Assembly: GCF_900115395.1 (NCBI RefSeq)
Contig: NZ_FOWE01000011.1
Span: 1-64,000 of the forward strand
Source of the DNA: Geodermatophilus obscurus
GTDB lineage: Bacteria > Actinomycetota > Actinomycetes > Mycobacteriales > Geodermatophilaceae
Length of the DNA stretch: 64,000 nt
Reading direction: 5' to 3'
Shown: one piece after another, positions 1-64,000 of the stretch
How positions within the stretch are numbered: the stretch's first letter is position 1
How the letters are laid out: the number at the start of each line of letters is the position of its first letter
Position numbers and translations under genes: made by a program
The notes under the pieces: generated by a model
What the model saw: the letters and a program-made list of their open reading frames with translations, nothing else
Database searches by the model: none
What the model was told of the DNA's origin: nothing

Positions 1-210
1 CCTTTCCACCACCACCCATGCGGGAAGCAGTGAACATCCGGTATTAGCCCCAATTTCTTGGAGTTATCCCAGAGCCGGGGGCAGGTTGCCCACGTGTTAC
101 TCACCCGTTCGCCACTCATCACCACCCGAAGATGGATCAGCGTTCGACTTGCATGTGTTAAGCACGCCGCCAGCGTTCGTCCTGAGCCAGGATCAAACTC
201 TCCGTAGATG
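1..210 (-). rRNA. rrs: 16S ribosomal RNA, 5' part only
   Basis: Read on the minus strand, positions 201-182 are the universal 27F sequence AGAGTTTGATCCTGGCTCAG, followed by the conserved GACGAACGCTGGCGGCGTGC and ACATGCAAGTCGAACG stretches of actinobacterial 16S rRNA. Only about 210 nt of the gene lie in the window; it continues past position 1. The mature 5' end is placed by analogy a few bases upstream of AGAGTTTG, so its exact base is uncertain. It is transcribed in the same direction as the arg-tyrS operon but from its own promoter. Confidence 0.97.
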
Positions 211-322
211 CTTGAAACCAGCCGAGAACCGAGACCTGACAGATCTCGATCAATCAACCAAAGGAATCCCACCCAGACATCAAGCCCGGGACGGGGATAC
301 TACTTGGCACTGACTTTCGGCA

Positions 323-344
323 CGCTGTTGAGTTCTCAAGGAGC
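323..344 (-). promoter_or_regulatory. boxA-like antitermination element in rRNA leader
   Basis: On the minus strand the leader reads CTTGAGAACTCAACAGCG. This matches the TTGAGAACTCAA core found in actinobacterial rRNA leaders, where the Nus antitermination complex assembles. It lies about 115 nt upstream of the 16S 5' end. The rest of the 211-473 leader holds no gene; a partly paired CGAGA...TCTCG segment near 228-251 may belong to the 16S processing stem. Confidence 0.6.
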
Positions 345-473
345 GGACGCACACCAACTCGACCCTCACGGGCATCCTCGGCGGCTGCTTGTCCAACTCT
401 ACGCCCGCAAGCGGGTGGCTCCTACCGGGGCCTCCCCGCTCCGCCCTCCCGGGCCGTGCGGCGCGCAGAGATG

Positions 474-502
474 AAGTTACGTGGCTGTCGGGAGCGTGTC
501 AA
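474..502 (-). promoter_or_regulatory. rRNA operon promoter
   Basis: On the minus strand TTGACA (502-497) is followed by a 17-bp spacer and TAACTT (479-474). This is a near-consensus housekeeping sigma-factor promoter. It sits about 260 nt upstream of the 16S gene and just after the tyrS terminator, so the rRNA operon is probably transcribed independently of tyrS. Confidence 0.7.
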
Positions 503-540
503 ACCGCTGCGCCCGTGACGACGGACACCGTTCCGGAACC

Positions 541-566
541 GGCGTGTCACCTGGTGTTCACACGCC
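541..566 (-). terminator. Hairpin just after tyrS
   Basis: GGCGTGT and ACACGCC form 7-bp arms around a 12-nt loop, starting 14 nt after the tyrS stop. There is no T-tract, as is common for actinobacterial terminators. Its position between tyrS and the rRNA promoter suggests it ends the long arg-tyrS transcript. Confidence 0.4.
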
Positions 567-579
567 GCCGGCGTCGGCG

Positions 580-1862
580 TCAGTGGTCGGCGGACGCCCG
601 CCGGACCCCCGCCACGGACCGCTTGCCGCGGCGCAGGACCATCCAGCCGCCGGGCAGCCAGGCCTCCTCCCCCGGGACGGCGTCGGCGTCGGTGACCCGC
701 TCGTTGTTGAGGTAGGCGCCGCCCTCCTTCACCGTCCGGCGGGCCTCCGAGAGGCTCGAGACCAGGCCGGCGCGGACGAACAGCGAGGCGACCGTCGGGA
801 CGTCCCCGTCGACGGTCACGCTGCCCGCCTCCCGCAGCGCGGCACCGAGCGTCTCCTCCCCCAGCGCGGCCAGGTCGTCCCGGCCGAAGAGCGCGCGCCC
901 GGCCGCCTCGGCCTGGCGCACCTCCTCGGGGCCGTGCACCAGCGTCGTCAGCTCCTCGGCCAGCGCCCGCTGCGCCGCGCGGGAGGCCGGGCGCTCGGTG
1001 CTCTCGGCGATGACGGCCTCGACCTCCTCGGCGGGCCGCTCGGAGAACAGCGGCAGCCACGTGAGGGCGTCGGCGTCGTCGGCGTTGAGCCAGAACTGGA
1101 AGAAGGCGTAGGGCGAGGTGAGCGCCGGGTCCAGCCAGACGCTGCCGCCCTCGCTCTTGCCGAACTTCTGCCCGTCGGACTTGGTGACCAGCACGGTGGA
1201 CAGGGCGTGCACGGTCGCGCCCTCGACGCGGCGGACCAGGTCGATGCCCGCGGTCAGGTTCCCCCACTGGTCGGAGCCGCCGGTCTGCAGCGTGACGCCG
1301 TATCGGCCGAAGAGCTGCAGGAAGTCGTGCGCCTGCAGGATCTGGTAGCTGAACTCGGTGTAGCTGATGCCGGCCTCGGAGTTGAGCCGGGCAGCGACCG
1401 CCTCCTTGGCCAGCATCCGGCCCACCCGGAAGTGCTTGCCGAGGTCGCGCAGCAGGTCGATGGCCGACAGCGGCTCGGTCCAGGTCAGGTTGTCGACGTA
1501 GACGGGCGCGGGCAGGCCGTCGCGCTCGGCGGGGCGGTCGAGGAAGGGCGCCAGTTGCCGCCGGATGGCGTCCACCCAGCCGGCCACCGTCGACCGGTCG
1601 TTGAGCTGCCGCTCGGCAGTGGGGCGCGGGTCGCCGATGAGCCCGGTGGCGCCGCCGACGAGCACGACGGGATGGTGGCCGGCGCGCTGCAGCGCCCGCA
1701 GGACCATCACCTGCACCAAGTGGCCGACGTGCAGGCTCGGCGCCGTGGGGTCGAAGCCGCAGTAGTAGGTGACCGGTCCGGCGGCGAGGTGCGCGCGCAG
1801 CGCCTCCTCGTCGGTGGTCTGGGCGATGAGCCCGCGGCGCTTCAGCTCGGGGAGGACGTCGG

Positions 1863-1866
<4 letters not shown>
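580..1866 (-). CDS. tyrS: Tyrosyl-tRNA synthetase
   Basis: Class I synthetase that charges tRNA-Tyr with tyrosine in the cytoplasm. The 428-residue length fits bacterial TyrS. The HIGH-type motif is HVGH (46-49) and the KMSKS-type loop is KFGKS (234-238). The tyrosine-pocket region around YYCGFDPTAPS precedes HIGH, and an S4-like RNA-binding domain ends the protein (RAGLVSSLSEARR, NNERVTD). The GTG start is chosen because it overlaps the mpg stop as GTGA and leads directly into the conserved TDVLPELKRRGL N-terminus. It is the last gene of the arg operon, followed by a hairpin and the rRNA promoter. Confidence 0.95.
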
Positions 1867-9871
<8,005 letters not shown>

Positions 9872-10068
9872 CTAGGCGCAGTTGTGCTCCGTCCCCAGGT
9901 GGATGCAGTGCACGGCTGCTGTAGGGACAGCTGCGGGACTCCTCCAGCCCACCCCGATGAGCATCCCGCCGGAACCAGCAAGTCACTTCCTCGGCGCGTC
10001 AACCACATGGGCTCGGCAGTGCACGCGACTATGCGGCTCAAACCAGTAGTGGGGTATGGGGGACAACG

Positions 10069-10722
10069 ATGCTCAAGAGCCATGTCCGAACGATCGTCAC
10101 GACGACTCTCTGCCTCGCACCCTTGCTCGCTGCCTGTAGCAGCGGTACGGATGTGGCCTCACCAACATCATCCACCCCCACCACAAGCACAGCCTCCGCT
10201 AGCACGGCGCCCACGAGCACAACTGCGTCGTCTTCGCCGTCCAGCTCGGCGAGCACGCCGCCACCATTGACACCCTCCGGGGGTGTACTCGAGCCCGAGA
10301 GTTCCGGAGCGGAACTTGGACTCGGGGACTTTTTCCAGCCGAATGAGCAGCACTGGCAGGAGAACAGGTTCGACATCGCCGATCAGCCGGACGTACAGGG
10401 CATGGCTGCGGTGTCCCAGGGCTGCGGCGGCTCGTACTACTCACGAACACTCGAACTCCGACTCAGCAACAGCTTCGAACGTTTGACGTTCAAGGTCGGA
10501 CAGGCAAACGACTCCGAGTCGTCGGATCAGGAGCTTACGGTGGAGGTGCTCGCCAACAACGAGCAAGTAGAGATTCGGCAGGTGCCCTTCAATCAGATAC
10601 AGGAATTTGAGATCCCCGTCAGCTCGGTCAATGCACTGAAGATCCAGACCTATCTGAATCCCGACAACCCGGACTGCCAAGGGTCGGTCATCGGCGTCGT
10701 ACACGACGTTTCTGTGTCATAG
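10069..10722 (+). CDS. Lipoprotein with NPCBM-like C-terminal domain
   Basis: Predicted secreted lipoprotein of 217 residues. A charged N-terminus and hydrophobic stretch lead to the lipobox LLAACSS (Cys about 23), followed by a long Ser/Thr/Pro-rich linker to about residue 75. The folded part ends in LELRLSNSFERLTFKVG... VEVLANNEQVEIR... SSVNALKIQTY, a beta pattern reminiscent of NPCBM/NEW2 carbohydrate-associated domains; this assignment is tentative. Base composition is clearly more AT-rich than the neighbours, suggesting transfer. The next gene starts 12 bp downstream and is probably co-transcribed. Confidence 0.8.
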   Translation: MLKSHVRTIVTTTLCLAPLLAACSSGTDVASPTSSTPTTSTASASTAPTSTTASSSPSSSASTPPPLTPSGGVLEPESSGAELGLGDFFQPNEQHWQENRFDIADQPDVQGMAAVSQGCGGSYYSRTLELRLSNSFERLTFKVGQANDSESSDQELTVEVLANNEQVEIRQVPFNQIQEFEIPVSSVNALKIQTYLNPDNPDCQGSVIGVVHDVSVS

Positions 10723-10734
10723 GTTTCGACTCGC

Positions 10735-11583
10735 ATGGCCGACAGTCGGGATGAGACGCCAGCCTCGCAGCGCGCGGATCCAGTTGAGCCATCCCCACCT
10801 CCACAGCCACCTTGGATTGAACGCCCAGGAGTGAAGACCTTCTTGGGGATCGGCGGTTTTCTCGCCGCTGTCGCAAGTGTCGTCATTCCCCTCTTGTTGC
10901 AGTCCGAAGACTCAGCCAGCCCTACCGACACTTCCTTCAACAGTTCAGCCCCTACATCGTCCGCCACCCCTGGGGCCACCGGGACACCAGAGGCCACAGG
11001 TTCCGCGATTGCCAGCGCTAGCGTTGACGTGGGAGATTGCCTGTCACCCACAAATGCGCTCCTACCCTGCGATGGGCCTCATACGGCAGAGGTGATCGGT
11101 CCCGAGTCCGACTGCGACACTGGCACGCTCGTACGTTACCTCGGAGGAGTCCCGGAGGTCGACGTACTTGCACCCGAAGCTGGAATTGCGATCGAACGGG
11201 TCGACGACTCCCCCGTCTGCACAGCTCGCATAGGTGCCGGGTTCGTCCTCACCTCGCACGCACGGGACGCGTGGGTTGGGGGCCGAGGCGACGAGTGGCG
11301 CTGGTGTATCGACGATCGGTCCGCACAGAACGTCCATTGCACTCAACCACATACTGCGGAGGTGATCAGCGAACCGCCCCTGCAAGGGGAAAGCCTGGAC
11401 TGCCGCCGTCGCGCCAACGAGTACACAGCGACGGACCTGTCGCGCTACGCCTTTGACATCACGGTCGCGCCGCGCGGACCTGAAGGTGCACAACAGTGCG
11501 TCATCGAAGTACGAACCAACAGTGTGCTAACTGCTTCGCTGCGAGGATTGCGCTCCAGCGCACTTCCAATCGAGTCCGCATGA
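10735..11583 (+). CDS. Membrane-anchored septum-formation-domain protein
   Basis: A 282-residue protein with a short Pro-rich cytoplasmic N-terminus, one transmembrane helix (about 37-55, FLGIGGFLAAVASVVIPLLL), a Ser/Thr-rich linker and an extracellular part. The outer part has the repeated signature of the actinobacterial septum-formation family: VGDCL followed by C..PHTAEV (near residue 115), with a second C..PHTAEV near 205. Paired cysteines suggest disulfides. The role of the family in septation is known mainly from homology. It shares the unusually low GC content of the lipoprotein gene upstream. Confidence 0.8.
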   Translation: MADSRDETPASQRADPVEPSPPPQPPWIERPGVKTFLGIGGFLAAVASVVIPLLLQSEDSASPTDTSFNSSAPTSSATPGATGTPEATGSAIASASVDVGDCLSPTNALLPCDGPHTAEVIGPESDCDTGTLVRYLGGVPEVDVLAPEAGIAIERVDDSPVCTARIGAGFVLTSHARDAWVGGRGDEWRWCIDDRSAQNVHCTQPHTAEVISEPPLQGESLDCRRRANEYTATDLSRYAFDITVAPRGPEGAQQCVIEVRTNSVLTASLRGLRSSALPIESA

Positions 11584-11680
11584 CATGTTCCCGTGAGCTT
11601 CCGCAACATCGAGCGAAGGCGCAACCATGTCGTAGTCCTCAAGCCATCTGTGGATCAGCGGGGATGAGGACTAGCACCTA

Positions 11681-12487
11681 TCAGCCTAGCGGGTCGCCGT
11701 CGCCGTACGGGACGAGCCGCAGCCTGCGGGCGTCGCCGGCCGGCGTCGTGGCACGGAGCGTGTCGAGGTCGTCGGCGCCGGCGCGGAAGAACCGGCCCGA
11801 CCACGCGTCGAGCTCCCCGGCGGCGATCGCGACGACGAGGTCGACGACGTCCGCAGGCCGGGTCCACTCGGTGCGGCCGGCGTGCATCGGCATCGCCCGG
11901 GTCATCGCGGTGTCGACCACGCCCGGCGCCAGGTCGAAGGCCCGCACGCCGTGCGCGGCACCGGCCAGGTCGATCGACTCGGTGATCCGCATCTGCGCGG
12001 TCTTGCCCGCCGAGTAGGCGCTGTAGAGCGGGTTGCCCCGGGTGCCCATCCCGCTGGCCAGCCCGACCACCCGTCCGCCGCCGGCGGAGACCATCCCCGG
12101 CACGACGGCCCGGGCGAGCAGGAACGGCCCGCGCACCTGGCTCTCGACCACCGACCACCACTGGTCGGGGTCGGCGTCCCACAGCGGCACCTCGGCGGCG
12201 TCGACCAGGCCGGCGTTGTTGACCAGCAGCCCGACCGGCCCGAGCTCGCCGGTCACCTCGGCGACGGCGGCCCCGACGGCGGCGGCGTCGGTGACGTCGA
12301 CGGGCACGGCCAGCGTGCGCGAGCCCGTGGCCGCGGCGACCTCGGCCATCGCCGCCCGCAGCCGGTCACCGCCGCGCGCGAGCCCGGCGACGGCGGCGCC
12401 CCGGGCGGCCAGCCCCTCGGCGAGGTGCCGGCCGATGCCCGCGGACGCGCCGGTGACGAGGGCGACCAGCCCGCCGAGGTCCGGCAT
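11681..12487 (-). CDS. Short-chain dehydrogenase/reductase
   Basis: Classical SDR of 268 residues. It has the cofactor motif TGASAGIG near the N-terminus, NNAG in the central strand, and a catalytic Ser (LASG) with YSAGK. The substrate is not predictable. Its ATG overlaps the pheT stop by one base (TGATG), so it is translationally coupled to pheST, although nothing links it functionally to phenylalanine charging. Confidence 0.85.
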   Translation of the reverse strand: MPDLGGLVALVTGASAGIGRHLAEGLAARGAAVAGLARGGDRLRAAMAEVAAATGSRTLAVPVDVTDAAAVGAAVAEVTGELGPVGLLVNNAGLVDAAEVPLWDADPDQWWSVVESQVRGPFLLARAVVPGMVSAGGGRVVGLASGMGTRGNPLYSAYSAGKTAQMRITESIDLAGAAHGVRAFDLAPGVVDTAMTRAMPMHAGRTEWTRPADVVDLVVAIAAGELDAWSGRFFRAGADDLDTLRATTPAGDARRLRLVPYGDGDPLG

Positions 12488-14960
12488 CAGTCGCCGCTGC
12501 GCAGCGTGATGCCCCGCATCCCGACGACGGCGACGATGCCCTCGCGCACCCGGGCGACGTCGTCGGCGGTCAGGGTGCGGTCGGGCGCCCGCAGCACCAG
12601 CGAGTACGCCAGCGACCGCGACCCGGCCGGCACCGGCGGGCCCGAGTAGACGTCGAAGAGCCGCACCGACTCGAACAGCTCCCCCGCTCCCCCGCGCACC
12701 AGCGACTCCACGTGCGCCGCGGTGACCTCGTCGGGCACGACGAAGGCGAGGTCGAGGAACACCGGCGGGAACGCCGAGATCCGCGGTCCGACGGGCACCG
12801 GCGCCGGCGGCAGCGCGTCGACGTCGAGCTCCATGACCGAGGTGCGCGCCGGCAGGTCCAGCGCGGCACACACCCGCGGGTGCAGCTCGCCGGCGTGGCC
12901 GACGACCCGCTCGTCCCCGCCCTCGCCCACGACGAGCTCGGCGCACCGGCCGGGGTGCCAGGGCGCGCGCTCGCCGGGGCGGACGAACAGCCGCACGCCG
13001 GCGGCCTCGGCGACCAGCCGGGCGGCCTGCACGGCGTCGGCCCAGCCGGCGGGCCGGCCCGGGCCCCACCAGCCGCGCGGCTCGCGGGCGCCGGACAGCG
13101 CGACGGCGACGTGCCACGGCTGCGCGGGCACCGCACCGAGCAGCGCGGCGAGGGTGTCGTCGTCGGGCCGGGAGTCGACGCCGGGCACGGGCGCGGGGGT
13201 GCGCACGCCGCCGGGGAAGACCGCGCCGTGCTCGAAGAGGGCGACGTCGCGCCGGCCGCGGGCGAGGTTGCGGGCCAGCGTGGCCAGCAGGCCCGGCAGC
13301 AGCGTGGTGCGCAGCGCCGGCTCCTCCTCCGACAGCGGGTTGCGCACCAGGACGATCTGCCGGCGCTCGTCGTCGTCGGCCAGGCCGAGCGCGTCGAGGG
13401 CCGGCGTGCCGACGAAGGGGTAGGCCGGTGCCTCGACGTAGCCGGCCTCGGCCAGCGTCCGGCCGATCGTGCGGCGGCGGCGCTGGGTGTCGGTGAGCCC
13501 GCGGCCGGGCGGCGCGGTGGGCAGCACGGACGGGACGTCGTCGTACCCGGCCAGCCGGACGACCTCCTCCACGAGGTCGGCGGGGTCGGTGAGGTCCGGC
13601 CGCCAGGACGGCGGGGTGACCGTCAGCGAGCCGCCGTCGGCCTCGACCGCACAGCCGACGGCGCCGAGCAGCTCCACGACCTGCGCCGGCGGGTACGGCA
13701 CGCCCGAGACCCGCCCGGGCCGGTCGACGTCCAGCGCGATCGCCGGGCTCGGGACGCGGGTGTCGACGTCGACCGGGCCGCCGACGACGCGGGCGCCGCC
13801 GTACTCGGCCAGCAGCTCCGCGGCGCGCGCCAGCGCGACGACGGTCATCTCCGGGTCGACGCCGCGCTCGAAGCGCTTGGCGGCCTCGCTGGGCAGGCGG
13901 TGCCGGCGGGCGGTGCGGGCCACGCCGGTGGGCTCCCAGTGCGCGGCCTCCAGGAGCACGGCGGTGGTGCCGTCGCCGATCTCGGTGGAGCCTCCGCCCA
14001 TGACCGCGGCCAGGCCGATCGGGCCCGTGTCGTCGGTGATGAGCAGGTCGTCGGAGGACAGCTGCCGGTCGGCGCCGTCGAGGGTGGTCAGCCGCTCGCC
14101 CTCCCGGGCCCGGCGGACGACGATCGGGCCGGTCACCGCGTCGCGGTCGAAGGCGTGCATCGGCTGCCCGAGCTCGAGCATCACGTAGTTGGTGACGTCG
14201 ACGGCCAGGGAGATGGTGCGGATGCCGGACTGGGCCAGCCGGCGGCGCATCCACCAGGGGCTGGGCGCGGTGGGGTCGAGGCCCTCCATCGCGACCATGG
14301 AGAAGCGGTCGCAGCGGTCGGCGTCGGCCACGGTGACCTGCCAGGCGGGCTGGCCGGACCAGCCGGGGTCCTCCGCCGCGCCGGGGTCGCGCCAGGCGGT
14401 AGCCAGGCCGGTGCCCATCTCCCGCGCGATGCCGCGCATCGACAGGCAGTAGCCGCGGTCGGGGGTGACGGCGAGCTCGACGACGACGTCGTCGAGGCCC
14501 GCGACCGGGCGCGCGTCGGCGCCGGGCTCGAACCCGTCCCCGAGCACCAGGATGCCGGCGTGGTCCTCGCCGATGCCGAGCTCCCGGACCGAGCAGATCA
14601 TCCCGTCGGAGACGTGCCCGTAGGTGGTCCGGGCGGCGATCTCGAACCCGCCGGGCAGCACGGCACCGGGCAGCGCGACGACGACGGTGTCGCCGGCCGC
14701 GAAGTTCGTCGCCCCGCACACGATGCCCCGCGGCTCGGCCTCGCCGACGTCGACCCGGCACCAGCGGATCGGCTTCTTGAAGCCGGTGAGCTCCTCGATC
14801 TCCAGCACGCGGCCGACCACCAGGGGGCCGGTGACCTCGGCCGGGCGGTGCACCTCCTCGACCTCGAGGCCGAGCCGGACGAACGCGGCGTCGAGGTCCT
14901 CGACCGACGTCCCGGCCGGGACGTCGACGTACTCGGCCAGCCAGCCGACGGGGACCCGCA

Positions 14961-14961
<1 letters not shown>
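12487..14961 (-). CDS. pheT: Phenylalanyl-tRNA synthetase beta subunit
   Basis: Large subunit of the (alpha-beta)2 enzyme that charges tRNA-Phe. The 824-residue chain starts MRVPVGWLAEYVD, includes the EMAP/OB-like tRNA-binding region (residues about 40-155), the B3/B4 editing region and B5 with a Mg-binding ERGVDPEM-like segment, and ends in the ferredoxin-like anticodon-binding domain (PPVFLDLAFVVPDEV... RSLAYSLVLRAPDRTLT). The ATG overlaps the pheS stop as TGATG, which ensures equal synthesis of the two subunits. Confidence 0.96.
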
Positions 14962-18511
<3,550 letters not shown>

Positions 18512-18530
18512 CCCCCGCCGCGGGGCGGGC

Positions 18531-19130
18531 TCAGCCCCGTCCCGCGGCCGCGCGCGCGGCCCGCTCCACCTGCTCCCGGTAGGCGGCGCGGGCCGCGTCG
18601 CCGTCACGGGTCAGGTTGTCGTCGTCGCGGCGCAGGCCGGCCGTGCCGTCGAGGCCCTCGCGGAGCACGTCGGCGTGGCCGGTGTGCCCCGGCCTCCCTG
18701 CAGGGTCCCGCCGCGAGCCTGCGAGGGGCGGGGGGCAGGGAGGTCCTTCGACCGGCCACCACGGCACCTCACCGACGGCGTCGAGCGGCAGCGCGGCGAG
18801 GGTGGCGTCGGCGTGTGCGGTGGCGCGGGCGTGGAGCGCCAGGACGTCGGCGCGCGACTCGTCGGCCCGCACCCACAGGTCGTCGTCGTCGTCACCGGCG
18901 CCGGGGTCGTCCCAGACCATCGGCTCGGGGAACGGCCGGCCTATCACGTTGCCGAGGTAGCCGGCCTCCCCGCAGGCGAGGTGCTTCACCAGCCCGAGCA
19001 GGTTGGTCCCGGTCGGACTCAGCGGCCGCCGCACGTCGTACTCCGACAGGCCCTCGAGCTTCCACAGGAACGTCTCGCGCGTGGTGGTCAGGTAGCGCTG
19101 CAGCACGGCCCGCGCGGCGTCGTCGTCCAT
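18531..19130 (-). CDS. DinB/DUF664-family protein with hairpin element in its frame
   Basis: Member of the DinB-like four-helix family (DUF664), many of which bind a metal through three His. The start MDDDAARAVLQRYL, LLGLVKHLACGEAGYLG (His50) and HTGHADVLREGLDG (His149, His152) match the family. Residues 130-146 are encoded by a 51-bp hairpin element (18693-18743) and read as Pro/Gly/Arg-rich sequence. Family members normally have a helix leading into the H.GHAD motif here. The frame stays open because 51 is a multiple of three, but the fold is probably disturbed. Function is unknown. Confidence 0.7.
   Translation of the reverse strand: MDDDAARAVLQRYLTTTRETFLWKLEGLSEYDVRRPLSPTGTNLLGLVKHLACGEAGYLGNVIGRPFPEPMVWDDPGAGDDDDDLWVRADESRADVLALHARATAHADATLAALPLDAVGEVPWWPVEGPPCPPPLAGSRRDPAGRPGHTGHADVLREGLDGTAGLRRDDDNLTRDGDAARAAYREQVERAARAAAGRG
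18693..18743. repeat. 51-bp hairpin element, copy 1 (inside dinB)
   Basis: Outer arms CCTCCCTGC (18693-18701) and GCAGGGAGG (18735-18743) flank a 33-nt core beginning AGGGTCCCGCCGCGAGCC. The core pairs CCCGCC with GGGCGGG around a GCGAGCCTGCGAG loop. Copy 2 at 22269-22319 has the same core with four differences but entirely different, still complementary, outer arms. Both copies are followed by GGTCCT(T/C)CG. It looks like a dispersed structured repeat rather than coding sequence. Confidence 0.75.
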
Positions 19131-19246
19131 GCCGGGCACCCTGCCACCGCCCGCCGACGGGACCCGCCGGCCGCCGGGGCTGAACCCCGGACGGCCCGCA
19201 CCCGTATCTCCCCGTGATCGAGTCGCCACACCAGGAGAGGGACACC

Positions 19247-19522
19247 ATGCGCACGAGCATGCGAACCGCGAGCGTGATGCTGCTGTCGGCCGGTGCGCTG
19301 GCCCTGGGGGCCGGGGTCGCCGCCGCCGAGGAGCCGGGCGCGGGTGCCGCGGCCGGGGCGAGCGCGGGCCAGGGCTTCGAGCCCGGTCCCGACTACGCGA
19401 ACTTCGAGCCGGGCCCCGACTACGAGAACTTCGAGCCCGGCGCCGCCCCGGGCACCGCCGACCTCGTCGACGACAACGCCGCCCGCCTGCTCGGCTCGGT
19501 CGTCCGCGGCCTCTTCGGCTGA
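19247..19522 (+). CDS. Small secreted protein with FEPGPDY repeats
   Basis: A 91-residue protein. A signal peptide (MRTSMRTASVMLLSAGALAL... VAAAEE) probably ends after AAA near residue 27. The mature part is Gly/Ala-rich, then carries two near-identical units, FEPGPDYAN and FEPGPDYEN, plus a third FEPG start. It ends DNAARLLGSVVRGLFG. AGGAGAGG lies 6 nt before the ATG. I do not recognise a family. It is divergent from dinB and convergent with the rRNA methyltransferase. Confidence 0.7.
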   Translation: MRTSMRTASVMLLSAGALALGAGVAAAEEPGAGAAAGASAGQGFEPGPDYANFEPGPDYENFEPGAAPGTADLVDDNAARLLGSVVRGLFG

Positions 19523-19580
19523 GCGCAGCGATCCGGCCCCGGTGCCCTCCTCGCCCACGGGGCGGGGGCCCAGGGCCCTC

Positions 19581-20387
19581 TCACGACTGGGCGAGCTGCG
19601 TGGCGTAGAGGCAGATCGCCGCGGCGGCGGCGAGGTTGAGGCTCTCGGCCCGGCCGCGCATCGGGATGCGCACCCGCGCGTCGGCGGCGCCGGCCAGCTC
19701 CGGCGGCACGCCGCGGGCCTCGTTGCCGAACAACCACAGCACCGGCCCGGCCAGCAGCCCCGACGTCCCGGCGTCGTCGAGCGCGGTCTCCCCGCCGCCG
19801 TCGGCGGCCAGCACCGTGACCCCGCGGGCGCGCAGGCCGGCGATGAGTGGGCCCAGGGGCGCACCGCGGACGACGTCGAGGTGGAACAGGCTCCCGGCGC
19901 TGGCGCGCACCGCCTTGCCGCCGTAGGGGTCGGCCGAGCCGGCCCCGAAGACGACGGCCCCGGCACCGCAGGCGTCGGCCGTGCGCAGCACGGTGCCGGC
20001 GTTGCCCGGGTCGGCGAGGCCGGCCAGGCCCACGGCGAGCGAGGGTGGGGAGCCGGCCAGCCGCTCGGCGGGGACGTCACGCAGCGCGCAGACGGCGAGC
20101 AGGCCCTGCGGCGTCACCGTCTCCGACAGTGCCCCGGCGGCCTTCTCGGTGACCAGCCGGACGGGGACGGCGGTGCCGGCGAGCAGGTCTCGGTGCGCGG
20201 CCGCGGCGGTCTCGGTGGCGAACACCTCGCGGACGGCGGAGGGGTCGGCCTCGGCCAGGGTCAGCGCCTCGGCCACGGCCTGGCGGCCCTCGGCGAGGAA
20301 GGCCCCGGCGTCGTCGCGGCCGGCGCGGCGCGTCAGCTTCCGCGCGGCGGCCACCCGCCCGGAGCGCTCGGTCAGCAGCTCAGCCAC
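19581..20387 (-). CDS. SpoU/TrmH-family RNA 2'-O-methyltransferase
   Basis: SPOUT-fold enzyme that methylates ribose in rRNA or tRNA using S-adenosylmethionine. The 268-residue protein has an N-terminal substrate-binding domain and the three knot motifs: NAGTVLRTADACGA, LWLFGNEARGV and IPMRGRAESLNLAAAAAICL. The GTG start is preceded by AGGGG. Genes like this often sit beside rplT and pheST in actinobacteria; the exact target nucleotide cannot be told from sequence. Confidence 0.9.
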   Translation of the reverse strand: MAELLTERSGRVAAARKLTRRAGRDDAGAFLAEGRQAVAEALTLAEADPSAVREVFATETAAAAHRDLLAGTAVPVRLVTEKAAGALSETVTPQGLLAVCALRDVPAERLAGSPPSLAVGLAGLADPGNAGTVLRTADACGAGAVVFGAGSADPYGGKAVRASAGSLFHLDVVRGAPLGPLIAGLRARGVTVLAADGGGETALDDAGTSGLLAGPVLWLFGNEARGVPPELAGAADARVRIPMRGRAESLNLAAAAAICLYATQLAQS

Positions 20388-20409
20388 GTCGTCGTCCCCT
20401 CTGTGTCCC

Positions 20410-20472
20410 GTCGAGATCGCGCGATCTCGACGCGTCCGGCGTCCCTGGGCGCCGAGATCGCGCGATCTCGGC
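20410..20472. repeat. Pair of 22-bp perfect palindromes (locus A)
   Basis: Two perfect palindromes share the 18-bp core CGAGATCGCGCGATCTCG. The first (20410-20431) is flanked by GT...AC and the second (20451-20472) by GC...GC, so each stays palindromic to 22 bp. Their centres are 41 bp apart. They lie between the rRNA methyltransferase start and the rplT end. The same core occurs as a pair at 27404-27463. Confidence 0.85.
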
Positions 20473-20555
20473 GGAGGAACCCGCCCGCACATGCCGACGC
20501 CGCCGGCGCCGGCCACTGCGGACCGGACACCGACGGCGTCAGAGCGTGCTGGATC

Positions 20556-20575
20556 GACCCTCCTGCAGGGGGGTC
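20556..20575 (-). terminator. Hairpin after rplT
   Basis: GACCCTCC and GGGGGGTC form an 8-bp stem with one wobble around TGCA, 5 nt downstream of the rplT stop. The flanking GGTCCTTCG matches the flank of the 51-bp hairpin elements, as if this were the same outer stem without the inner core. Likely terminator of infC-rpmI-rplT. Confidence 0.5.
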
Positions 20576-20580
20576 CTTCG

Positions 20581-20967
20581 TCAGGCGGCCTGCTCGCCGC
20601 CGGCCGGAGCGGCCGCGACGGCGGCGCGGGCGGTCTCCACCAGCGCGGCGAAGGCGGCCGGCTCGTTCACCGCGAGCTCGGCGAGCACGCGGCGGTCGAG
20701 CTCGATGCCGGCCAGCTTCAGGCCCTGCATGAAGCGGTTGTACGTCATGTCGTTCTGACGCGCGGCGGCGTTGATGCGGGTGATCCACAGCTTGCGGAAG
20801 TCACCCTTGCGCGCCTTGCGGTCGCGGTAGTTGTAGGTGGCCGAGTGGAGGATCTGCTCCTTGGCCTTGCGGTACAGGCGCGAACGCTGACCGCGGTAGC
20901 CGCTGGCGGCCTCGAGGGTCGTCCGGCGCTTCTTCTGGGCGTTGACCGCCCGCTTCACGCGTGCCAC
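20581..20967 (-). CDS. rplT: 50S ribosomal protein L20
   Basis: Early-assembly 23S rRNA-binding protein, 128 residues. The N-terminus [20 protein letters not shown] and the segment [17 protein letters not shown] are typical. GTG start. Last gene of the infC-rpmI-rplT cluster. In other bacteria L20 represses its own operon through a leader RNA; whether that applies here is unknown. Confidence 0.97.
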
Positions 20968-21002
20968 GTGATGACTCCTTGCTGGTTACGGGAGGCGGGG
21001 GC

Positions 21003-21197
21003 TCAGATGCCCAGCAGCTTCTTGGCGGTCTTGGTGTCGGCGGGGCTGAGGACCTGGTCCTTCTCCAGCCGGCGCTTGCGCCGCGAGGACTTGTGCTCGA
21101 ACTTGTGCTGGTTGTTGGCCTGCTCGCGCATGATCTTGCCGGTGCCCGTCACGCGCACCCGCTTGGCGGTGCCCTTGTGGGTCTTCTGCTTCGGCAT
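21003..21197 (-). CDS. rpmI: 50S ribosomal protein L35
   Basis: A 64-residue basic ribosomal protein starting [20 protein letters not shown] and ending [11 protein letters not shown], as in actinobacterial L35. It lies 35 bp upstream of rplT and 100 bp downstream of infC in the conserved order infC-rpmI-rplT. Confidence 0.97.
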
Positions 21198-21297
21198 GTC
21201 CTCGTCGTCCTGTCCTGTGTGTCGGCGCCGCGCGGCAGCGCGGGGCTGCCGCGACGGCGCCGGCCGTCTCGGTGGTGCGGTCCTGCGGTGCGGCCGT

Positions 21298-21879
21298 TCA
21301 GACCGTCGGGGCCTGCCCTTCGGCTGCCCGGTCGACCTTGGCCTGGCGGCGGGCGCCGTCGGTGGCGGCCTGGTTCCGGTGCGGGGCGATCACCATGACC
21401 ATGTTGCGGCCGTCCTGCTTCGGGTTGGACTCGACGACGCCCAGTTCGGAGACGTCGGCGGCCAGCCGCTGCAGCAGGCGGTAGCCCATCTCGGGTCGCG
21501 ACTGCTCACGACCGCGGAACATCACGGTGATCTTGACCTTGTCGCCGCCCTTGAGGAAGCGCTCGACGTGGCCCTTCTTGGTCTCGTAGTCGTGCGGGTC
21601 GATCTTGAGGCGCAGCCGCATCTCCTTGATGACGGTGAGCGCCTGGTTCCGCCGGGCCTCGCGGGCCTTCTGGGCGGACTCGTACTTGAACTTCCCGTAG
21701 TCCATCAGCTTGACGACCGGCGGACGGGCCATGGGCGCGACCTCGACGAGGTCCAGCTCGGAGTCCTGCGCCAGTCGCAGCGCCTCGCCGATCGGCACGA
21801 TGCCGACCTGCTCGCCCTCGGGCCCGACCAGGCGGACCTCGGGGACGCGGATACGGTCGTTGATACGGGGCTCGGTGAT
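21298..21879 (-). CDS. infC: Translation initiation factor IF-3 (ATC start)
   Basis: Binds the 30S subunit and enforces correct start-codon and initiator-tRNA selection. The N-domain ([19 protein letters not shown]... [20 protein letters not shown]) and C-domain ([17 protein letters not shown]... [13 protein letters not shown]) are complete. No ATG, GTG or TTG lies at the family N-terminus; the frame has ATC at 21879-21877, with AGGAGAGG 2 nt upstream. Rare starts such as AUU are known for infC and allow IF-3 to limit its own synthesis. The ATC start gives 193 residues; starting at an internal codon would cut the N-domain. Confidence 0.93.
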
Positions 21880-21937
21880 GGCCTCTCCTCTGCTTCTTCA
21901 CGGTGAGGAGCCGCGCCCACCCGGCACCGGAGACGAC

Positions 21938-21972
21938 GCGGGCCCCGTGAGCGGTGTGCTCACAGGGCCCGT
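21938..21972 (-). promoter_or_regulatory. infC leader hairpin
   Basis: GCGGGCCCCGTGAGC (21938-21952) and GCTCACAGGGCCCGT (21958-21972) pair over about 15 bp around a 5-nt loop, 58 nt upstream of the infC ATC. It could be an attenuator or autoregulatory leader of the ribosomal-protein operon. No gene is seen in 21880-22326; upstream of this hairpin are only a degenerate hairpin-repeat fragment (about 22225-22260) and copy 2 of the 51-bp element. Confidence 0.45.
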
Positions 21973-22268
21973 CTCGCCGGTGCGGCACGGGACCCGTCGC
22001 CGGGGCCGTGCACGTCGCGGGCGGACCTGCCGGGGCGGGCCGGTCCTCCGCGAACCGGGACCTGGGCGCCTCGACGGCGCCAGGTGGGAGCGGGCTCCTC
22101 TTGGTCAGCGACCCGGGGCGGGGCCGCTGGAGTGGTTCACGCGCCTCGTGTAGCGGGGAGGCACGCTCATGCTACAGCGTCCCGCGGGTCCTGGTCATTC
22201 CCCCCGGTGACGTGCGGGAACGGCCCTCCCGGAGAGGCCCGCCGCGAGCAGGTGAGGTGCTGGAACGG

Positions 22269-22319
22269 CCCCGGTGCAGGGCCCCGCCGCGAGCCTGCGA
22301 GCGGTGGGGGGCACCGGGG
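22269..22319. repeat. 51-bp hairpin element, copy 2
   Basis: Outer arms CCCCGGTGC (22269-22277) and GCACCGGGG (22311-22319) enclose a core beginning AGGGCCCCGCCGCGAGCC, nearly identical to copy 1 at 18693-18743. It lies 7 nt downstream of the PH-domain gene stop, where it would also act as a terminator-like hairpin. Confidence 0.75.
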
Positions 22320-22326
22320 TCCTCCG

Positions 22327-22824
22327 TCAGTCGTCGTAGAGGAGCGGGCCGCGCACGGGCTCGGGGTGGGCGGCCCGCCAGGACGCGAGCAGGGCACGCA
22401 GCCCCTCCACGGCGGTCGCCGCGCGCTCGCCGTCGGCGGCCCGGACCGCGAGCAGCACGACCTCGTCGCCGTAGGTCATCTCCAGCGAGGCACAGGAGGC
22501 GGCGCGGTCGAAGCGCACCGCGCGGACCAGCTCCCACGGCAGCTCGCGCCGCACCAGCACGTTGCGCACCCGGACCCCGTCGGCGTCGGCGTCGACCCGG
22601 GAGGCGCTCAGCGCCATGATCCCGGCGCCGACGAACAGCCCCAGCCCGGCCACCGCGACCTGGTCGGCGAGGCCGAAGGTGACCACCCCGGTCGACGACG
22701 ACGTCAGCAGCGCCGCGACGACGGCCATCGCCACGACGACGACCGCGGCGGCCGCTCCGCAGATCAGCCGCAGGCGGCGCGGGACGGCGGTCACGCTGGC
22801 GGGGACGGCGGGCGTCGTCGGCAC
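22327..22824 (-). CDS. PH-domain membrane protein
   Basis: A 165-residue protein with two transmembrane helices near residues 20-42 and 50-70, then a cytoplasmic bacterial PH-like domain: VDADADGVRVRNVLVRRELPWELVRAVRF. This is the usual pattern of actinobacterial PH_6 proteins. The function is unknown. The GTG at 22824 is 51 bp from, and divergent to, the hydrolase gene, so the two share a promoter region. Confidence 0.75.
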   Translation of the reverse strand: MPTTPAVPASVTAVPRRLRLICGAAAAVVVVAMAVVAALLTSSSTGVVTFGLADQVAVAGLGLFVGAGIMALSASRVDADADGVRVRNVLVRRELPWELVRAVRFDRAASCASLEMTYGDEVVLLAVRAADGERAATAVEGLRALLASWRAAHPEPVRGPLLYDD

Positions 22825-22875
22825 GTCCCCATGCTCCCAGGCCGGGCACGCGGAGCGGCTGGCAGAGTGCCCGGC

Positions 22876-23925
22876 GTGGAGGTCACCGGACACGCGCAGC
22901 AGGCGGCCTGGCGCGGGCGCACGGTGCCCGCCGTCGAGCGGGTGCGGCCGGGACTGTGGTCGGTGCCGGTGCCCATGGGCGGGCCGCTGCGCTGGGTGAA
23001 CGCCCACGTCCTCGAGCTCGACGGCGGCGGGCTGGCCCTGGTCGACACCGGCTGGGACGCCGACGACAGCTGGGCCGCGCTGTGTGCCGGACTGGCCGGC
23101 CTGGGCGGGGACGTGGCCGACGTGCGCGGCGTGCTGGTCACCCACATGCACCTCGACCACGTCGGGCTGGCCGCCCGGGTCCGGGAGGCCTCCGGCGCGT
23201 GGATCGCCATGCACCCGGCCGACGCTGCGGCGCTGACGGCGATGACCGGGCGCTCCCCGGAGACCTCGACCGAGCACGAGGTCGCCTTCCTCGTCGGCCT
23301 CGGCGCCCCGGAGGCCGACGCGCGCGACGACGCCGGCACGCCCGAGCAGCGGGCGCAGTGGCGGCGGCTGGCCCGGCCCGACCGGCTGCTGGAGGACGGC
23401 GACCGCGCCGACCTGCCCGGCTGGTCGCTGCGCGCGGTGCACACCCCCGGTCACACGCCGGGGCACCTGTGCTTCGCCGAGGAGGACACCGGCCTGTTCT
23501 TCGCCGGCGACCACGTGCTGCCCCGGATCAGCCCCAACATCTCCACCCACCCCGGCGGCGACGCCGACCCGCTGCGCGACTACCTGGCCTCGCTCGAGGA
23601 GGTCGCCGCGCTGCCGGCCACGGAGGTGCTGCCGGGGCACGAGTGGCGCTTCCGCGGGCTGGCCGCGCGCACGCGGGAGCTGCGCGAGCACCACGAGCGC
23701 CGGCTGGCCGAGCTGCTCGCCGCCGTCCGCGCGCACCCGGGCAGCACCCCGTGGGACCTGGCCGCGCACCTCACGTGGTCGCGGCCGTGGTCGCAGTACG
23801 CGCGGCGGATGCGGATCTTCGCCGTCACCGAGACCGACGCCCACCTGCGGCTGCTGGCCAGCCGCGGCCTGGTGGTGGGCGACGGCGGGGCGGTCCCCGC
23901 CTGGACGGCGGCACCGGTCCGCTGA
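22876..23925 (+). CDS. Metallo-beta-lactamase-fold hydrolase
   Basis: Binuclear zinc hydrolase fold, 349 residues. The metal ligands appear in order: LVDTGW strand, THMHLDHVG (HxHxDH), HTPGHTPGH, FAGDHVLP and LPGHEW. The C-terminal 100 residues (RTRELREHHERRLAELL... LLASRGLV) form a helical domain as in LACTB2-like and glyoxalase II-related enzymes. The substrate is not predictable. GTG 22876 is chosen; GTG 22924 would also fit. Confidence 0.85.
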   Translation: MEVTGHAQQAAWRGRTVPAVERVRPGLWSVPVPMGGPLRWVNAHVLELDGGGLALVDTGWDADDSWAALCAGLAGLGGDVADVRGVLVTHMHLDHVGLAARVREASGAWIAMHPADAAALTAMTGRSPETSTEHEVAFLVGLGAPEADARDDAGTPEQRAQWRRLARPDRLLEDGDRADLPGWSLRAVHTPGHTPGHLCFAEEDTGLFFAGDHVLPRISPNISTHPGGDADPLRDYLASLEEVAALPATEVLPGHEWRFRGLAARTRELREHHERRLAELLAAVRAHPGSTPWDLAAHLTWSRPWSQYARRMRIFAVTETDAHLRLLASRGLVVGDGGAVPAWTAAPVR

Positions 23926-24032
23926 CCGGCGCGACGACGACTGCCGCGGACGCTGCGCGGGGCTAGCCTGACCGGGAGTCGCCCCGATCGAGCCCACGGT
24001 CCAGGAGCGGCCGTCCTCCCCCGAGGTGCACC

Positions 24033-24764
24033 GTGCGCCCAGACGCCTCCCGGCACCTCCCCCTCGCCGACGAGCTGTCCGTCGTCTTCGCCCGCATGTC
24101 CGGCCTGCTGCTGTCCGAGGAGACCGTCGCGAGCTCCCTCGACCTGGTCGGGGCGCTGGCCCTGGAGACCGTCCCGCGGGCGGCCGGGGCGGGGGTGTCG
24201 ATCATCGACGAGCACGGCCGCCGCTCAGCCGGGTCCACCGACCGGCGGGTGCAGGAGGCCGACGCCCTCCAGTACGAGCTGGGGGAGGGACCGTGCCTGG
24301 CCGCGACCGCCGGCCGCCAGGTCGTGCGGGTGCCCGACCTGGCCACCGAGCAGCGCTGGCCCAGCTGGGCGGCCGCGGCCGCCCGGCTGGGCCTGGCCGC
24401 GGCCATCAGCGCCCCGCTCTCGGCCGGGGAGCGCACGCTCGGCGCGCTCAAGGTCTACGCCACCACCGCCGGCGAGCTCGACGGGCACACCGAGCACGTG
24501 GTCAGCATGTTCGCCGCCCAGGCGGCGGTCCTGGTGGCCAACGTGCAGTCCCTCGAACGGGCCCGCCGGACCAGCGACGAGCTGCGCCAGGCCCTGGCCG
24601 GCCGGGACCTCATCAGCACCGCCAAGGGGGTGCTGATGGCCCGGCACGGCATCGGCGAGGAGGCCGCCCTCGGGATGCTGCTGGCCCGCTGCGGCGACGG
24701 GGGCGGCACGATGCGGCAGGTCGCGCGGGCCGTGGTCGACTCCGCCGTCCGACGTCGCCGCTGA
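24033..24764 (+). CDS. GAF-ANTAR regulator
   Basis: A 243-residue predicted RNA-binding antiterminator. GAF sensor domain about 30-165 (LQYELGEGPCLAATAG typical of the family) and a C-terminal ANTAR domain (LRQALAGRDLISTAKGVLMARHGIGEEAA...), which binds paired hexaloop RNA hairpins. The GTG start has GAGGTG upstream. Its TGA overlaps the ATG of the phosphatase gene as TGATG, so the two are translationally coupled and probably form a signalling pair. Confidence 0.88.
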   Translation: MRPDASRHLPLADELSVVFARMSGLLLSEETVASSLDLVGALALETVPRAAGAGVSIIDEHGRRSAGSTDRRVQEADALQYELGEGPCLAATAGRQVVRVPDLATEQRWPSWAAAAARLGLAAAISAPLSAGERTLGALKVYATTAGELDGHTEHVVSMFAAQAAVLVANVQSLERARRTSDELRQALAGRDLISTAKGVLMARHGIGEEAALGMLLARCGDGGGTMRQVARAVVDSAVRRRR

Positions 24765-26221
24765 TGGAGCACCCCGGCCCGGCCCCGGCTGCCGAGCAGC
24801 GGGCGGCGCTGCGGGGGGCGCTGGCGATGGCCGGGCTCACCGTCGAGCAGCTCTGGATGCGCTACTTCTCGCTCGGCGGCGACGCGGACCTGCTCGCCGT
24901 CGAGGCCCACCTGGACGGTCTGCTGCCCCTGCCCGCCGTCGACGGCGACCTGCTGGCGCTGGCGGTCAACGAGCGCCTCGACGAGCTCGTCACCGCCCGG
25001 CGGGTTCCCTACACCCGCCCGCAGTACCGCCACCGGCCGACCACCGGCCCGCTCGCGGCGATGCTGCAGCTGCTGGACTCCGCGCGCCGCAGCTCGCCGG
25101 ACCGTCTCGCCACGCTGGCCGCCGAGGCGGGCCGGACGCTGGGCGTGGACGTCGCCGTCCACGTCGTCGACGACGAGCAGCGGCGGCTGCGCCGGCTGCC
25201 GCGCGACGGCGAGGACGCCGGTGGGCCGATCGCCGTCGACGGGACGCTGCCCGGACGGGTGTTCCAGTCGGCCTGCACGCTGCCGTCCGAGGGACGGGGC
25301 GGGCCGCGGCTGTGGGTGCCGCTGCTCGACGGCGCCGACCGCGTGGGCGTGCTGGAGGTGGGGGTGGACACCGCGCTCGAGCTCGAGGACCCCGGGCTGC
25401 GGGCGCAGTGCCACTGGCTGGCCTCGCTCGTCGGGCACCTGGTCGCCTCGATGGGTCCCTACGGTGACGCCCTCGAGCGGTCCCGGCGCACGGCGCGGCG
25501 GACGGCGTCGGCCGAGCTCGTCTGGCAGCAGCTCCCACCGCTGACGGCGGCCTCGGAGTCGTTCGTCCTGGCCGGGCTGCTGGAGCCGGCCCAGGACGTC
25601 GGCGGGGACGCCTTCGACTACTCCCTGTCCCGGGACACGGTGTCGATGGCGGTGCTCGACGCGATGGGGCACGGGCTGCCGGCCGGGCTCATGGTCTCCG
25701 GCGCGCTGGCCGCCTACCGCAGCGTCCGCCGTGACGGCCGGGGCATCTACGAGCAGGCGCTCGGCGTCGACGCGGTCGTGTCGGGCACGTTCCCGGGCAG
25801 CGCGTTCGTCACCGGCGTCCTCGCCGAGCTCGACACCGCCTCCGGGCGGCTGCGCTACGTCAACGCCGGGCACCCCGCTCCCCTGCTGCTGCGCGGCGGC
25901 CGGGTGGTCAAGGAGCTCGGTGCAGGGCGGCGGGTCCCCTTCGGCCTGGAGACGTCCGGCTTCAGCGTGGGCGAGGAGGTGCTCGAGCCCGGCGACTGGC
26001 TCGCCCTCTACACCGACGGCGTCACCGAGGCCCGCGACGCCGCCGGGGCCTGGTTCGGCGAGGCGCGGCTGGTGGAGTTCCTCACCCGCGCCGTCGCGGC
26101 CGGGCACCCGCCCCCGGAGACGGCCCGCCGGCTGATGCGGGCTCTGCTGGAGCACCAGGGCGGCCTCCTGCAGGACGACGCCAGCGTGCTGCTCGCCTGC
26201 TGGGACGCCGACGGGTCCTGA
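24764..26221 (+). CDS. GAF-SpoIIE (PP2C-type) serine phosphatase
   Basis: A 485-residue protein. The N-terminal part (about 1-90) is helical, a GAF-like domain covers about 95-225, and the SpoIIE phosphatase domain (about 255-485) has the metal-binding DVGGDAFDY, LDAMGHGLPAGL, GDWLALYTDGVTEARD and DDASVLLACW. Such proteins act on anti-anti-sigma factors in Rsb-type partner switching. No partner kinase or STAS protein lies nearby. Start fixed by the TGATG overlap with the GAF-ANTAR gene. Confidence 0.87.
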   Translation: MEHPGPAPAAEQRAALRGALAMAGLTVEQLWMRYFSLGGDADLLAVEAHLDGLLPLPAVDGDLLALAVNERLDELVTARRVPYTRPQYRHRPTTGPLAAMLQLLDSARRSSPDRLATLAAEAGRTLGVDVAVHVVDDEQRRLRRLPRDGEDAGGPIAVDGTLPGRVFQSACTLPSEGRGGPRLWVPLLDGADRVGVLEVGVDTALELEDPGLRAQCHWLASLVGHLVASMGPYGDALERSRRTARRTASAELVWQQLPPLTAASESFVLAGLLEPAQDVGGDAFDYSLSRDTVSMAVLDAMGHGLPAGLMVSGALAAYRSVRRDGRGIYEQALGVDAVVSGTFPGSAFVTGVLAELDTASGRLRYVNAGHPAPLLLRGGRVVKELGAGRRVPFGLETSGFSVGEEVLEPGDWLALYTDGVTEARDAAGAWFGEARLVEFLTRAVAAGHPPPETARRLMRALLEHQGGLLQDDASVLLACWDADGS

Positions 26222-26269
26222 CCGGCCGGGTCCCGACACGTCCCCGCACCGCCGACGGGCCACCATGGG

Positions 26270-27400
26270 GTGGTGACCTCTCCCCTCCCCGGACCGGCCC
26301 CCGCCGACGCGCCGGCACCGCTGGCCGGGTACACGGTCGCCGTCACCGCCGCGCGGCGCCGGGAGGAGCTGGGCGCGCTGCTCGACCGCCGGGGCGCGCG
26401 CGTCGTCTACGCGCCCGCCATCCGCATCGTGCCGCTGGCCGACGACGCCGAGCTGGTGGCCGCCACCGAGGACGTGCTCTCGGCGCCGGTCGACCTCGTC
26501 GTCGCCACCACCGGCGTCGGGTTCCGCGGGTGGCTCGAGGCCGCCGACGCCTGGGACCTGCCGCTGGTCGAGCACCTGCGCACCGCCCGGGTGCTCGCCC
26601 GCGGCCCGAAGGCGCGCGGGGCGATCCGCGGTGGCGGGCTGGTCGACGCCTGGTCGCCGGCGTCGGAGTCCTCGGCGGAGGTGCTGGAGCACCTGCTCTC
26701 CGGTGCCGAGGGGCCGATGGCCGGACGCCGGGTCGCCGTCCAGCTGCACGGCGACCCGCTGCCGGACTTCGTCGAGGCGCTGCGTGCCACCGGCGCCGAG
26801 GTGCTGACGGTGCCGGTCTACCGCTGGGTGCTGCCCGAGGACGTCGCCCCGCTGCGCCGGCTCGTCGGCACCGTCGTGGCGCGCGGGGTCGACGCGGTCG
26901 CGTTCACCAGCGCGCCGGCCGCGGCCAGCCTGCTGTCGGTCGCGGAGGAGCTGGGCCTGCGCGAGGAGCTGGTGGCCGCGCTGCGCGACGGGGTGCTGCC
27001 GGTCGCCGTCGGCCCGGTCACCGCCGGCCCGCTGGAGGCCGCGGGCGTGACCACCGTGCAGCCCGAGCGCTCGCGGCTGGGTGCGCTCGCCCGCGAGGTG
27101 GTGGCCCGGCTGCCCGAGCGGGACCCGGTGCTGCGGGTCGGCCGCACGGACCTGCAGGTGCGCGGGCACGCGGCGGTCGTCGACGGCCGGCTGGTGGAGC
27201 TGGCGCCGGGGTCGATGGCGGTGCTGCGCGCACTGGCGGCCCGGCCGGGAGCCGTCGTCGCCACGGCCGACCTGGTGCGGGTGCTGCCCGGCGGCGGGGA
27301 CGGGCAGGCCGTGGAGATGGCCGTGACCCGGCTGCGCGCCGCCCTCGGGCCGGGCCTGGTGGAGACCGTCGTCGAGCGCGGCTACCGCCTCGGGGGGTGA
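26270..27400 (+). CDS. Uroporphyrinogen-III synthase fused to winged-helix domain
   Basis: HemD-fold domain about 18-255 (YTVAVTAARRREELGALLDRRG, VVATTGVGFRGW, VAFTSAPAA, VAVGPVTAGPLEAAG) followed by a C-terminal OmpR/PhoB-type winged helix (about 285-376, with VVATADLVRVLPGG... VTRLRAALGPGLVETVVERGYRLGG). Related fusions in actinobacteria are annotated as synthase/response-regulator proteins near nitrite or nitrate genes. It lacks a receiver domain, and no heme genes are nearby, so a regulatory role is as likely as catalysis. Two adjacent GTG codons could start it. Confidence 0.85.
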   Translation: MVTSPLPGPAPADAPAPLAGYTVAVTAARRREELGALLDRRGARVVYAPAIRIVPLADDAELVAATEDVLSAPVDLVVATTGVGFRGWLEAADAWDLPLVEHLRTARVLARGPKARGAIRGGGLVDAWSPASESSAEVLEHLLSGAEGPMAGRRVAVQLHGDPLPDFVEALRATGAEVLTVPVYRWVLPEDVAPLRRLVGTVVARGVDAVAFTSAPAAASLLSVAEELGLREELVAALRDGVLPVAVGPVTAGPLEAAGVTTVQPERSRLGALAREVVARLPERDPVLRVGRTDLQVRGHAAVVDGRLVELAPGSMAVLRALAARPGAVVATADLVRVLPGGGDGQAVEMAVTRLRAALGPGLVETVVERGYRLGG

Positions 27401-27747
27401 CGTCGAGATCGCGCGATCTCGCACGGTCCGGCGGGCGCCGCCGTACGAGATCGCGCGATCTCGACGCCAGCGCGAGGGTCACACGCCGGCCGAGCGGGCG
27501 CCCGGGCGCAGGTACAGGGGTGGGTGCGGGCACCGCCGTACCGATCGGCCAGCGAGCCGCCGAGCCGGCGGACGAGGCTGCCCAGCAGCGGACCGAGCCA
27601 GGTCGGCGACGCCGCGGCCAGCGGGGTGGCGAAGTCCGCCGAGAACTGTGGACGCGCGGGCGCGGGGCGGCCATGGTCGAGCAGGGTCGCGGGCCGCCGT
27701 CTCCCCGCTGTCGCCGTCGGGCTGAACCCGTGTTCCGGTTCGCTCAC
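27382..27747 (-). CDS. Uncertain small ORF spanning palindromes
   Basis: An open frame of 121 codons starting GTG with AGGA 5 nt upstream. Codons in the middle (FSADFATPLAAASPTWLGPL, then SLVRRLGGSLADRYGG) have the GC-rich third position of real genes. The C-terminal third is translated from the palindrome pair (EIARSR twice) and overlaps the preceding gene by 19 bp, so the end is probably not original. It may be a remnant or a small gene whose tail was replaced by the repeats. No family recognised. Confidence 0.3.
   Translation of the reverse strand: MSEPEHGFSPTATAGRRRPATLLDHGRPAPARPQFSADFATPLAAASPTWLGPLLGSLVRRLGGSLADRYGGARTHPCTCARAPARPACDPRAGVEIARSRTAAPAGPCEIARSRRHPPRR
27404..27463. repeat. 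Pair of 18-bp palindromes (locus B)
   Basis: CGAGATCGCGCGATCTCG occurs at 27404-27421 and 27446-27463, with centres 42 bp apart. It is the same core and nearly the same spacing as locus A (20410-20472). The pair starts 4 bp after the HemD-fusion stop. Confidence 0.85.
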
Positions 27748-27792
27748 CGGTCCTGCCCCGCTGTGGTGAGGCCCCCGCCGTCGGGCTCGGCG

Positions 27793-28593
27793 ATGATCGA
27801 CGCCGTGGAGCAGCTGGAGGAGACGCCGGGACGCGCGCTGGTCGAGTCCGGTGCGCTGGTGGCCGGGACGATGGCGCGCACGGCCGCCGGCCTGCTGTTC
27901 GACCCGGGCTCGTCGAGGGTGCGTCTCCACGACGGCCTGGCCGCGTGGCTGCGCCGCACCGCGACCGACGCCGACGTCGAGGCGCCGTCGCCGGTGTCCG
28001 CGCGCGCCCGGTGCCGCGCCGGTGCCGCGCTGGCCTTCGCGACCGAGCTGTCGGTCACCCGTGCCGCGCAGGGCCGGACGGTGCGCACCGACGGCTTCCT
28101 CACCCCGGGCCCGGGCGGCCGCGCGCCGGCCGACGAGATCGGCGAGGCGGTGGTCCTCGCCGCGCGCGGCACCGCCGAGGAGTGGCGGGTGCGGCACCTG
28201 GGCTACCTGCTCGCCGAGGCCGCCGTCGCCGCCGACCTCGACGCCGCCGTCGTCGCCCGCGGCCTGCGGCTGGCGGGCTCGCTGACCGGCCGGCAGCTGG
28301 TGCTGCTGGCGGCGGTCGGCCGGCGGGAGCGCATCCCGCTGCCGATCGCGCCGGTGCCGCAGGACCCGCGCGGGTGGACGACCTGGGCGGCGCTGGAGGA
28401 CCTCGGCGAGCTGCAGCGCGGCGGCCTGCTCGACCCGCCGCCGCCCACCCCGCGGCCCGGCGGCTCGGCGCTGCCGCGGCTGCGCCCGGCCGACCTGCGG
28501 CTGACCCGCCGCGGGGTCCTGGTGCACCGCCTGCTGGCGCTGGAGTTCGTCCGCGACGAGGCGGTCACCGAGGCCCTGGCCGACCTGGCCTGA
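27793..28593 (+). CDS. Unrecognised 266-residue protein
   Basis: I do not recognise the family. The N-terminal half contains a hydrophobic Ala/Gly-rich helix (ESGALVAGTMARTAAGLLFD) and a central conserved-looking LTGRQLVLLAAVGRRERIP. The C-terminal 100 residues (WTTWAALEDLGELQRGGLL... LRLTRRGVLVHRLLALEFV) resemble a small winged-helix fold. Codon use is typical of the host. ATG 27793 was chosen; GTG codons at 27763 and 27766 are in frame upstream. It is convergent with the lyase-like gene across a strong hairpin. Confidence 0.6.
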   Translation: MIDAVEQLEETPGRALVESGALVAGTMARTAAGLLFDPGSSRVRLHDGLAAWLRRTATDADVEAPSPVSARARCRAGAALAFATELSVTRAAQGRTVRTDGFLTPGPGGRAPADEIGEAVVLAARGTAEEWRVRHLGYLLAEAAVAADLDAAVVARGLRLAGSLTGRQLVLLAAVGRRERIPLPIAPVPQDPRGWTTWAALEDLGELQRGGLLDPPPPTPRPGGSALPRLRPADLRLTRRGVLVHRLLALEFVRDEAVTEALADLA

Positions 28594-28599
28594 CCGTCC

Positions 28600-28624
28600 G
28601 GGGCCCGGCCCGCCGCCGGGCCCC
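28600..28624. terminator. Bidirectional terminator hairpin
   Basis: GGGGCCCGGC and GCCGGGCCCC form a perfect 10-bp stem around CCGCC. It lies between two convergent genes (stops at 28593 and 28657) and can serve both strands. Confidence 0.6.
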
Positions 28625-28656
28625 TCCCCCGGACGCGGTGTGTACCCGCACCGCCG

Positions 28657-30162
28657 TCACGGGGCGGACGTGGCGTCCGGCTCCGCCGGGTGCGTGGACT
28701 CGAGGTCGGCGAGGTGGGCGCGCAGCACCCGGTGCACGGCGTCCGGGTACGGCTCCGCCGCCGCCACCGCCCCGTGGACGAGGTGGAGGGCCGCGGCGGT
28801 CCCGGCACCCAGCACGGCCGGCGCCGGTGCCGTGGCGAGGACGTCGGAGGCCAGCAGCAGCTCCACGGCCAGGACGTCCTCGAGCAGCCCCACCGCCGCG
28901 TCCGCCTTGCGGACGCCGAGCGGCGCTCCCGTCGCGTGGTCCTCGGTGCCGAACTCGAGCGACGGGACGTCGAGGGTCGCCGGCGCAGCCAGCTGTTCGA
29001 GCTCGGCGGACACGGCGGCCGCGGGGTAGCGCAGCGCCAGGCCGTACGCGGCCGTGGGGGGCGGGCCGGTCATCTGCCGGAAGAACGCCTCCCACAGGTG
29101 GGACATGCGGCGCTCGCTGAGCTGCCCGACGTGCGCGAGGGCGATCCGGAGCGCGTCGGCCGCGAGGGCGAGCACCATCGGGTGGAAGTTGCCGTTGCTG
29201 AGCAGCATGCGGTCCTCGACCGACACCAGGGGGTTGTCGGCCGCGGCGCCCAGCTCGGCCTGCACCGCCGCCCGTGCGGCCGCGACGTACTCGCGCAGCG
29301 CTCCGTGCACCTGGGGGACGACCCGGAAGGACAGCGCGTCCTGCACCGACACCGGCCCGTCGGGTCCCAGCAGGGCACTCCCGGCCAGCAGGTCGCGGAG
29401 GTGGTCGGCGGCCGCCACCTGCCCGGGGACGCCCTTCGCCCGGCCCACCGCCGGGTGCAGGACCGACGGGTTGGCCCGCGTCGCCTCCATCGACAGCGCG
29501 GCGGCCACGTCGGCGGCCGCCGCGGCACGCGCCGCCCGCGCCACGACCAGCGCCGCCTGCCCGACCGACACCCCGTTGGCCGAGACCAGGGCCAGCCCGT
29601 CCTTGCCGGTGAGGACCAGGGGCGGGATCCCGGCCCGCCGCAGCGCCTCCCCGCCGGCGAGCACCTCCCCCCGGTGCTCGGCCCGGCCCAGCCCGACCGC
29701 GACCTGCGCGATCCACGCCATCTGCGCGACGTCGGCTGCGCCCACCGAGCCGGTCGCCGGCACCACCGGGTGGACGCCGGCGTTGAGCATCGCGGCCAGC
29801 GTGTCGGCGACCGCGGGCGAGGCGCCGGACCCGCCGCGGGCGATGCCGGCCAGCCGCACGGCGATCGCGGCCCGCACGACCGGCACGGGCAGCGGCGGCC
29901 CGATCCCGCCGGCGTGGGACAGGACGAGGAACTGCTGCTCGCGGTGGACCTCCTCCGCGGTCAGCCGGGTGTCCCTGAGGTGGCCGACCTGCGTGGTGAG
30001 GCCGTACACCGCGGTGCCGGCGGCGAGGACCTCGTCGACCACCGCCCGTGCGGCGGCGATGCGTTCGCGCGCCGCCGGCTCCAGCTCGACCCGGGCGCCG
30101 TCGACGACGGCGAGCAGGTCGTCGACCGACACGGGTGCGACACCGATCCGGACGGTCGTCAT
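28657..30162 (-). CDS. Histidine/aromatic ammonia-lyase homologue lacking the MIO motif
   Basis: Full-length (501 residues) member of the HAL/PAL/TAL superfamily. It keeps AVYGLTTQVG at the Tyr53 loop, ADNPLV, LLSNGNFHPM, SFRVVPQVHGALREY and EFGTEDHATGAPLGVRKA. Canonical members have GSVGASGDLAPLAH, where Ala-Ser-Gly cyclises to the MIO electrophile. Here residues 138-148 read GSVGAADVAQM: the Ser is gone and the segment is one residue shorter. YG.NTG is also changed to YGLTTQ. Ordinary ammonia-lyase chemistry is therefore unlikely; a non-catalytic or new role is possible. An AraC regulator lies directly upstream on the same strand. Confidence 0.85.
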   Translation of the reverse strand: MTTVRIGVAPVSVDDLLAVVDGARVELEPAARERIAAARAVVDEVLAAGTAVYGLTTQVGHLRDTRLTAEEVHREQQFLVLSHAGGIGPPLPVPVVRAAIAVRLAGIARGGSGASPAVADTLAAMLNAGVHPVVPATGSVGAADVAQMAWIAQVAVGLGRAEHRGEVLAGGEALRRAGIPPLVLTGKDGLALVSANGVSVGQAALVVARAARAAAAADVAAALSMEATRANPSVLHPAVGRAKGVPGQVAAADHLRDLLAGSALLGPDGPVSVQDALSFRVVPQVHGALREYVAAARAAVQAELGAAADNPLVSVEDRMLLSNGNFHPMVLALAADALRIALAHVGQLSERRMSHLWEAFFRQMTGPPPTAAYGLALRYPAAAVSAELEQLAAPATLDVPSLEFGTEDHATGAPLGVRKADAAVGLLEDVLAVELLLASDVLATAPAPAVLGAGTAAALHLVHGAVAAAEPYPDAVHRVLRAHLADLESTHPAEPDATSAP

Positions 30163-30253
30163 GGGCTGCCTCCCCGGCCGGTCGCAGCCTAGGGCGGCCG
30201 GCCCGCGGACCGGGCGGTCCGCGCGCTCCCGTCCGGCGACCGCGCCCGGGCGC

Positions 30254-31042
30254 TCAGGCCGACCGCTGGTAGGCCGCCGGCGTCGTCGCCAGCATCCGGC
30301 GGAAGTGCCGGGTCAGGTGCGCCTGGTCGTAGAAGCCGACCGCGGTCGCCACCTCGGCCGGTGGCCGCCCGTCGAGGAGCAGCCGCCGGGCGCGGTCGAC
30401 CCGCCGTCCGGTCAGGTAGCGGTGCGGCGGCAGCCCGTGCCGCCGGGTGAAGGCGCGGACCAGGTGGGTGGGGTGGACGGCCCACGCGGCCGCTGTCGCC
30501 TCGAGGGAGACGCCCTCGGTCAGCCGGGCGTCGAGCAGGTCGCGCAGCCGGTCGGCGAGCGGGTCGTCCCGCACGGCGGGGACGCCGGCGACCGTCCGGT
30601 CGAGGTTCCGGCGGAGCCGCTCCAGCACGAACGCGAGCCGGCTCTCGGCCTCCAGCCCCTCCACGTGGGGCGCGAGAGCGGCGTGCAGCCGCGAGACCCG
30701 GTCCCGCAGCACGGGGTCGGCGACGTCCGGCCGGTCGACGGCGGGACCGATCCGCTGCTCCCCCACCGTCGACGGCTCCAGGTACAGCACCCGCTTGCGG
30801 AAGCCGCCGGGGAACTGCGACCGCCCGTCGTGCGGCACACCCGGGGGCAGCAGGGTGACCGCGGACGGCGAGGCGCCGTGGGCGTGCCGGTCGAGGTCGT
30901 AGCGGACGGCGCCGTCGTCGACGAGCAGCAGCGTCCAGGCGTCGTGGGTGTGCGGCGGGTAGACGTGGTCGGTGAACCGGGCGTGGAGCGCCTCGGTCAG
31001 GCCCGGGACCGGGGGCCGCCAGGCGACCACCTCGGCTGCCAC
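30254..31042 (-). CDS. AraC-family transcriptional regulator
   Basis: A 262-residue regulator. The N-terminal cupin-like sensor (HTHDAWTLLLVDDGAVRYDL... VTLLPPGVPHDGRSQFPGGF) is followed by two HTH motifs (SLEATAAAWAVHPTHLVRAF and VATAVGFYDQAHLTRHFRRM). The GTG at 31042 is preferred; a TTG five codons upstream is possible. It is divergent from DUF2000, sharing a 50-bp promoter gap, and upstream of the lyase homologue, so it may control both. Confidence 0.85.
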   Translation of the reverse strand: MAAEVVAWRPPVPGLTEALHARFTDHVYPPHTHDAWTLLLVDDGAVRYDLDRHAHGASPSAVTLLPPGVPHDGRSQFPGGFRKRVLYLEPSTVGEQRIGPAVDRPDVADPVLRDRVSRLHAALAPHVEGLEAESRLAFVLERLRRNLDRTVAGVPAVRDDPLADRLRDLLDARLTEGVSLEATAAAWAVHPTHLVRAFTRRHGLPPHRYLTGRRVDRARRLLLDGRPPAEVATAVGFYDQAHLTRHFRRMLATTPAAYQRSA

Positions 31043-31092
31043 GCCAGGAACGTACAAGAGCCGGCGGCCCGCCCGGCCCGACAGTGCGGTGC

Positions 31093-31542
31093 ATGGAGAC
31101 GCTCCCCGCCGAGGACACCACCGCCGCCGGCCCGCCGTGGACGACGAAGATCGCCGTCGTGCTCCGGGACGGCCTGCTGCCCTGGCAGGAGCTCAACGTG
31201 ACCGCCTTCCTCGCGAGCGCGGTCGCGGCGGCCGTCCCGGAGCTCGTCGGCCGGCCCTACGAGGACGCCGACGGCACCCGGTACCTGGCGATGTTCCGGC
31301 AGCCGGTGCTGGTGCTCACCGGCTCCGCCGAGGTGCTGGCCCGGGCCCGGACGCGGGCGCTGGAGCGCGGACTGCCGACGTCGCTGTTCACCGCCGACCT
31401 GTTCGCCACCGGCGGCGACGCCGACAACCGGGCCGCCGTGCGGGCGGTGCGGGGCGCCGACCTCGCTCTGGTGGGGATCGCCGTGCACGGCCCGCGCACC
31501 GCCGTCGACAAGGTCACCAAGGGCGCGCGGATGCACCCCTGA
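31093..31542 (+). CDS. DUF2000 family protein
   Basis: A 149-residue protein matching DUF2000: TKIAVVLRDGLLPWQELNVTAFLAS, ELVGRPYEDADGTRYLAMFRQPVLVL, ADNRAAVRAVRGADLALVGIAVHG and VDKVTKGARMHP. The family has a peptidyl-tRNA-hydrolase-like fold and no established function. Similar genes often lie next to AraC regulators. ATG 31093 is used; GTG 31084 is in frame. Confidence 0.85.
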   Translation: METLPAEDTTAAGPPWTTKIAVVLRDGLLPWQELNVTAFLASAVAAAVPELVGRPYEDADGTRYLAMFRQPVLVLTGSAEVLARARTRALERGLPTSLFTADLFATGGDADNRAAVRAVRGADLALVGIAVHGPRTAVDKVTKGARMHP

Positions 31543-31544
31543 GC

Positions 31545-31566
31545 GTGCACTTCCGCGGAAGTGCAC
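31545..31566. repeat. 22-bp perfect palindrome
   Basis: GTGCACTTCCG is followed directly by its reverse complement CGGAAGTGCAC, starting 3 nt after the DUF2000 stop. There is no loop, so it suits a dimeric protein-binding site better than an RNA terminator, although a terminator role cannot be excluded. Confidence 0.6.
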
Positions 31567-31589
31567 ACGGGGGTCAGACGTCGAGACGC

Positions 31590-31830
31590 TCATCGCACCG
31601 GCGCCTGCTGTAGCGGGACCAGCGGCAGGCACGGGGCGAACCGGCCCGGCGTGGCCGGCGCCCTCCCGTCCTGGCCCCACGGATCGGGGTGGGCGTCGCT
31701 CGAGCGCTGCAGCGCCGCGTCGAGACGGGCGCAGATGCCATCGGCGTCGTCGACCACGACCGACCGCCACCACGCCGACGTCCTTCTCGTACGCCTCGCC
31801 TCCGGGCACGACGAGGTCGATGCCGCGTTC
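31590..31830 (-). pseudogene. Possible decayed gene fragment
   Basis: The 31567-31923 gap has no intact gene. On the minus strand a coding-like stretch GIDLVVPGGEAYEKDVGVVA continues in another frame as VVVDDADGICARLDAALQRS through PLVPLQQAPVR to a TGA at 31592-31590. Third positions are GC-rich in both segments, which suggests a frameshifted remnant. No clear start or family was recognised. Confidence 0.3.
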
Positions 31831-31923
31831 CGGATCCCTCACCGGTGGGCACCGGTCGTGGTGCGGACGGCGAGAAGACGATGGAACCGGACGGTACCGG
31901 TACGGCAGGGACGGGAGGCGCAC

Positions 31924-32742
31924 GTGGACGGCGACGACACGATCCCCATGCGGCGTCCCGACCCCGACTCACCGGAGGCGCGCGGAGGCGCGGCGCCCGT
32001 CGTCCCCGCGGGGCCCCCGCACACGGGACGGGCCGGTCTCGACCGCCGGCGCATCCTCGGCGCCGCCGTCGAGTACATCGACCGGCACGGCCTGGCGGCG
32101 CTGACGATGCGCCGGCTGGGCGCCCACCTGGGGGTGGAGGCCATGGCCCTCTACCGCTACGTCCCCGGCCGCGAGCAGCTGCTCGACGGCGTCGTCGAGA
32201 CCGTGATCGACGAGCTGTACGGCGACCCCGACGTCCACCTGCGGGCCGCGCACGGCTGGCAGGACTTCCTGCAGCGGCTGGCGCACGGGGTCCGGCGGAT
32301 CGCCCTGGCCCACCCCGAGGTCTTCCCGCTGGTGGCCACCCGGCCGCCGGCCGCGCCCTGGGTGCGCCCGCCGCTGCGCAGCCTCCGCTGGGTGGAGTCC
32401 TTCCTGCAGGCCATGATCGACAGTGGCTTCTCCGCCGAAGCCGCGGTCGGCGCCTACCGGGCGTACTCCAGCTTCCTGCTCGGCCACCTGCTGCTCGAGG
32501 TGTCCCAGAAGGGCGTGCAGATCAACGCGGAGGACACGCCGGACACGGCGCCGGACCCCGGCACCGACCTCTCGGAGTACCCGCTGGTGGTCGAGCTCGA
32601 GGAGCTGCTGTCCCGCGACGAGACGGCAGCCGAGTTCGAGGAGGCCCTGGAGAACCTCCTCGGCCGGCTGGAGACGGCACGGGCGGAGGGGCGCGTCCCC
32701 GGCGACGGCACATCCGACCGGGGGATCGGGTTTACGTCGTAA
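31924..32742 (+). CDS. TetR-family regulator (TetR_C-type)
   Basis: A 272-residue repressor. The HTH (RRRILGAAVEYIDRHGLAAL, then TMRRLGAHLGVEAMALYRYV) lies at about 42-90, followed by a tetracycline-repressor-like C-terminal domain (HGWQDFLQRLAHGVRRIALAHPEVFPLVATRP...). The GTG start has GGGAGG 5 nt upstream; an ATG nine codons later is also in frame. Its stop lies within a promoter-like element for the next gene. Confidence 0.85.
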   Translation: MDGDDTIPMRRPDPDSPEARGGAAPVVPAGPPHTGRAGLDRRRILGAAVEYIDRHGLAALTMRRLGAHLGVEAMALYRYVPGREQLLDGVVETVIDELYGDPDVHLRAAHGWQDFLQRLAHGVRRIALAHPEVFPLVATRPPAAPWVRPPLRSLRWVESFLQAMIDSGFSAEAAVGAYRAYSSFLLGHLLLEVSQKGVQINAEDTPDTAPDPGTDLSEYPLVVELEELLSRDETAAEFEEALENLLGRLETARAEGRVPGDGTSDRGIGFTS

Positions 32743-32754
32743 ACCGCTGGGCAT
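32730..32754 (+). promoter_or_regulatory. SigB/SigF-type stress promoter for PRC-barrel gene
   Basis: GTTTAC (32730-32735) and GGGCAT (32749-32754) give the pattern GTTT-N15-GGGCAT, close to the general-stress sigma consensus of actinobacteria. The -35 part also forms a small palindrome, GGTTTACG/CGTAAACC, around the TetR stop codon. It lies 84 nt upstream of the PRC/DUF2382 ATG, a family commonly linked to stress. Confidence 0.5.
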
Positions 32755-32838
32755 GCCAGACAGCGGCCCGCCACCCCCGGCACCCCGGCCGCGAGCGGCA
32801 GCGGGCCGTCCACGACATCCCCTCAGCGAGGAGCACAC

Positions 32839-33789
32839 ATGATCACGGACCAGCAGATCAGCAGCGTCATCGGCAGCACCGCTGTCGGCCCCGACGGCAA
32901 GCACGGCACCGTCGGTGAGGTCTACCTCGACGACGAGTCCGGCCGCCCCGAGTGGGCCACCGTCCGCACCGGGCTGTTCGGCACCAAGGAGGCCTTCGTG
33001 CCCCTGGCCGACGCCTCCGTGCAGGGCAGCGAGCTGCACGTGCCCTACGACAAGGCCAAGGTCAAGAACGCCCCGCACGTCGACGTCGCCGGCGGCCACC
33101 TGTCCCCCCAGGAGGAGCAGGAGCTCTACCGCTACTACGGCCTGGGCTCCGGCACCGGCACGCAGACGCAGGGCATGGCCCAGCAGGGCATGACGCAGAC
33201 GACCACCACCGGGACGACGACCGGCACCGCCGGCATGGGCACCGGCCGGGCCGACCGCGACGGCGACGGCGTCTACGACGACGTCCAGGGCCGGACCGTG
33301 GGTCACGACACCTCCGGTCCGACGACGGACAACGCGATGACCCGCTCGGAGGAGCACCTGCAGGTCGGCACCCAGCAGGTCGAGGCCGGCCGGGCGCGGC
33401 TGCGCAAGTACGTGGTGACCGAGAACGTGACGCAGACCGTGCCGGTCTCGCACGAGGAGGTCCGGGTCGAGCGCGAGCCGATCACCGACGCCAACGTGGG
33501 CAATGCCTACGACGGCCCGGCGATCTCGGAGGAGGAGCACGAGGTCGTGCTGCACGCCGAGCGCCCCGTGGTCTCCAAGGAGGCCGTCCCGGTCGAGCGC
33601 GTGCGCCTGGACACCCAGACGGTGACCGAGCAGCAGCAGGTCTCCGAGCAGGTGCGCAAGGAGGAGATCGAGGTCGACACCGACGGCGTCACCGGCACCA
33701 CGACCGGCACCACCGGTGGCAAGCGCAGCCTGGCCGACAAGGCCAAGGACGCACTCGACCGCGACAACGACGGCAAGATCGGCCGCTAG
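32839..33789 (+). CDS. PRC-barrel and DUF2382 stress protein
   Basis: A 316-residue acidic cytoplasmic protein. PRC-barrel domain about 1-90 (GEVYLDDESGRPEWATVRTG, FVPLADASVQG), then a Gly/Thr/Gln-rich linker with GTxTGT repeats, then DUF2382/YsnF-like domain about 170-285 (EEHLQVGTQQVEAGRARLRK, VPVSHEEVRVEREPI, EEEHEVVLHAERPVVSKEAV). It ends in a Lys-rich tail. The family is associated with general stress responses, consistent with the GTTT/GGGCAT promoter. Clear ribosome site GAGGAG before the ATG and a strong terminator after the gene. Confidence 0.9.
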   Translation: MITDQQISSVIGSTAVGPDGKHGTVGEVYLDDESGRPEWATVRTGLFGTKEAFVPLADASVQGSELHVPYDKAKVKNAPHVDVAGGHLSPQEEQELYRYYGLGSGTGTQTQGMAQQGMTQTTTTGTTTGTAGMGTGRADRDGDGVYDDVQGRTVGHDTSGPTTDNAMTRSEEHLQVGTQQVEAGRARLRKYVVTENVTQTVPVSHEEVRVEREPITDANVGNAYDGPAISEEEHEVVLHAERPVVSKEAVPVERVRLDTQTVTEQQQVSEQVRKEEIEVDTDGVTGTTTGTTGGKRSLADKAKDALDRDNDGKIGR

Positions 33790-33837
33790 TCCCCCAGCGG
33801 CACCACGGCCCGGGCGACCGGGCGCACCACCTCGTCA

Positions 33838-33872
33838 CGACGGGGCCGGCCCATCGAGGGCCGGCCCCGTCG
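33838..33872 (+). terminator. Strong terminator hairpin
   Basis: CGACGGGGCCGGCCC and GGGCCGGCCCCGTCG form a perfect 15-bp stem with a 5-nt ATCGA loop, 48 nt after the PRC/DUF2382 stop. No T-tract follows; a tandem repeat starts at once. Confidence 0.7.
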
Positions 33873-33938
33873 CCGTGTCCGGGCCCTCGCCGTGTCCGGA
33901 CCCTCGCCGTGTCCGGGCCCTCGCCGTGTCCGGACCCT
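33871..33938. repeat. Four 17-bp tandem repeats
   Basis: CGCCGTGTCCGG(G/A)CCCT is repeated four times without gaps, alternating G, A, G, A at the variable base. It is thus also two copies of a 34-bp unit. It lies between the terminator and the acetyltransferase start. Confidence 0.9.
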
Positions 33939-33966
33939 GGCGGACCCGGCGTGGTGTCATGGCGGC

Positions 33967-34611
33967 ATGACCGAGCCCGGGCCGACGGTCCACATCGGCG
34001 TCCCCGTCATCCGGCCCGCAGAGCCGCGCGACGTGCCCCGGGTCGCGGCCACCCTCACCGTCTCCTTCGCGGAGTCGCGCTGGGTGCGCTGGGCCCTGCC
34101 GGTCGACGGGCGCACGCAGCGGCTGACCCGGCTGGCCGAGCTCGACGCGCACCGCGGCGTCACCACCGGCACGACCTGGGTGAGCGAGGACGTCGACGCC
34201 GTCGCCTCGTGGGCGGCCCCCCACGGCGCGGCGGCCCCGGTGCCGGCCGACGTCCGCGCCGCCCTCGAGCGGGAGGTGCCGCGGCTGCACGCCGACCGCG
34301 CCGCCGACGTCGCCGCCACCGACGCCGAGCTCGCCGCGGCGCTGCCCGCCGGCCCGCACTGGCGGCTGCGGGCCCTGGCCACCCGGCCCCGCTCCCGCCG
34401 GCGTGGCCTCGGCGGCGCGGTGCTCGCGCCGGCGCTCGCCCGCTGCGATCGCGACGGCGTCCCGGCGGCACTGGTGGCGCCGGCGTGGGCGGTGGTGCGC
34501 TTCGCCCGCGGCCTCGGCTTCGAGGTGGTGCTGGCCACCCGCTCGGCCGACGGCCGGCTGCCGCTGTGGGTGACCGTGCGGCCGCCCGGCGTCCCGATGC
34601 CGGAGCTGTAG
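33967..34611 (+). CDS. GNAT-family acetyltransferase
   Basis: A 214-residue N-acetyltransferase. It starts IRPAEPRDVPRVAATLTVSF and has the acetyl-CoA loop WRLRALATRPRSRRRGLGGAVLAPAL (about 135-160), then an aromatic C-terminal strand (GFEVVLATRS). The substrate is unknown. The gene is preceded by tandem repeats and is convergent with the arfB-like gene 5 bp away. Confidence 0.82.
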   Translation: MTEPGPTVHIGVPVIRPAEPRDVPRVAATLTVSFAESRWVRWALPVDGRTQRLTRLAELDAHRGVTTGTTWVSEDVDAVASWAAPHGAAAPVPADVRAALEREVPRLHADRAADVAATDAELAAALPAGPHWRLRALATRPRSRRRGLGGAVLAPALARCDRDGVPAALVAPAWAVVRFARGLGFEVVLATRSADGRLPLWVTVRPPGVPMPEL

Positions 34612-34616
34612 AGCGG

Positions 34617-35063
34617 TCAGTCCCAGCCACCGCGGCGGCGCTTGAGCTCGCCGCGGCGCTTCTTCTCGGCGATCCGCCGCTCCTGCGAGCCGCGGGTGGG
34701 CTTGGTGCGGCGCCGGGCCGGCGGCGGCGCGGCGAGGGCCGCGCGCAGGACCGCGGCCAGCCGCTCCCGCGCGGCCTGCCGGTTCCGGAGCTGCTGGCGG
34801 TGCTCGCTCGCCGCGACGGTGAGCACGCCGCCGTCGGTCAGCCGGCCTGCCAGGCGCTGCTGCAGCCGCGCCCGCTGGGCGTCGGTCAGCCCGGGCAGCT
34901 CGAGCGGCGCCACCGACAGCTCCACCCGGGAGTCGGCGGTGTTCACCCCCTGGCCGCCGGGACCCGAGGAGCGGGAGAACCGCCACGCCAGCGCCCCCGC
35001 GGGGACCACGAACGAGCCGGTGACGGGCAGGTCACCGGAGGCGTGGTCGTCGGTGGCGGGCAC
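34617..35063 (-). CDS. arfB: ArfB-like ribosome-rescue peptidyl-tRNA hydrolase
   Basis: Release-factor-like protein (148 residues) that frees peptides on stalled ribosomes. The catalytic GGQ lies in RSSGPGGQGVNTADSRVEL, and a Lys/Arg-rich C-terminal tail (RRRTKPTRGSQERR... KKRRGELKRRRGG) is the part that enters the empty mRNA channel in ArfB. It lacks the stop-codon recognition domains of RF1 and RF2. GTG start assigned by family length. Confidence 0.9.
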   Translation of the reverse strand: MPATDDHASGDLPVTGSFVVPAGALAWRFSRSSGPGGQGVNTADSRVELSVAPLELPGLTDAQRARLQQRLAGRLTDGGVLTVAASEHRQQLRNRQAARERLAAVLRAALAAPPPARRRTKPTRGSQERRIAEKKRRGELKRRRGGWD

Positions 35064-35086
35064 GCCGTCCAGTCTCCCGGACCCGG

Positions 35087-35761
35087 TCACGCGGGCACGG
35101 GCGGGACGACCGCAGCGAGCAGCCTGCGCACCACCGACTCCTCCCCCTCGACGCGCAGGTCCCCGGCGGCGAGCGCGTCGTCGAGGGCCCGGCGGCCGAA
35201 CACCACGGGACGCAGCGCCGACGCCCGGCCCGCCAGGACGGCGTCGGGCCGGTCGGCCGCTCCCCGCACGGCGGCCAGCCGGCCGCCGTCGACGGTGAGG
35301 ACGATCCGGTCGGGGCCGGCGCCGTCCTCCACCCGCAGCTCCACCCGCGCCGACCACCCGGCCAGCCGTGCGGGGTCGGCCGTGGTGCGCAGCGCGAGGA
35401 CGAGGGCGTCGGTACCGAGCGCGCCGGCCGAGGTCTGCTCCGTCCGCGATCCCCACCGGCCCAGGGCGAGCAGGACGTCCTCGAGGTCGCGGCCGCGGGG
35501 GGTCAGGGCGTAGACGTGCCCGCCGACCGGTGGACCGGCGGCCGAGCGGGTCACCAGGCCGGCCGCCTCCAGGTCGCGCAGCCGCTGGCTCAGCACCGTC
35601 GGGCTGCTGCCGGGCAGGCCACGGGCGAGGTCGGTGTAGCGCTTGGGCCCCAGGAGCAGCTCCCGGACGACGAGCAGGGCCCACCGCTCCCCCACCACGT
35701 CGAGGGCGCGCGCGATGCCGCAGGGGTCGTCGTAGCTCCGCCGGTCCGGCACGGCGTCCAC
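35087..35761 (-). CDS. HxlR-family regulator with SCP2-like domain
   Basis: A 224-residue regulator. The HxlR winged helix (DVVGERWALLVVRELLLGPKRYTDLARGLP... LSQRLRDLEAAGLV) covers about 10-105. The C-terminal half (LRVEDGAGPDRIVLTVDGG... ALDDALAAGDLRVEG) resembles a sterol-carrier or alkyl-sulfatase dimer-like fold found in many actinobacterial HxlR proteins. Divergent from the reductase gene, with an inverted repeat between them that is its likely operator. Confidence 0.85.
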   Translation of the reverse strand: MDAVPDRRSYDDPCGIARALDVVGERWALLVVRELLLGPKRYTDLARGLPGSSPTVLSQRLRDLEAAGLVTRSAAGPPVGGHVYALTPRGRDLEDVLLALGRWGSRTEQTSAGALGTDALVLALRTTADPARLAGWSARVELRVEDGAGPDRIVLTVDGGRLAAVRGAADRPDAVLAGRASALRPVVFGRRALDDALAAGDLRVEGEESVVRRLLAAVVPPVPA

Positions 35762-35789
35762 CGTACCCTTGCGCTACGTCTCCGGTAGC

Positions 35790-35817
35790 GACTACTACTA
35801 CTTCTGTAGTGGTAGTC
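35790..35817. promoter_or_regulatory. Inverted repeat, likely HxlR operator
   Basis: GACTACTACTAC and GTAGTGGTAGTC form 12-bp arms with one mismatch around TTCT, in the 71-bp gap between divergent HxlR and reductase genes. HxlR dimers bind such sites. The TA-rich triplets stand out from the GC-rich surroundings. Confidence 0.6.
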
Positions 35818-35832
35818 GACCGAGGAGGAGCG

Positions 35833-36414
35833 ATGGGCAGCATCTCGATCGTGGAGAACGTCAGCCTGGACGGCGTCGCGCAGGCACCGGGCTCGCCGGA
35901 CGAGGACACCCGCGGCGGGTTCGCGCACGGCGGCTGGTTCGGCCCGTACCCCGACGCCGTCCTCGGCGAGGTCATGGGGCGGGGCATGGCCGGGGAGGGC
36001 GCGATGCTCTTCGGCCGGCGGACCTTCGAGAGCATGCAGGCAGCCTGGGCCGGCACGACGGACAACCCGTTCGGCCCGGTGCTCGACGCGAAGCAGAAGT
36101 ACGTCGTGTCCCGCGACGCCGGCTACGCGCCCACCTGGGCCAACTCGACACTGCTGGCCGGTGACGCGGCCGAGACCGTGGCCGCCCTGAAGGCCGCCAC
36201 CGACCTCGACCTCACCGTCCTGGGCAGCCCCGACCTGCTGGCCACCCTGCTCCCGGCCGGCCTGGTCGACGACGCCTGGCTCGCCGTCGCACCGGTCGTC
36301 CTCGGCAGCGGCCGGACCCTCTTCCCCACCGGCGCGCACCTGCGCTGGGACCTCGTCGAGTCGGTGCCGACCACCACCGGTGTCGTGCTCAGCCACTACC
36401 GCCGGGCGCGCTGA
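35833..36414 (+). CDS. RibD C-terminal / dihydrofolate-reductase-like protein
   Basis: A 193-residue NADPH-dependent reductase fold. It begins ISIVENVSLDGVAQAP, has LFGRRTFESMQAAW, and ends LLPAGLVDDAWLAVAPVVLGSGRTLF, all typical of the RibD_C family. The natural substrate is unknown, and the genes are often paired with their own repressor, as here with HxlR. The ATG follows GAGGAG by 4 nt. Confidence 0.88.
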   Translation: MGSISIVENVSLDGVAQAPGSPDEDTRGGFAHGGWFGPYPDAVLGEVMGRGMAGEGAMLFGRRTFESMQAAWAGTTDNPFGPVLDAKQKYVVSRDAGYAPTWANSTLLAGDAAETVAALKAATDLDLTVLGSPDLLATLLPAGLVDDAWLAVAPVVLGSGRTLFPTGAHLRWDLVESVPTTTGVVLSHYRRAR

Positions 36415-36617
36415 GCCGGTCGGGTCGCGGTGACGGTCCGCGATCGGTCACCCACGGTGAGGACAGGCCTGCCAACGGCTCCTCCCGACACACCGGCCGA
36501 CGTGGCAGGAGTTGCCCACGGGACGGTCACGGTTCGGCGGATCGTCGGCGCGGGATGCCTGGTGAGCCAGGTGCGGGCTGCGGATCCTGACGGGCCCCAC
36601 CACCCAGGAGGTCCCTG

Positions 36618-37286
36618 ATGTACAGCTCCGTCCTCGTCCCCTCGCTGCTGACGGCCGCGCTGCTGCTCACGGCCTGTGACGGCGACGACGTCACCCGCAC
36701 CGCATCCGACACCGGTACCGGCTCCTCGGCGCCCTCGACGGCAGAGCCGACCACCCCGACGGCCGAGCCGACCGAGCCCGCCGAGGGGGCGGTCGAGCAG
36801 GCGTCCGGCGACGGGCCCCCGGCCGGGCGGACCCCCGAGCCGACGACACCGGGCGCGACGGCACCGGGCACGTCGCTACCGGGCACGGCGGCACCGGACA
36901 CGGCGGCGCCGGAGCCGCCCGGCGAGCACGCGCCCCAGGACGTGCCGCCCGGCACCGGCCGGCCCGCCGGCTACCCCACCGAGGTCGTCTCGACCCACGG
37001 CGCACGGCTGTGGGGCGTCTACCTGGCCGCGGGCTCCCCGGGCGATGCCGGGGAGTCCCATGCGGTCGGCGAGGCGGAGTCCTTCCTGATCGGCCAGGGG
37101 TTCGCCGGGTCGGGCATCGGCTCGGTCTCCTGCGACCAGGGCGCCGCCGAGCAGCTGGGCGTCGCCCCGGACGACCACCGGGTCGCCGTCTACTTCGCCA
37201 CCGTCGAGCAGGCGCAGCAGTTCGTCGACGTCTACGAGCGGGAACCCCTCGGGACGGCCCTGGTGACCACCTACTGCCTGGACTGA
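36618..37286 (+). CDS. Lipoprotein, unknown function
   Basis: A 222-residue lipoprotein with lipobox LLLTAC (Cys about 20). Residues 25-110 are Pro/Thr/Ala/Gly-rich with PGT(A/S) repeats, a cell-wall-spanning linker. The C-terminal domain (about 120-222: RLWGVYLAAGSPGD... VSCDQGAAEQLG... VAVYFATVEQAQQFVDVYE) has an alpha/beta pattern and two Cys, perhaps SPOR-like. No family is assigned with confidence. AGGAGGT sits 6 nt before the ATG. Confidence 0.75.
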   Translation: MYSSVLVPSLLTAALLLTACDGDDVTRTASDTGTGSSAPSTAEPTTPTAEPTEPAEGAVEQASGDGPPAGRTPEPTTPGATAPGTSLPGTAAPDTAAPEPPGEHAPQDVPPGTGRPAGYPTEVVSTHGARLWGVYLAAGSPGDAGESHAVGEAESFLIGQGFAGSGIGSVSCDQGAAEQLGVAPDDHRVAVYFATVEQAQQFVDVYEREPLGTALVTTYCLD

Positions 37287-37312
37287 CCCCCGCCCCGGCG
37301 GACGATGGTGCG

Positions 37313-38227
37313 GTGACCACCTCTCTGCCCGCGGCGCTCGCCGCCGGACCGGTCGTCGTCGACGGCGGGCTGTCGACCGAGCTCGAGGCGCGGGGGCACG
37401 ACGTGTCCTCCTCGCTGTGGTCGGCGCGGCTGCTGCGCGACGACCCGGACGCCGTCGTCGCGGTCCACGCCGCCTTCGCCGCGGCCGGCGCGCAGGTGGC
37501 GACGACGGCGAGCTACCAGGCGACCGTCGAGGGGTTCGCCGCCGCCGGCCTCGACCGCGCCGGGGCACTGGCACTGGTCGCCCGCTCGGTGGAGCTCGCC
37601 CGCCGCAGCGCCCCGGGGTCGTGGGTCGCGGGCTCGGTCGGGCCCTACGGCGCCGCGCTGGCCGACGGGTCGGAGTACACCGGCGGCTACGTGGCCGAGG
37701 TCGGCGTCGACCGGCTGCGCGCGTTCCACCGGCCGCGGATGGCCGCGCTCGCCGAGGCCGGTGCCGACGTCCTGGCCTGCGAGACCCTCCCCGCCGCCGC
37801 CGAGGTCGAGGCGGTGCTGGCCGAGGCGACGTCGCTCGGCGTGCCGGTGTGGCTGTCGCTGACGACGGTCGTCGACGCCGACGGGGTCGCCCGGACCCGC
37901 CGCGGGGAACGCGCTGCCGACGTGTTCGCGATGGCCCGCGGCGTGCCCGAGGTGGTCGCCGTCGGGGTCAACTGCACCGACCCGGCCGCCGTCGGGCCGG
38001 CCCTGGACGCCGCCGCGGCGGCCGGGCTCCCCCTGCTGGCCTGCCCCAACAGCGGGGAGGTCTGGGACGCCGCGGCCAGGCGGTGGAGGGGCACCGGCGA
38101 CGTCGACACCGCCGCCGTCCCCGGGTGGGTCCGGGCCGGTGCGCGGCTGGTCGGCGGCTGCTGCCGCGTCGGCCCGGCCGGCATCGCCGCGATCGCCCGC
38201 ACGCTGCGCCACGATCAGGGTCCCTGA
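37313..38227 (+). CDS. mmuM: Homocysteine S-methyltransferase
   Basis: Zinc-dependent enzyme that transfers a methyl group, usually from S-methylmethionine, to homocysteine to form methionine. The 304-residue protein has DGGLSTELEARG, TTASYQAT, ACETLPAAAEVEAV, the first zinc Cys in VGVNCT and the paired Cys of GGCCRVGP. GTG start. Its stop codon lies inside the first hairpin of a repeat element. No mmuP-like permease gene is adjacent. Confidence 0.9.
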   Translation: MTTSLPAALAAGPVVVDGGLSTELEARGHDVSSSLWSARLLRDDPDAVVAVHAAFAAAGAQVATTASYQATVEGFAAAGLDRAGALALVARSVELARRSAPGSWVAGSVGPYGAALADGSEYTGGYVAEVGVDRLRAFHRPRMAALAEAGADVLACETLPAAAEVEAVLAEATSLGVPVWLSLTTVVDADGVARTRRGERAADVFAMARGVPEVVAVGVNCTDPAAVGPALDAAAAAGLPLLACPNSGEVWDAAARRWRGTGDVDTAAVPGWVRAGARLVGGCCRVGPAGIAAIARTLRHDQGP

Positions 38228-38296
38228 TCGTGCGGCGTCCTCCCTCACGGTGGGACGTGAGGGAGGACGCCCGACGATCAGGTCACCTGATCATCG
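38210..38296. repeat. Triple-hairpin element, copy 1
   Basis: Three consecutive inverted repeats. A: CACGATCAGGG and CCCTGATCGTG with a 1-nt centre (38210-38232). B: 15-bp arms beginning GCGTCCTCCCTCACG around GTGGGA (38235-38270). C: GATCAGGT and ACCTGATC with a mismatched flank (38272-38296). Hairpin B is identical in copy 2 at 62722-62809. The element lies between convergent mmuM and SDR genes and contains the mmuM stop, so it may act as a bidirectional terminator. Confidence 0.85.
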
Positions 38297-38307
38297 CGGG
38301 ACTGCGC

Positions 38308-39165
38308 TCAGAGGATCGGGTTGCCCCCGGTGACGGCGACCCGCGCACCCGAGACGTAGGACGCCTCGTCACTGGCCAGCAGCACGTACACCGGTGCCAG
38401 CTCGGCGGGCTGCGCGGCGCGGCCGAGCGGGACCTCCGAGCCGAAGCTCGCGACCTTCTCCGCGTCCATCGTCGCGGGGATCAGCGGCGTCCACACCGGC
38501 CCGGGCGCGACGCTGTTGGCCCGGATCCCCTTGTCCCCGTACATCTGGGCGAGGCTCGCCGTGAAGTTGGCGATCCCGGCCTTGGTCATCGCGTACGGCG
38601 CCAGGTTGGGCCGCGGCATGTCGGAGTTGACCGACGACGAGTTGATGATCGACGCCCCCGGCTGCATGTGCGGGATGGCGTCCTTGCACAGGACGAACAT
38701 GGCGGTGAGGTTGAGGGCCACCGTGTGGTCCCACTCCTCGTCGCTGATCTCGTCGAGCGTCTGGTGGGACATCTGGAACGCGGCGTTGTTGACCAGGACG
38801 TCGATGCCGCCGAGCTCCTCGACCGCCCTGGGGATGATCGTCTTGGCGTGCGCCCGGTCGGACAGGTCACCGGGCACGAGCACGCACCTGCGGCCGGCCT
38901 CCTCGACGTAGCGGGCCGTCTCCTGGGCGTCCTCGTGCTCGGACAGGTAGGAGATGAGGACGTCGGCGCCCTCGCGGGCGAAGGCGATCGCGACCGCACG
39001 GCCGATGCCGCTGTCGCCGCCGGTGATGACGGCGCGCTTGCCGGTCAGCTTCCCGGAGCCGCGGTAGGACTCCTCGCCGTGGTCGGGCTTGGGGTCCATC
39101 TCACCGAGCGTCCCGGGCGGGGACTGCTGCTGCTCGGGCTGGGACTCGGGGCGCGGTGACGACAC
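38308..39165 (-). CDS. General-stress-type SDR oxidoreductase
   Basis: A 285-residue SDR of the YdaD/YhdF type. It has a polar N-terminal extension (QPEQQQSPPGTLGEMDPKPD), the cofactor motif TGGDSGIGRA, NNAAFQ, a catalytic Ser in SSSVNS and YAMTK. In Bacillus the relative GSP39 belongs to the sigma-B regulon. A possible GTTC-N16-GGGTAG stress promoter lies upstream at 39265-39240 on the minus strand. GTG start with GAGGAG upstream. Substrate unknown. Confidence 0.87.
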   Translation of the reverse strand: MSSPRPESQPEQQQSPPGTLGEMDPKPDHGEESYRGSGKLTGKRAVITGGDSGIGRAVAIAFAREGADVLISYLSEHEDAQETARYVEEAGRRCVLVPGDLSDRAHAKTIIPRAVEELGGIDVLVNNAAFQMSHQTLDEISDEEWDHTVALNLTAMFVLCKDAIPHMQPGASIINSSSVNSDMPRPNLAPYAMTKAGIANFTASLAQMYGDKGIRANSVAPGPVWTPLIPATMDAEKVASFGSEVPLGRAAQPAELAPVYVLLASDEASYVSGARVAVTGGNPIL

Positions 39166-39239
39166 GGGTTTCTCCTCGGTGCACGGTCGGGCGGCGCGCG
39201 GTGTCGGGGTGGTCTCCCCCGCACCGCGTCGCCGTCCCG

Positions 39240-39265
39240 CTACCCCGCACCCTGCCGCCGGGAAC
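39240..39265 (-). promoter_or_regulatory. Possible stress-sigma promoter for SDR
   Basis: On the minus strand GTTC (39265-39262) and GGGTAG (39245-39240) are separated by 16 nt, similar to the GTTT/GGGTAT general-stress pattern. It lies 74 nt upstream of the SDR GTG. One mismatch in the -35 makes it weaker than the 32730 site. Confidence 0.3.
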
Positions 39266-39285
39266 CGCCCGGCGGCCGTCCGGCG

Positions 39286-39423
39286 TCAGGCGGCGCGGGT
39301 CGTCCGGACCGGCGTCGGCGCCGGCATCTCCCAGCGCATCTCCATGTGCCGCCGGCCGTCGCGGCCGGTCACGGGCACCCAGTGGACCAACGGTCGTTCC
39401 TCGATGCGCATCTGCCCCGCCAT
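39286..39423 (-). CDS. Small 45-residue protein
   Basis: A short complete frame, MAGQMRIEERPLVHWVPVTG followed by RDGRRHMEMRWEMPAP and ending TTRAA. Codon third positions are GC-rich. AGGAAGTGAACGAGAG precedes the ATG, with GAG close to it. The compact, Trp-containing and charged sequence looks like a conserved small protein rather than noise. It is upstream of the stress SDR on the same strand. No known function. It is the only gene I see in the 39166-39556 interval. Confidence 0.6.
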   Translation of the reverse strand: MAGQMRIEERPLVHWVPVTGRDGRRHMEMRWEMPAPTPVRTTRAA

Positions 39424-39556
39424 CTCTCGTTCACTTCCTGTTCACCTTTCTACCCCTTCGGCGCCATGTACGCGCTCCTGGACGGGTCGTTGCCGTTTCG
39501 TGACCTCCGGGCGACCCGCCGGGCGGCCGGGGGCATCGGGCACGCTGGTGGCCACG

Positions 39557-42133
39557 ATGACCGCCACCGCACCCCTCCCCCTGCTCGACGACCCCGGCGA
39601 CCTCACCGCCTTGCGCGCCCGGGGCGACGACGCCGACGAGCTGTTCACCTCCTTCGCCGCCTGGGCCGAGGACGGCGGCACGCCGCTGTACGCGCACCAG
39701 GAGGAGGCGCTCATCGAGCTGGTCAGCGGCGCCAACGTCGTCCTGGCGACGCCGACCGGCTCGGGCAAGTCGCTGGTGGCCACCGGCGCCCAGTACGCCG
39801 CGCTGGCCGCGGGACGGCGCAGCTACTACACGGCCCCGATCAAGGCGCTGGTCAGCGAGAAGTTCTTCGCGCTGTGCGGGGTGTTCGGGGCGGCCAACGT
39901 CGGCATGCTCACCGGGGACGCGAGCGTCAACGCCGGCGCGCCGGTCATCGCCTGCACCGCGGAGATCCTGGCCAACGTGGCGCTGCGCGAGGGTGGGCCA
40001 CCGGAGACGAGCACGGCCGACATCGGGCTCGTCGTCATGGACGAGTTCCACTTCTACGGCGACCCCGACCGCGGCTGGGCCTGGCAGGTGCCCCTGCTGG
40101 AGCTCCCGCGCGCCCAGTTCCTGCTGATGAGCGCGACCCTCGGCGACACCACCCGGCTGCGCGAGGACCTCACCCGCCGCACCGGCCGGCCCACCGCGCT
40201 GGTCGCCTCCGCCGAGCGCCCGGTGCCGCTGCACCACTGGTACGCGACCACCCCGGCGCACGAGACGATCCAGGAGCTGCTCGACACCCGGCAGGCGCCG
40301 GTCTACGTCGTCCACTTCACCCAGGCCGCGGCGCTGGAGCGGGCGCAGGCGCTGATGAGCGTCAACGTGTCGACGAAGGAGGAGAAGGCGGCGATCGCCG
40401 CGGCCATCGGCGGCTTCCGGTTCACGAGCGCGTTCGGGCAGACGCTGTCGCGGCTGGTGCGCCACGGCATCGGCGTCCACCACGCCGGGATGCTGCCGAA
40501 GTACCGGCGGCTGGTGGAGACCCTCGCCCAGGCCGGCCTGCTCAAGGTCATCTGCGGCACCGACACCCTCGGCGTCGGCATCAACGTGCCGATCCGCACC
40601 GTCCTGTTCTCCGCGCTGAGCAAGTACGACGGCACCCGCACGCGGCTGCTCAACGCCCGGGAGTTCCACCAGATCGCCGGGCGGGCCGGCCGCGCCGGCT
40701 ACGACACCGCGGGCACCGTCGTCGTGCAGGCGCCCGAGCACGAGGTGGAGAACCTGCGGCAGTTCGCCAAGGTCGCCGACGACCCGAAGAAGCGCCGCAA
40801 GCTGGTCCGCAAGAAGGTCCCCGACGGGATGGTGCCGTGGTCCAAGGCGACCATGGAGCGCCTCGTCGACGCCGAGCCCGAGCCGCTGAGCAGCTCCTTC
40901 CGCGTGACGACGGCGATGCTGCTCGACGTCGTCGACCGGCCCGGCGACCCGGTCGCCGCGATGCGCCGGCTGCTCACCGACAACCACGAGCCCCGCAAGC
41001 GGCAGCTGCGGCACATCCGCGAGGCCATCGGCATCGCCCGCTCGCTGCTGCAGGCCGGCGTGCTCGAGCGGCTGCCCGAGCCCGAGCCCGACGGCCGCCG
41101 CCACCGGCTGACGGTCGACCTGCCGCCGGACTTCGCGCTCAACTCCCCGCTGTCGACGTTCGCGCTGGCCGCCGTCGAGCTCCTCGACCCCGACTCCGAC
41201 ACCCACGCCCTCGACGTCGTCAGCGTGCTGGAGGCCACCCTCGACGACCCCCGGCAGGTGCTGGCCGCGCAGGCCAACAAGGCGCGCGGCGAGGCGGTCG
41301 CGCAGATGAAGGCCGAGGGCATCGAGTACGAGGAGCGCATCGAGCTCCTCGAGGACGTCACGTACCCGAAGCCGCTGGAGGAGCTCCTCGAGCACGCCTT
41401 CGAGGTCTACGTCCGCAGCAACCCGTGGGCCCGCGACGCGCACCCCTCCCCGAAGGCCGTCGTCCGCGAGATGTGGGAGCGGGCGATGACGTTCAAGGAG
41501 TTCGTCTCCACCTACGGCCTGACCCGGTCGGAGGGCGCGGTGCTGCGCTACCTGTCCGACGCGGTCAAGGCGCTGCGGTCCGGCGTCCCGGCCGCGGCGC
41601 GGACGGAGGAGGTCACCGACCTCGTCGAGTGGCTCGGCGAGCTCGTGCGGCAGGTGGACTCGAGCCTGCTCGACGAGTGGGAGCAGCTCACCAGCCCGGA
41701 CTCACCGCTCGACGCGCCGGTCGCCGTCCCGGCGCGGGCCCGGCCGCTGACCGGCAACGAGCGGGCCTTCACCGCGATGGTCCGCAACGCCCTGTTCTCC
41801 CGCGTGCAGCTGTGGGGCCGGCGGCGCTGGTACGACCTCGGCGAGCTCGACGCCGGCTCCGGCTGGGACGCCGAGCGGTGGGGCGAGGTGGTGCGCGCCT
41901 ACTTCGCCGAGCACGCCGAGGTGCGCACCGGCGCCGACGCCCGCGGGGCGGCCCTGCTGGTCTGGGACCGCGGCACGCCCGGGGTGTGGCGGGTGCGGCA
42001 GATCGTCGACGACCCGGCCGGGGACCACGACTGGGGCATCGACGCCGAGGTGGACCTCGCGGCCTCCGACGAGGCCGGCGAGCTCGTGCTGCGGGTCGTG
42101 GGCGCCGGCCGCCGGGACGACGCGTGGACCTGA
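39557..42133 (+). CDS. DEAD/DEAH-box helicase with DUF3516
   Basis: Superfamily 2 helicase of 858 residues. Walker A is in LATPTGSGKSLVATG, motif Ia in TAPIKALVSEKFF, motif II in LVVMDEFHFYGDPDRGW (DEFH), motif III in LMSATLGD, and motif VI in EFHQIAGRAGRAGYD. The C-terminal half is the DUF3516 domain known from actinobacterial proteins. It resembles Ski2/Mtr4-like helicases, so RNA or DNA processing is possible, but the role is not established. ATG 39557 is used; GTG 39548 is in frame. It overlaps the next gene by 10 bp. Confidence 0.9.
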   Translation: MTATAPLPLLDDPGDLTALRARGDDADELFTSFAAWAEDGGTPLYAHQEEALIELVSGANVVLATPTGSGKSLVATGAQYAALAAGRRSYYTAPIKALVSEKFFALCGVFGAANVGMLTGDASVNAGAPVIACTAEILANVALREGGPPETSTADIGLVVMDEFHFYGDPDRGWAWQVPLLELPRAQFLLMSATLGDTTRLREDLTRRTGRPTALVASAERPVPLHHWYATTPAHETIQELLDTRQAPVYVVHFTQAAALERAQALMSVNVSTKEEKAAIAAAIGGFRFTSAFGQTLSRLVRHGIGVHHAGMLPKYRRLVETLAQAGLLKVICGTDTLGVGINVPIRTVLFSALSKYDGTRTRLLNAREFHQIAGRAGRAGYDTAGTVVVQAPEHEVENLRQFAKVADDPKKRRKLVRKKVPDGMVPWSKATMERLVDAEPEPLSSSFRVTTAMLLDVVDRPGDPVAAMRRLLTDNHEPRKRQLRHIREAIGIARSLLQAGVLERLPEPEPDGRRHRLTVDLPPDFALNSPLSTFALAAVELLDPDSDTHALDVVSVLEATLDDPRQVLAAQANKARGEAVAQMKAEGIEYEERIELLEDVTYPKPLEELLEHAFEVYVRSNPWARDAHPSPKAVVREMWERAMTFKEFVSTYGLTRSEGAVLRYLSDAVKALRSGVPAAARTEEVTDLVEWLGELVRQVDSSLLDEWEQLTSPDSPLDAPVAVPARARPLTGNERAFTAMVRNALFSRVQLWGRRRWYDLGELDAGSGWDAERWGEVVRAYFAEHAEVRTGADARGAALLVWDRGTPGVWRVRQIVDDPAGDHDWGIDAEVDLAASDEAGELVLRVVGAGRRDDAWT

Positions 42134-42702
42134 GGCACGCCACGACCGCGCGGCTGCGGCTCGACGCCGTCGTCCCCGCCGACCTCGACGAGCACCACGC
42201 GCTGCTGTCCGACCCCGGCGCGTGGGAGCACCTGCCCTCCGGCCGGCACACCTCGCGCGAGCGGACGGCTGCCGGGATCGGCGCACCGGTGCGCCACTGG
42301 ACGGCCGACGGGCTGGGCTCCTGGTCGGCGCGGCTGCGCGGGGACGTCGGGGACCTGCCCGCCGGGCGGTTCGTCGGCACCGGCGGCTGTGCCCGCCGCC
42401 AGGGCACGCGGTGGTGGAACCTCTCCTACCGGTTCACCCCGCCGGCGTGGGGCCACGGGCTGGCCGGCGAGCTCGTGACCGCCGCCCTCGACGCCGCCCG
42501 CGCCGTCGCCCCGGAGCGGCCGGCGGTCGCCTGCCTGCTGGAGCACGACACCGCCTCGCGCCGGCGGGCCGAGCGGGCGGGACCGACCCTCGTCCGGCGC
42601 GGCCCGGACGCCGGCAACCCCGACCCGGCCGCCGTCCGGCTGGTGCCGGCCGGCCGGCCGCTCGACGACGACCTGCTCGCCGCGGTCACCGCGCTCGCGT
42701 GA
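42124..42702 (+). CDS. GNAT-family acetyltransferase (RimJ-like)
   Basis: A 192-residue protein with a RimJ/RimL layout: TTARLRLDAVVPADLDEHHALLSDP at the start, then WNLSYRFTPPAWGHGLAGELVTAALDAAR, which carries the acetyl-CoA loop, and VACLLEHDTASRRRAERAG. GTG start inside the helicase tail suggests coupling. The substrate is unknown. Confidence 0.82.
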   Translation: MDLRHATTARLRLDAVVPADLDEHHALLSDPGAWEHLPSGRHTSRERTAAGIGAPVRHWTADGLGSWSARLRGDVGDLPAGRFVGTGGCARRQGTRWWNLSYRFTPPAWGHGLAGELVTAALDAARAVAPERPAVACLLEHDTASRRRAERAGPTLVRRGPDAGNPDPAAVRLVPAGRPLDDDLLAAVTALA

Positions 42703-42724
42703 GGCGACGGCCGGCGGTGGCGGC

Positions 42725-43498
42725 GTGACCCCGGTGGAGGTGCTCGCGGTCGCGGTGGCCGGGCTGGCCGCGGGAGCGATCAACGCCGTCGTCGGCTCGG
42801 GGACGCTGGTGACCTTCCCGGTGCTGCTCGCCACCGGCCTGCCGCCGGTGACGGCGAGCGTGTCCAACAGCCTGGGCCTGGTCCCGGGCAGCCTCGGCGG
42901 CGCGGTGGGCTACCGGCGGGAGCTCACCGGGCAGCGCGGCCTGCTGCTGCGGCTGCTGCCGGCGTCGGCGCTCGGGGCGGTGACCGGCGCCTTCCTGCTG
43001 CTGCACCTGCCCGCCGCGGCGTTCGAGGCGGTCGTGCCGGTGCTGGTCGGCCTGGCCGTGGTGCTGGTCGCGGTCCAGCCGCTGCTGACCCGTCGGCTGG
43101 CCGGCCCCCGGACCGGCCCGCACGGGACCCCGCGGGGGTGGCGGCTGGCCGGGCTGGTGGCCGCCGCGTACGGCACCGGCAGCTACGGCGGCTACTTCGC
43201 CGCCAGCCAGGGCGTGCTCCAGGTGGGCCTGTTCGGCCTGCTGCTCACCGAGCCGCTGCAGCGCCTCAACGCGCTGAAGAACGTGCTGTCCTCGGCGGTC
43301 AACGCCGTCGCGGCCCTGGTCTACGTGCTCGTCGCTCCCGACCGGGTCGCCTGGACGGCGGCGGCGCTGGTCGCCGCCGGCTCGCTCGCCGGCGGGCTGC
43401 TCGGCGCGCGGTACGGCCGGCGGCTGTCGTCCGCGGTGCTGCGGGCGGCGATCGTCGTGCTGGGGGTCGTCGCCGTCGTGGTGCTGGTGGCCCGGTGA
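42725..43498 (+). CDS. TSUP-family permease 1
   Basis: A 257-residue integral membrane protein of the TauE/SafE (sulfite or sulfonate export) family. It has about eight hydrophobic helices and duplicated family motifs: NAVVGSGTLVTFPVLLATGLPPVTASVSNSLGLVPGS early and YGGYFAASQGVL with NALKNVLSSAVNAVAALVY late. Its stop overlaps the second permease start as GTGA, so the two may form a heteromer or be redundant. Confidence 0.88.
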   Translation: MTPVEVLAVAVAGLAAGAINAVVGSGTLVTFPVLLATGLPPVTASVSNSLGLVPGSLGGAVGYRRELTGQRGLLLRLLPASALGAVTGAFLLLHLPAAAFEAVVPVLVGLAVVLVAVQPLLTRRLAGPRTGPHGTPRGWRLAGLVAAAYGTGSYGGYFAASQGVLQVGLFGLLLTEPLQRLNALKNVLSSAVNAVAALVYVLVAPDRVAWTAAALVAAGSLAGGLLGARYGRRLSSAVLRAAIVVLGVVAVVVLVAR

Positions 43499-44259
43499 GC
43501 GTGCTCGAGTGGTCCCTGCTGGTGGTAGCCGGCCTGGGCGCGGGACTCACGGGGAGCATCGCCGGGCTCGCCTCGCTGGTGAGCTACCCCGCACTCCTGG
43601 CGACCGGGCTGCCGCCGGTGACGGCGAACGTCACCAACACCGTCGCGCTCGTGCTCACCAGCGTGGGGTCGGTGAGCGCCTCCCGGCCGGAGCTGACCGG
43701 TCAGGGCCGCCGGCTGCTGCCGATGGTGGCCGCCGGGGTGCTCGGCGGCTCGGCGGGCGCGGGGCTGCTGCTGATCACCCCCGCCGAGGCGTTCGAGCGA
43801 CTGGTGCCGGTGCTCATCGGCGGGGCGGCGCTGGCGATCCTGCTGCAGCGCCCCCCGCGCGAGCTCGCCGCCGAGGGCCGCCGCACCCGGCGCGGCCGGG
43901 ACCCGTGGTGGCTGGTCGCCGGCACGGCACTGGTGGCCGTCTACGGCGGCTACTTCGGCGCCGCGGCCGGGGTGCTGCTGCTGGCGCTGTTCCTGCTCGG
44001 CACCGGCGAGGGCCTGCCGCGCAGCAACGCCCTGAAGAACGTCGTCCTGGGCGCGGCCAACGCGGTGGCCGCCGTCGGCTTCGTGGTGCTCGCTCCCGTG
44101 GCGTGGAGTGCCGCGCTGCCGCTGGCCCTGGGCTGCCTGGCCGGCGGCCGGCTCGGGCCGCGGGTGGTCCGGCGGGTCCCGCAGGTGCTGCTGCGCCGCC
44201 TGATCGCGCTGGCCGGCCTGGCCCTCGCGGTGGTCCTGGCGGTGGACGCCTACGGCTGA
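43495..44259 (+). CDS. TSUP-family permease 2
   Basis: A 254-residue TauE/SafE-type permease clearly paralogous to the gene before it: SIAGLASLVSYPALLATGLPPVTANVTNTVALV and VYGGYFGAAAGVLLLAL with NALKNVVLGAANAVAAVGFV. GTG start fixed by the GTGA overlap. The first motif has SIAGLAS where its neighbour has NAVVGSG, so the pair may have different substrates. Confidence 0.88.
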   Translation: MSVLEWSLLVVAGLGAGLTGSIAGLASLVSYPALLATGLPPVTANVTNTVALVLTSVGSVSASRPELTGQGRRLLPMVAAGVLGGSAGAGLLLITPAEAFERLVPVLIGGAALAILLQRPPRELAAEGRRTRRGRDPWWLVAGTALVAVYGGYFGAAAGVLLLALFLLGTGEGLPRSNALKNVVLGAANAVAAVGFVVLAPVAWSAALPLALGCLAGGRLGPRVVRRVPQVLLRRLIALAGLALAVVLAVDAYG

Positions 44260-44334
44260 GCGACCCCGGTGTGGTGCGCGCGGGACCAGGGGACGAAGGT
44301 GTCCCTGCAGCGGAGGACGAGAGGACGGCAGAGG

Positions 44335-45117
44335 GTGGACACGAACGACGCGGCAGGACGGTTCCTCGATGCGTTGCAGGACCCGGCGTCCGACGGCGAG
44401 GGAGGTCCGGAGATGGCGCCCTCGCGGCTGGCGCGGGCCTTCGCCCAGGCGGTCGGCGTGGACGGCGCCGCGCTGAGCATCCACGAGGGTGCGGGCCTGC
44501 GGACCCCGATCGGGGCCAGCGACCGCACCACCTCGCACGCCGAGCAGCTGCAGTTCACGGCCGGCGACGGGCCGTGCCTCCGCGCCCACGACACCGGCCG
44601 GGCGATCGTCTTCGACCTCGAGGACATCGCCCGCAACTGGCCCGAGCTGCACTCGGCCCTGCTCGGTGAGACGCCCTACCGGGCCGTCTTCTCGTTGCCG
44701 CTGGCCCCGCCGCTGGGGCCGACGGTCATCGTCGACCTGTACGCCCGCGAACTCGACACCCTCAGCTCCGTGCCGCGGGACGACGTCGAGGCGGCGCTGC
44801 TCGTGCTGACCGAGGAGCTGGTGCGCTCCTCGGCCTCCGAGCCGGTCGACGAGGGCGCCCGCTGGTGGGACTCCCCCGACGCCCGCCGCCGCAGCCGGGT
44901 CTGGCAGGCCACCGGCGTGGCCACCGTGGCGCTGGGCCTCGACGTCGTCGACACGCTCACCGTGCTGCGCGCGCACGCCTTCGCCACCGGCCGGGTGGTC
45001 GACGACGTGGCCGACGACATCGTCGAGGGGCGGCTGGACCCCGCCAGCCTGCGCGACCCCGACCCCCGGTCCTCCTCCGGGCCGGACACCGATCCCGGCG
45101 CGGAGTCGTCGGGCTGA
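44335..45117 (+). CDS. GAF-ANTAR regulator
   Basis: A 260-residue protein of the same architecture as the one at 24033. The GAF domain (about 35-165, with AEQLQFTAGDGPCLRAHDTG) is followed by a C-terminal ANTAR-like helical domain (RSRVWQATGVATVALGLDVVDTLTVLRAHAF...). The canonical ANTAR start (I..AKG) is replaced by VWQATGVA, so the RNA-binding part is more divergent than in the first copy. GTG start after GAGG. Confidence 0.8.
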   Translation: MDTNDAAGRFLDALQDPASDGEGGPEMAPSRLARAFAQAVGVDGAALSIHEGAGLRTPIGASDRTTSHAEQLQFTAGDGPCLRAHDTGRAIVFDLEDIARNWPELHSALLGETPYRAVFSLPLAPPLGPTVIVDLYARELDTLSSVPRDDVEAALLVLTEELVRSSASEPVDEGARWWDSPDARRRSRVWQATGVATVALGLDVVDTLTVLRAHAFATGRVVDDVADDIVEGRLDPASLRDPDPRSSSGPDTDPGAESSG

Positions 45118-45146
45118 CGTCCGCGCCGGCCCGGCCGGCGTGCCGG

Positions 45147-45434
45147 TCAGGTCAGGGGCCGCGCGTCCGCCACGTCGTACTCGGCCACCGAGGCCGAGAG
45201 GATCGCCGCGCTCTGCTCACCGCTGGGACCGCTGCCGCGGAACGCCTCGACGGCCGACCGCGTCTCCCAGCGCTCCAGGACGACGATGCGGCCGGGGTCC
45301 ACCAGGTCGGCGGCGAGGGCGAAGTCCAGGCAGCCCGGTGCCCGGCGGGCCTGCTCCACGACGGCCACGCAGCCGGCGAGGTAGGCCTCGCGCAGTCCGG
45401 GGTCGACGACGACGTGTCCCGCGACGACGACCAT
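45147..45434 (-). CDS. Antibiotic-biosynthesis-monooxygenase (ABM) domain protein
   Basis: A 95-residue dimeric ferredoxin-like fold: MVVVAGHVVVDPGLREAYL, RRAPGCLDFALAADLVDPGRIVVLERWETRSAVEAF. These small enzymes oxidise quinol-type substrates or bind heme-like compounds. The ATG has GGAGGAG 6 nt upstream; an upstream GTG giving 117 residues is less likely. Confidence 0.8.
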   Translation of the reverse strand: MVVVAGHVVVDPGLREAYLAGCVAVVEQARRAPGCLDFALAADLVDPGRIVVLERWETRSAVEAFRGSGPSGEQSAAILSASVAEYDVADARPLT

Positions 45435-45546
45435 GCGCTGCTCCTCCGTGGTGGTCCGGACGTCCGTGCAGGGCAGACCCCTCGCCGCGAGCGCAGTCAT
45501 CGGTCGTCGCCGCCACGGTGCCGACCGTCACCACCGGGCGCCGTGC

Positions 45547-46131
45547 TCAGCGGCCCGTGTAGGCGGCGAGGAAGAGCACGAAGGCCGCCGTGCCGAGCAG
45601 CAGCCGCGCGGGGGTGAGCCCGTTGACCAGGCCGGCGGTCGCCTCCACCCAGGCCGGGCGGACGGCGGCCTCGCGCGTGCCACGGCGGACCAGCCGCACC
45701 TCGTCGGCCAGCAGCACCCCCGCCGCGCCGAGCAGGGTGAGCCCGACGACGAGCAGCACCAGGGACAGGCTCTCGGCGAAGGACTCGGCGCGGCCGACCA
45801 GCAGCAGGGCCGCCGCCAGGCCCGCCAGCAGGCCGAGCGTGGCGCCCGCCACGGGCGCCCACGGCCCCATCCGGGTCATCGGGCCGGTGCGCCGCCGCGG
45901 GGCCTGGGGCGCGGCGGGAGGAGCCGGCGGGCGGCCCGGCAGCGGGCCGGTGGCGAGGTGGCCGGCCGGTGACGCCCCCTCCGGCCGGGCCGCGGGCGCG
46001 GCGGCGGGAGCGTCCCCGGCGGCGGTCGCCCCGGCCGCACCCGGCGTGCCCAGCGGGGCGGTGGCGGGCGCAGCGGTCGGCGGGAGGGTCGACGGGACGG
46101 CGGACTGCGGGGGGGCGGCGGGATCGGTCAT
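45547..46131 (-). CDS. Pro/Ala-rich membrane protein
   Basis: A 194-residue protein. Residues 1-85 are low-complexity Pro/Ala/Thr. The second half has three predicted transmembrane helices (VAGATLGLLAGLAAALLLVG, LSLVLLVVGLTLLGAAGVLL and ARLLLGTAAFVLFLAAYTG). No family recognised. Codon use is normal for the host. Confidence 0.7.
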   Translation of the reverse strand: MTDPAAPPQSAVPSTLPPTAAPATAPLGTPGAAGATAAGDAPAAAPAARPEGASPAGHLATGPLPGRPPAPPAAPQAPRRRTGPMTRMGPWAPVAGATLGLLAGLAAALLLVGRAESFAESLSLVLLVVGLTLLGAAGVLLADEVRLVRRGTREAAVRPAWVEATAGLVNGLTPARLLLGTAAFVLFLAAYTGR

Positions 46132-46263
46132 CGGTGATCACGCTAGGCGGGGCCACCGACGGCCCCGGACAGGTGGCCGGGCGTGCCGGGTCACCGCCGC
46201 GGGCACCGAGCGCGGGACCCGGCGCGCGGCCACCGCCCGTGCCATCGGCATGACCGCCCGTCG

Positions 46264-47931
46264 TCAGAGCAGGCGGCGGCTGTCCTCGGCGACCACGCGC
46301 AGCCAGCGGTACCCGTAGCCGTCGAGGGTGAGCTCGACCGCGCCGTCGTCGCCGAGCGGCGTCGTCCCGGTCTCCAGCAGGTCCTCCAGCCGGTGGGACG
46401 CGCCGCAGCCGTCGAGCCTGAGCGGCACGGTGCGCGGCTCGGGGCCGAGGTTGTGCACGGCGAGCATCGTGGCGTCGTCCCACTCGCAGACGTGCGCGAG
46501 CACCGCGGCGTGCGGCTGCTCGAGCACCCGGAACGACCCCCAGCCGAGCTCCGGGGACTCGCGGTAGCGGCGGACGAGGAGCTTGACGAAGGACAGCAGC
46601 GAGTCGGGGTCGCGGCGCTGGTCGGCGACGTTGACGAACTCCGGGGCGAACCCGCCGCTGACCACCGGCCCGGGCAGCCGGTCGGGGTCGGCGGTGGAGA
46701 AGCCGCCGTTGGGCCCGGAGGTCCACTGCATCGGCGTGCGGACGGCGAGCCGGCCCTCGGCGGAGAGGTCCTCGCCCATGCCGATCTCCTCGCCGTAGAA
46801 CAGGACCGGCGTGCCGGGCAGCGAGAACAGCAGGCTGTAGACCATGCGGACCCGGCGCGGGTCGCCGTCGAGCATGGGTGGCAGGCGGCGGCGCAGGCCG
46901 CGGCCGTAGACCTGCATGCGCTCCTCGGGGCCGAAGGCGGCGAAGACCTCCTTGCGCTCGTCCTCGGTGAGCTTGTCGAGGGTGAGCTCGTCGTGGTTGC
47001 GGACGAAGGTCGCCCACTGGCTGTCCGGGTCGACGTAGGGCCGCTCGGTGAGCGCGGTGACGAGCGGGCCGGCGTCGGCGCGGGCCAGCGACAGGTACAT
47101 CGCCTGCATCCCGATGAAGTCGAAGAGCATGGTCAGCTCGTCGCCGTCGTCGCCGCCGAAGAAGTCGCGCTGCTGGTCGTGCGGCAGGTTCACCTCGCCG
47201 AGCAGGATGCCGCTGCCGGTGCGGCGGCCGAGGAAGGACCGCAGCGCCCGCAGGTACTCGTGCGGGTCGGGGAGGGCGGCGTCGGTGCCCTGCGTCTCGA
47301 GGAAGAACGGGACGGCGTCGACGCGGAAGCCCGACAGGCCCAGCTGCAGCCAGAACCCCATGATCTTGGCGACCTCGTCGCGCACGCGCGGGTTCGTGAC
47401 GTCGAGGTCGGGCTGCTCCTTGTAGAAGCGGTGCAGGTACCACTCCCCCGTCGGCTCGTTGAACGTCCAGGTGGAGCTCTCCTGGTCGGGGAAGACGACC
47501 TGGTCGGAGGTGTCCGGCGGCTCGTCGTCGCGCCAGACGTAGAAGTCGTGGAACGGGTCGTCCTTGCTGCGCCGGCCCTGCTGGAACCACGGGTGCTCGA
47601 CCGAGGTGTGGTTGACGACGAGGTCGGCGATCACCCGCATGCCCCGGTCGTTGGCGGTGCGGATCGCCTCGACCAGGTCGCCCAGCGAGCCCAGCCGCGG
47701 GTCGACGCCGTAGAAGTCGGTGATGTCGTAGCCGTCGTCGCGCTCGGCGGTCGGGTAGAAGGGCATCAGCCACAGGCACGTGACGCCGAGGTCGGCCAGG
47801 TGCTCGATGCGCTGGGACAGGCCCTCGAGGTCACCGCACCCGTCGCCGTTCCAGTCGAGGTAGGTCTCGACGTCGAGGCAGTAGACGACCGCAGTCTTCC
47901 ACCAGACGTCGGCCGTGTCGGTGATCTTCAC
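46264..47931 (-). CDS. GH13 alpha-glucan enzyme, trehalose-synthase-like
   Basis: Alpha-amylase-family enzyme of 555 residues. Conserved regions are DLVVNHTS (I), GFRVDAVPF with the nucleophile Asp (II), LGEVN with the acid Glu (III) and RNHDEL (IV). The N-terminus VVYCLDVETYLDWNGDGCGD and the YPTAERDDGYDITD segment resemble trehalose synthase, which interconverts maltose and trehalose, more than amylases; oligo-1,6-glucosidase is an alternative. It follows an LLM oxidoreductase on the same strand by 118 bp. malQ lies nearby. GTG start with AGGGGA. Confidence 0.88.
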   Translation of the reverse strand: MKITDTADVWWKTAVVYCLDVETYLDWNGDGCGDLEGLSQRIEHLADLGVTCLWLMPFYPTAERDDGYDITDFYGVDPRLGSLGDLVEAIRTANDRGMRVIADLVVNHTSVEHPWFQQGRRSKDDPFHDFYVWRDDEPPDTSDQVVFPDQESSTWTFNEPTGEWYLHRFYKEQPDLDVTNPRVRDEVAKIMGFWLQLGLSGFRVDAVPFFLETQGTDAALPDPHEYLRALRSFLGRRTGSGILLGEVNLPHDQQRDFFGGDDGDELTMLFDFIGMQAMYLSLARADAGPLVTALTERPYVDPDSQWATFVRNHDELTLDKLTEDERKEVFAAFGPEERMQVYGRGLRRRLPPMLDGDPRRVRMVYSLLFSLPGTPVLFYGEEIGMGEDLSAEGRLAVRTPMQWTSGPNGGFSTADPDRLPGPVVSGGFAPEFVNVADQRRDPDSLLSFVKLLVRRYRESPELGWGSFRVLEQPHAAVLAHVCEWDDATMLAVHNLGPEPRTVPLRLDGCGASHRLEDLLETGTTPLGDDGAVELTLDGYGYRWLRVVAEDSRRLL

Positions 47932-48049
47932 GGTGGGGTCCCCTCGGCTCGGGATGGGCGGGACGTCGAGTGGGCAGTTGCTGCCTCCGACACGCGCGGA
48001 CACGCTGGCGGGGACGGCGTCAGGTGCCCACTCGGCACGCGGACGGTGG

Positions 48050-49123
48050 TCACGGCGGGGTCGGTCGACCCTCGGGCAGCACGCTGGGCTGCACCGGCTC
48101 GGTCTCCTGCCGCGGCCGGCGCGGCCCGTCCGGCCCGTCGAGGGCGACGGCGGGCTCGGGCCGCGTGACCCCGAGCTGGGGCAGCACGTGCTCACCGAAC
48201 GCGTCGAGGAACGGCTTCTGCTCCTTGCCCACGTGGTGCAGGTAGATCTCGTCGAAGCCGAGCTCGGCGTACTCGGCGAGCCAGGCGGCGTGCTGCCCGA
48301 GGTCGGAGCTCACCAGCACCGCACCCTCGACCGCCTCCTGCGGCGTGTAGGCGCTGGCCAGCTCGAACGCCTCGGGCCCGTCGAGGTCCCAGCACAGCGG
48401 CGGCGGGAAGGTGTTGGTGTACCACTGCTCGTAGGCGACCTGCTTCGCCCGCTCGGGGTCGGGGTCCCAGCACAGGTGCACCTGCAGCACGAGCCGGCCC
48501 TGCCCGCCGGCGTCCCGGTAGGCGCCCACCAGCTCGCGCAGCGTCTCGTGCGGCTGGTTGATCGTGATGAAGCCGTCGGCCCAGTCGGCGTGCCGCCGCG
48601 CCGTCGGCACGCTCATCACCGGCCCGATCAGCGCCGGCTGCTGCTCCGGCAGCGACCAGATCTTGGCCCGCTCGACGTCGACGAGCCCGCGGTGGGTGAC
48701 CTCCTCACCGGCCAGCAGGGCGCGGATGACGTCGACGCACTCCCGCAGCCGGGCGTCCCGGACGCGCTTGGGTGGCCACGGCGTGCCGGTGATGCGCTCG
48801 TTCATCACCTGCCCGCTGCCCAGCGCCATCCAGAAGCGCCCGGGGAACATCGCCGCCAGGGTCGCGGCGCCCTGGGCGATGACCGCCGGGTGGTAGCGCT
48901 GTCCGGGGGCGTTGACCACCCCGCAGGGCAGGCCGGTGGTGGCCAGCGCGGCCCCGAGCCACGACCAGGCGAACCCCGAGTGCCCCTGGTTGGAGTTCCA
49001 GGGCGCGAAGTGGTCGGAGCACATGGCCGCGGTGAAGCCGACCTCCTCCGCGTGCTGGACGGCGGTCAGCAGCTCGGCGGGGTGCACCTGCTCGTGGGAG
49101 TTGTGGAAGCCGATCACGGTCAC
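48050..49123 (-). CDS. LLM-class flavin/F420-dependent oxidoreductase
   Basis: A 357-residue luciferase-like monooxygenase-fold enzyme: FHNSHEQVHPAELLTAVQHAEEVGFTAAMCSDHFAPW, PGRFWMALGSGQVMNE, WADGFIT. This matches the TIGR03885-type subgroup, which I recall as often neighbouring GH13 trehalose-synthase-like genes in actinobacteria. The cofactor (FMN or F420) and substrate are not known. Two GTG codons (49123 and 49117) could start it. Confidence 0.85.
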   Translation of the reverse strand: MTVIGFHNSHEQVHPAELLTAVQHAEEVGFTAAMCSDHFAPWNSNQGHSGFAWSWLGAALATTGLPCGVVNAPGQRYHPAVIAQGAATLAAMFPGRFWMALGSGQVMNERITGTPWPPKRVRDARLRECVDVIRALLAGEEVTHRGLVDVERAKIWSLPEQQPALIGPVMSVPTARRHADWADGFITINQPHETLRELVGAYRDAGGQGRLVLQVHLCWDPDPERAKQVAYEQWYTNTFPPPLCWDLDGPEAFELASAYTPQEAVEGAVLVSSDLGQHAAWLAEYAELGFDEIYLHHVGKEQKPFLDAFGEHVLPQLGVTRPEPAVALDGPDGPRRPRQETEPVQPSVLPEGRPTPP

Positions 49124-49185
49124 CGGTCGTGCCTACCGCAGCGGCAGCCGGGGCGCCGGGCGGACCGGCAGGTGCCGCAACCGCC

Positions 49186-49842
49186 TCAGCCGAGCAGCGC
49201 GGCCACCCGGGCGGGGTCGGTGGCGACGTCGAGGTGCGCCCCACGACCGTCCCCGGCGACCGGCCAGCCGCGCGCGCGTGCGGCCGCGGCGTCGGCGTCG
49301 TAGGCCGCCGACAGGTGCACGTACCGGGGTTCGGCGGTCAGCGGCGGTACCGCGACGCCGGCCGACCACAGGTCCGCGGGCAGGCGGTGCCCCTCGGCGA
49401 GGACGGCGGCCCGCACGTCCGGGTCCGGCAGCAGCTCCGCCATCGCGTCGGGGCCCCACCACGTCGTCCAGTCGGCCACCCGGCCGTCGTCGCCGGTCAG
49501 GGGCGCCACCCGCGCCCGGACGTCGGCCGGCCACCGCGCCGTCCCCTCCTCCGGCGGCAGGACGGCGTCGAGCCACACCACCCGGCGGGCACCGCACGCC
49601 GCGGCGACGGCGGGCAGCACGATGCCGGCCCCGGAGAAGCCGACGACGACGTCGGCCGGGCCCACCGCCGCCGCCCACCGCCGGTCCCAGCCGGCCGCGG
49701 ACGGGCCGGTGCCCGTGGGGTCCTGGACCTCCCCGCGCAGGTCGGGCACCGCCACGCGCGCCCCGCCGGCGCGCAGCCCGGCGGCCAGCGGGCCGAGCAC
49801 GGCGGGTCCGAGCAGCGGCGGGTGCACCAGGAGCCAGGTCAC
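49186..49842 (-). CDS. Alpha/beta hydrolase-like protein
   Basis: A 218-residue protein with an alpha/beta-hydrolase pattern: TWLLVHPPLLGPAVLGPLA, VAVPDLRGE and VVVGFSGAGIVLPAVAAA, where the nucleophile elbow reads GFSGAG. A C-terminal DGRGAHLDV could supply the His. It starts 4 bp after the MerR stop and is probably co-transcribed with it. Substrate unknown. Confidence 0.75.
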   Translation of the reverse strand: MTWLLVHPPLLGPAVLGPLAAGLRAGGARVAVPDLRGEVQDPTGTGPSAAGWDRRWAAAVGPADVVVGFSGAGIVLPAVAAACGARRVVWLDAVLPPEEGTARWPADVRARVAPLTGDDGRVADWTTWWGPDAMAELLPDPDVRAAVLAEGHRLPADLWSAGVAVPPLTAEPRYVHLSAAYDADAAAARARGWPVAGDGRGAHLDVATDPARVAALLG

Positions 49843-49846
49843 GGCC

Positions 49847-50779
49847 TCAGGATGCCGCGCGCAGCGCCACGATCCACCAGTCGACGGCCGGCACGGCCGG
49901 CTCGGAGGGCGGCCAGCCGTTGAGGACGCCGAGCAGCTGCCAGTACCGCTCCACGCGGGCGTCGGTGAAGGTGGCCAGCCGGTCCGCCAGCGCGGCGCGA
50001 CGGCCGGGCGTGGTCTCCCGGCCGTCGTCGAGCAGCTCGGCCACCAGCGCCTCCGCGGCCGCGCTGCCGGGCACGACGCCGTCGGCCAGTGCCTGCCTGC
50101 CGAGGGCCTGCATCCGCCCGGCGTCCAGCCCCGGGTCGGGGTCCTCCGGCGTGGCACCGGCGCCGGCCACCGCCATCTCGCGCACGCGGACGGCGAAGCC
50201 GTCGTCGGCCACCAGGCGGGCCAGCTCCAGCCAGGCGGCGACCTGCTCGGGCGAGGGGTCCTCGGGCAGCTCCGCGGGCAGCGCCCGCATCGGGGCGGCC
50301 AACCCGGCGCCGGGGGCGTCGTCGGGCAGGCCGGCGAAGGCGCGGTCGACGAACTCGTCGATCACCTGCTGCCGTTCGCGGGCGGACAGGGCGGCCAGAT
50401 CGGACACGATGCTCATCTCCTCGGTGGTGGTGCCGGCGCGGCAGACGGCCTGCAGCAGGGTCCGGCGCAGGCGCAGCAGGCGGATCTCGGCGTCGATCGC
50501 CCGCACGTGCTCGGCGGCCACGTCGGCGACCGTGCGGCGGGCGGCGAGCAGCTCCCGGACGGCGGGCAGCCCGAGCCCCAGGCCGCGCAGCGTGCGGACC
50601 AGGTCCAGCCGGGCCACGGCGGGCGCGTCGTAGAGCCGGTAGCCGCCGGCGGAGCGGGCGGGCGGGTCGACCAGCCCCTCGTCGGTCCAGAACCGCACGG
50701 TGCGGACGGGGACGCCGAGCCGCGCGGCCACCTCGCCGATCGTGAGCCTGACCTGCGCGGCGTCCTCCACGACCGGCAC
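49847..50779 (-). CDS. MerR-family regulator with large C-terminal domain
   Basis: A 310-residue regulator. The MerR HTH and wing (LTIGEVAARLGVPVRTVRFW... GLVDPPARSAGGYRLYDAPAVARL) are at about 11-75, then a dimerisation helix, then a roughly 200-residue helical domain, longer than classical metal sensors and more like effector-binding actinobacterial MerR proteins. A perfect 9-bp inverted repeat lies 5 bp upstream of the GTG start. It forms an operon with the hydrolase. Confidence 0.85.
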   Translation of the reverse strand: MPVVEDAAQVRLTIGEVAARLGVPVRTVRFWTDEGLVDPPARSAGGYRLYDAPAVARLDLVRTLRGLGLGLPAVRELLAARRTVADVAAEHVRAIDAEIRLLRLRRTLLQAVCRAGTTTEEMSIVSDLAALSARERQQVIDEFVDRAFAGLPDDAPGAGLAAPMRALPAELPEDPSPEQVAAWLELARLVADDGFAVRVREMAVAGAGATPEDPDPGLDAGRMQALGRQALADGVVPGSAAAEALVAELLDDGRETTPGRRAALADRLATFTDARVERYWQLLGVLNGWPPSEPAVPAVDWWIVALRAAS

Positions 50780-50784
50780 CCTGC

Positions 50785-50805
50785 ACCCTCCAGTCGCTGG
50801 AGGGT
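50785..50805 (-). promoter_or_regulatory. MerR autoregulatory operator
   Basis: ACCCTCCAG and CTGGAGGGT flank a 3-bp TCG centre, a perfect inverted repeat of the size bound by MerR dimers between -35 and -10 boxes. On the minus strand TCGACC (50807-50802) may be the -35. It lies 5 bp upstream of the MerR GTG and 70 bp from the divergent malQ. Confidence 0.6.
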
Positions 50806-50875
50806 CGAGACGGAGAGACCGGCACCACTCCGCTCCTGCGCTGCGATCACCCCCGCGCCCCCGGAGGATCGAGGG

Positions 50876-52762
50876 GTGACACGCACCCCCAGCACCGACC
50901 GGTGGGGCATCGACGCCACCTGGCTCGACGCCCTCGACGAGGAACACGAGGTCGCCCAGGCCACGATCGACCGCCTGCGGGAGGTGATCGGCGAGCCGCC
51001 GGAGGACCTCGAGGACCGCGCGCCCATCGTGGCCCGGCCCGGCGACGTCCTCGAGGTCGACGAGGCGGAGGTGACCCTCGAGGACGGCTCCACCCGGCAC
51101 GTCGACGGCGAGCTGCCCGAGGACTTCCCGCTCGGCTACCACTGGCTGCAGGCGCCCGGCGGCCCGCGCCGCCGGCTCGTCGTCTCACCCGGCCGCTGCT
51201 GGCTGCCCGCGGACCGGGCCTGGGGCTGGGCGGTGCAGCTCTACGCCACCCGCAGCCGGGCCAGCTGGGGCATCGGCGACCTCGCCGACCTGCGGGCCGT
51301 CCGCGAGCTGGCCGCCGGCCAGGGCGCCGGGTTCGTGCTCGTCAACCCGCTGCACGCCGTCGCACCCACCCCGCAGCAGGAGGCCAGCCCCTACCTGCCG
51401 GCGACCCGGCGCTTCCGCAACCCGGTCTACCTGCGCGTCGAGGAGGTCCCCGGCGCCGACCGCGTCGACGTCGGCTCCGGGACCGACCTGTCCGACGGCG
51501 ACCTGATCGACCGCGACGCGGTCTGGGCGCGCAAGCGCGAGGCGCTGCGCCGGGTGTTCGACGCCACCGGCCGCGACGAGCCCGCCTTCCCCGACTGGTG
51601 GTGGCACCAGGGGCAGAAGCTGCAGGACTGGGCCACCTGGTGCGCCTTGGCCGACGTGCACGGGCCCGACTGGCACACCTGGCCCGACGAGCTGCGCGAC
51701 CCGCGCGGCGAGGCGGTGGGCCGCTTCGTCGCCGAGCACGAGCGCGACGTCGCCTTCCACGCGTGGCTGCAGTGGTGCCTGTCGCTCCAGCTGGAGCGCG
51801 CGACCGAGGGCATGACCGTCATCCAGGACCTGCCGATCGGCGTGGCCGGCGGCGGCGCCGACGCCTGGACCTGGCAGGGGGTGCTCGCGCAGGGCCCCAC
51901 CGTGGGCGCACCGCCGGACGAGTTCAACTCCTCCGGCCAGGACTGGGGCTCCCCGCCGCTGGTCCCCTGGCGGCTGCGGGCGGCCGACTACGAGCCGTTC
52001 GTCGAGTCGATCCGGGCCACGATGGCCGGCGCCGGCGGGCTGCGCATCGACCACGTCATGGGCCTGTTCCGGCTGTGGTGGGTGCCCGCCGGCGGCGGCG
52101 CGGTCGACGGGGCCTACGTCCGCTACCCGGCCGAGGACCTGCTCGACATCGTCGCGCTGGAGAGCCACCGCGCGCAGGCCGTCGTCGTCGGCGAGGACCT
52201 CGGCACCGTCGAGGAGGGCGTCCGCGAGGCGCTGGCCGAGCACGGCATCCTGAGTTACCGGCTGCTGTGGTTCGAGGACGACGACCCCGCCGAGTGGCCG
52301 GAGGCGGCCATGGCCGCCGTCACCACGCACGACCTGCCCACCGTGGCGGGGCTGTGGACGGGCGCCGACCTCGAGGAGCAGCGCCAGTACGGCACCGGGA
52401 CCGACGAGGAGCTCGAGCGCGGACGGGAGACGCTGCTCGGGCGTCTGCCCGGGCTGAAGAAGAAGGCGAAGCCGGACAAGGCCGTGAAGCGGGCCCACGA
52501 GCTGCTGGCGCAGGCGCCGTCGCTGCTGCTGTCGGCCACCCTCGACGACGCGCTCGCCGTCGAGCGGCGGCCCAACGTGCCCGGCACCACCGACAGGCCC
52601 AACTGGTCGCTGCCGCTGCCGGTGCCGGTGGAGGAGTTGGCCGGGCACGAGCTGCTCGGGAAGGTCGCGCGCGTCCTCGCCGACGGCGTGGCCGCGACCA
52701 CCGGCCCCGAGGAGGACGCGATCGGCGAGCAGGCCGGCGGGGAGGCCCGCACCGGTTCCTGA
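50876..52762 (+). CDS. malQ: 4-alpha-glucanotransferase
   Basis: Amylomaltase (GH77) that transfers alpha-1,4-glucan segments in maltose and glycogen metabolism. The 628-residue chain has an N-terminal beta-rich domain (about 1-110). The GH77 core starts AVQLYATRSRASWGIGDLADL and has SPYLPATRRF, LRIDHVMGLFRLWWVP with the nucleophile Asp, VGEDLGTVEEGV with the acid Glu, and TTHDLPTVAG. The GTG is preceded by GGAGG. Together with the GH13 enzyme it forms a small alpha-glucan locus. Confidence 0.95.
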   Translation: MTRTPSTDRWGIDATWLDALDEEHEVAQATIDRLREVIGEPPEDLEDRAPIVARPGDVLEVDEAEVTLEDGSTRHVDGELPEDFPLGYHWLQAPGGPRRRLVVSPGRCWLPADRAWGWAVQLYATRSRASWGIGDLADLRAVRELAAGQGAGFVLVNPLHAVAPTPQQEASPYLPATRRFRNPVYLRVEEVPGADRVDVGSGTDLSDGDLIDRDAVWARKREALRRVFDATGRDEPAFPDWWWHQGQKLQDWATWCALADVHGPDWHTWPDELRDPRGEAVGRFVAEHERDVAFHAWLQWCLSLQLERATEGMTVIQDLPIGVAGGGADAWTWQGVLAQGPTVGAPPDEFNSSGQDWGSPPLVPWRLRAADYEPFVESIRATMAGAGGLRIDHVMGLFRLWWVPAGGGAVDGAYVRYPAEDLLDIVALESHRAQAVVVGEDLGTVEEGVREALAEHGILSYRLLWFEDDDPAEWPEAAMAAVTTHDLPTVAGLWTGADLEEQRQYGTGTDEELERGRETLLGRLPGLKKKAKPDKAVKRAHELLAQAPSLLLSATLDDALAVERRPNVPGTTDRPNWSLPLPVPVEELAGHELLGKVARVLADGVAATTGPEEDAIGEQAGGEARTGS

Positions 52763-52768
52763 GACGCG

Positions 52769-52804
52769 TCCGGCGCGGTACCCCGGGTGGGGTGCCGCGC
52801 CGGA
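52769..52804 (+). terminator. malQ terminator hairpin
   Basis: TCCGGCGCGGTACCCC and GGGGTGCCGCGCCGGA form a 16-bp stem with one wobble pair around GGGT, 7 nt after the malQ stop. Confidence 0.7.
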
Positions 52805-52817
52805 CCGGTCATGGGCT

Positions 52818-52846
52818 GGGACGGCCCCCTCGCGAGGGGCCGTCCC
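52818..52846. terminator. Second convergent terminator
   Basis: GGGACGGCCCC and GGGGCCGTCCC form a perfect 11-bp stem around CTCGCGA, directly next to the stop of the secreted nuclease on the other strand. It can end both converging transcripts. Confidence 0.6.
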
Positions 52847-52847
52847 G

Positions 52848-55469
52848 CTAGGACTCGGCGCCGCCCTGCTCCTGGCTGCCGGCGCCGCGGCCCGGGGTCA
52901 GGACGTCGGTCCCGGGCCCGCCGACGAGCGTGTCGTCGCCGTTGCCGCCGCCGAGGTCGTCGTCGCCGAAGCCGCCGAGCAGCACGTCGGCCCCGTTCTC
53001 CCCGGACAGCACGTCGTCCCCGGCACCGCCGCAGACGACGTCGTCGCCGTTGCCGCCGGTGATCGTGTCGTCGCCGCCCAGGCCCATGACCACGTCGACG
53101 CCGTTGGTGCCGCGCAGCGTGTCGTCCCCGTCGGTGCCACGGATGGTCGGGAGCAGGCCCTGGCAGCGCTCCTCCAGGTCGATCCCGAGGACCAGCGGGT
53201 CGTGGTCGCTGGACCGGTAGGGGTCGGCCCGGTAGAGCGCCGGGTCGCCGTCGTACTGGTAGGCCGAGGACTCGACGGCGTTGATGTTCCAGTGCGCCAG
53301 CCCGGTGACCTTCTCCGCCAGCGCCGCGGTGGCCAGCGCGTGGTCGAGGGAGCCGGACAGCCCGTCGAACACGTAGCTGTAGCGGCCCGGGTCGAGCTTC
53401 TCGCCCAGGTCGGCGTAGCCGCCCTCGCGCAGTGCGACGATCGGGTCCTCCTGGGTGTAGGCGTTGAAGTCGCCCAGCAGCACGACGTCCTCGTCGCCGG
53501 TGGCGGCGCGCAGGTCGTCCGCGAACCCGACCAGCGACTCGGCCTGTCGCGTGCGGTCGCCGTTGTACGCGCCCTGGCCGTCGCCGGCGTCGACGTTGTC
53601 ACCGGTCGCGCCGCCGGCGCCCTTCGACTTGAAGTGGTTGGACACGACCGTGAACGCGTCGCCGTCCTTCACGAACGTCTGGGCGATCGGCTCGCGGGCG
53701 TTGTCCCAGACCTCCTCGTCGACCAGGCCCACCGGGTCGCCCACCGGCTGCACGACGTCGTCCTGGTAGATGATCGCGCTGCGGATCACGTCGCGGTCGA
53801 CGGCGTAGAGCTCCTCGGGCAGCGGCACGTAGGCCCACTTGTCGTACCCCGCCGCGGCGTTCAGCCGCCCGACGAGGTCGGCGAGGGCACCGTCGGCGTT
53901 CCCCGGGCTGGCGCCGGTGGAGTCGGTGTCCTCGATCTCCATGAGGGTGACGACGTCGGCGCCGAGGGCCTCGACGGCGCTGACGATCTTCGCCGCCTGC
54001 TCCTCGAACTCCGGCTGGGTGGTGGCACCGCGGGCGTCCGGGCCGGTCAGGGTGGTGAAGTAGTTGAGCACGTTGAACGCGCCCACCTGGACGTCACCGC
54101 CCACCTCCTCCGGCGCCTCCGGACGCTCCCCGATCGTGCCGATCGTGCCCGCGGGGGTGCCGTCGGCGGGCTGTAGCCGCCAGTTGCCGAACCCGTAGCC
54201 CAGCACGGTCGGGGCGGTGAACACGACGGTCTCGCCGACCCGGATCGGGTCCTCCGCCGTCAGGTAGGGGTGGTTGGTCACGCCGGTGCGCCCGGTGGAG
54301 GCGTCGTCGAGCACGATCCGGCGGCGGGCGTTGTCCGCGGCGACGGCCGCGGCGTCCGGGGTGCCGGGCCGGGCCAGCTCGGTGGGCTGCACGAGCACGC
54401 GGTCGGCCGCCAGCGTGAGCTCGCCGAAGCCGCCCTGGGCGCCGCCCACGAGCTGGAAGACGTCGCTGACGACCAGCCCGGCGTCAGGGGCGACCAGCAT
54501 GCCCTCGAGCCGCTCCCGCTCGGCGTCGGTCGCCGGCAGGTCGAGCGGTGCCGGCGCCGGCAGGGCAGCGGTGCCGCACTCGAGGACGTCGGTCTGCGCG
54601 CTGATCTGCGTCTGTCCACCGAACTCGCTGACCGCTCCGCGGACGACGACGGTGTCGCCGAGGTCCACCGCCACCGTGCTGAAGACGAAGACCCCGTCGG
54701 AGGTGGCGGCGTCGCCGTCACCGTCGGGGTCCTGCAGGTAGAAGCCGGACAGGCCCGGGACGTCACCGACCACGGTGCCGCGCACGGTGACCTGCCGGCC
54801 GGCCAGGGGCGTGGTGGCCCCGGTGCCCTGGACCGCACCGATCTCGTGGGTCGGCGCCGTGTCGCAGGTGGCGGCTGGCGGCGTCGGCGTCGTCGTGAGC
54901 GGCTCGTTGGCCACGCCACGGGTGGCGGGGGCGGGGCCTTGCCACACGAGGGCACCGGTGGCGGGATCGTAGCGCCGGGACAGCGACTGCCCCTCCGGCA
55001 CGCTCTCCTCCGCGACACCGATGTCGGTGCTGTTCCCGCTCGCGGGGCCGCTCGTCGCGGCGAGGACCCCCTCGTAGGAGAGGAACTCGAGGACCCCGTC
55101 GGGGCCCACGAGCGCCAGGCCGTCGGGCGAGCCGTTCTGCAGGCCGGAGGCGTCCACCGAGACGACGGCGGGGGCGTCCGCGGGCGCCGTGACCGCCGGC
55201 AGGGTCAGCGTGCCGTACGTCCCGCCGCCGCTGCCGTTGTAGAGGACGACCTGCAGACCCGCGGAGGACGTGCCCGGCGGCAGCTGGACCTCGACGAACT
55301 CACCGGCATCGGCACCGGCGTCGTCGTAGTGGATCTCGGAGATGAACGGCGTGGTGGGCGGGGCGGCCGAGGCCACCGCGGGCAAGCCGACGACGGCGAG
55401 CGACGCGGCGGCGGTGCCGAGTGCCGCCCGGCGCGCGAGGAGGCGCCGGGAGCGGGGAGCTGAGTGCAC
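52848..55469 (-). CDS. Secreted ExeM/NucH-type endonuclease with RTX repeats
   Basis: An 873-residue exported protein. A signal peptide (RRLLARRAALGTAAASLAVV... ASAAPP, twin Arg present) is followed by a lamin-tail-like domain (ISEIHYDDAGADAGEFVEV), an OB-fold region (VTVRGTVVGDVPGLSGFYLQ), and an endonuclease/exonuclease/phosphatase domain (VGAFNVLNYFTT, VVTLMEIEDTD, VVSNHFKSKG, LLGDFNAYTQEDP, SLDHALAT, SSDHDPLVLGID). About seven Ca-binding GGxGDDxL nonapeptides close the chain. It probably degrades extracellular DNA. GTG start chosen by the signal peptide. Confidence 0.92.
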   Translation of the reverse strand: MHSAPRSRRLLARRAALGTAAASLAVVGLPAVASAAPPTTPFISEIHYDDAGADAGEFVEVQLPPGTSSAGLQVVLYNGSGGGTYGTLTLPAVTAPADAPAVVSVDASGLQNGSPDGLALVGPDGVLEFLSYEGVLAATSGPASGNSTDIGVAEESVPEGQSLSRRYDPATGALVWQGPAPATRGVANEPLTTTPTPPAATCDTAPTHEIGAVQGTGATTPLAGRQVTVRGTVVGDVPGLSGFYLQDPDGDGDAATSDGVFVFSTVAVDLGDTVVVRGAVSEFGGQTQISAQTDVLECGTAALPAPAPLDLPATDAERERLEGMLVAPDAGLVVSDVFQLVGGAQGGFGELTLAADRVLVQPTELARPGTPDAAAVAADNARRRIVLDDASTGRTGVTNHPYLTAEDPIRVGETVVFTAPTVLGYGFGNWRLQPADGTPAGTIGTIGERPEAPEEVGGDVQVGAFNVLNYFTTLTGPDARGATTQPEFEEQAAKIVSAVEALGADVVTLMEIEDTDSTGASPGNADGALADLVGRLNAAAGYDKWAYVPLPEELYAVDRDVIRSAIIYQDDVVQPVGDPVGLVDEEVWDNAREPIAQTFVKDGDAFTVVSNHFKSKGAGGATGDNVDAGDGQGAYNGDRTRQAESLVGFADDLRAATGDEDVVLLGDFNAYTQEDPIVALREGGYADLGEKLDPGRYSYVFDGLSGSLDHALATAALAEKVTGLAHWNINAVESSAYQYDGDPALYRADPYRSSDHDPLVLGIDLEERCQGLLPTIRGTDGDDTLRGTNGVDVVMGLGGDDTITGGNGDDVVCGGAGDDVLSGENGADVLLGGFGDDDLGGGNGDDTLVGGPGTDVLTPGRGAGSQEQGGAES

Positions 55470-55619
55470 GGGGAGCCCTTCGAGGGAGGGGGGACGCCCG
55501 CCACGCAAACGACGGCGAGTGACTGTCAGGCCAACAGGGTGTGACGGAGGAGTCGTTCTCGCAACCCCGGGGGCGCCGCTGTCCGAACGCCTGTTCGACG
55601 CGCGTGCCAGACTGCGCAG

Positions 55620-55925
55620 GTGGCAGGCGGGATGCACCGGGGGTCCTCACGGCCGTCGCTCGGGGAGCGGGCCGCCGACTCCGGCGTCCGCCCGGCCGGC
55701 CCGCTCCCGGAGCCCGCTCCCCCACCGCCGCGGCAGGAGTCCGCCGGGCGGCACTGCTGGGTGCACGCGCCGCCCGGCACCGCCGGCACCGTCCCGGGCC
55801 TGCTCGTGGAGTGGCGCCAGCGACCCGAGGGCTGGCAGGGACGGGTGGCCTACGCCGTCCCCGGGCCGCACGGGCCCGTGCTCGTCGAGGCGTGGTTCCC
55901 GGCCGGTTCGCTGGAGCAGCGCTAG
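55620..55925 (+). CDS. Small conserved-looking hypothetical protein
   Basis: A 101-residue protein. The first 45 residues are Pro/Arg/Gly-rich and unstructured; the second half (HCWVHAPPGTAGTVPGLLVE, WQGRVAYAVPGPHGPVLVE, AWFPAGSLEQR) looks like a compact beta-rich domain. No family recognised. GTG 55620 or ATG 55632 may be the start. Divergent from the nuclease. Confidence 0.6.
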   Translation: MAGGMHRGSSRPSLGERAADSGVRPAGPLPEPAPPPPRQESAGRHCWVHAPPGTAGTVPGLLVEWRQRPEGWQGRVAYAVPGPHGPVLVEAWFPAGSLEQR

Positions 55926-56006
55926 GGGTTTCCGGGCGGGCGAGAGGGCTATGGCCCCGGGGACCGAGCGAGCACCGATCGACGACGACGCAGCGGAGGC
56001 ACCGCG

Positions 56007-56210
56007 ATGACCACTCCACCCGACCGCCCGACCCTCGACGACGTCATGGACACCGAGGAGTCGGCACCCAGGGACCGGCAGGCCCACGGCAAGGCCGACC
56101 CCCGGCCCGACGACGACGTCCTGCAGCACCGCACCGAGCAGGAGCGGCAGGCCGTCGGCTCCGACGACGCCGACCCCGCCGGCGCGGAGTTCCACGCCGC
56201 CACCGACTGA
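56007..56210 (+). CDS. Small acidic hydrophilic protein
   Basis: A 67-residue, Asp/Glu/Arg-rich protein: MTTPPDRPTLDDVMDTEESA, then DRQAHGKADPRPDDDVLQHR and ending GAEFHAATD. No hydrophobic core, so probably disordered. A GGAGG ribosome site lies 7 nt before the ATG. Short proteins of this kind are common in Geodermatophilaceae as far as I recall; function unknown. Confidence 0.65.
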   Translation: MTTPPDRPTLDDVMDTEESAPRDRQAHGKADPRPDDDVLQHRTEQERQAVGSDDADPAGAEFHAATD

Positions 56211-56249
56211 GCACGGGGCCGCCGCCCCCGACCGTCCGCGCCGGGCGGG

Positions 56250-56503
56250 TCAGGGGGTGGCGGCCACCACCGCCCCGACGGCGTCCCGGGAGCGTCCGCG
56301 CTCGGCCGACCGCCTCCGCGGGGCCGTCCGGTAGGAGCCGGGGTCGAGCACGTCGCCGCGGCGCAGGTCCGCCCCGAGCGCGGCGAGCCCGCCGCCCTGC
56401 CGGGGTCCCGCACCAGTCCGGTGACGTCGTGACCGGCCGCCAGCAGCGCGCGGACGACCACGGACCCGACGAAGCCGGTGGCACCGGTGACGAACACGCG
56501 CAC
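56250..56503 (-). pseudogene. Truncated, frameshifted NAD-dependent epimerase
   Basis: The gene starts well: GTG with GGAGGT upstream, then VRVFVTGATGFVGSVVVRAL and LLAAGHDVTGLVRDPGR, the N-terminal Rossmann motif of extended SDR epimerases. Near 56400 the frame shifts, after which GGGLAALGADLRRGDVLDPG continues in another frame to a stop at 56250. The 254-nt length is not a multiple of three, and over two thirds of a normal epimerase (about 300 residues) is missing. Confidence 0.7.
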
Positions 56504-56593
56504 GGGGACCTCCGGGCCGCCGACGACCCCGCGGACGCTGGTGCTCGCGGACCCCTCCGGACACCCCTCCGGGGGAACTGCTGGGATGGCTCC

Positions 56594-57007
56594 GTGCCGC
56601 GACTCCACGCCGCCGACGTCGGCTGCTGGGTGGTGAAGACCGCCCGGCCGCCGGACGCCGTCGTCCCGGGCTGGCGCCCCGGCGAGGAGCGCGAGGTGGC
56701 CCGCTGCCTGCGGCCCTCCTACCGGCTGGGGCTCATGCGCCCCGGTCAGCCGGTGCTGCTGTGGCTCAGCGGGCGCGACCGCCCGGGCGTGCACGCCACC
56801 GGGGTCCTGGCCGGTGAGGTCGGCTCCGACGGGGACGGGCCGGTGGTCGTCGTCCGGTTCACGCTGCTGCCCGCGCACGTGCCGCGGGCCGACCTGCTGG
56901 CCGACCCCGCCGTCCGCGACGCGGAGGTGCTGCGGATGCCCGCCGGCAGCAACCCCTCCTCCCTGACCCCGCCGCAGTACGCCGCCGTGCTCGCCCACCT
57001 GCCCTGA
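56594..57007 (+). CDS. EVE/PUA-like domain protein
   Basis: A 137-residue protein with the pattern of EVE-type PUA-like domains: ADVGCWVVKTARPPDAVVPG, RCLRPSYRLGLMRPGQPVLL, WLSGRDRPGVHATGVLAGEV. Such domains recognise modified bases in DNA or RNA. The match is by eye and moderately sure. It lies 33 bp upstream of a membrane-protein gene on the same strand. Confidence 0.65.
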   Translation: MPRLHAADVGCWVVKTARPPDAVVPGWRPGEEREVARCLRPSYRLGLMRPGQPVLLWLSGRDRPGVHATGVLAGEVGSDGDGPVVVVRFTLLPAHVPRADLLADPAVRDAEVLRMPAGSNPSSLTPPQYAAVLAHLP

Positions 57008-57040
57008 CGGCGGTCCGGCCGCGGGCGACCGGCTGGGACG

Positions 57041-57919
57041 ATGGAGCGCGTGCCGAGGAAGCGGATCACCGCAGGCGCCCTCGCCTGGGTGCTGACCCTG
57101 CAGTTCTTCGTGGTCGAGGCGATCGCGATCACCCGGCGGCGCGCGCAGCTGCCCTACTCGCGGTCGGCGGAGGTGATCAGCGCGCTGGGCGACAGCGTCT
57201 CCCCCGGCGCCCCGCTGATGAACGCCTCCTTCGTGGTGCAGGCCGCGCTGATCGGCGCGGGGGCGGTGCTGCTGCTGCCGGCGTTGCGCGGCCGCGCCGC
57301 CCGGCCGGCGGTGGCGCTGCTCGGCGCCGCCGCGCTCGGCGTGCTGCTGGTCGGCGTCTTCCCGCGGACGTCGGAGCTCGCGGCGCTGCACACCACCGGC
57401 GCGGCCCTCTACCTGGTGGGCGGCGGGCTCGGCCTGATCGCCGTGGCCTACGCGGTGCGCCCGTGGTCGGAGGCACTGGGGACGACGCTGGTGCTGCTGG
57501 GCCTGTTCGGCACGGCGATGACGGTCTTCTACGGCGCCGGGGTGGTCGGGTTCCTCGGCGAGGGCGGCACCGAGCGGGCCGCGGCCTACGTGCTCCCGAT
57601 CGGGCTGGCACTGGCCGGGCCAGCGCTGTGGTGGCTGACCGGCAACCGCGACGAGCCGCGCCCCGGCGGGCCCACCCGGCGCCAGCTGCGCGCCCGGGCC
57701 AAGGAGGAGGAGCGGCTGGCCCGGGCCCGGCGCTCCGCCGAGCGCGACGAGGCCCTCGAGGCCGCGGCCCGCCGCACCGGGACGACCGGGCCGCACTCGT
57801 CCGTCCACGACCAGCCGGTGCAGGACGCAGTCGACGACACCGCCCACGACGACCTCGACCACGACGACCTCGACCCGGACGACCCCTGGGCCGGTCCCCG
57901 GCGGCGCCGCGGGCGGTGA
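57041..57919 (+). CDS. DUF998 membrane protein
   Basis: A 292-residue protein with about six transmembrane helices (first AGALAWVLTLQFFVVEAIAI; then LMNASFVVQAALIGAGAVLL and others to about residue 200), matching DUF998. The C-terminal 95 residues are cytoplasmic and charged (ARAKEEERLARARRSAERDE, then Asp/His-rich DDLDHDDLDPDD). No function is established for the family. Confidence 0.78.
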   Translation: MERVPRKRITAGALAWVLTLQFFVVEAIAITRRRAQLPYSRSAEVISALGDSVSPGAPLMNASFVVQAALIGAGAVLLLPALRGRAARPAVALLGAAALGVLLVGVFPRTSELAALHTTGAALYLVGGGLGLIAVAYAVRPWSEALGTTLVLLGLFGTAMTVFYGAGVVGFLGEGGTERAAAYVLPIGLALAGPALWWLTGNRDEPRPGGPTRRQLRARAKEEERLARARRSAERDEALEAAARRTGTTGPHSSVHDQPVQDAVDDTAHDDLDHDDLDPDDPWAGPRRRRGR

Positions 57920-57923
57920 CCGC

Positions 57924-58841
57924 TCACGCCGCGCCGGCCCCCTGCGCCACCGGGACCGGCCGGCGCACCCGGCTGCGCCGGCGGGACAGCGCCACGCCCG
58001 CCAGGCAGACGACACCGCCCACGACAGCCAGCGCCGGCGGCACCTCGTCGAGCAGCAGCCACGACATCGCGATCACCAGCGGCGGCACCAGGTAGGTGGT
58101 GACCCCGAGCCGCCCGGCGTCGGTGCGGGCCAGCGCGTAGGCCCACGTGCTGAACGCCAGCGCCGTCGGCACCACGCCCAGGTAGACCAGGCCGAGCACC
58201 GATGACGCGGGCGCGGCGGCCAGGTCGGACACCAGCGCGCCGGTCCACGGCAGGCAGCACACCGCGCCGATCGCGCAGGCCGTCAGCGTCACCTGCAGCG
58301 GGGGGATCCGGCGCAGCACCGGCTTCTGCGCCACGACGCCGACGGCGTAGGTGACCGCCGCGACCAGGCACAGCAGCACCCCGGTCAGGTCGCCGCCGCC
58401 ACCGCCGGTGGCCACGCCGATGAGCAGCACCCCGCCGAAGGCGACGGCCAGGCCGGCCACCAGCCAGCGCGGGAACCCCTCGCCCAGCCAGACGCCGGCC
58501 AGCACGGCGATGAGCACCGGCCCGGTGTTGACCAGCATCGCCGTCGTGCCGGCGTCGAGGTGCTGCTCGGCGGCGTTGAGCGCGACGTTGTAGACCGCGA
58601 ACCAGCCGACCCCGCACAGGACCAGCAGCCGCCACTCCTGCCGCGTCGGCGCCACCCACCCGCGGCCGAGCGACAGCAGCGCGAGCACCGCCGTCCCGAC
58701 CAGCAGCCGCCCGAGCGCCAGGGCACCGGGTGAGACGTCGGAGCCCACCGCCCGGATGCCGATGAACGCCGACGCCCACGCGAGCACGGTGACGGCGACG
58801 GCGGCGAGCACCGGCAGGGACACCGCGCGGGAGGAGGGCAT
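57924..58841 (-). CDS. EamA/DMT-family transporter
   Basis: A 305-residue ten-helix transporter of the drug/metabolite superfamily with two EamA repeats: VLAWASAFIGIRAVGSDVSPGAL in the first and AVTYAVGVVAQKPVLRR with LGVVPTALAFSTWAYALART in the second. It exports or takes up small metabolites; substrate unknown. It ends 4 bp from the convergent DUF998 gene. Its ATG is 99 bp downstream of the NmrA-like gene. Confidence 0.88.
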   Translation of the reverse strand: MPSSRAVSLPVLAAVAVTVLAWASAFIGIRAVGSDVSPGALALGRLLVGTAVLALLSLGRGWVAPTRQEWRLLVLCGVGWFAVYNVALNAAEQHLDAGTTAMLVNTGPVLIAVLAGVWLGEGFPRWLVAGLAVAFGGVLLIGVATGGGGGDLTGVLLCLVAAVTYAVGVVAQKPVLRRIPPLQVTLTACAIGAVCCLPWTGALVSDLAAAPASSVLGLVYLGVVPTALAFSTWAYALARTDAGRLGVTTYLVPPLVIAMSWLLLDEVPPALAVVGGVVCLAGVALSRRRSRVRRPVPVAQGAGAA

Positions 58842-58884
58842 GCCCTGAACGTAGGGAGGGCCACCGACGCCGCGCTGGCGACTT

Positions 58885-58927
58885 CCGGACTCCGCACCGG
58901 ACCTGGCAGGACCGCTGCGGAGTCCGG
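58885..58927 (-). terminator. Hairpin after NmrA-like gene
   Basis: CCGGACTCCGCA (58885-58896) and TGCGGAGTCCGG (58916-58927) form a perfect 12-bp stem with a 19-nt loop, 13 nt after the stop of the NmrA-like gene on the minus strand. Confidence 0.5.
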
Positions 58928-58940
58928 CAGGGAAGGCGCG

Positions 58941-59693
58941 CTACGCGCCGCGCAGGTGCTCGGCGTAGGTGCGCCGGCCGCGCGCCGCGCGCGGGCCGGG
59001 CAGCACGCCACCCCCGCGGAAGGCCGCCGAGAGCCTGCCCGGGAGCGGCGTGGCCACGACCCGCGCGCCCGGCTCGCGCGCGGCCGCCCACGCCCGGGCG
59101 AGGTCGGCGGCCGCCAGCACCTCGGGCCCGCCGAACTCGACGACGTCGGCGCTGGGCGGGCGGCCGGCCACCTCGGCGAGGAAGCCCGCCGCCTCGCCGA
59201 CGTCGACCGGCGCCGCCTGCCAGCTCATCGGCACCGGCAGCACCGGGCCGCGGCGGGCGGTGGACAGCAGCTCGTCGACGAAGTGGTGGAACTGGGTGAT
59301 CCGCACGATCGTCACCGGCAGCCCGGAGGCCAACAGCACCTGCTCGGCGGAGAACTTGGCCCGGTAGTAGCCCCACGGCACGCGGTCGACGCCGACGATC
59401 GAGACGTACACCAGGTGCTGCAGACGCGCCCGGTCGAGGGCCTGCACGAGCCGGCGGGTCCCGGCGACGTCGACCTGCCACGGGTCGCCGCGCGGGTCGC
59501 TGGCGGCGTGCACGACGAGGTCGACCCCGCGCACCGCGGCCGCCAGGTCGCGGCCGGTGGCGAGGTCGGCCCGCACCCCACCGGGACCCGCTCCGCGGCG
59601 TGACATCTGCCGCACCGCGTGGCCCGCCTGCTGCAGCGCGGGCACCACCCTCCGGCCCAGTGGGCCGCTGCCTCCGGTGACCAGTACCTCCAT
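58941..59693 (-). CDS. NmrA-like NAD(P)-binding protein
   Basis: A 250-residue atypical SDR: VLVTGGSGPLGRRVVPALQQ at the N-terminus, VDLVVHAASDPRGDPWQVDV, YVSIVGVDRVPWGYYRAKFS with YxxxK-like spacing, then a C-terminal domain. Relatives include epimerase-like and NADPH-sensor proteins. Function not predictable. Its ATG is 89 bp from the divergent XRE-MurA gene. Confidence 0.82.
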   Translation of the reverse strand: MEVLVTGGSGPLGRRVVPALQQAGHAVRQMSRRGAGPGGVRADLATGRDLAAAVRGVDLVVHAASDPRGDPWQVDVAGTRRLVQALDRARLQHLVYVSIVGVDRVPWGYYRAKFSAEQVLLASGLPVTIVRITQFHHFVDELLSTARRGPVLPVPMSWQAAPVDVGEAAGFLAEVAGRPPSADVVEFGGPEVLAAADLARAWAAAREPGARVVATPLPGRLSAAFRGGGVLPGPRAARGRRTYAEHLRGA

Positions 59694-59753
59694 GCCGACA
59701 GTCTGCCGCCCGCCGTGGGCGGACCGGTCCTTCCCGGCGTGCCTCCCCGGTGC

Positions 59754-59769
59754 ATCTCACGTGCGAGAT
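59754..59769 (+). promoter_or_regulatory. Candidate operator of the XRE-MurA gene
   Basis: ATCTCACGTGCGAGAT is a near-perfect palindrome (arms ATCTC and GAGAT) 13 nt upstream of the XRE-MurA GTG, in the gap shared with the divergent NmrA-like gene. Its position suggests autoregulation by the protein's own HTH domain. Confidence 0.45.
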
Positions 59770-59782
59770 ACCGTGGCCTCCC

Positions 59783-61381
59783 GTGACCGCGACCGAGCTC
59801 CCGGCCGAGACGACGACCTCCTCGCCTGCCCTCCCCTCCCCCGTCCTGGCCAACGCCGCCCTCGCCAGCGCCGCCCGCATCGGCGCACTCGTGCGCGACG
59901 CCCGCCGCCACCGCGGCCTGACCCAGCAGCAGCTCGCCGAACGCCTGGGCACCAGCCAGAGCGCCGTCGCCCGCATCGAGCAGGGGGGCCAGAACCTCAC
60001 CCTCGAGCTGCTGGGCCGCCTGTCGGAGGCACTGGAGAGCGAGCTCATCAGCGTCGGCCCGGCCGGCCCCACGCACCTGCGGGTCACCGGCGGCACGCCG
60101 CTGCGCGGCAGCGTCACGGTGAAGTCGTCGAAGAACGCCGCCGTCGCCCTGCTGTGCGCCGCCCTGCTCAACCGCGGCCGCACCACGCTGCGCAACGTCG
60201 CCCGCATCGTCGAGGTCGACCGGATCCTCGACGTCCTGCGCTCGATCGGCGTCTCGGCCACCTGGGACGCCGCCGGCCGCGACCTCACCCTGCAGGTGCC
60301 CGACGAGCTGGACCTCGCCGGCATCGACGCCGACGCCGCCCGCCGGACCCGCAGCATCATCATGTTCCTCGGCCCGCTGCTGCACCGGTTCCGCGAGTTC
60401 CGGCTGCCCTACGCCGGCGGCTGCGACCTCGGCACCCGCACCGTCGAGCCGCACATGATCGCGCTGCGGCAGTTCGGGCTGGCGATCGAGGCGCACGCCG
60501 GCGAGTACCAGGCCACCGTGGCCGCGACCGACCCCGGCCGGCGGACCATCGTGCTGACCGAGCGCGGGGACACCGTCACCGAGAACGCGCTGCTCGCCGC
60601 GGCGCGCACCGAGGGCACGACCGTCATCCGCAACGCCAGCTCCAACTACATGGTCCAGGACCTGTGCCTGTACCTGCAGCTGCTCGGCGTCGGCGTCGAG
60701 GGCCTCGGGACGACGACGCTCACCGTGCACGGGCGGACCGTCCTCGACGCCGACGTCGACTACACGATCAGCGAGGACCCGGTCGAGGCGATGAGCCTGC
60801 TCACCGCCGGCATCGTCACCGGCTCCGAGCTCACCGTCTGCCGGGCGCCGGTGGAGTTCCTCGAGATCGAGCTCGCCGTGCTGGCCGAGATGGGGCTGCG
60901 CTACACGCTCTCGCCGGAGTACCGCGCCGACAACGGCCACACCCGCCTGGCCGACGTCACCATCTCGCCGTCGCAGCTCAAGGCCCCGATCGACAAGATC
61001 CACCCGATGCCGTTCCCGGGGCTCAACATCGACAACCTGCCCTTCTTCGCCGTCATCGCGGCGACGGCGAGCGGCTCGACGCTGATCCACGACTGGGTCT
61101 ACGACAACCGGGCGATCCACCTGTCCGACCTGACCCGCCTGGGCGCCGACGTCCGGCTCATGGACCCGCACCGCGTGCTGGTGACCGGCCCGACCCGCTG
61201 GCGCAGCGCCGAGGTCGTGTGCCCGCCGGCGCTGCGGCCCGCGGTGTGCCTCCTGCTGGCGATGCTCGCCTCGCGCGGCACGTCGGTGCTGCGCAACGTC
61301 GACATCATCGCCCGCGGGTACGAGCACCTCTACGAGCGGCTGGTGGAGATGGGCGCCTCGATCGAGGTCTTCTCCGACTGA
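59783..61381 (+). CDS. XRE-type HTH fused to MurA-like enolpyruvyl transferase
   Basis: A 532-residue fusion. Residues 31-86 are an XRE-type HTH (LVRDARRHRGLTQQQLAERL, then GTSQSAVARIEQG). Residues 95-532 match UDP-GlcNAc 1-carboxyvinyltransferase, which starts peptidoglycan precursor synthesis: SSKNAAVALL (Lys117), GGCDLGTRTVEPH with the fosfomycin-target Cys (Cys214) and PGLNIDNLPFF (Asp417). Catalytic residues look intact, but family stretches such as GFPTDMQ are altered. It may be a secondary MurA, a regulator sensing UDP-GlcNAc, or both. GTG 59783 chosen for its lead into the HTH. Confidence 0.88.
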   Translation: MTATELPAETTTSSPALPSPVLANAALASAARIGALVRDARRHRGLTQQQLAERLGTSQSAVARIEQGGQNLTLELLGRLSEALESELISVGPAGPTHLRVTGGTPLRGSVTVKSSKNAAVALLCAALLNRGRTTLRNVARIVEVDRILDVLRSIGVSATWDAAGRDLTLQVPDELDLAGIDADAARRTRSIIMFLGPLLHRFREFRLPYAGGCDLGTRTVEPHMIALRQFGLAIEAHAGEYQATVAATDPGRRTIVLTERGDTVTENALLAAARTEGTTVIRNASSNYMVQDLCLYLQLLGVGVEGLGTTTLTVHGRTVLDADVDYTISEDPVEAMSLLTAGIVTGSELTVCRAPVEFLEIELAVLAEMGLRYTLSPEYRADNGHTRLADVTISPSQLKAPIDKIHPMPFPGLNIDNLPFFAVIAATASGSTLIHDWVYDNRAIHLSDLTRLGADVRLMDPHRVLVTGPTRWRSAEVVCPPALRPAVCLLLAMLASRGTSVLRNVDIIARGYEHLYERLVEMGASIEVFSD

Positions 61382-61392
61382 CGGGACTTGAC

Positions 61393-61409
61393 CCTGACGC
61401 GACGTCAGG
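61393..61409 (+). promoter_or_regulatory. MerR-type operator and promoter upstream of VOC gene
   Basis: CCTGACG and CGTCAGG flank a 3-bp centre, directly after TTGACC (61388-61393), 15 bp before the VOC gene GTG. A TTGACC-CCTGACG...CGTCAGG layout is typical of actinobacterial MerR-controlled promoters with long spacers. The half-site differs from that of the MerR gene at 49847, so another regulator is expected. Confidence 0.5.
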
Positions 61410-61424
61410 CACTTCCCTGGAGCC

Positions 61425-61898
61425 GTGACCGAGACCGCAGCTCCCGGCGTCGACCGGGCCATCTACCCCATGCCCGTGTTCGTCACCTTCCCGGTGACCG
61501 ACCTGACCGCCAGCACCCGCTGGTACGAGGCCCTGGGCTTCGTCGTGCTGGCCACCATGCCCCGGCCCGACGGCACCGACGCCCTCGTGCACCTGCGCCG
61601 GCTGCGCCACCAGGACCTGCTGCTGGTCCCCGGCTCCCCGACGCCGGGCCCGCGGGTCAGCTTCGCCGCCGGGGAGGAGGACCTCGCCGGTCGGGCCGCA
61701 CGGGTGCGGCGGGCCGGCGGCGCCGGCTCGGTCGAGGGGCCGGTGGACACGCCGTGGTTCACCCGCGACCTGGTCGCCACCGACCCCGACGGCTACGTCG
61801 TCGTCCTCACCGCGCCGCGGCTCGACGACGTCGCCGCCGACCCGGCCTGGAACGCCACCGTCACCGGCTCGCTGGGGCGGCGGCCCGGCGGGAGCTAG
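61425..61898 (+). CDS. Glyoxalase/VOC-fold protein
   Basis: A 157-residue vicinal-oxygen-chelate protein: VFVTFPVTDLTASTRWYEALGF, then ATDPDGYVVVLTAP at the end of the repeat. Members act as dioxygenases, isomerases or resistance proteins; a metal-His is not evident at every usual position. GTG start. Its TAG and the TAG of the opposite-strand SDR share the same CTAG. Confidence 0.8.
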   Translation: MTETAAPGVDRAIYPMPVFVTFPVTDLTASTRWYEALGFVVLATMPRPDGTDALVHLRRLRHQDLLLVPGSPTPGPRVSFAAGEEDLAGRAARVRRAGGAGSVEGPVDTPWFTRDLVATDPDGYVVVLTAPRLDDVAADPAWNATVTGSLGRRPGGS

Positions 61899-62653
61899 CG
61901 CTCCTGCTCCGTGGGCCGGACCAGCACCTCGTTCACCGCGACGTGCGGGGGCTGGCTGACGACGTAGAGGATCGCGCGGGCGACGTCGTCGGCCTGCAGC
62001 GGCGTCATCTCCGTGTACATGCGCTGCGAGGCGGCCTTCGCGTCGGGCTGGGTGATGTGGTCGGTGAGCTCGGTGGCCACCGCACCCGGCTCGACGAGGG
62101 AGATCCGCACCCCCCGCGTGGTCACCTCCTGCCGCAGGGACTCGCTGAAGGCGTTCACCGCCCACTTGCTCGCGTTGTAGACGCCGGCGCCCTTGCGGGC
62201 GGTCCGCCCGGCGACGCTGGAGATGTTCACGACGTCGCCGGAGCCCTGCTCGACCATGCCGTCGATCGCGGCGTGCGTCATGTACATCAGGCCGAGGACG
62301 TTGGTCGACAGCATCCGCCGCCAGTCCTCGACGTCGGCGCCGACGATCGTGCCCAGCAGCATCACGCCGGCGTTGTTGACCAGGACGTCGAGCCCGCCGA
62401 GCTCCGCGCGGGTGCGCGCGACGGCGTCGCGGCAGGCCGCCTCGTCGGTGACGTCGAGGTCGAGGGTCAGCACGCACGTCCCGTCGGCGCGGAGCCGGTC
62501 GGCGAGCGCGGTGAGCCGGTCGGCCCGGCGGGCGCCGATCGCGACGGCGGCGCCGGCCTGCGCGAGCGCCACGGCGGTGGCCTCGCCGATCCCCGACGAC
62601 GCCCCGGTGACCAGGGTGACCCTCCCGGACAGTGGTCGGCCGGCGTCGGTCAT
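61895..62653 (-). CDS. Short-chain dehydrogenase/reductase
   Basis: Classical SDR of 252 residues: VTLVTGASSGIGEATA, VLVNNAGVML, VVNISSVAGRTARKGAGVYNASKWAV with the Ser-Tyr-Lys set, and EPGAVATELTDHI. Similar to YdfG-like oxidoreductases; substrate unknown. GGGAGGAGG precedes the ATG. A triple-hairpin repeat lies upstream. Confidence 0.87.
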   Translation of the reverse strand: MTDAGRPLSGRVTLVTGASSGIGEATAVALAQAGAAVAIGARRADRLTALADRLRADGTCVLTLDLDVTDEAACRDAVARTRAELGGLDVLVNNAGVMLLGTIVGADVEDWRRMLSTNVLGLMYMTHAAIDGMVEQGSGDVVNISSVAGRTARKGAGVYNASKWAVNAFSESLRQEVTTRGVRISLVEPGAVATELTDHITQPDAKAASQRMYTEMTPLQADDVARAILYVVSQPPHVAVNEVLVRPTEQER

Positions 62654-62721
62654 GCGGTCCTCCTCCCGGGCCGCCCGGTGCGGCACCCCGGACAGCCTCC
62701 CGCGCCGTGCCGGACCCTGCG

Positions 62722-62809
62722 CGACGATCAGCCTCCCTGATCGTCGGGCGTCCTCCCTCACGGTGGGACGTGAGGGAGGACGCCCCGGGATCAGGTCACC
62801 TGATCCCGG
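62722..62809. repeat. Triple-hairpin element, copy 2
   Basis: A: CGACGATCAG and CTGATCGTCG (62722-62746). B: 36 nt identical to hairpin B of copy 1 (62748-62783). C: CCGGGATCAGGT and ACCTGATCCCGG around one base (62785-62809). Relative to copy 1 at 38210-38296, hairpin C has different flanking arms that pair better. It lies 10 nt downstream of the DUF5995 stop on the minus strand. Confidence 0.85.
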
Positions 62810-62819
62810 CGGACACGGC

Positions 62820-63563
62820 TCAGGCCGGTGGGAGGGAGACGCCGAAGCCGAACACGGCCAGCCGCAGCAGCACCGGGCCGCCCCGCGTCAGGTCGGCCAC
62901 CCGCGCCGCGCTGACCTCCTCCAGCTGTCCCACCCGTCGCGCCAGCGCCTCCGGACCGGACAGGCGGGCGGCGTGCAGGGCCTCGGTGTTGAGCCACACC
63001 CGGCGCCGCGACTCGCGCAGCAGCGCGCGGGCCGCGGCGCGGTTCGCCCCGCCCATGACCCGGTCCAGCGGCGTGCGCCGGCTGCCGGACGCCTCCAGCT
63101 CCCGGTCCTCCTCGGAGACCCGCCCGGCCAGGACCTCGTCGATGCGCTCGTGGTCGCGGCGGCGGCTGTCCAGCACCGTGGGGTCGGTGAAGTCGGCCGG
63201 GCCGATCACCCGCACCAGCGACTGCGGCAGGTCGAAGTTGATGTGGGCGTTCATGCCCAGCAGGACGTGCCCCTCCGGCCGGGTGGACGGGTCGGTGCCG
63301 AACGCCGCCCGCCACGGCGCGGGCGGGCTCGCCGGGTCGCGGCGGTGCGCCTCGAGGGCGTCGAGGTAGAGGCCGGCGAAGTCGACGTCCCAGGTGGTGA
63401 CCCAGCCGGGGTCCTCGAACCGCCCCGCGTCGATGGCGGCACCGACGGCGCGCGTGGTGCGCAGGTAGGTGCCGAGGAAGTGGCGGGCGGGGTTCCCCTC
63501 GGCGGTGAGCCCGTCGAGCAGTCCCTGCATGCGGTCGATGAGCTCGTCCACCGGCGCGGTCAC
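62820..63563 (-). CDS. DUF5995 family protein
   Basis: A 247-residue helical protein with the family hallmark HVLLGMNAHINFDLPQSLVRV (about residues 100-119), which carries His and Asn residues that may bind a metal, plus HERIDEVLAGRVSEEDREL. No function is known. GTG start. It lies 37 bp downstream of the partial TetR gene on the same strand and may be its target. Confidence 0.78.
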   Translation of the reverse strand: MTAPVDELIDRMQGLLDGLTAEGNPARHFLGTYLRTTRAVGAAIDAGRFEDPGWVTTWDVDFAGLYLDALEAHRRDPASPPAPWRAAFGTDPSTRPEGHVLLGMNAHINFDLPQSLVRVIGPADFTDPTVLDSRRRDHERIDEVLAGRVSEEDRELEASGSRRTPLDRVMGGANRAAARALLRESRRRVWLNTEALHAARLSGPEALARRVGQLEEVSAARVADLTRGGPVLLRLAVFGFGVSLPPA

Positions 63564-63600
63564 GCGAGCGATGGTGCCCGGCTACGGCGGGTTCCGCAGT

Positions 63601-64000
63601 TCAGTCGTGCAGCATGCCCGGCACCCGGTCGAGCGCTGCGGTGAGCAGGCCGGGGAGGTCCTCCGCCGCGCCGGCCAGCCAGTCGTCCTGCGCCACCTCG
63701 AAGCAGGCGAGCACGAGCTTGGCCAGCAGCCGCGCGTCGGCGTCGGGGACGCCGCGGTGCCCGGTGAGCCCGGCCGCCAGGGCCGCCTCCCAGCGCCGGT
63801 GCTTGGCCGCGGCCCGGGCACCCAGGGCCGGCACCGTGGCGACCACCTGCTCCCGGGTGACCAGCAGGTCCCGCAGCGGCGCCACCTGCTCGGCGATCCG
63901 CACGGCCGCGGCCCGCAGCGCCGCCCACGGCGGGAGCTCCGGCGGGACCTCAGCGACCGCGGCCGCGGCCGTGGCCAGCAGGTCGTCCTCGAGGCCGAAG
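63601..64000 (-). CDS. TetR-family regulator, C-terminal part
   Basis: The frame enters from beyond position 64000 as FGLEDDLLATAAAAVAEVPP and ends AALDRVPGMLHD. FGLEDDLL corresponds to the end of helix 4 in TetR repressors (YFxxKExLL), so the HTH lies outside the window. The visible ligand-binding domain contains VRIAEQVAPLRDLLVTREQV and RRWEAALAAGLTGHRG. Gene truncated by the window edge. Confidence 0.75.
   Translation of the reverse strand, partial: FGLEDDLLATAAAAVAEVPPELPPWAALRAAAVRIAEQVAPLRDLLVTREQVVATVPALGARAAAKHRRWEAALAAGLTGHRGVPDADARLLAKLVLACFEVAQDDWLAGAAEDLPGLLTAALDRVPGMLHD

Follow-up and report, generated by a model that had tools for sequence, protein, structure and literature searches.

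Our comparisons point toward a second, catalytically competent MurA in Geodermatophilus obscurus that would act as its own dedicated repressor (we put the probability of this reading at roughly 0.7). The first committed peptidoglycan precursor is the product of MurA, which is also the target of fosfomycin. The gene lies in the window, the whole stretch of 64,000 nucleotides that was analyzed, and its product, HTH-MurA, carries a helix-turn-helix (HTH) of the XRE type in front of a MurA-like enzyme domain. The N-terminal XRE domain would bind a 16-bp palindrome, presumably as a dimer; with the palindrome abutting and overlapping the −10 box of a (nearly) leaderless promoter, the bound protein would exclude RNA polymerase. 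The reserve MurA would thereby be held at a low, self-limited level, and other inputs could add expression under stress or in late development (in Streptomyces SigB and BldM-WhiI, according to the papers cited below). From sequence comparison we infer DNA binding by HTH-MurA, repression rather than activation of its own promoter, and enzymatic activity. The features concerned are as follows.

59754 to 59769, no strand: operator-like palindrome ATCTCACGTGCGAGAT; exact arms once in the genome, conserved upstream of orthologues
59769 to 59774, plus strand: −10-like box TACCGT (TANNNT); first base common with the palindrome, 8 nt ahead of the start codon
59783 to 61381, plus strand: HTH-MurA coding sequence, GTG start, 532 amino acids plus stop
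59891 to 60037, plus strand: XRE DNA-binding domain (Pfam HTH_3), residues 37 to 85
60038 to 60073, plus strand: short linker from HTH to enzyme, judged from the spacing between HTH end and SSKN in homologues
60074 to 61369, plus strand: MurA-like enolpyruvyl transferase domain, residues 98 to 529 (matches to NF006873, TIGR01072 and MurA structures in the PDB)
60131 to 60133, plus strand: Lys117, equivalent to Lys22 of Escherichia coli MurA; K in 118/118
60422 to 60424, plus strand: Cys214, equivalent to Cys115; C in 118/118
60560 to 60577, plus strand: ERGDTV loop, residues 260 to 265, where E. coli MurA has the UDP diphosphate loop (Lys160 to Ala165)
61031 to 61033, plus strand: Asp417, equivalent to Asp305; D in 118/118

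The fusion proposed in a preliminary description of this DNA is borne out by both domain profiles. In the translation of positions 59783 to 61378, HTH_3 scored 51 bits (cut-off, 23) over residues 37 to 85, and EPSP_synthase scored 163.3 bits (cut-off, 22.8) over residues 101 to 520. The broader MurA model NF006873 was matched with 318 bits (cut-off, 297); the cut-off of the murA equivalog TIGR01072 was not reached (308.8 versus 392.7 bits), and the closest PDB matches are solved MurA structures. The HTH, whose absence from close homologues the preliminary description had named as evidence against itself, is present in all 118 unique homologues aligned (from 139 loci; the homologues behind this and all residue counts were gathered by blastp). 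Residues T57, S58, Q59, S60, A61, R64, and E66 of the HTH are invariant in an alignment of 28 sequences, and 42 residues separate the HTH end from SSKN in 117 of the 118 homologues. The N-terminal extension of HTH-MurA varies widely across Geodermatophilaceae; at one locus (L100, G057:C23), a short peptide unit, SATPHAHES, is tandemly repeated before the HTH.

Compared with E. coli MurA (b3189; TIGR01072/NF006873), to which the match is full length, HTH-MurA differs in its N-terminal HTH, its score below the equivalog level, and replaced positions in the UDP pocket, whereas Lys22, Asn23, Arg91, Cys115, Arg120, Asp305, Arg371, and Arg397 are kept. The lysine of the SKNA motif, the catalytic cysteine, and the aspartate reported earlier are thus all confirmed by alignment. 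Positions Lys22, Asn23, Arg91, Cys115, Arg120, and Asp305 show zero variation among the 118 homologues, and Arg371 and Arg397 are constant wherever ungapped (2 and 4 of the 118 rows are gapped; Arg397 is seen in 114/118), so that the catalytic and phosphoenolpyruvate-site residues (Lys22, Cys115, Arg120, Asp305, Arg397) are retained. The roles of Asn23, Arg91, Pro121, Leu124, Thr304, Arg371, and Arg397 are those usually given for MurA. Six replacements are fixed in 118/118 (P121T, L124P, S162G, V163D, G164T, and T304I), and D369P is found in 116/118 with 2 gapped, next to a one-residue insertion that makes it less certain. A passage of PMC4062475 names Lys22, Cys115, Arg120, Asp305, and Asp369 as ligand residues of MurA, and one of PMC8698320 gives Ser162-Val163-Gly164 as the diphosphate region. 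This loop is not retained in HTH-MurA, which has G-D-T in 118/118; ordinary actinobacterial MurAs keep each of the three residues in 11 or 12 of 12 sequences. The surrounding ERGDTV is invariant in the 28-sequence alignment. Since the same GDT loop is found in all 11 genomes in which HTH-MurA is the only MurA found (see below), the altered loop seems to permit MurA function.

More tentatively, HTH-MurA could be a ligand-gated trigger enzyme, in which the MurA domain reads substrate saturation and opens the promoter of the reserve murA. Closure of the active site around UDP-GlcNAc plus phosphoenolpyruvate, or else formation of a covalent adduct at the cysteine, would be relayed to the HTH via the linker of fixed length; the nucleotide loop, with its uniform replacements, would serve to tune the sensing. 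Once the ordinary MurA is lost, selection would remove the operator, and the enzyme would stay.

The search for a primary murA suggested earlier turned up an ordinary copy elsewhere in the genome. The EPSP-synthase superfamily has three members there: HTH-MurA, the ordinary MurA (C21:159293-160507), and an AroA-like protein. The self-regulated second MurA envisaged in the preliminary description accordingly gains from the comparison, with an ordinary murA elsewhere, a conserved palindrome, and the HTH in 118/118. At the position of the fosfomycin-target cysteine, the ordinary MurA (G000:C21:159293-160507, L001) has aspartate, in the motif GGDAIG, and HTH-MurA retains cysteine; we therefore rejected a fosfomycin-resistant second MurA as unsupported. 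Aspartate at the Cys115 position was found in the ordinary MurA of 5 aligned Geodermatophilaceae (L001, L151 to L154) and cysteine in 7 from other families, which restricts the contrast between the two enzymes to these five copies.

Two families contain genomes in which no ordinary MurA was found beside HTH-MurA. Among 61 genomes sampled from the Rarobacter faecitabidus (G121) family, 27 have HTH-MurA, 4 of them without an ordinary MurA; among 24 of the Serinibacter arcticus (G127) family, 23 have it, 7 of them without an ordinary MurA. G154, with only short fragments of another MurA, was counted as having both, and none of these 61 + 24 genomes lacks both enzymes. The HTH-murA of G132, G482, G486, and G503 is on contigs about as long as the genome; G174 and G487 are fragmented, which weakens the absence there. 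By the superfamily profile, G121, G132, G157, and G127 contain HTH-MurA and an AroA-like protein, and G174 contains HTH-MurA and one short unassigned fragment; the control, G119, has HTH-MurA, an ordinary MurA, and an AroA-like protein. MurB was found in all six. Because HTH-MurA is the only MurA-like superfamily member found in these five of the sole-MurA genomes, MurB is present, and the loop is the same, the enzyme would most likely feed MurB there.

This last point bears on a different role that we consider unlikely, that of an enolpyruvyl transferase for an acceptor other than UDP-GlcNAc, like NikO in nikkomycin synthesis. Retention of the phosphoenolpyruvate-site residues with replacement of seven other positions in 116 to 118 of 118 sequences would fit such an enzyme, and NikO (PDB 4fqd) belongs, as a weaker relative, to the same MurA-type sequence family. 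Its match (2e-27) falls behind those of true MurAs (1.5e-53) and covers the MurA part only. We take NikO to use an acceptor other than UDP-GlcNAc and to be without an HTH. Against this role stand the five genomes just described, with MurB, the same loop, and HTH-MurA as the sole MurA-like member of the superfamily.

The palindrome ATCTCACGTGCGAGAT comprises 16 bp with 6/8 pairs complementary and stops 13 nt short of the GTG at 59783, as described earlier, and it recurs at orthologue promoters. Within the window alone, palindrome sites with up to two mismatches are chance-like (8 found versus 7.4 expected). The exact arms, ATCTC-N6-GAGAT, have a single copy in the genome of 4.96 Mb (none for the reversed-pattern control), and this single copy together with the same placement in orthologues makes the palindrome more than a chance occurrence. 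One-mismatch palindrome sites were found at 54 places versus 11 for the control. The loci compared were L004 to L113 (110), nine of which (L017 to L022, L024, L026, and L027) were left out of parsing. The exact site lies within 230 nt upstream in 94 of the 101 parsed loci (near-duplicates included; 90 unique sequences). It is missing there from L023, L034, L060, L063, L091, L093, and L100, of which L100 (G057) carries an exact palindrome further upstream; L017 has a one-mismatch palindrome in the same place. The next base after the palindrome is A in 94/94 exact sites, all of which have TANNNT in a single register; neither feature was a selection criterion. The first in-frame start codon comes 6 to 8 nt past TANNNT in 92/94 (0 or 2 nt in the other 2), and the HTH-murA mRNA is therefore probably leaderless or nearly so.

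HTH-MurA is found in many actinobacteria. A scan of genome contigs confirmed at least 576 relatives among at least 592 pattern matches; among the 80 kept, holders include Geodermatophilus, Blastococcus, Klenkia, Cellulomonas, Promicromonospora and relatives, Streptomyces, Kitasatospora, and others. An E value of 1e-120 is reached by 12 of 296 genomes sampled evenly across the phylum, the own genome included. By row tally, 93 of 112 genomes of the window's family have HTH-MurA, three of them (G017, G038, and G097) as split or cut pieces only, and 19 lack it; six further matches (G032, G084, G086, G089, G092, and G094) have one internal stop codon.

In this family, the palindrome plus −10 box is found in 85/93 gene-bearing versus 1/19 gene-less genomes. 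The 21-nt pattern of both elements occurs in 86 of the 112 genomes, once in each, with a reversed-pattern control of zero, and it adjoins HTH-murA in the 85, G038, where a contig end truncates the gene, being the exception; G070 has the pattern and no HTH-murA. Eight gene-bearing genomes lack the strict pattern: G065, G085, G089, G103, and G106 have a one-mismatch form in place, G097 has a gene fragment, and in G063 (L093) and G064 (L091) the site is lost although an ordinary MurA is present. Conservation of the palindrome in orthologues, the lack of which the preliminary description had counted against itself, is thus seen with the gene across families. Its call for further copies of ATCTC-N6-GAGAT genome-wide yielded none besides the gene's own promoter, and the control of wall-precursor genes that it had considered found no support: with a single exact copy in the own genome and one palindrome-plus-−10 site per family genome, we rejected a wall-precursor regulon for this genome as unsupported. 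In 16 genomes of named relatives, ATCTCAN5GAGAT occurs somewhere in 15 and, by coordinates, at the HTH-murA start in 11. These genomes hold 13 exact places away from the HTH-murA start versus 2 for the reversed pattern, a control that contains TAG/CTA and by our reasoning is strict in coding-rich DNA; a regulon of one is therefore a weaker claim outside the window's family.

Members of the family are found in Streptomyces, whose murA2 has been the subject of developmental studies. The promoter of SCO5998 printed in PMC8346170 matches two of our Streptomyces loci (45/46 bases in L064, 44/46 in L056), some 320 to 340 nt upstream of the HTH-murA start, and we therefore take SCO5998 (MurA2) of S. 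coelicolor as the orthologue; from the common name MurA2, we assume that sven5810/vnz_28735 is the same gene. In the passages concerned, SCO5998 is SigB dependent and monocistronic (PMC8346170) and, called MurA2, a predicted DmdR1 target beside aconitase (PMC12161575); murA2 of S. venezuelae is footprinted by BldM-WhiI (PMC4125116), and on its overexpression the whiI effect on exploration was not reproduced (PMC11005364). These passages present MurA2 as a UDP-GlcNAc transferase controlled by SigB, by BldM-WhiI, or, as a prediction, by DmdR1, and mention neither an HTH nor a palindrome nor autoregulation.

In a rival reading that we regard as improbable, the palindrome belongs to a different regulator (e.g., of the MarR or TetR type), with the fused HTH binding elsewhere or doing nothing. 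A second palindrome, ATCTCGATGTCGAGATA (ATCTCG-N4-CGAGATA), does lie upstream of some Streptomyces HTH-murA genes; SCO5998 adjoins aconitase (PMC12161575), whose gene is repressed by the MarR-family TamR according to passages of PMC5487221, and SigB, BldM-WhiI, and DmdR1 are reported or predicted on this region in the passages cited above. The site of ATCTCACGTGCGAGAT type, however, tracks the gene in the window's family (85/93 versus 1/19, once per genome) and is also upstream of HTH-murA in families without the window's neighbors, and from a general regulator one would expect further copies. ATCTCGATGTCGAGATA itself was seen upstream of HTH-murA in 5 of the 8 Streptomyces loci examined (L049:4663, L056:4533, L064:4588, L069:4533, and L053:2156), about 0.5 kb upstream or nearer in 4/8 and 2.8 kb upstream in L053; our guess is a TamR-type site of the adjoining aconitase.

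The genomes without the ordinary enzyme offer a natural test of self-repression. We compared 50 HTH-murA regions from the Rarobacter and Serinibacter families (11 sole-MurA, 39 with an ordinary MurA), scoring the operator in place against the 13 positions of ATCTCA-N4-YGAGATA; G485 and G483 were read individually, outside the automated parsing. A score of at least 12, a threshold picked after the scores had been seen, is reached in 0/11 sole-MurA genomes (range, 8 to 11) versus 37/39 with an ordinary MurA. The two exceptions are G186, with a score of 11 and the arms of AACTCATCCATGAGTTA still symmetric, and G483 (L245), in which the operator is lost despite an ordinary MurA. The TANNNT box is preserved 12 to 14 nt before the start in 11/11 sole-MurA genomes. 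All seven sole-MurA genomes of the Serinibacter family retain ATCTC on the left and have an altered right arm, with one base different in G485 (which counts as nearly intact under a looser rule allowing one arm mismatch) and two or three in the other six. In the four of the Rarobacter clade, the promoter is covered by other sequence, and a palindrome or the remnant of one ends some 85 nt upstream of the start. An operator almost always kept beside an ordinary copy and damaged or displaced in the sole-MurA genomes suggests an enzyme that turns off its own gene; the pattern backs self-regulation and renders autorepression directly testable. On the tree, the ordinary MurA was lost in three changes, and the operator went in the same direction in an average of 2.8 of three independent pairs (G186 and G483 being labeled operator-less); with only three independent lineages (sign test, P = 0.25), significance is out of reach. 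Operator loss with the ordinary MurA kept (G063, G064, and G483) runs contrary to the simple model. Two HTH-MurAs, L186 and L187 (G168 and G147), have intact operators, are joined to the tree by a very long branch (1.07 changes per column), and may represent a diverged subfamily or a transfer.

Some XRE proteins act as activators, and a weak promoter requiring help is conceivable, but activation of its own promoter by HTH-MurA is quite improbable: the site overlaps the −10 box and reaches 15 bases upstream of it, a position for repression, and the −10 box is retained where the site has decayed, in genomes that should depend on the gene. Least probable is a transcription factor whose dead MurA fold senses UDP-GlcNAc or phosphoenolpyruvate for wall-precursor genes, for which the HTH fused at fixed spacing and the altered nucleotide pocket would speak, since the catalytic residues are invariant, no other MurA was found in 11 genomes, and a second exact site is absent from the own genome.

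PutA, BirA, and NadR are enzymes that repress their own genes. As proposed for HTH-MurA, an enzyme and a DNA-binding domain are joined in one chain that addresses its own promoter; HTH-MurA differs from them in that its apparent target is its own gene only. A MurA with an HTH, a DNA-binding role, or autoregulation did not turn up in searches aimed at one in an open-access library, which leaves out most subscription papers, and a conserved, self-repressing second MurA would apparently be new for MurA and of a general kind already known. If true, a MurA doubling as its own repressor would provide direct gene-level feedback on wall synthesis.

A conserved operon partner was considered and rejected, with an upstream NmrA-like gene at at least 41 of 110 loci and a downstream VOC gene at at least 2 of 110; the neighbor counts are lower bounds, as part of the loci hold about 1.5 kb of flank only. 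Among the NmrA-like matches listed (40 of 41), none is from outside Geodermatophilaceae. In that family, NmrA-like (41/110) and EamA-like genes (34/110 loci, both lower bounds) are frequent neighbors of HTH-murA, and in the window the two lie at positions 57924 to 59693, divergent from it.
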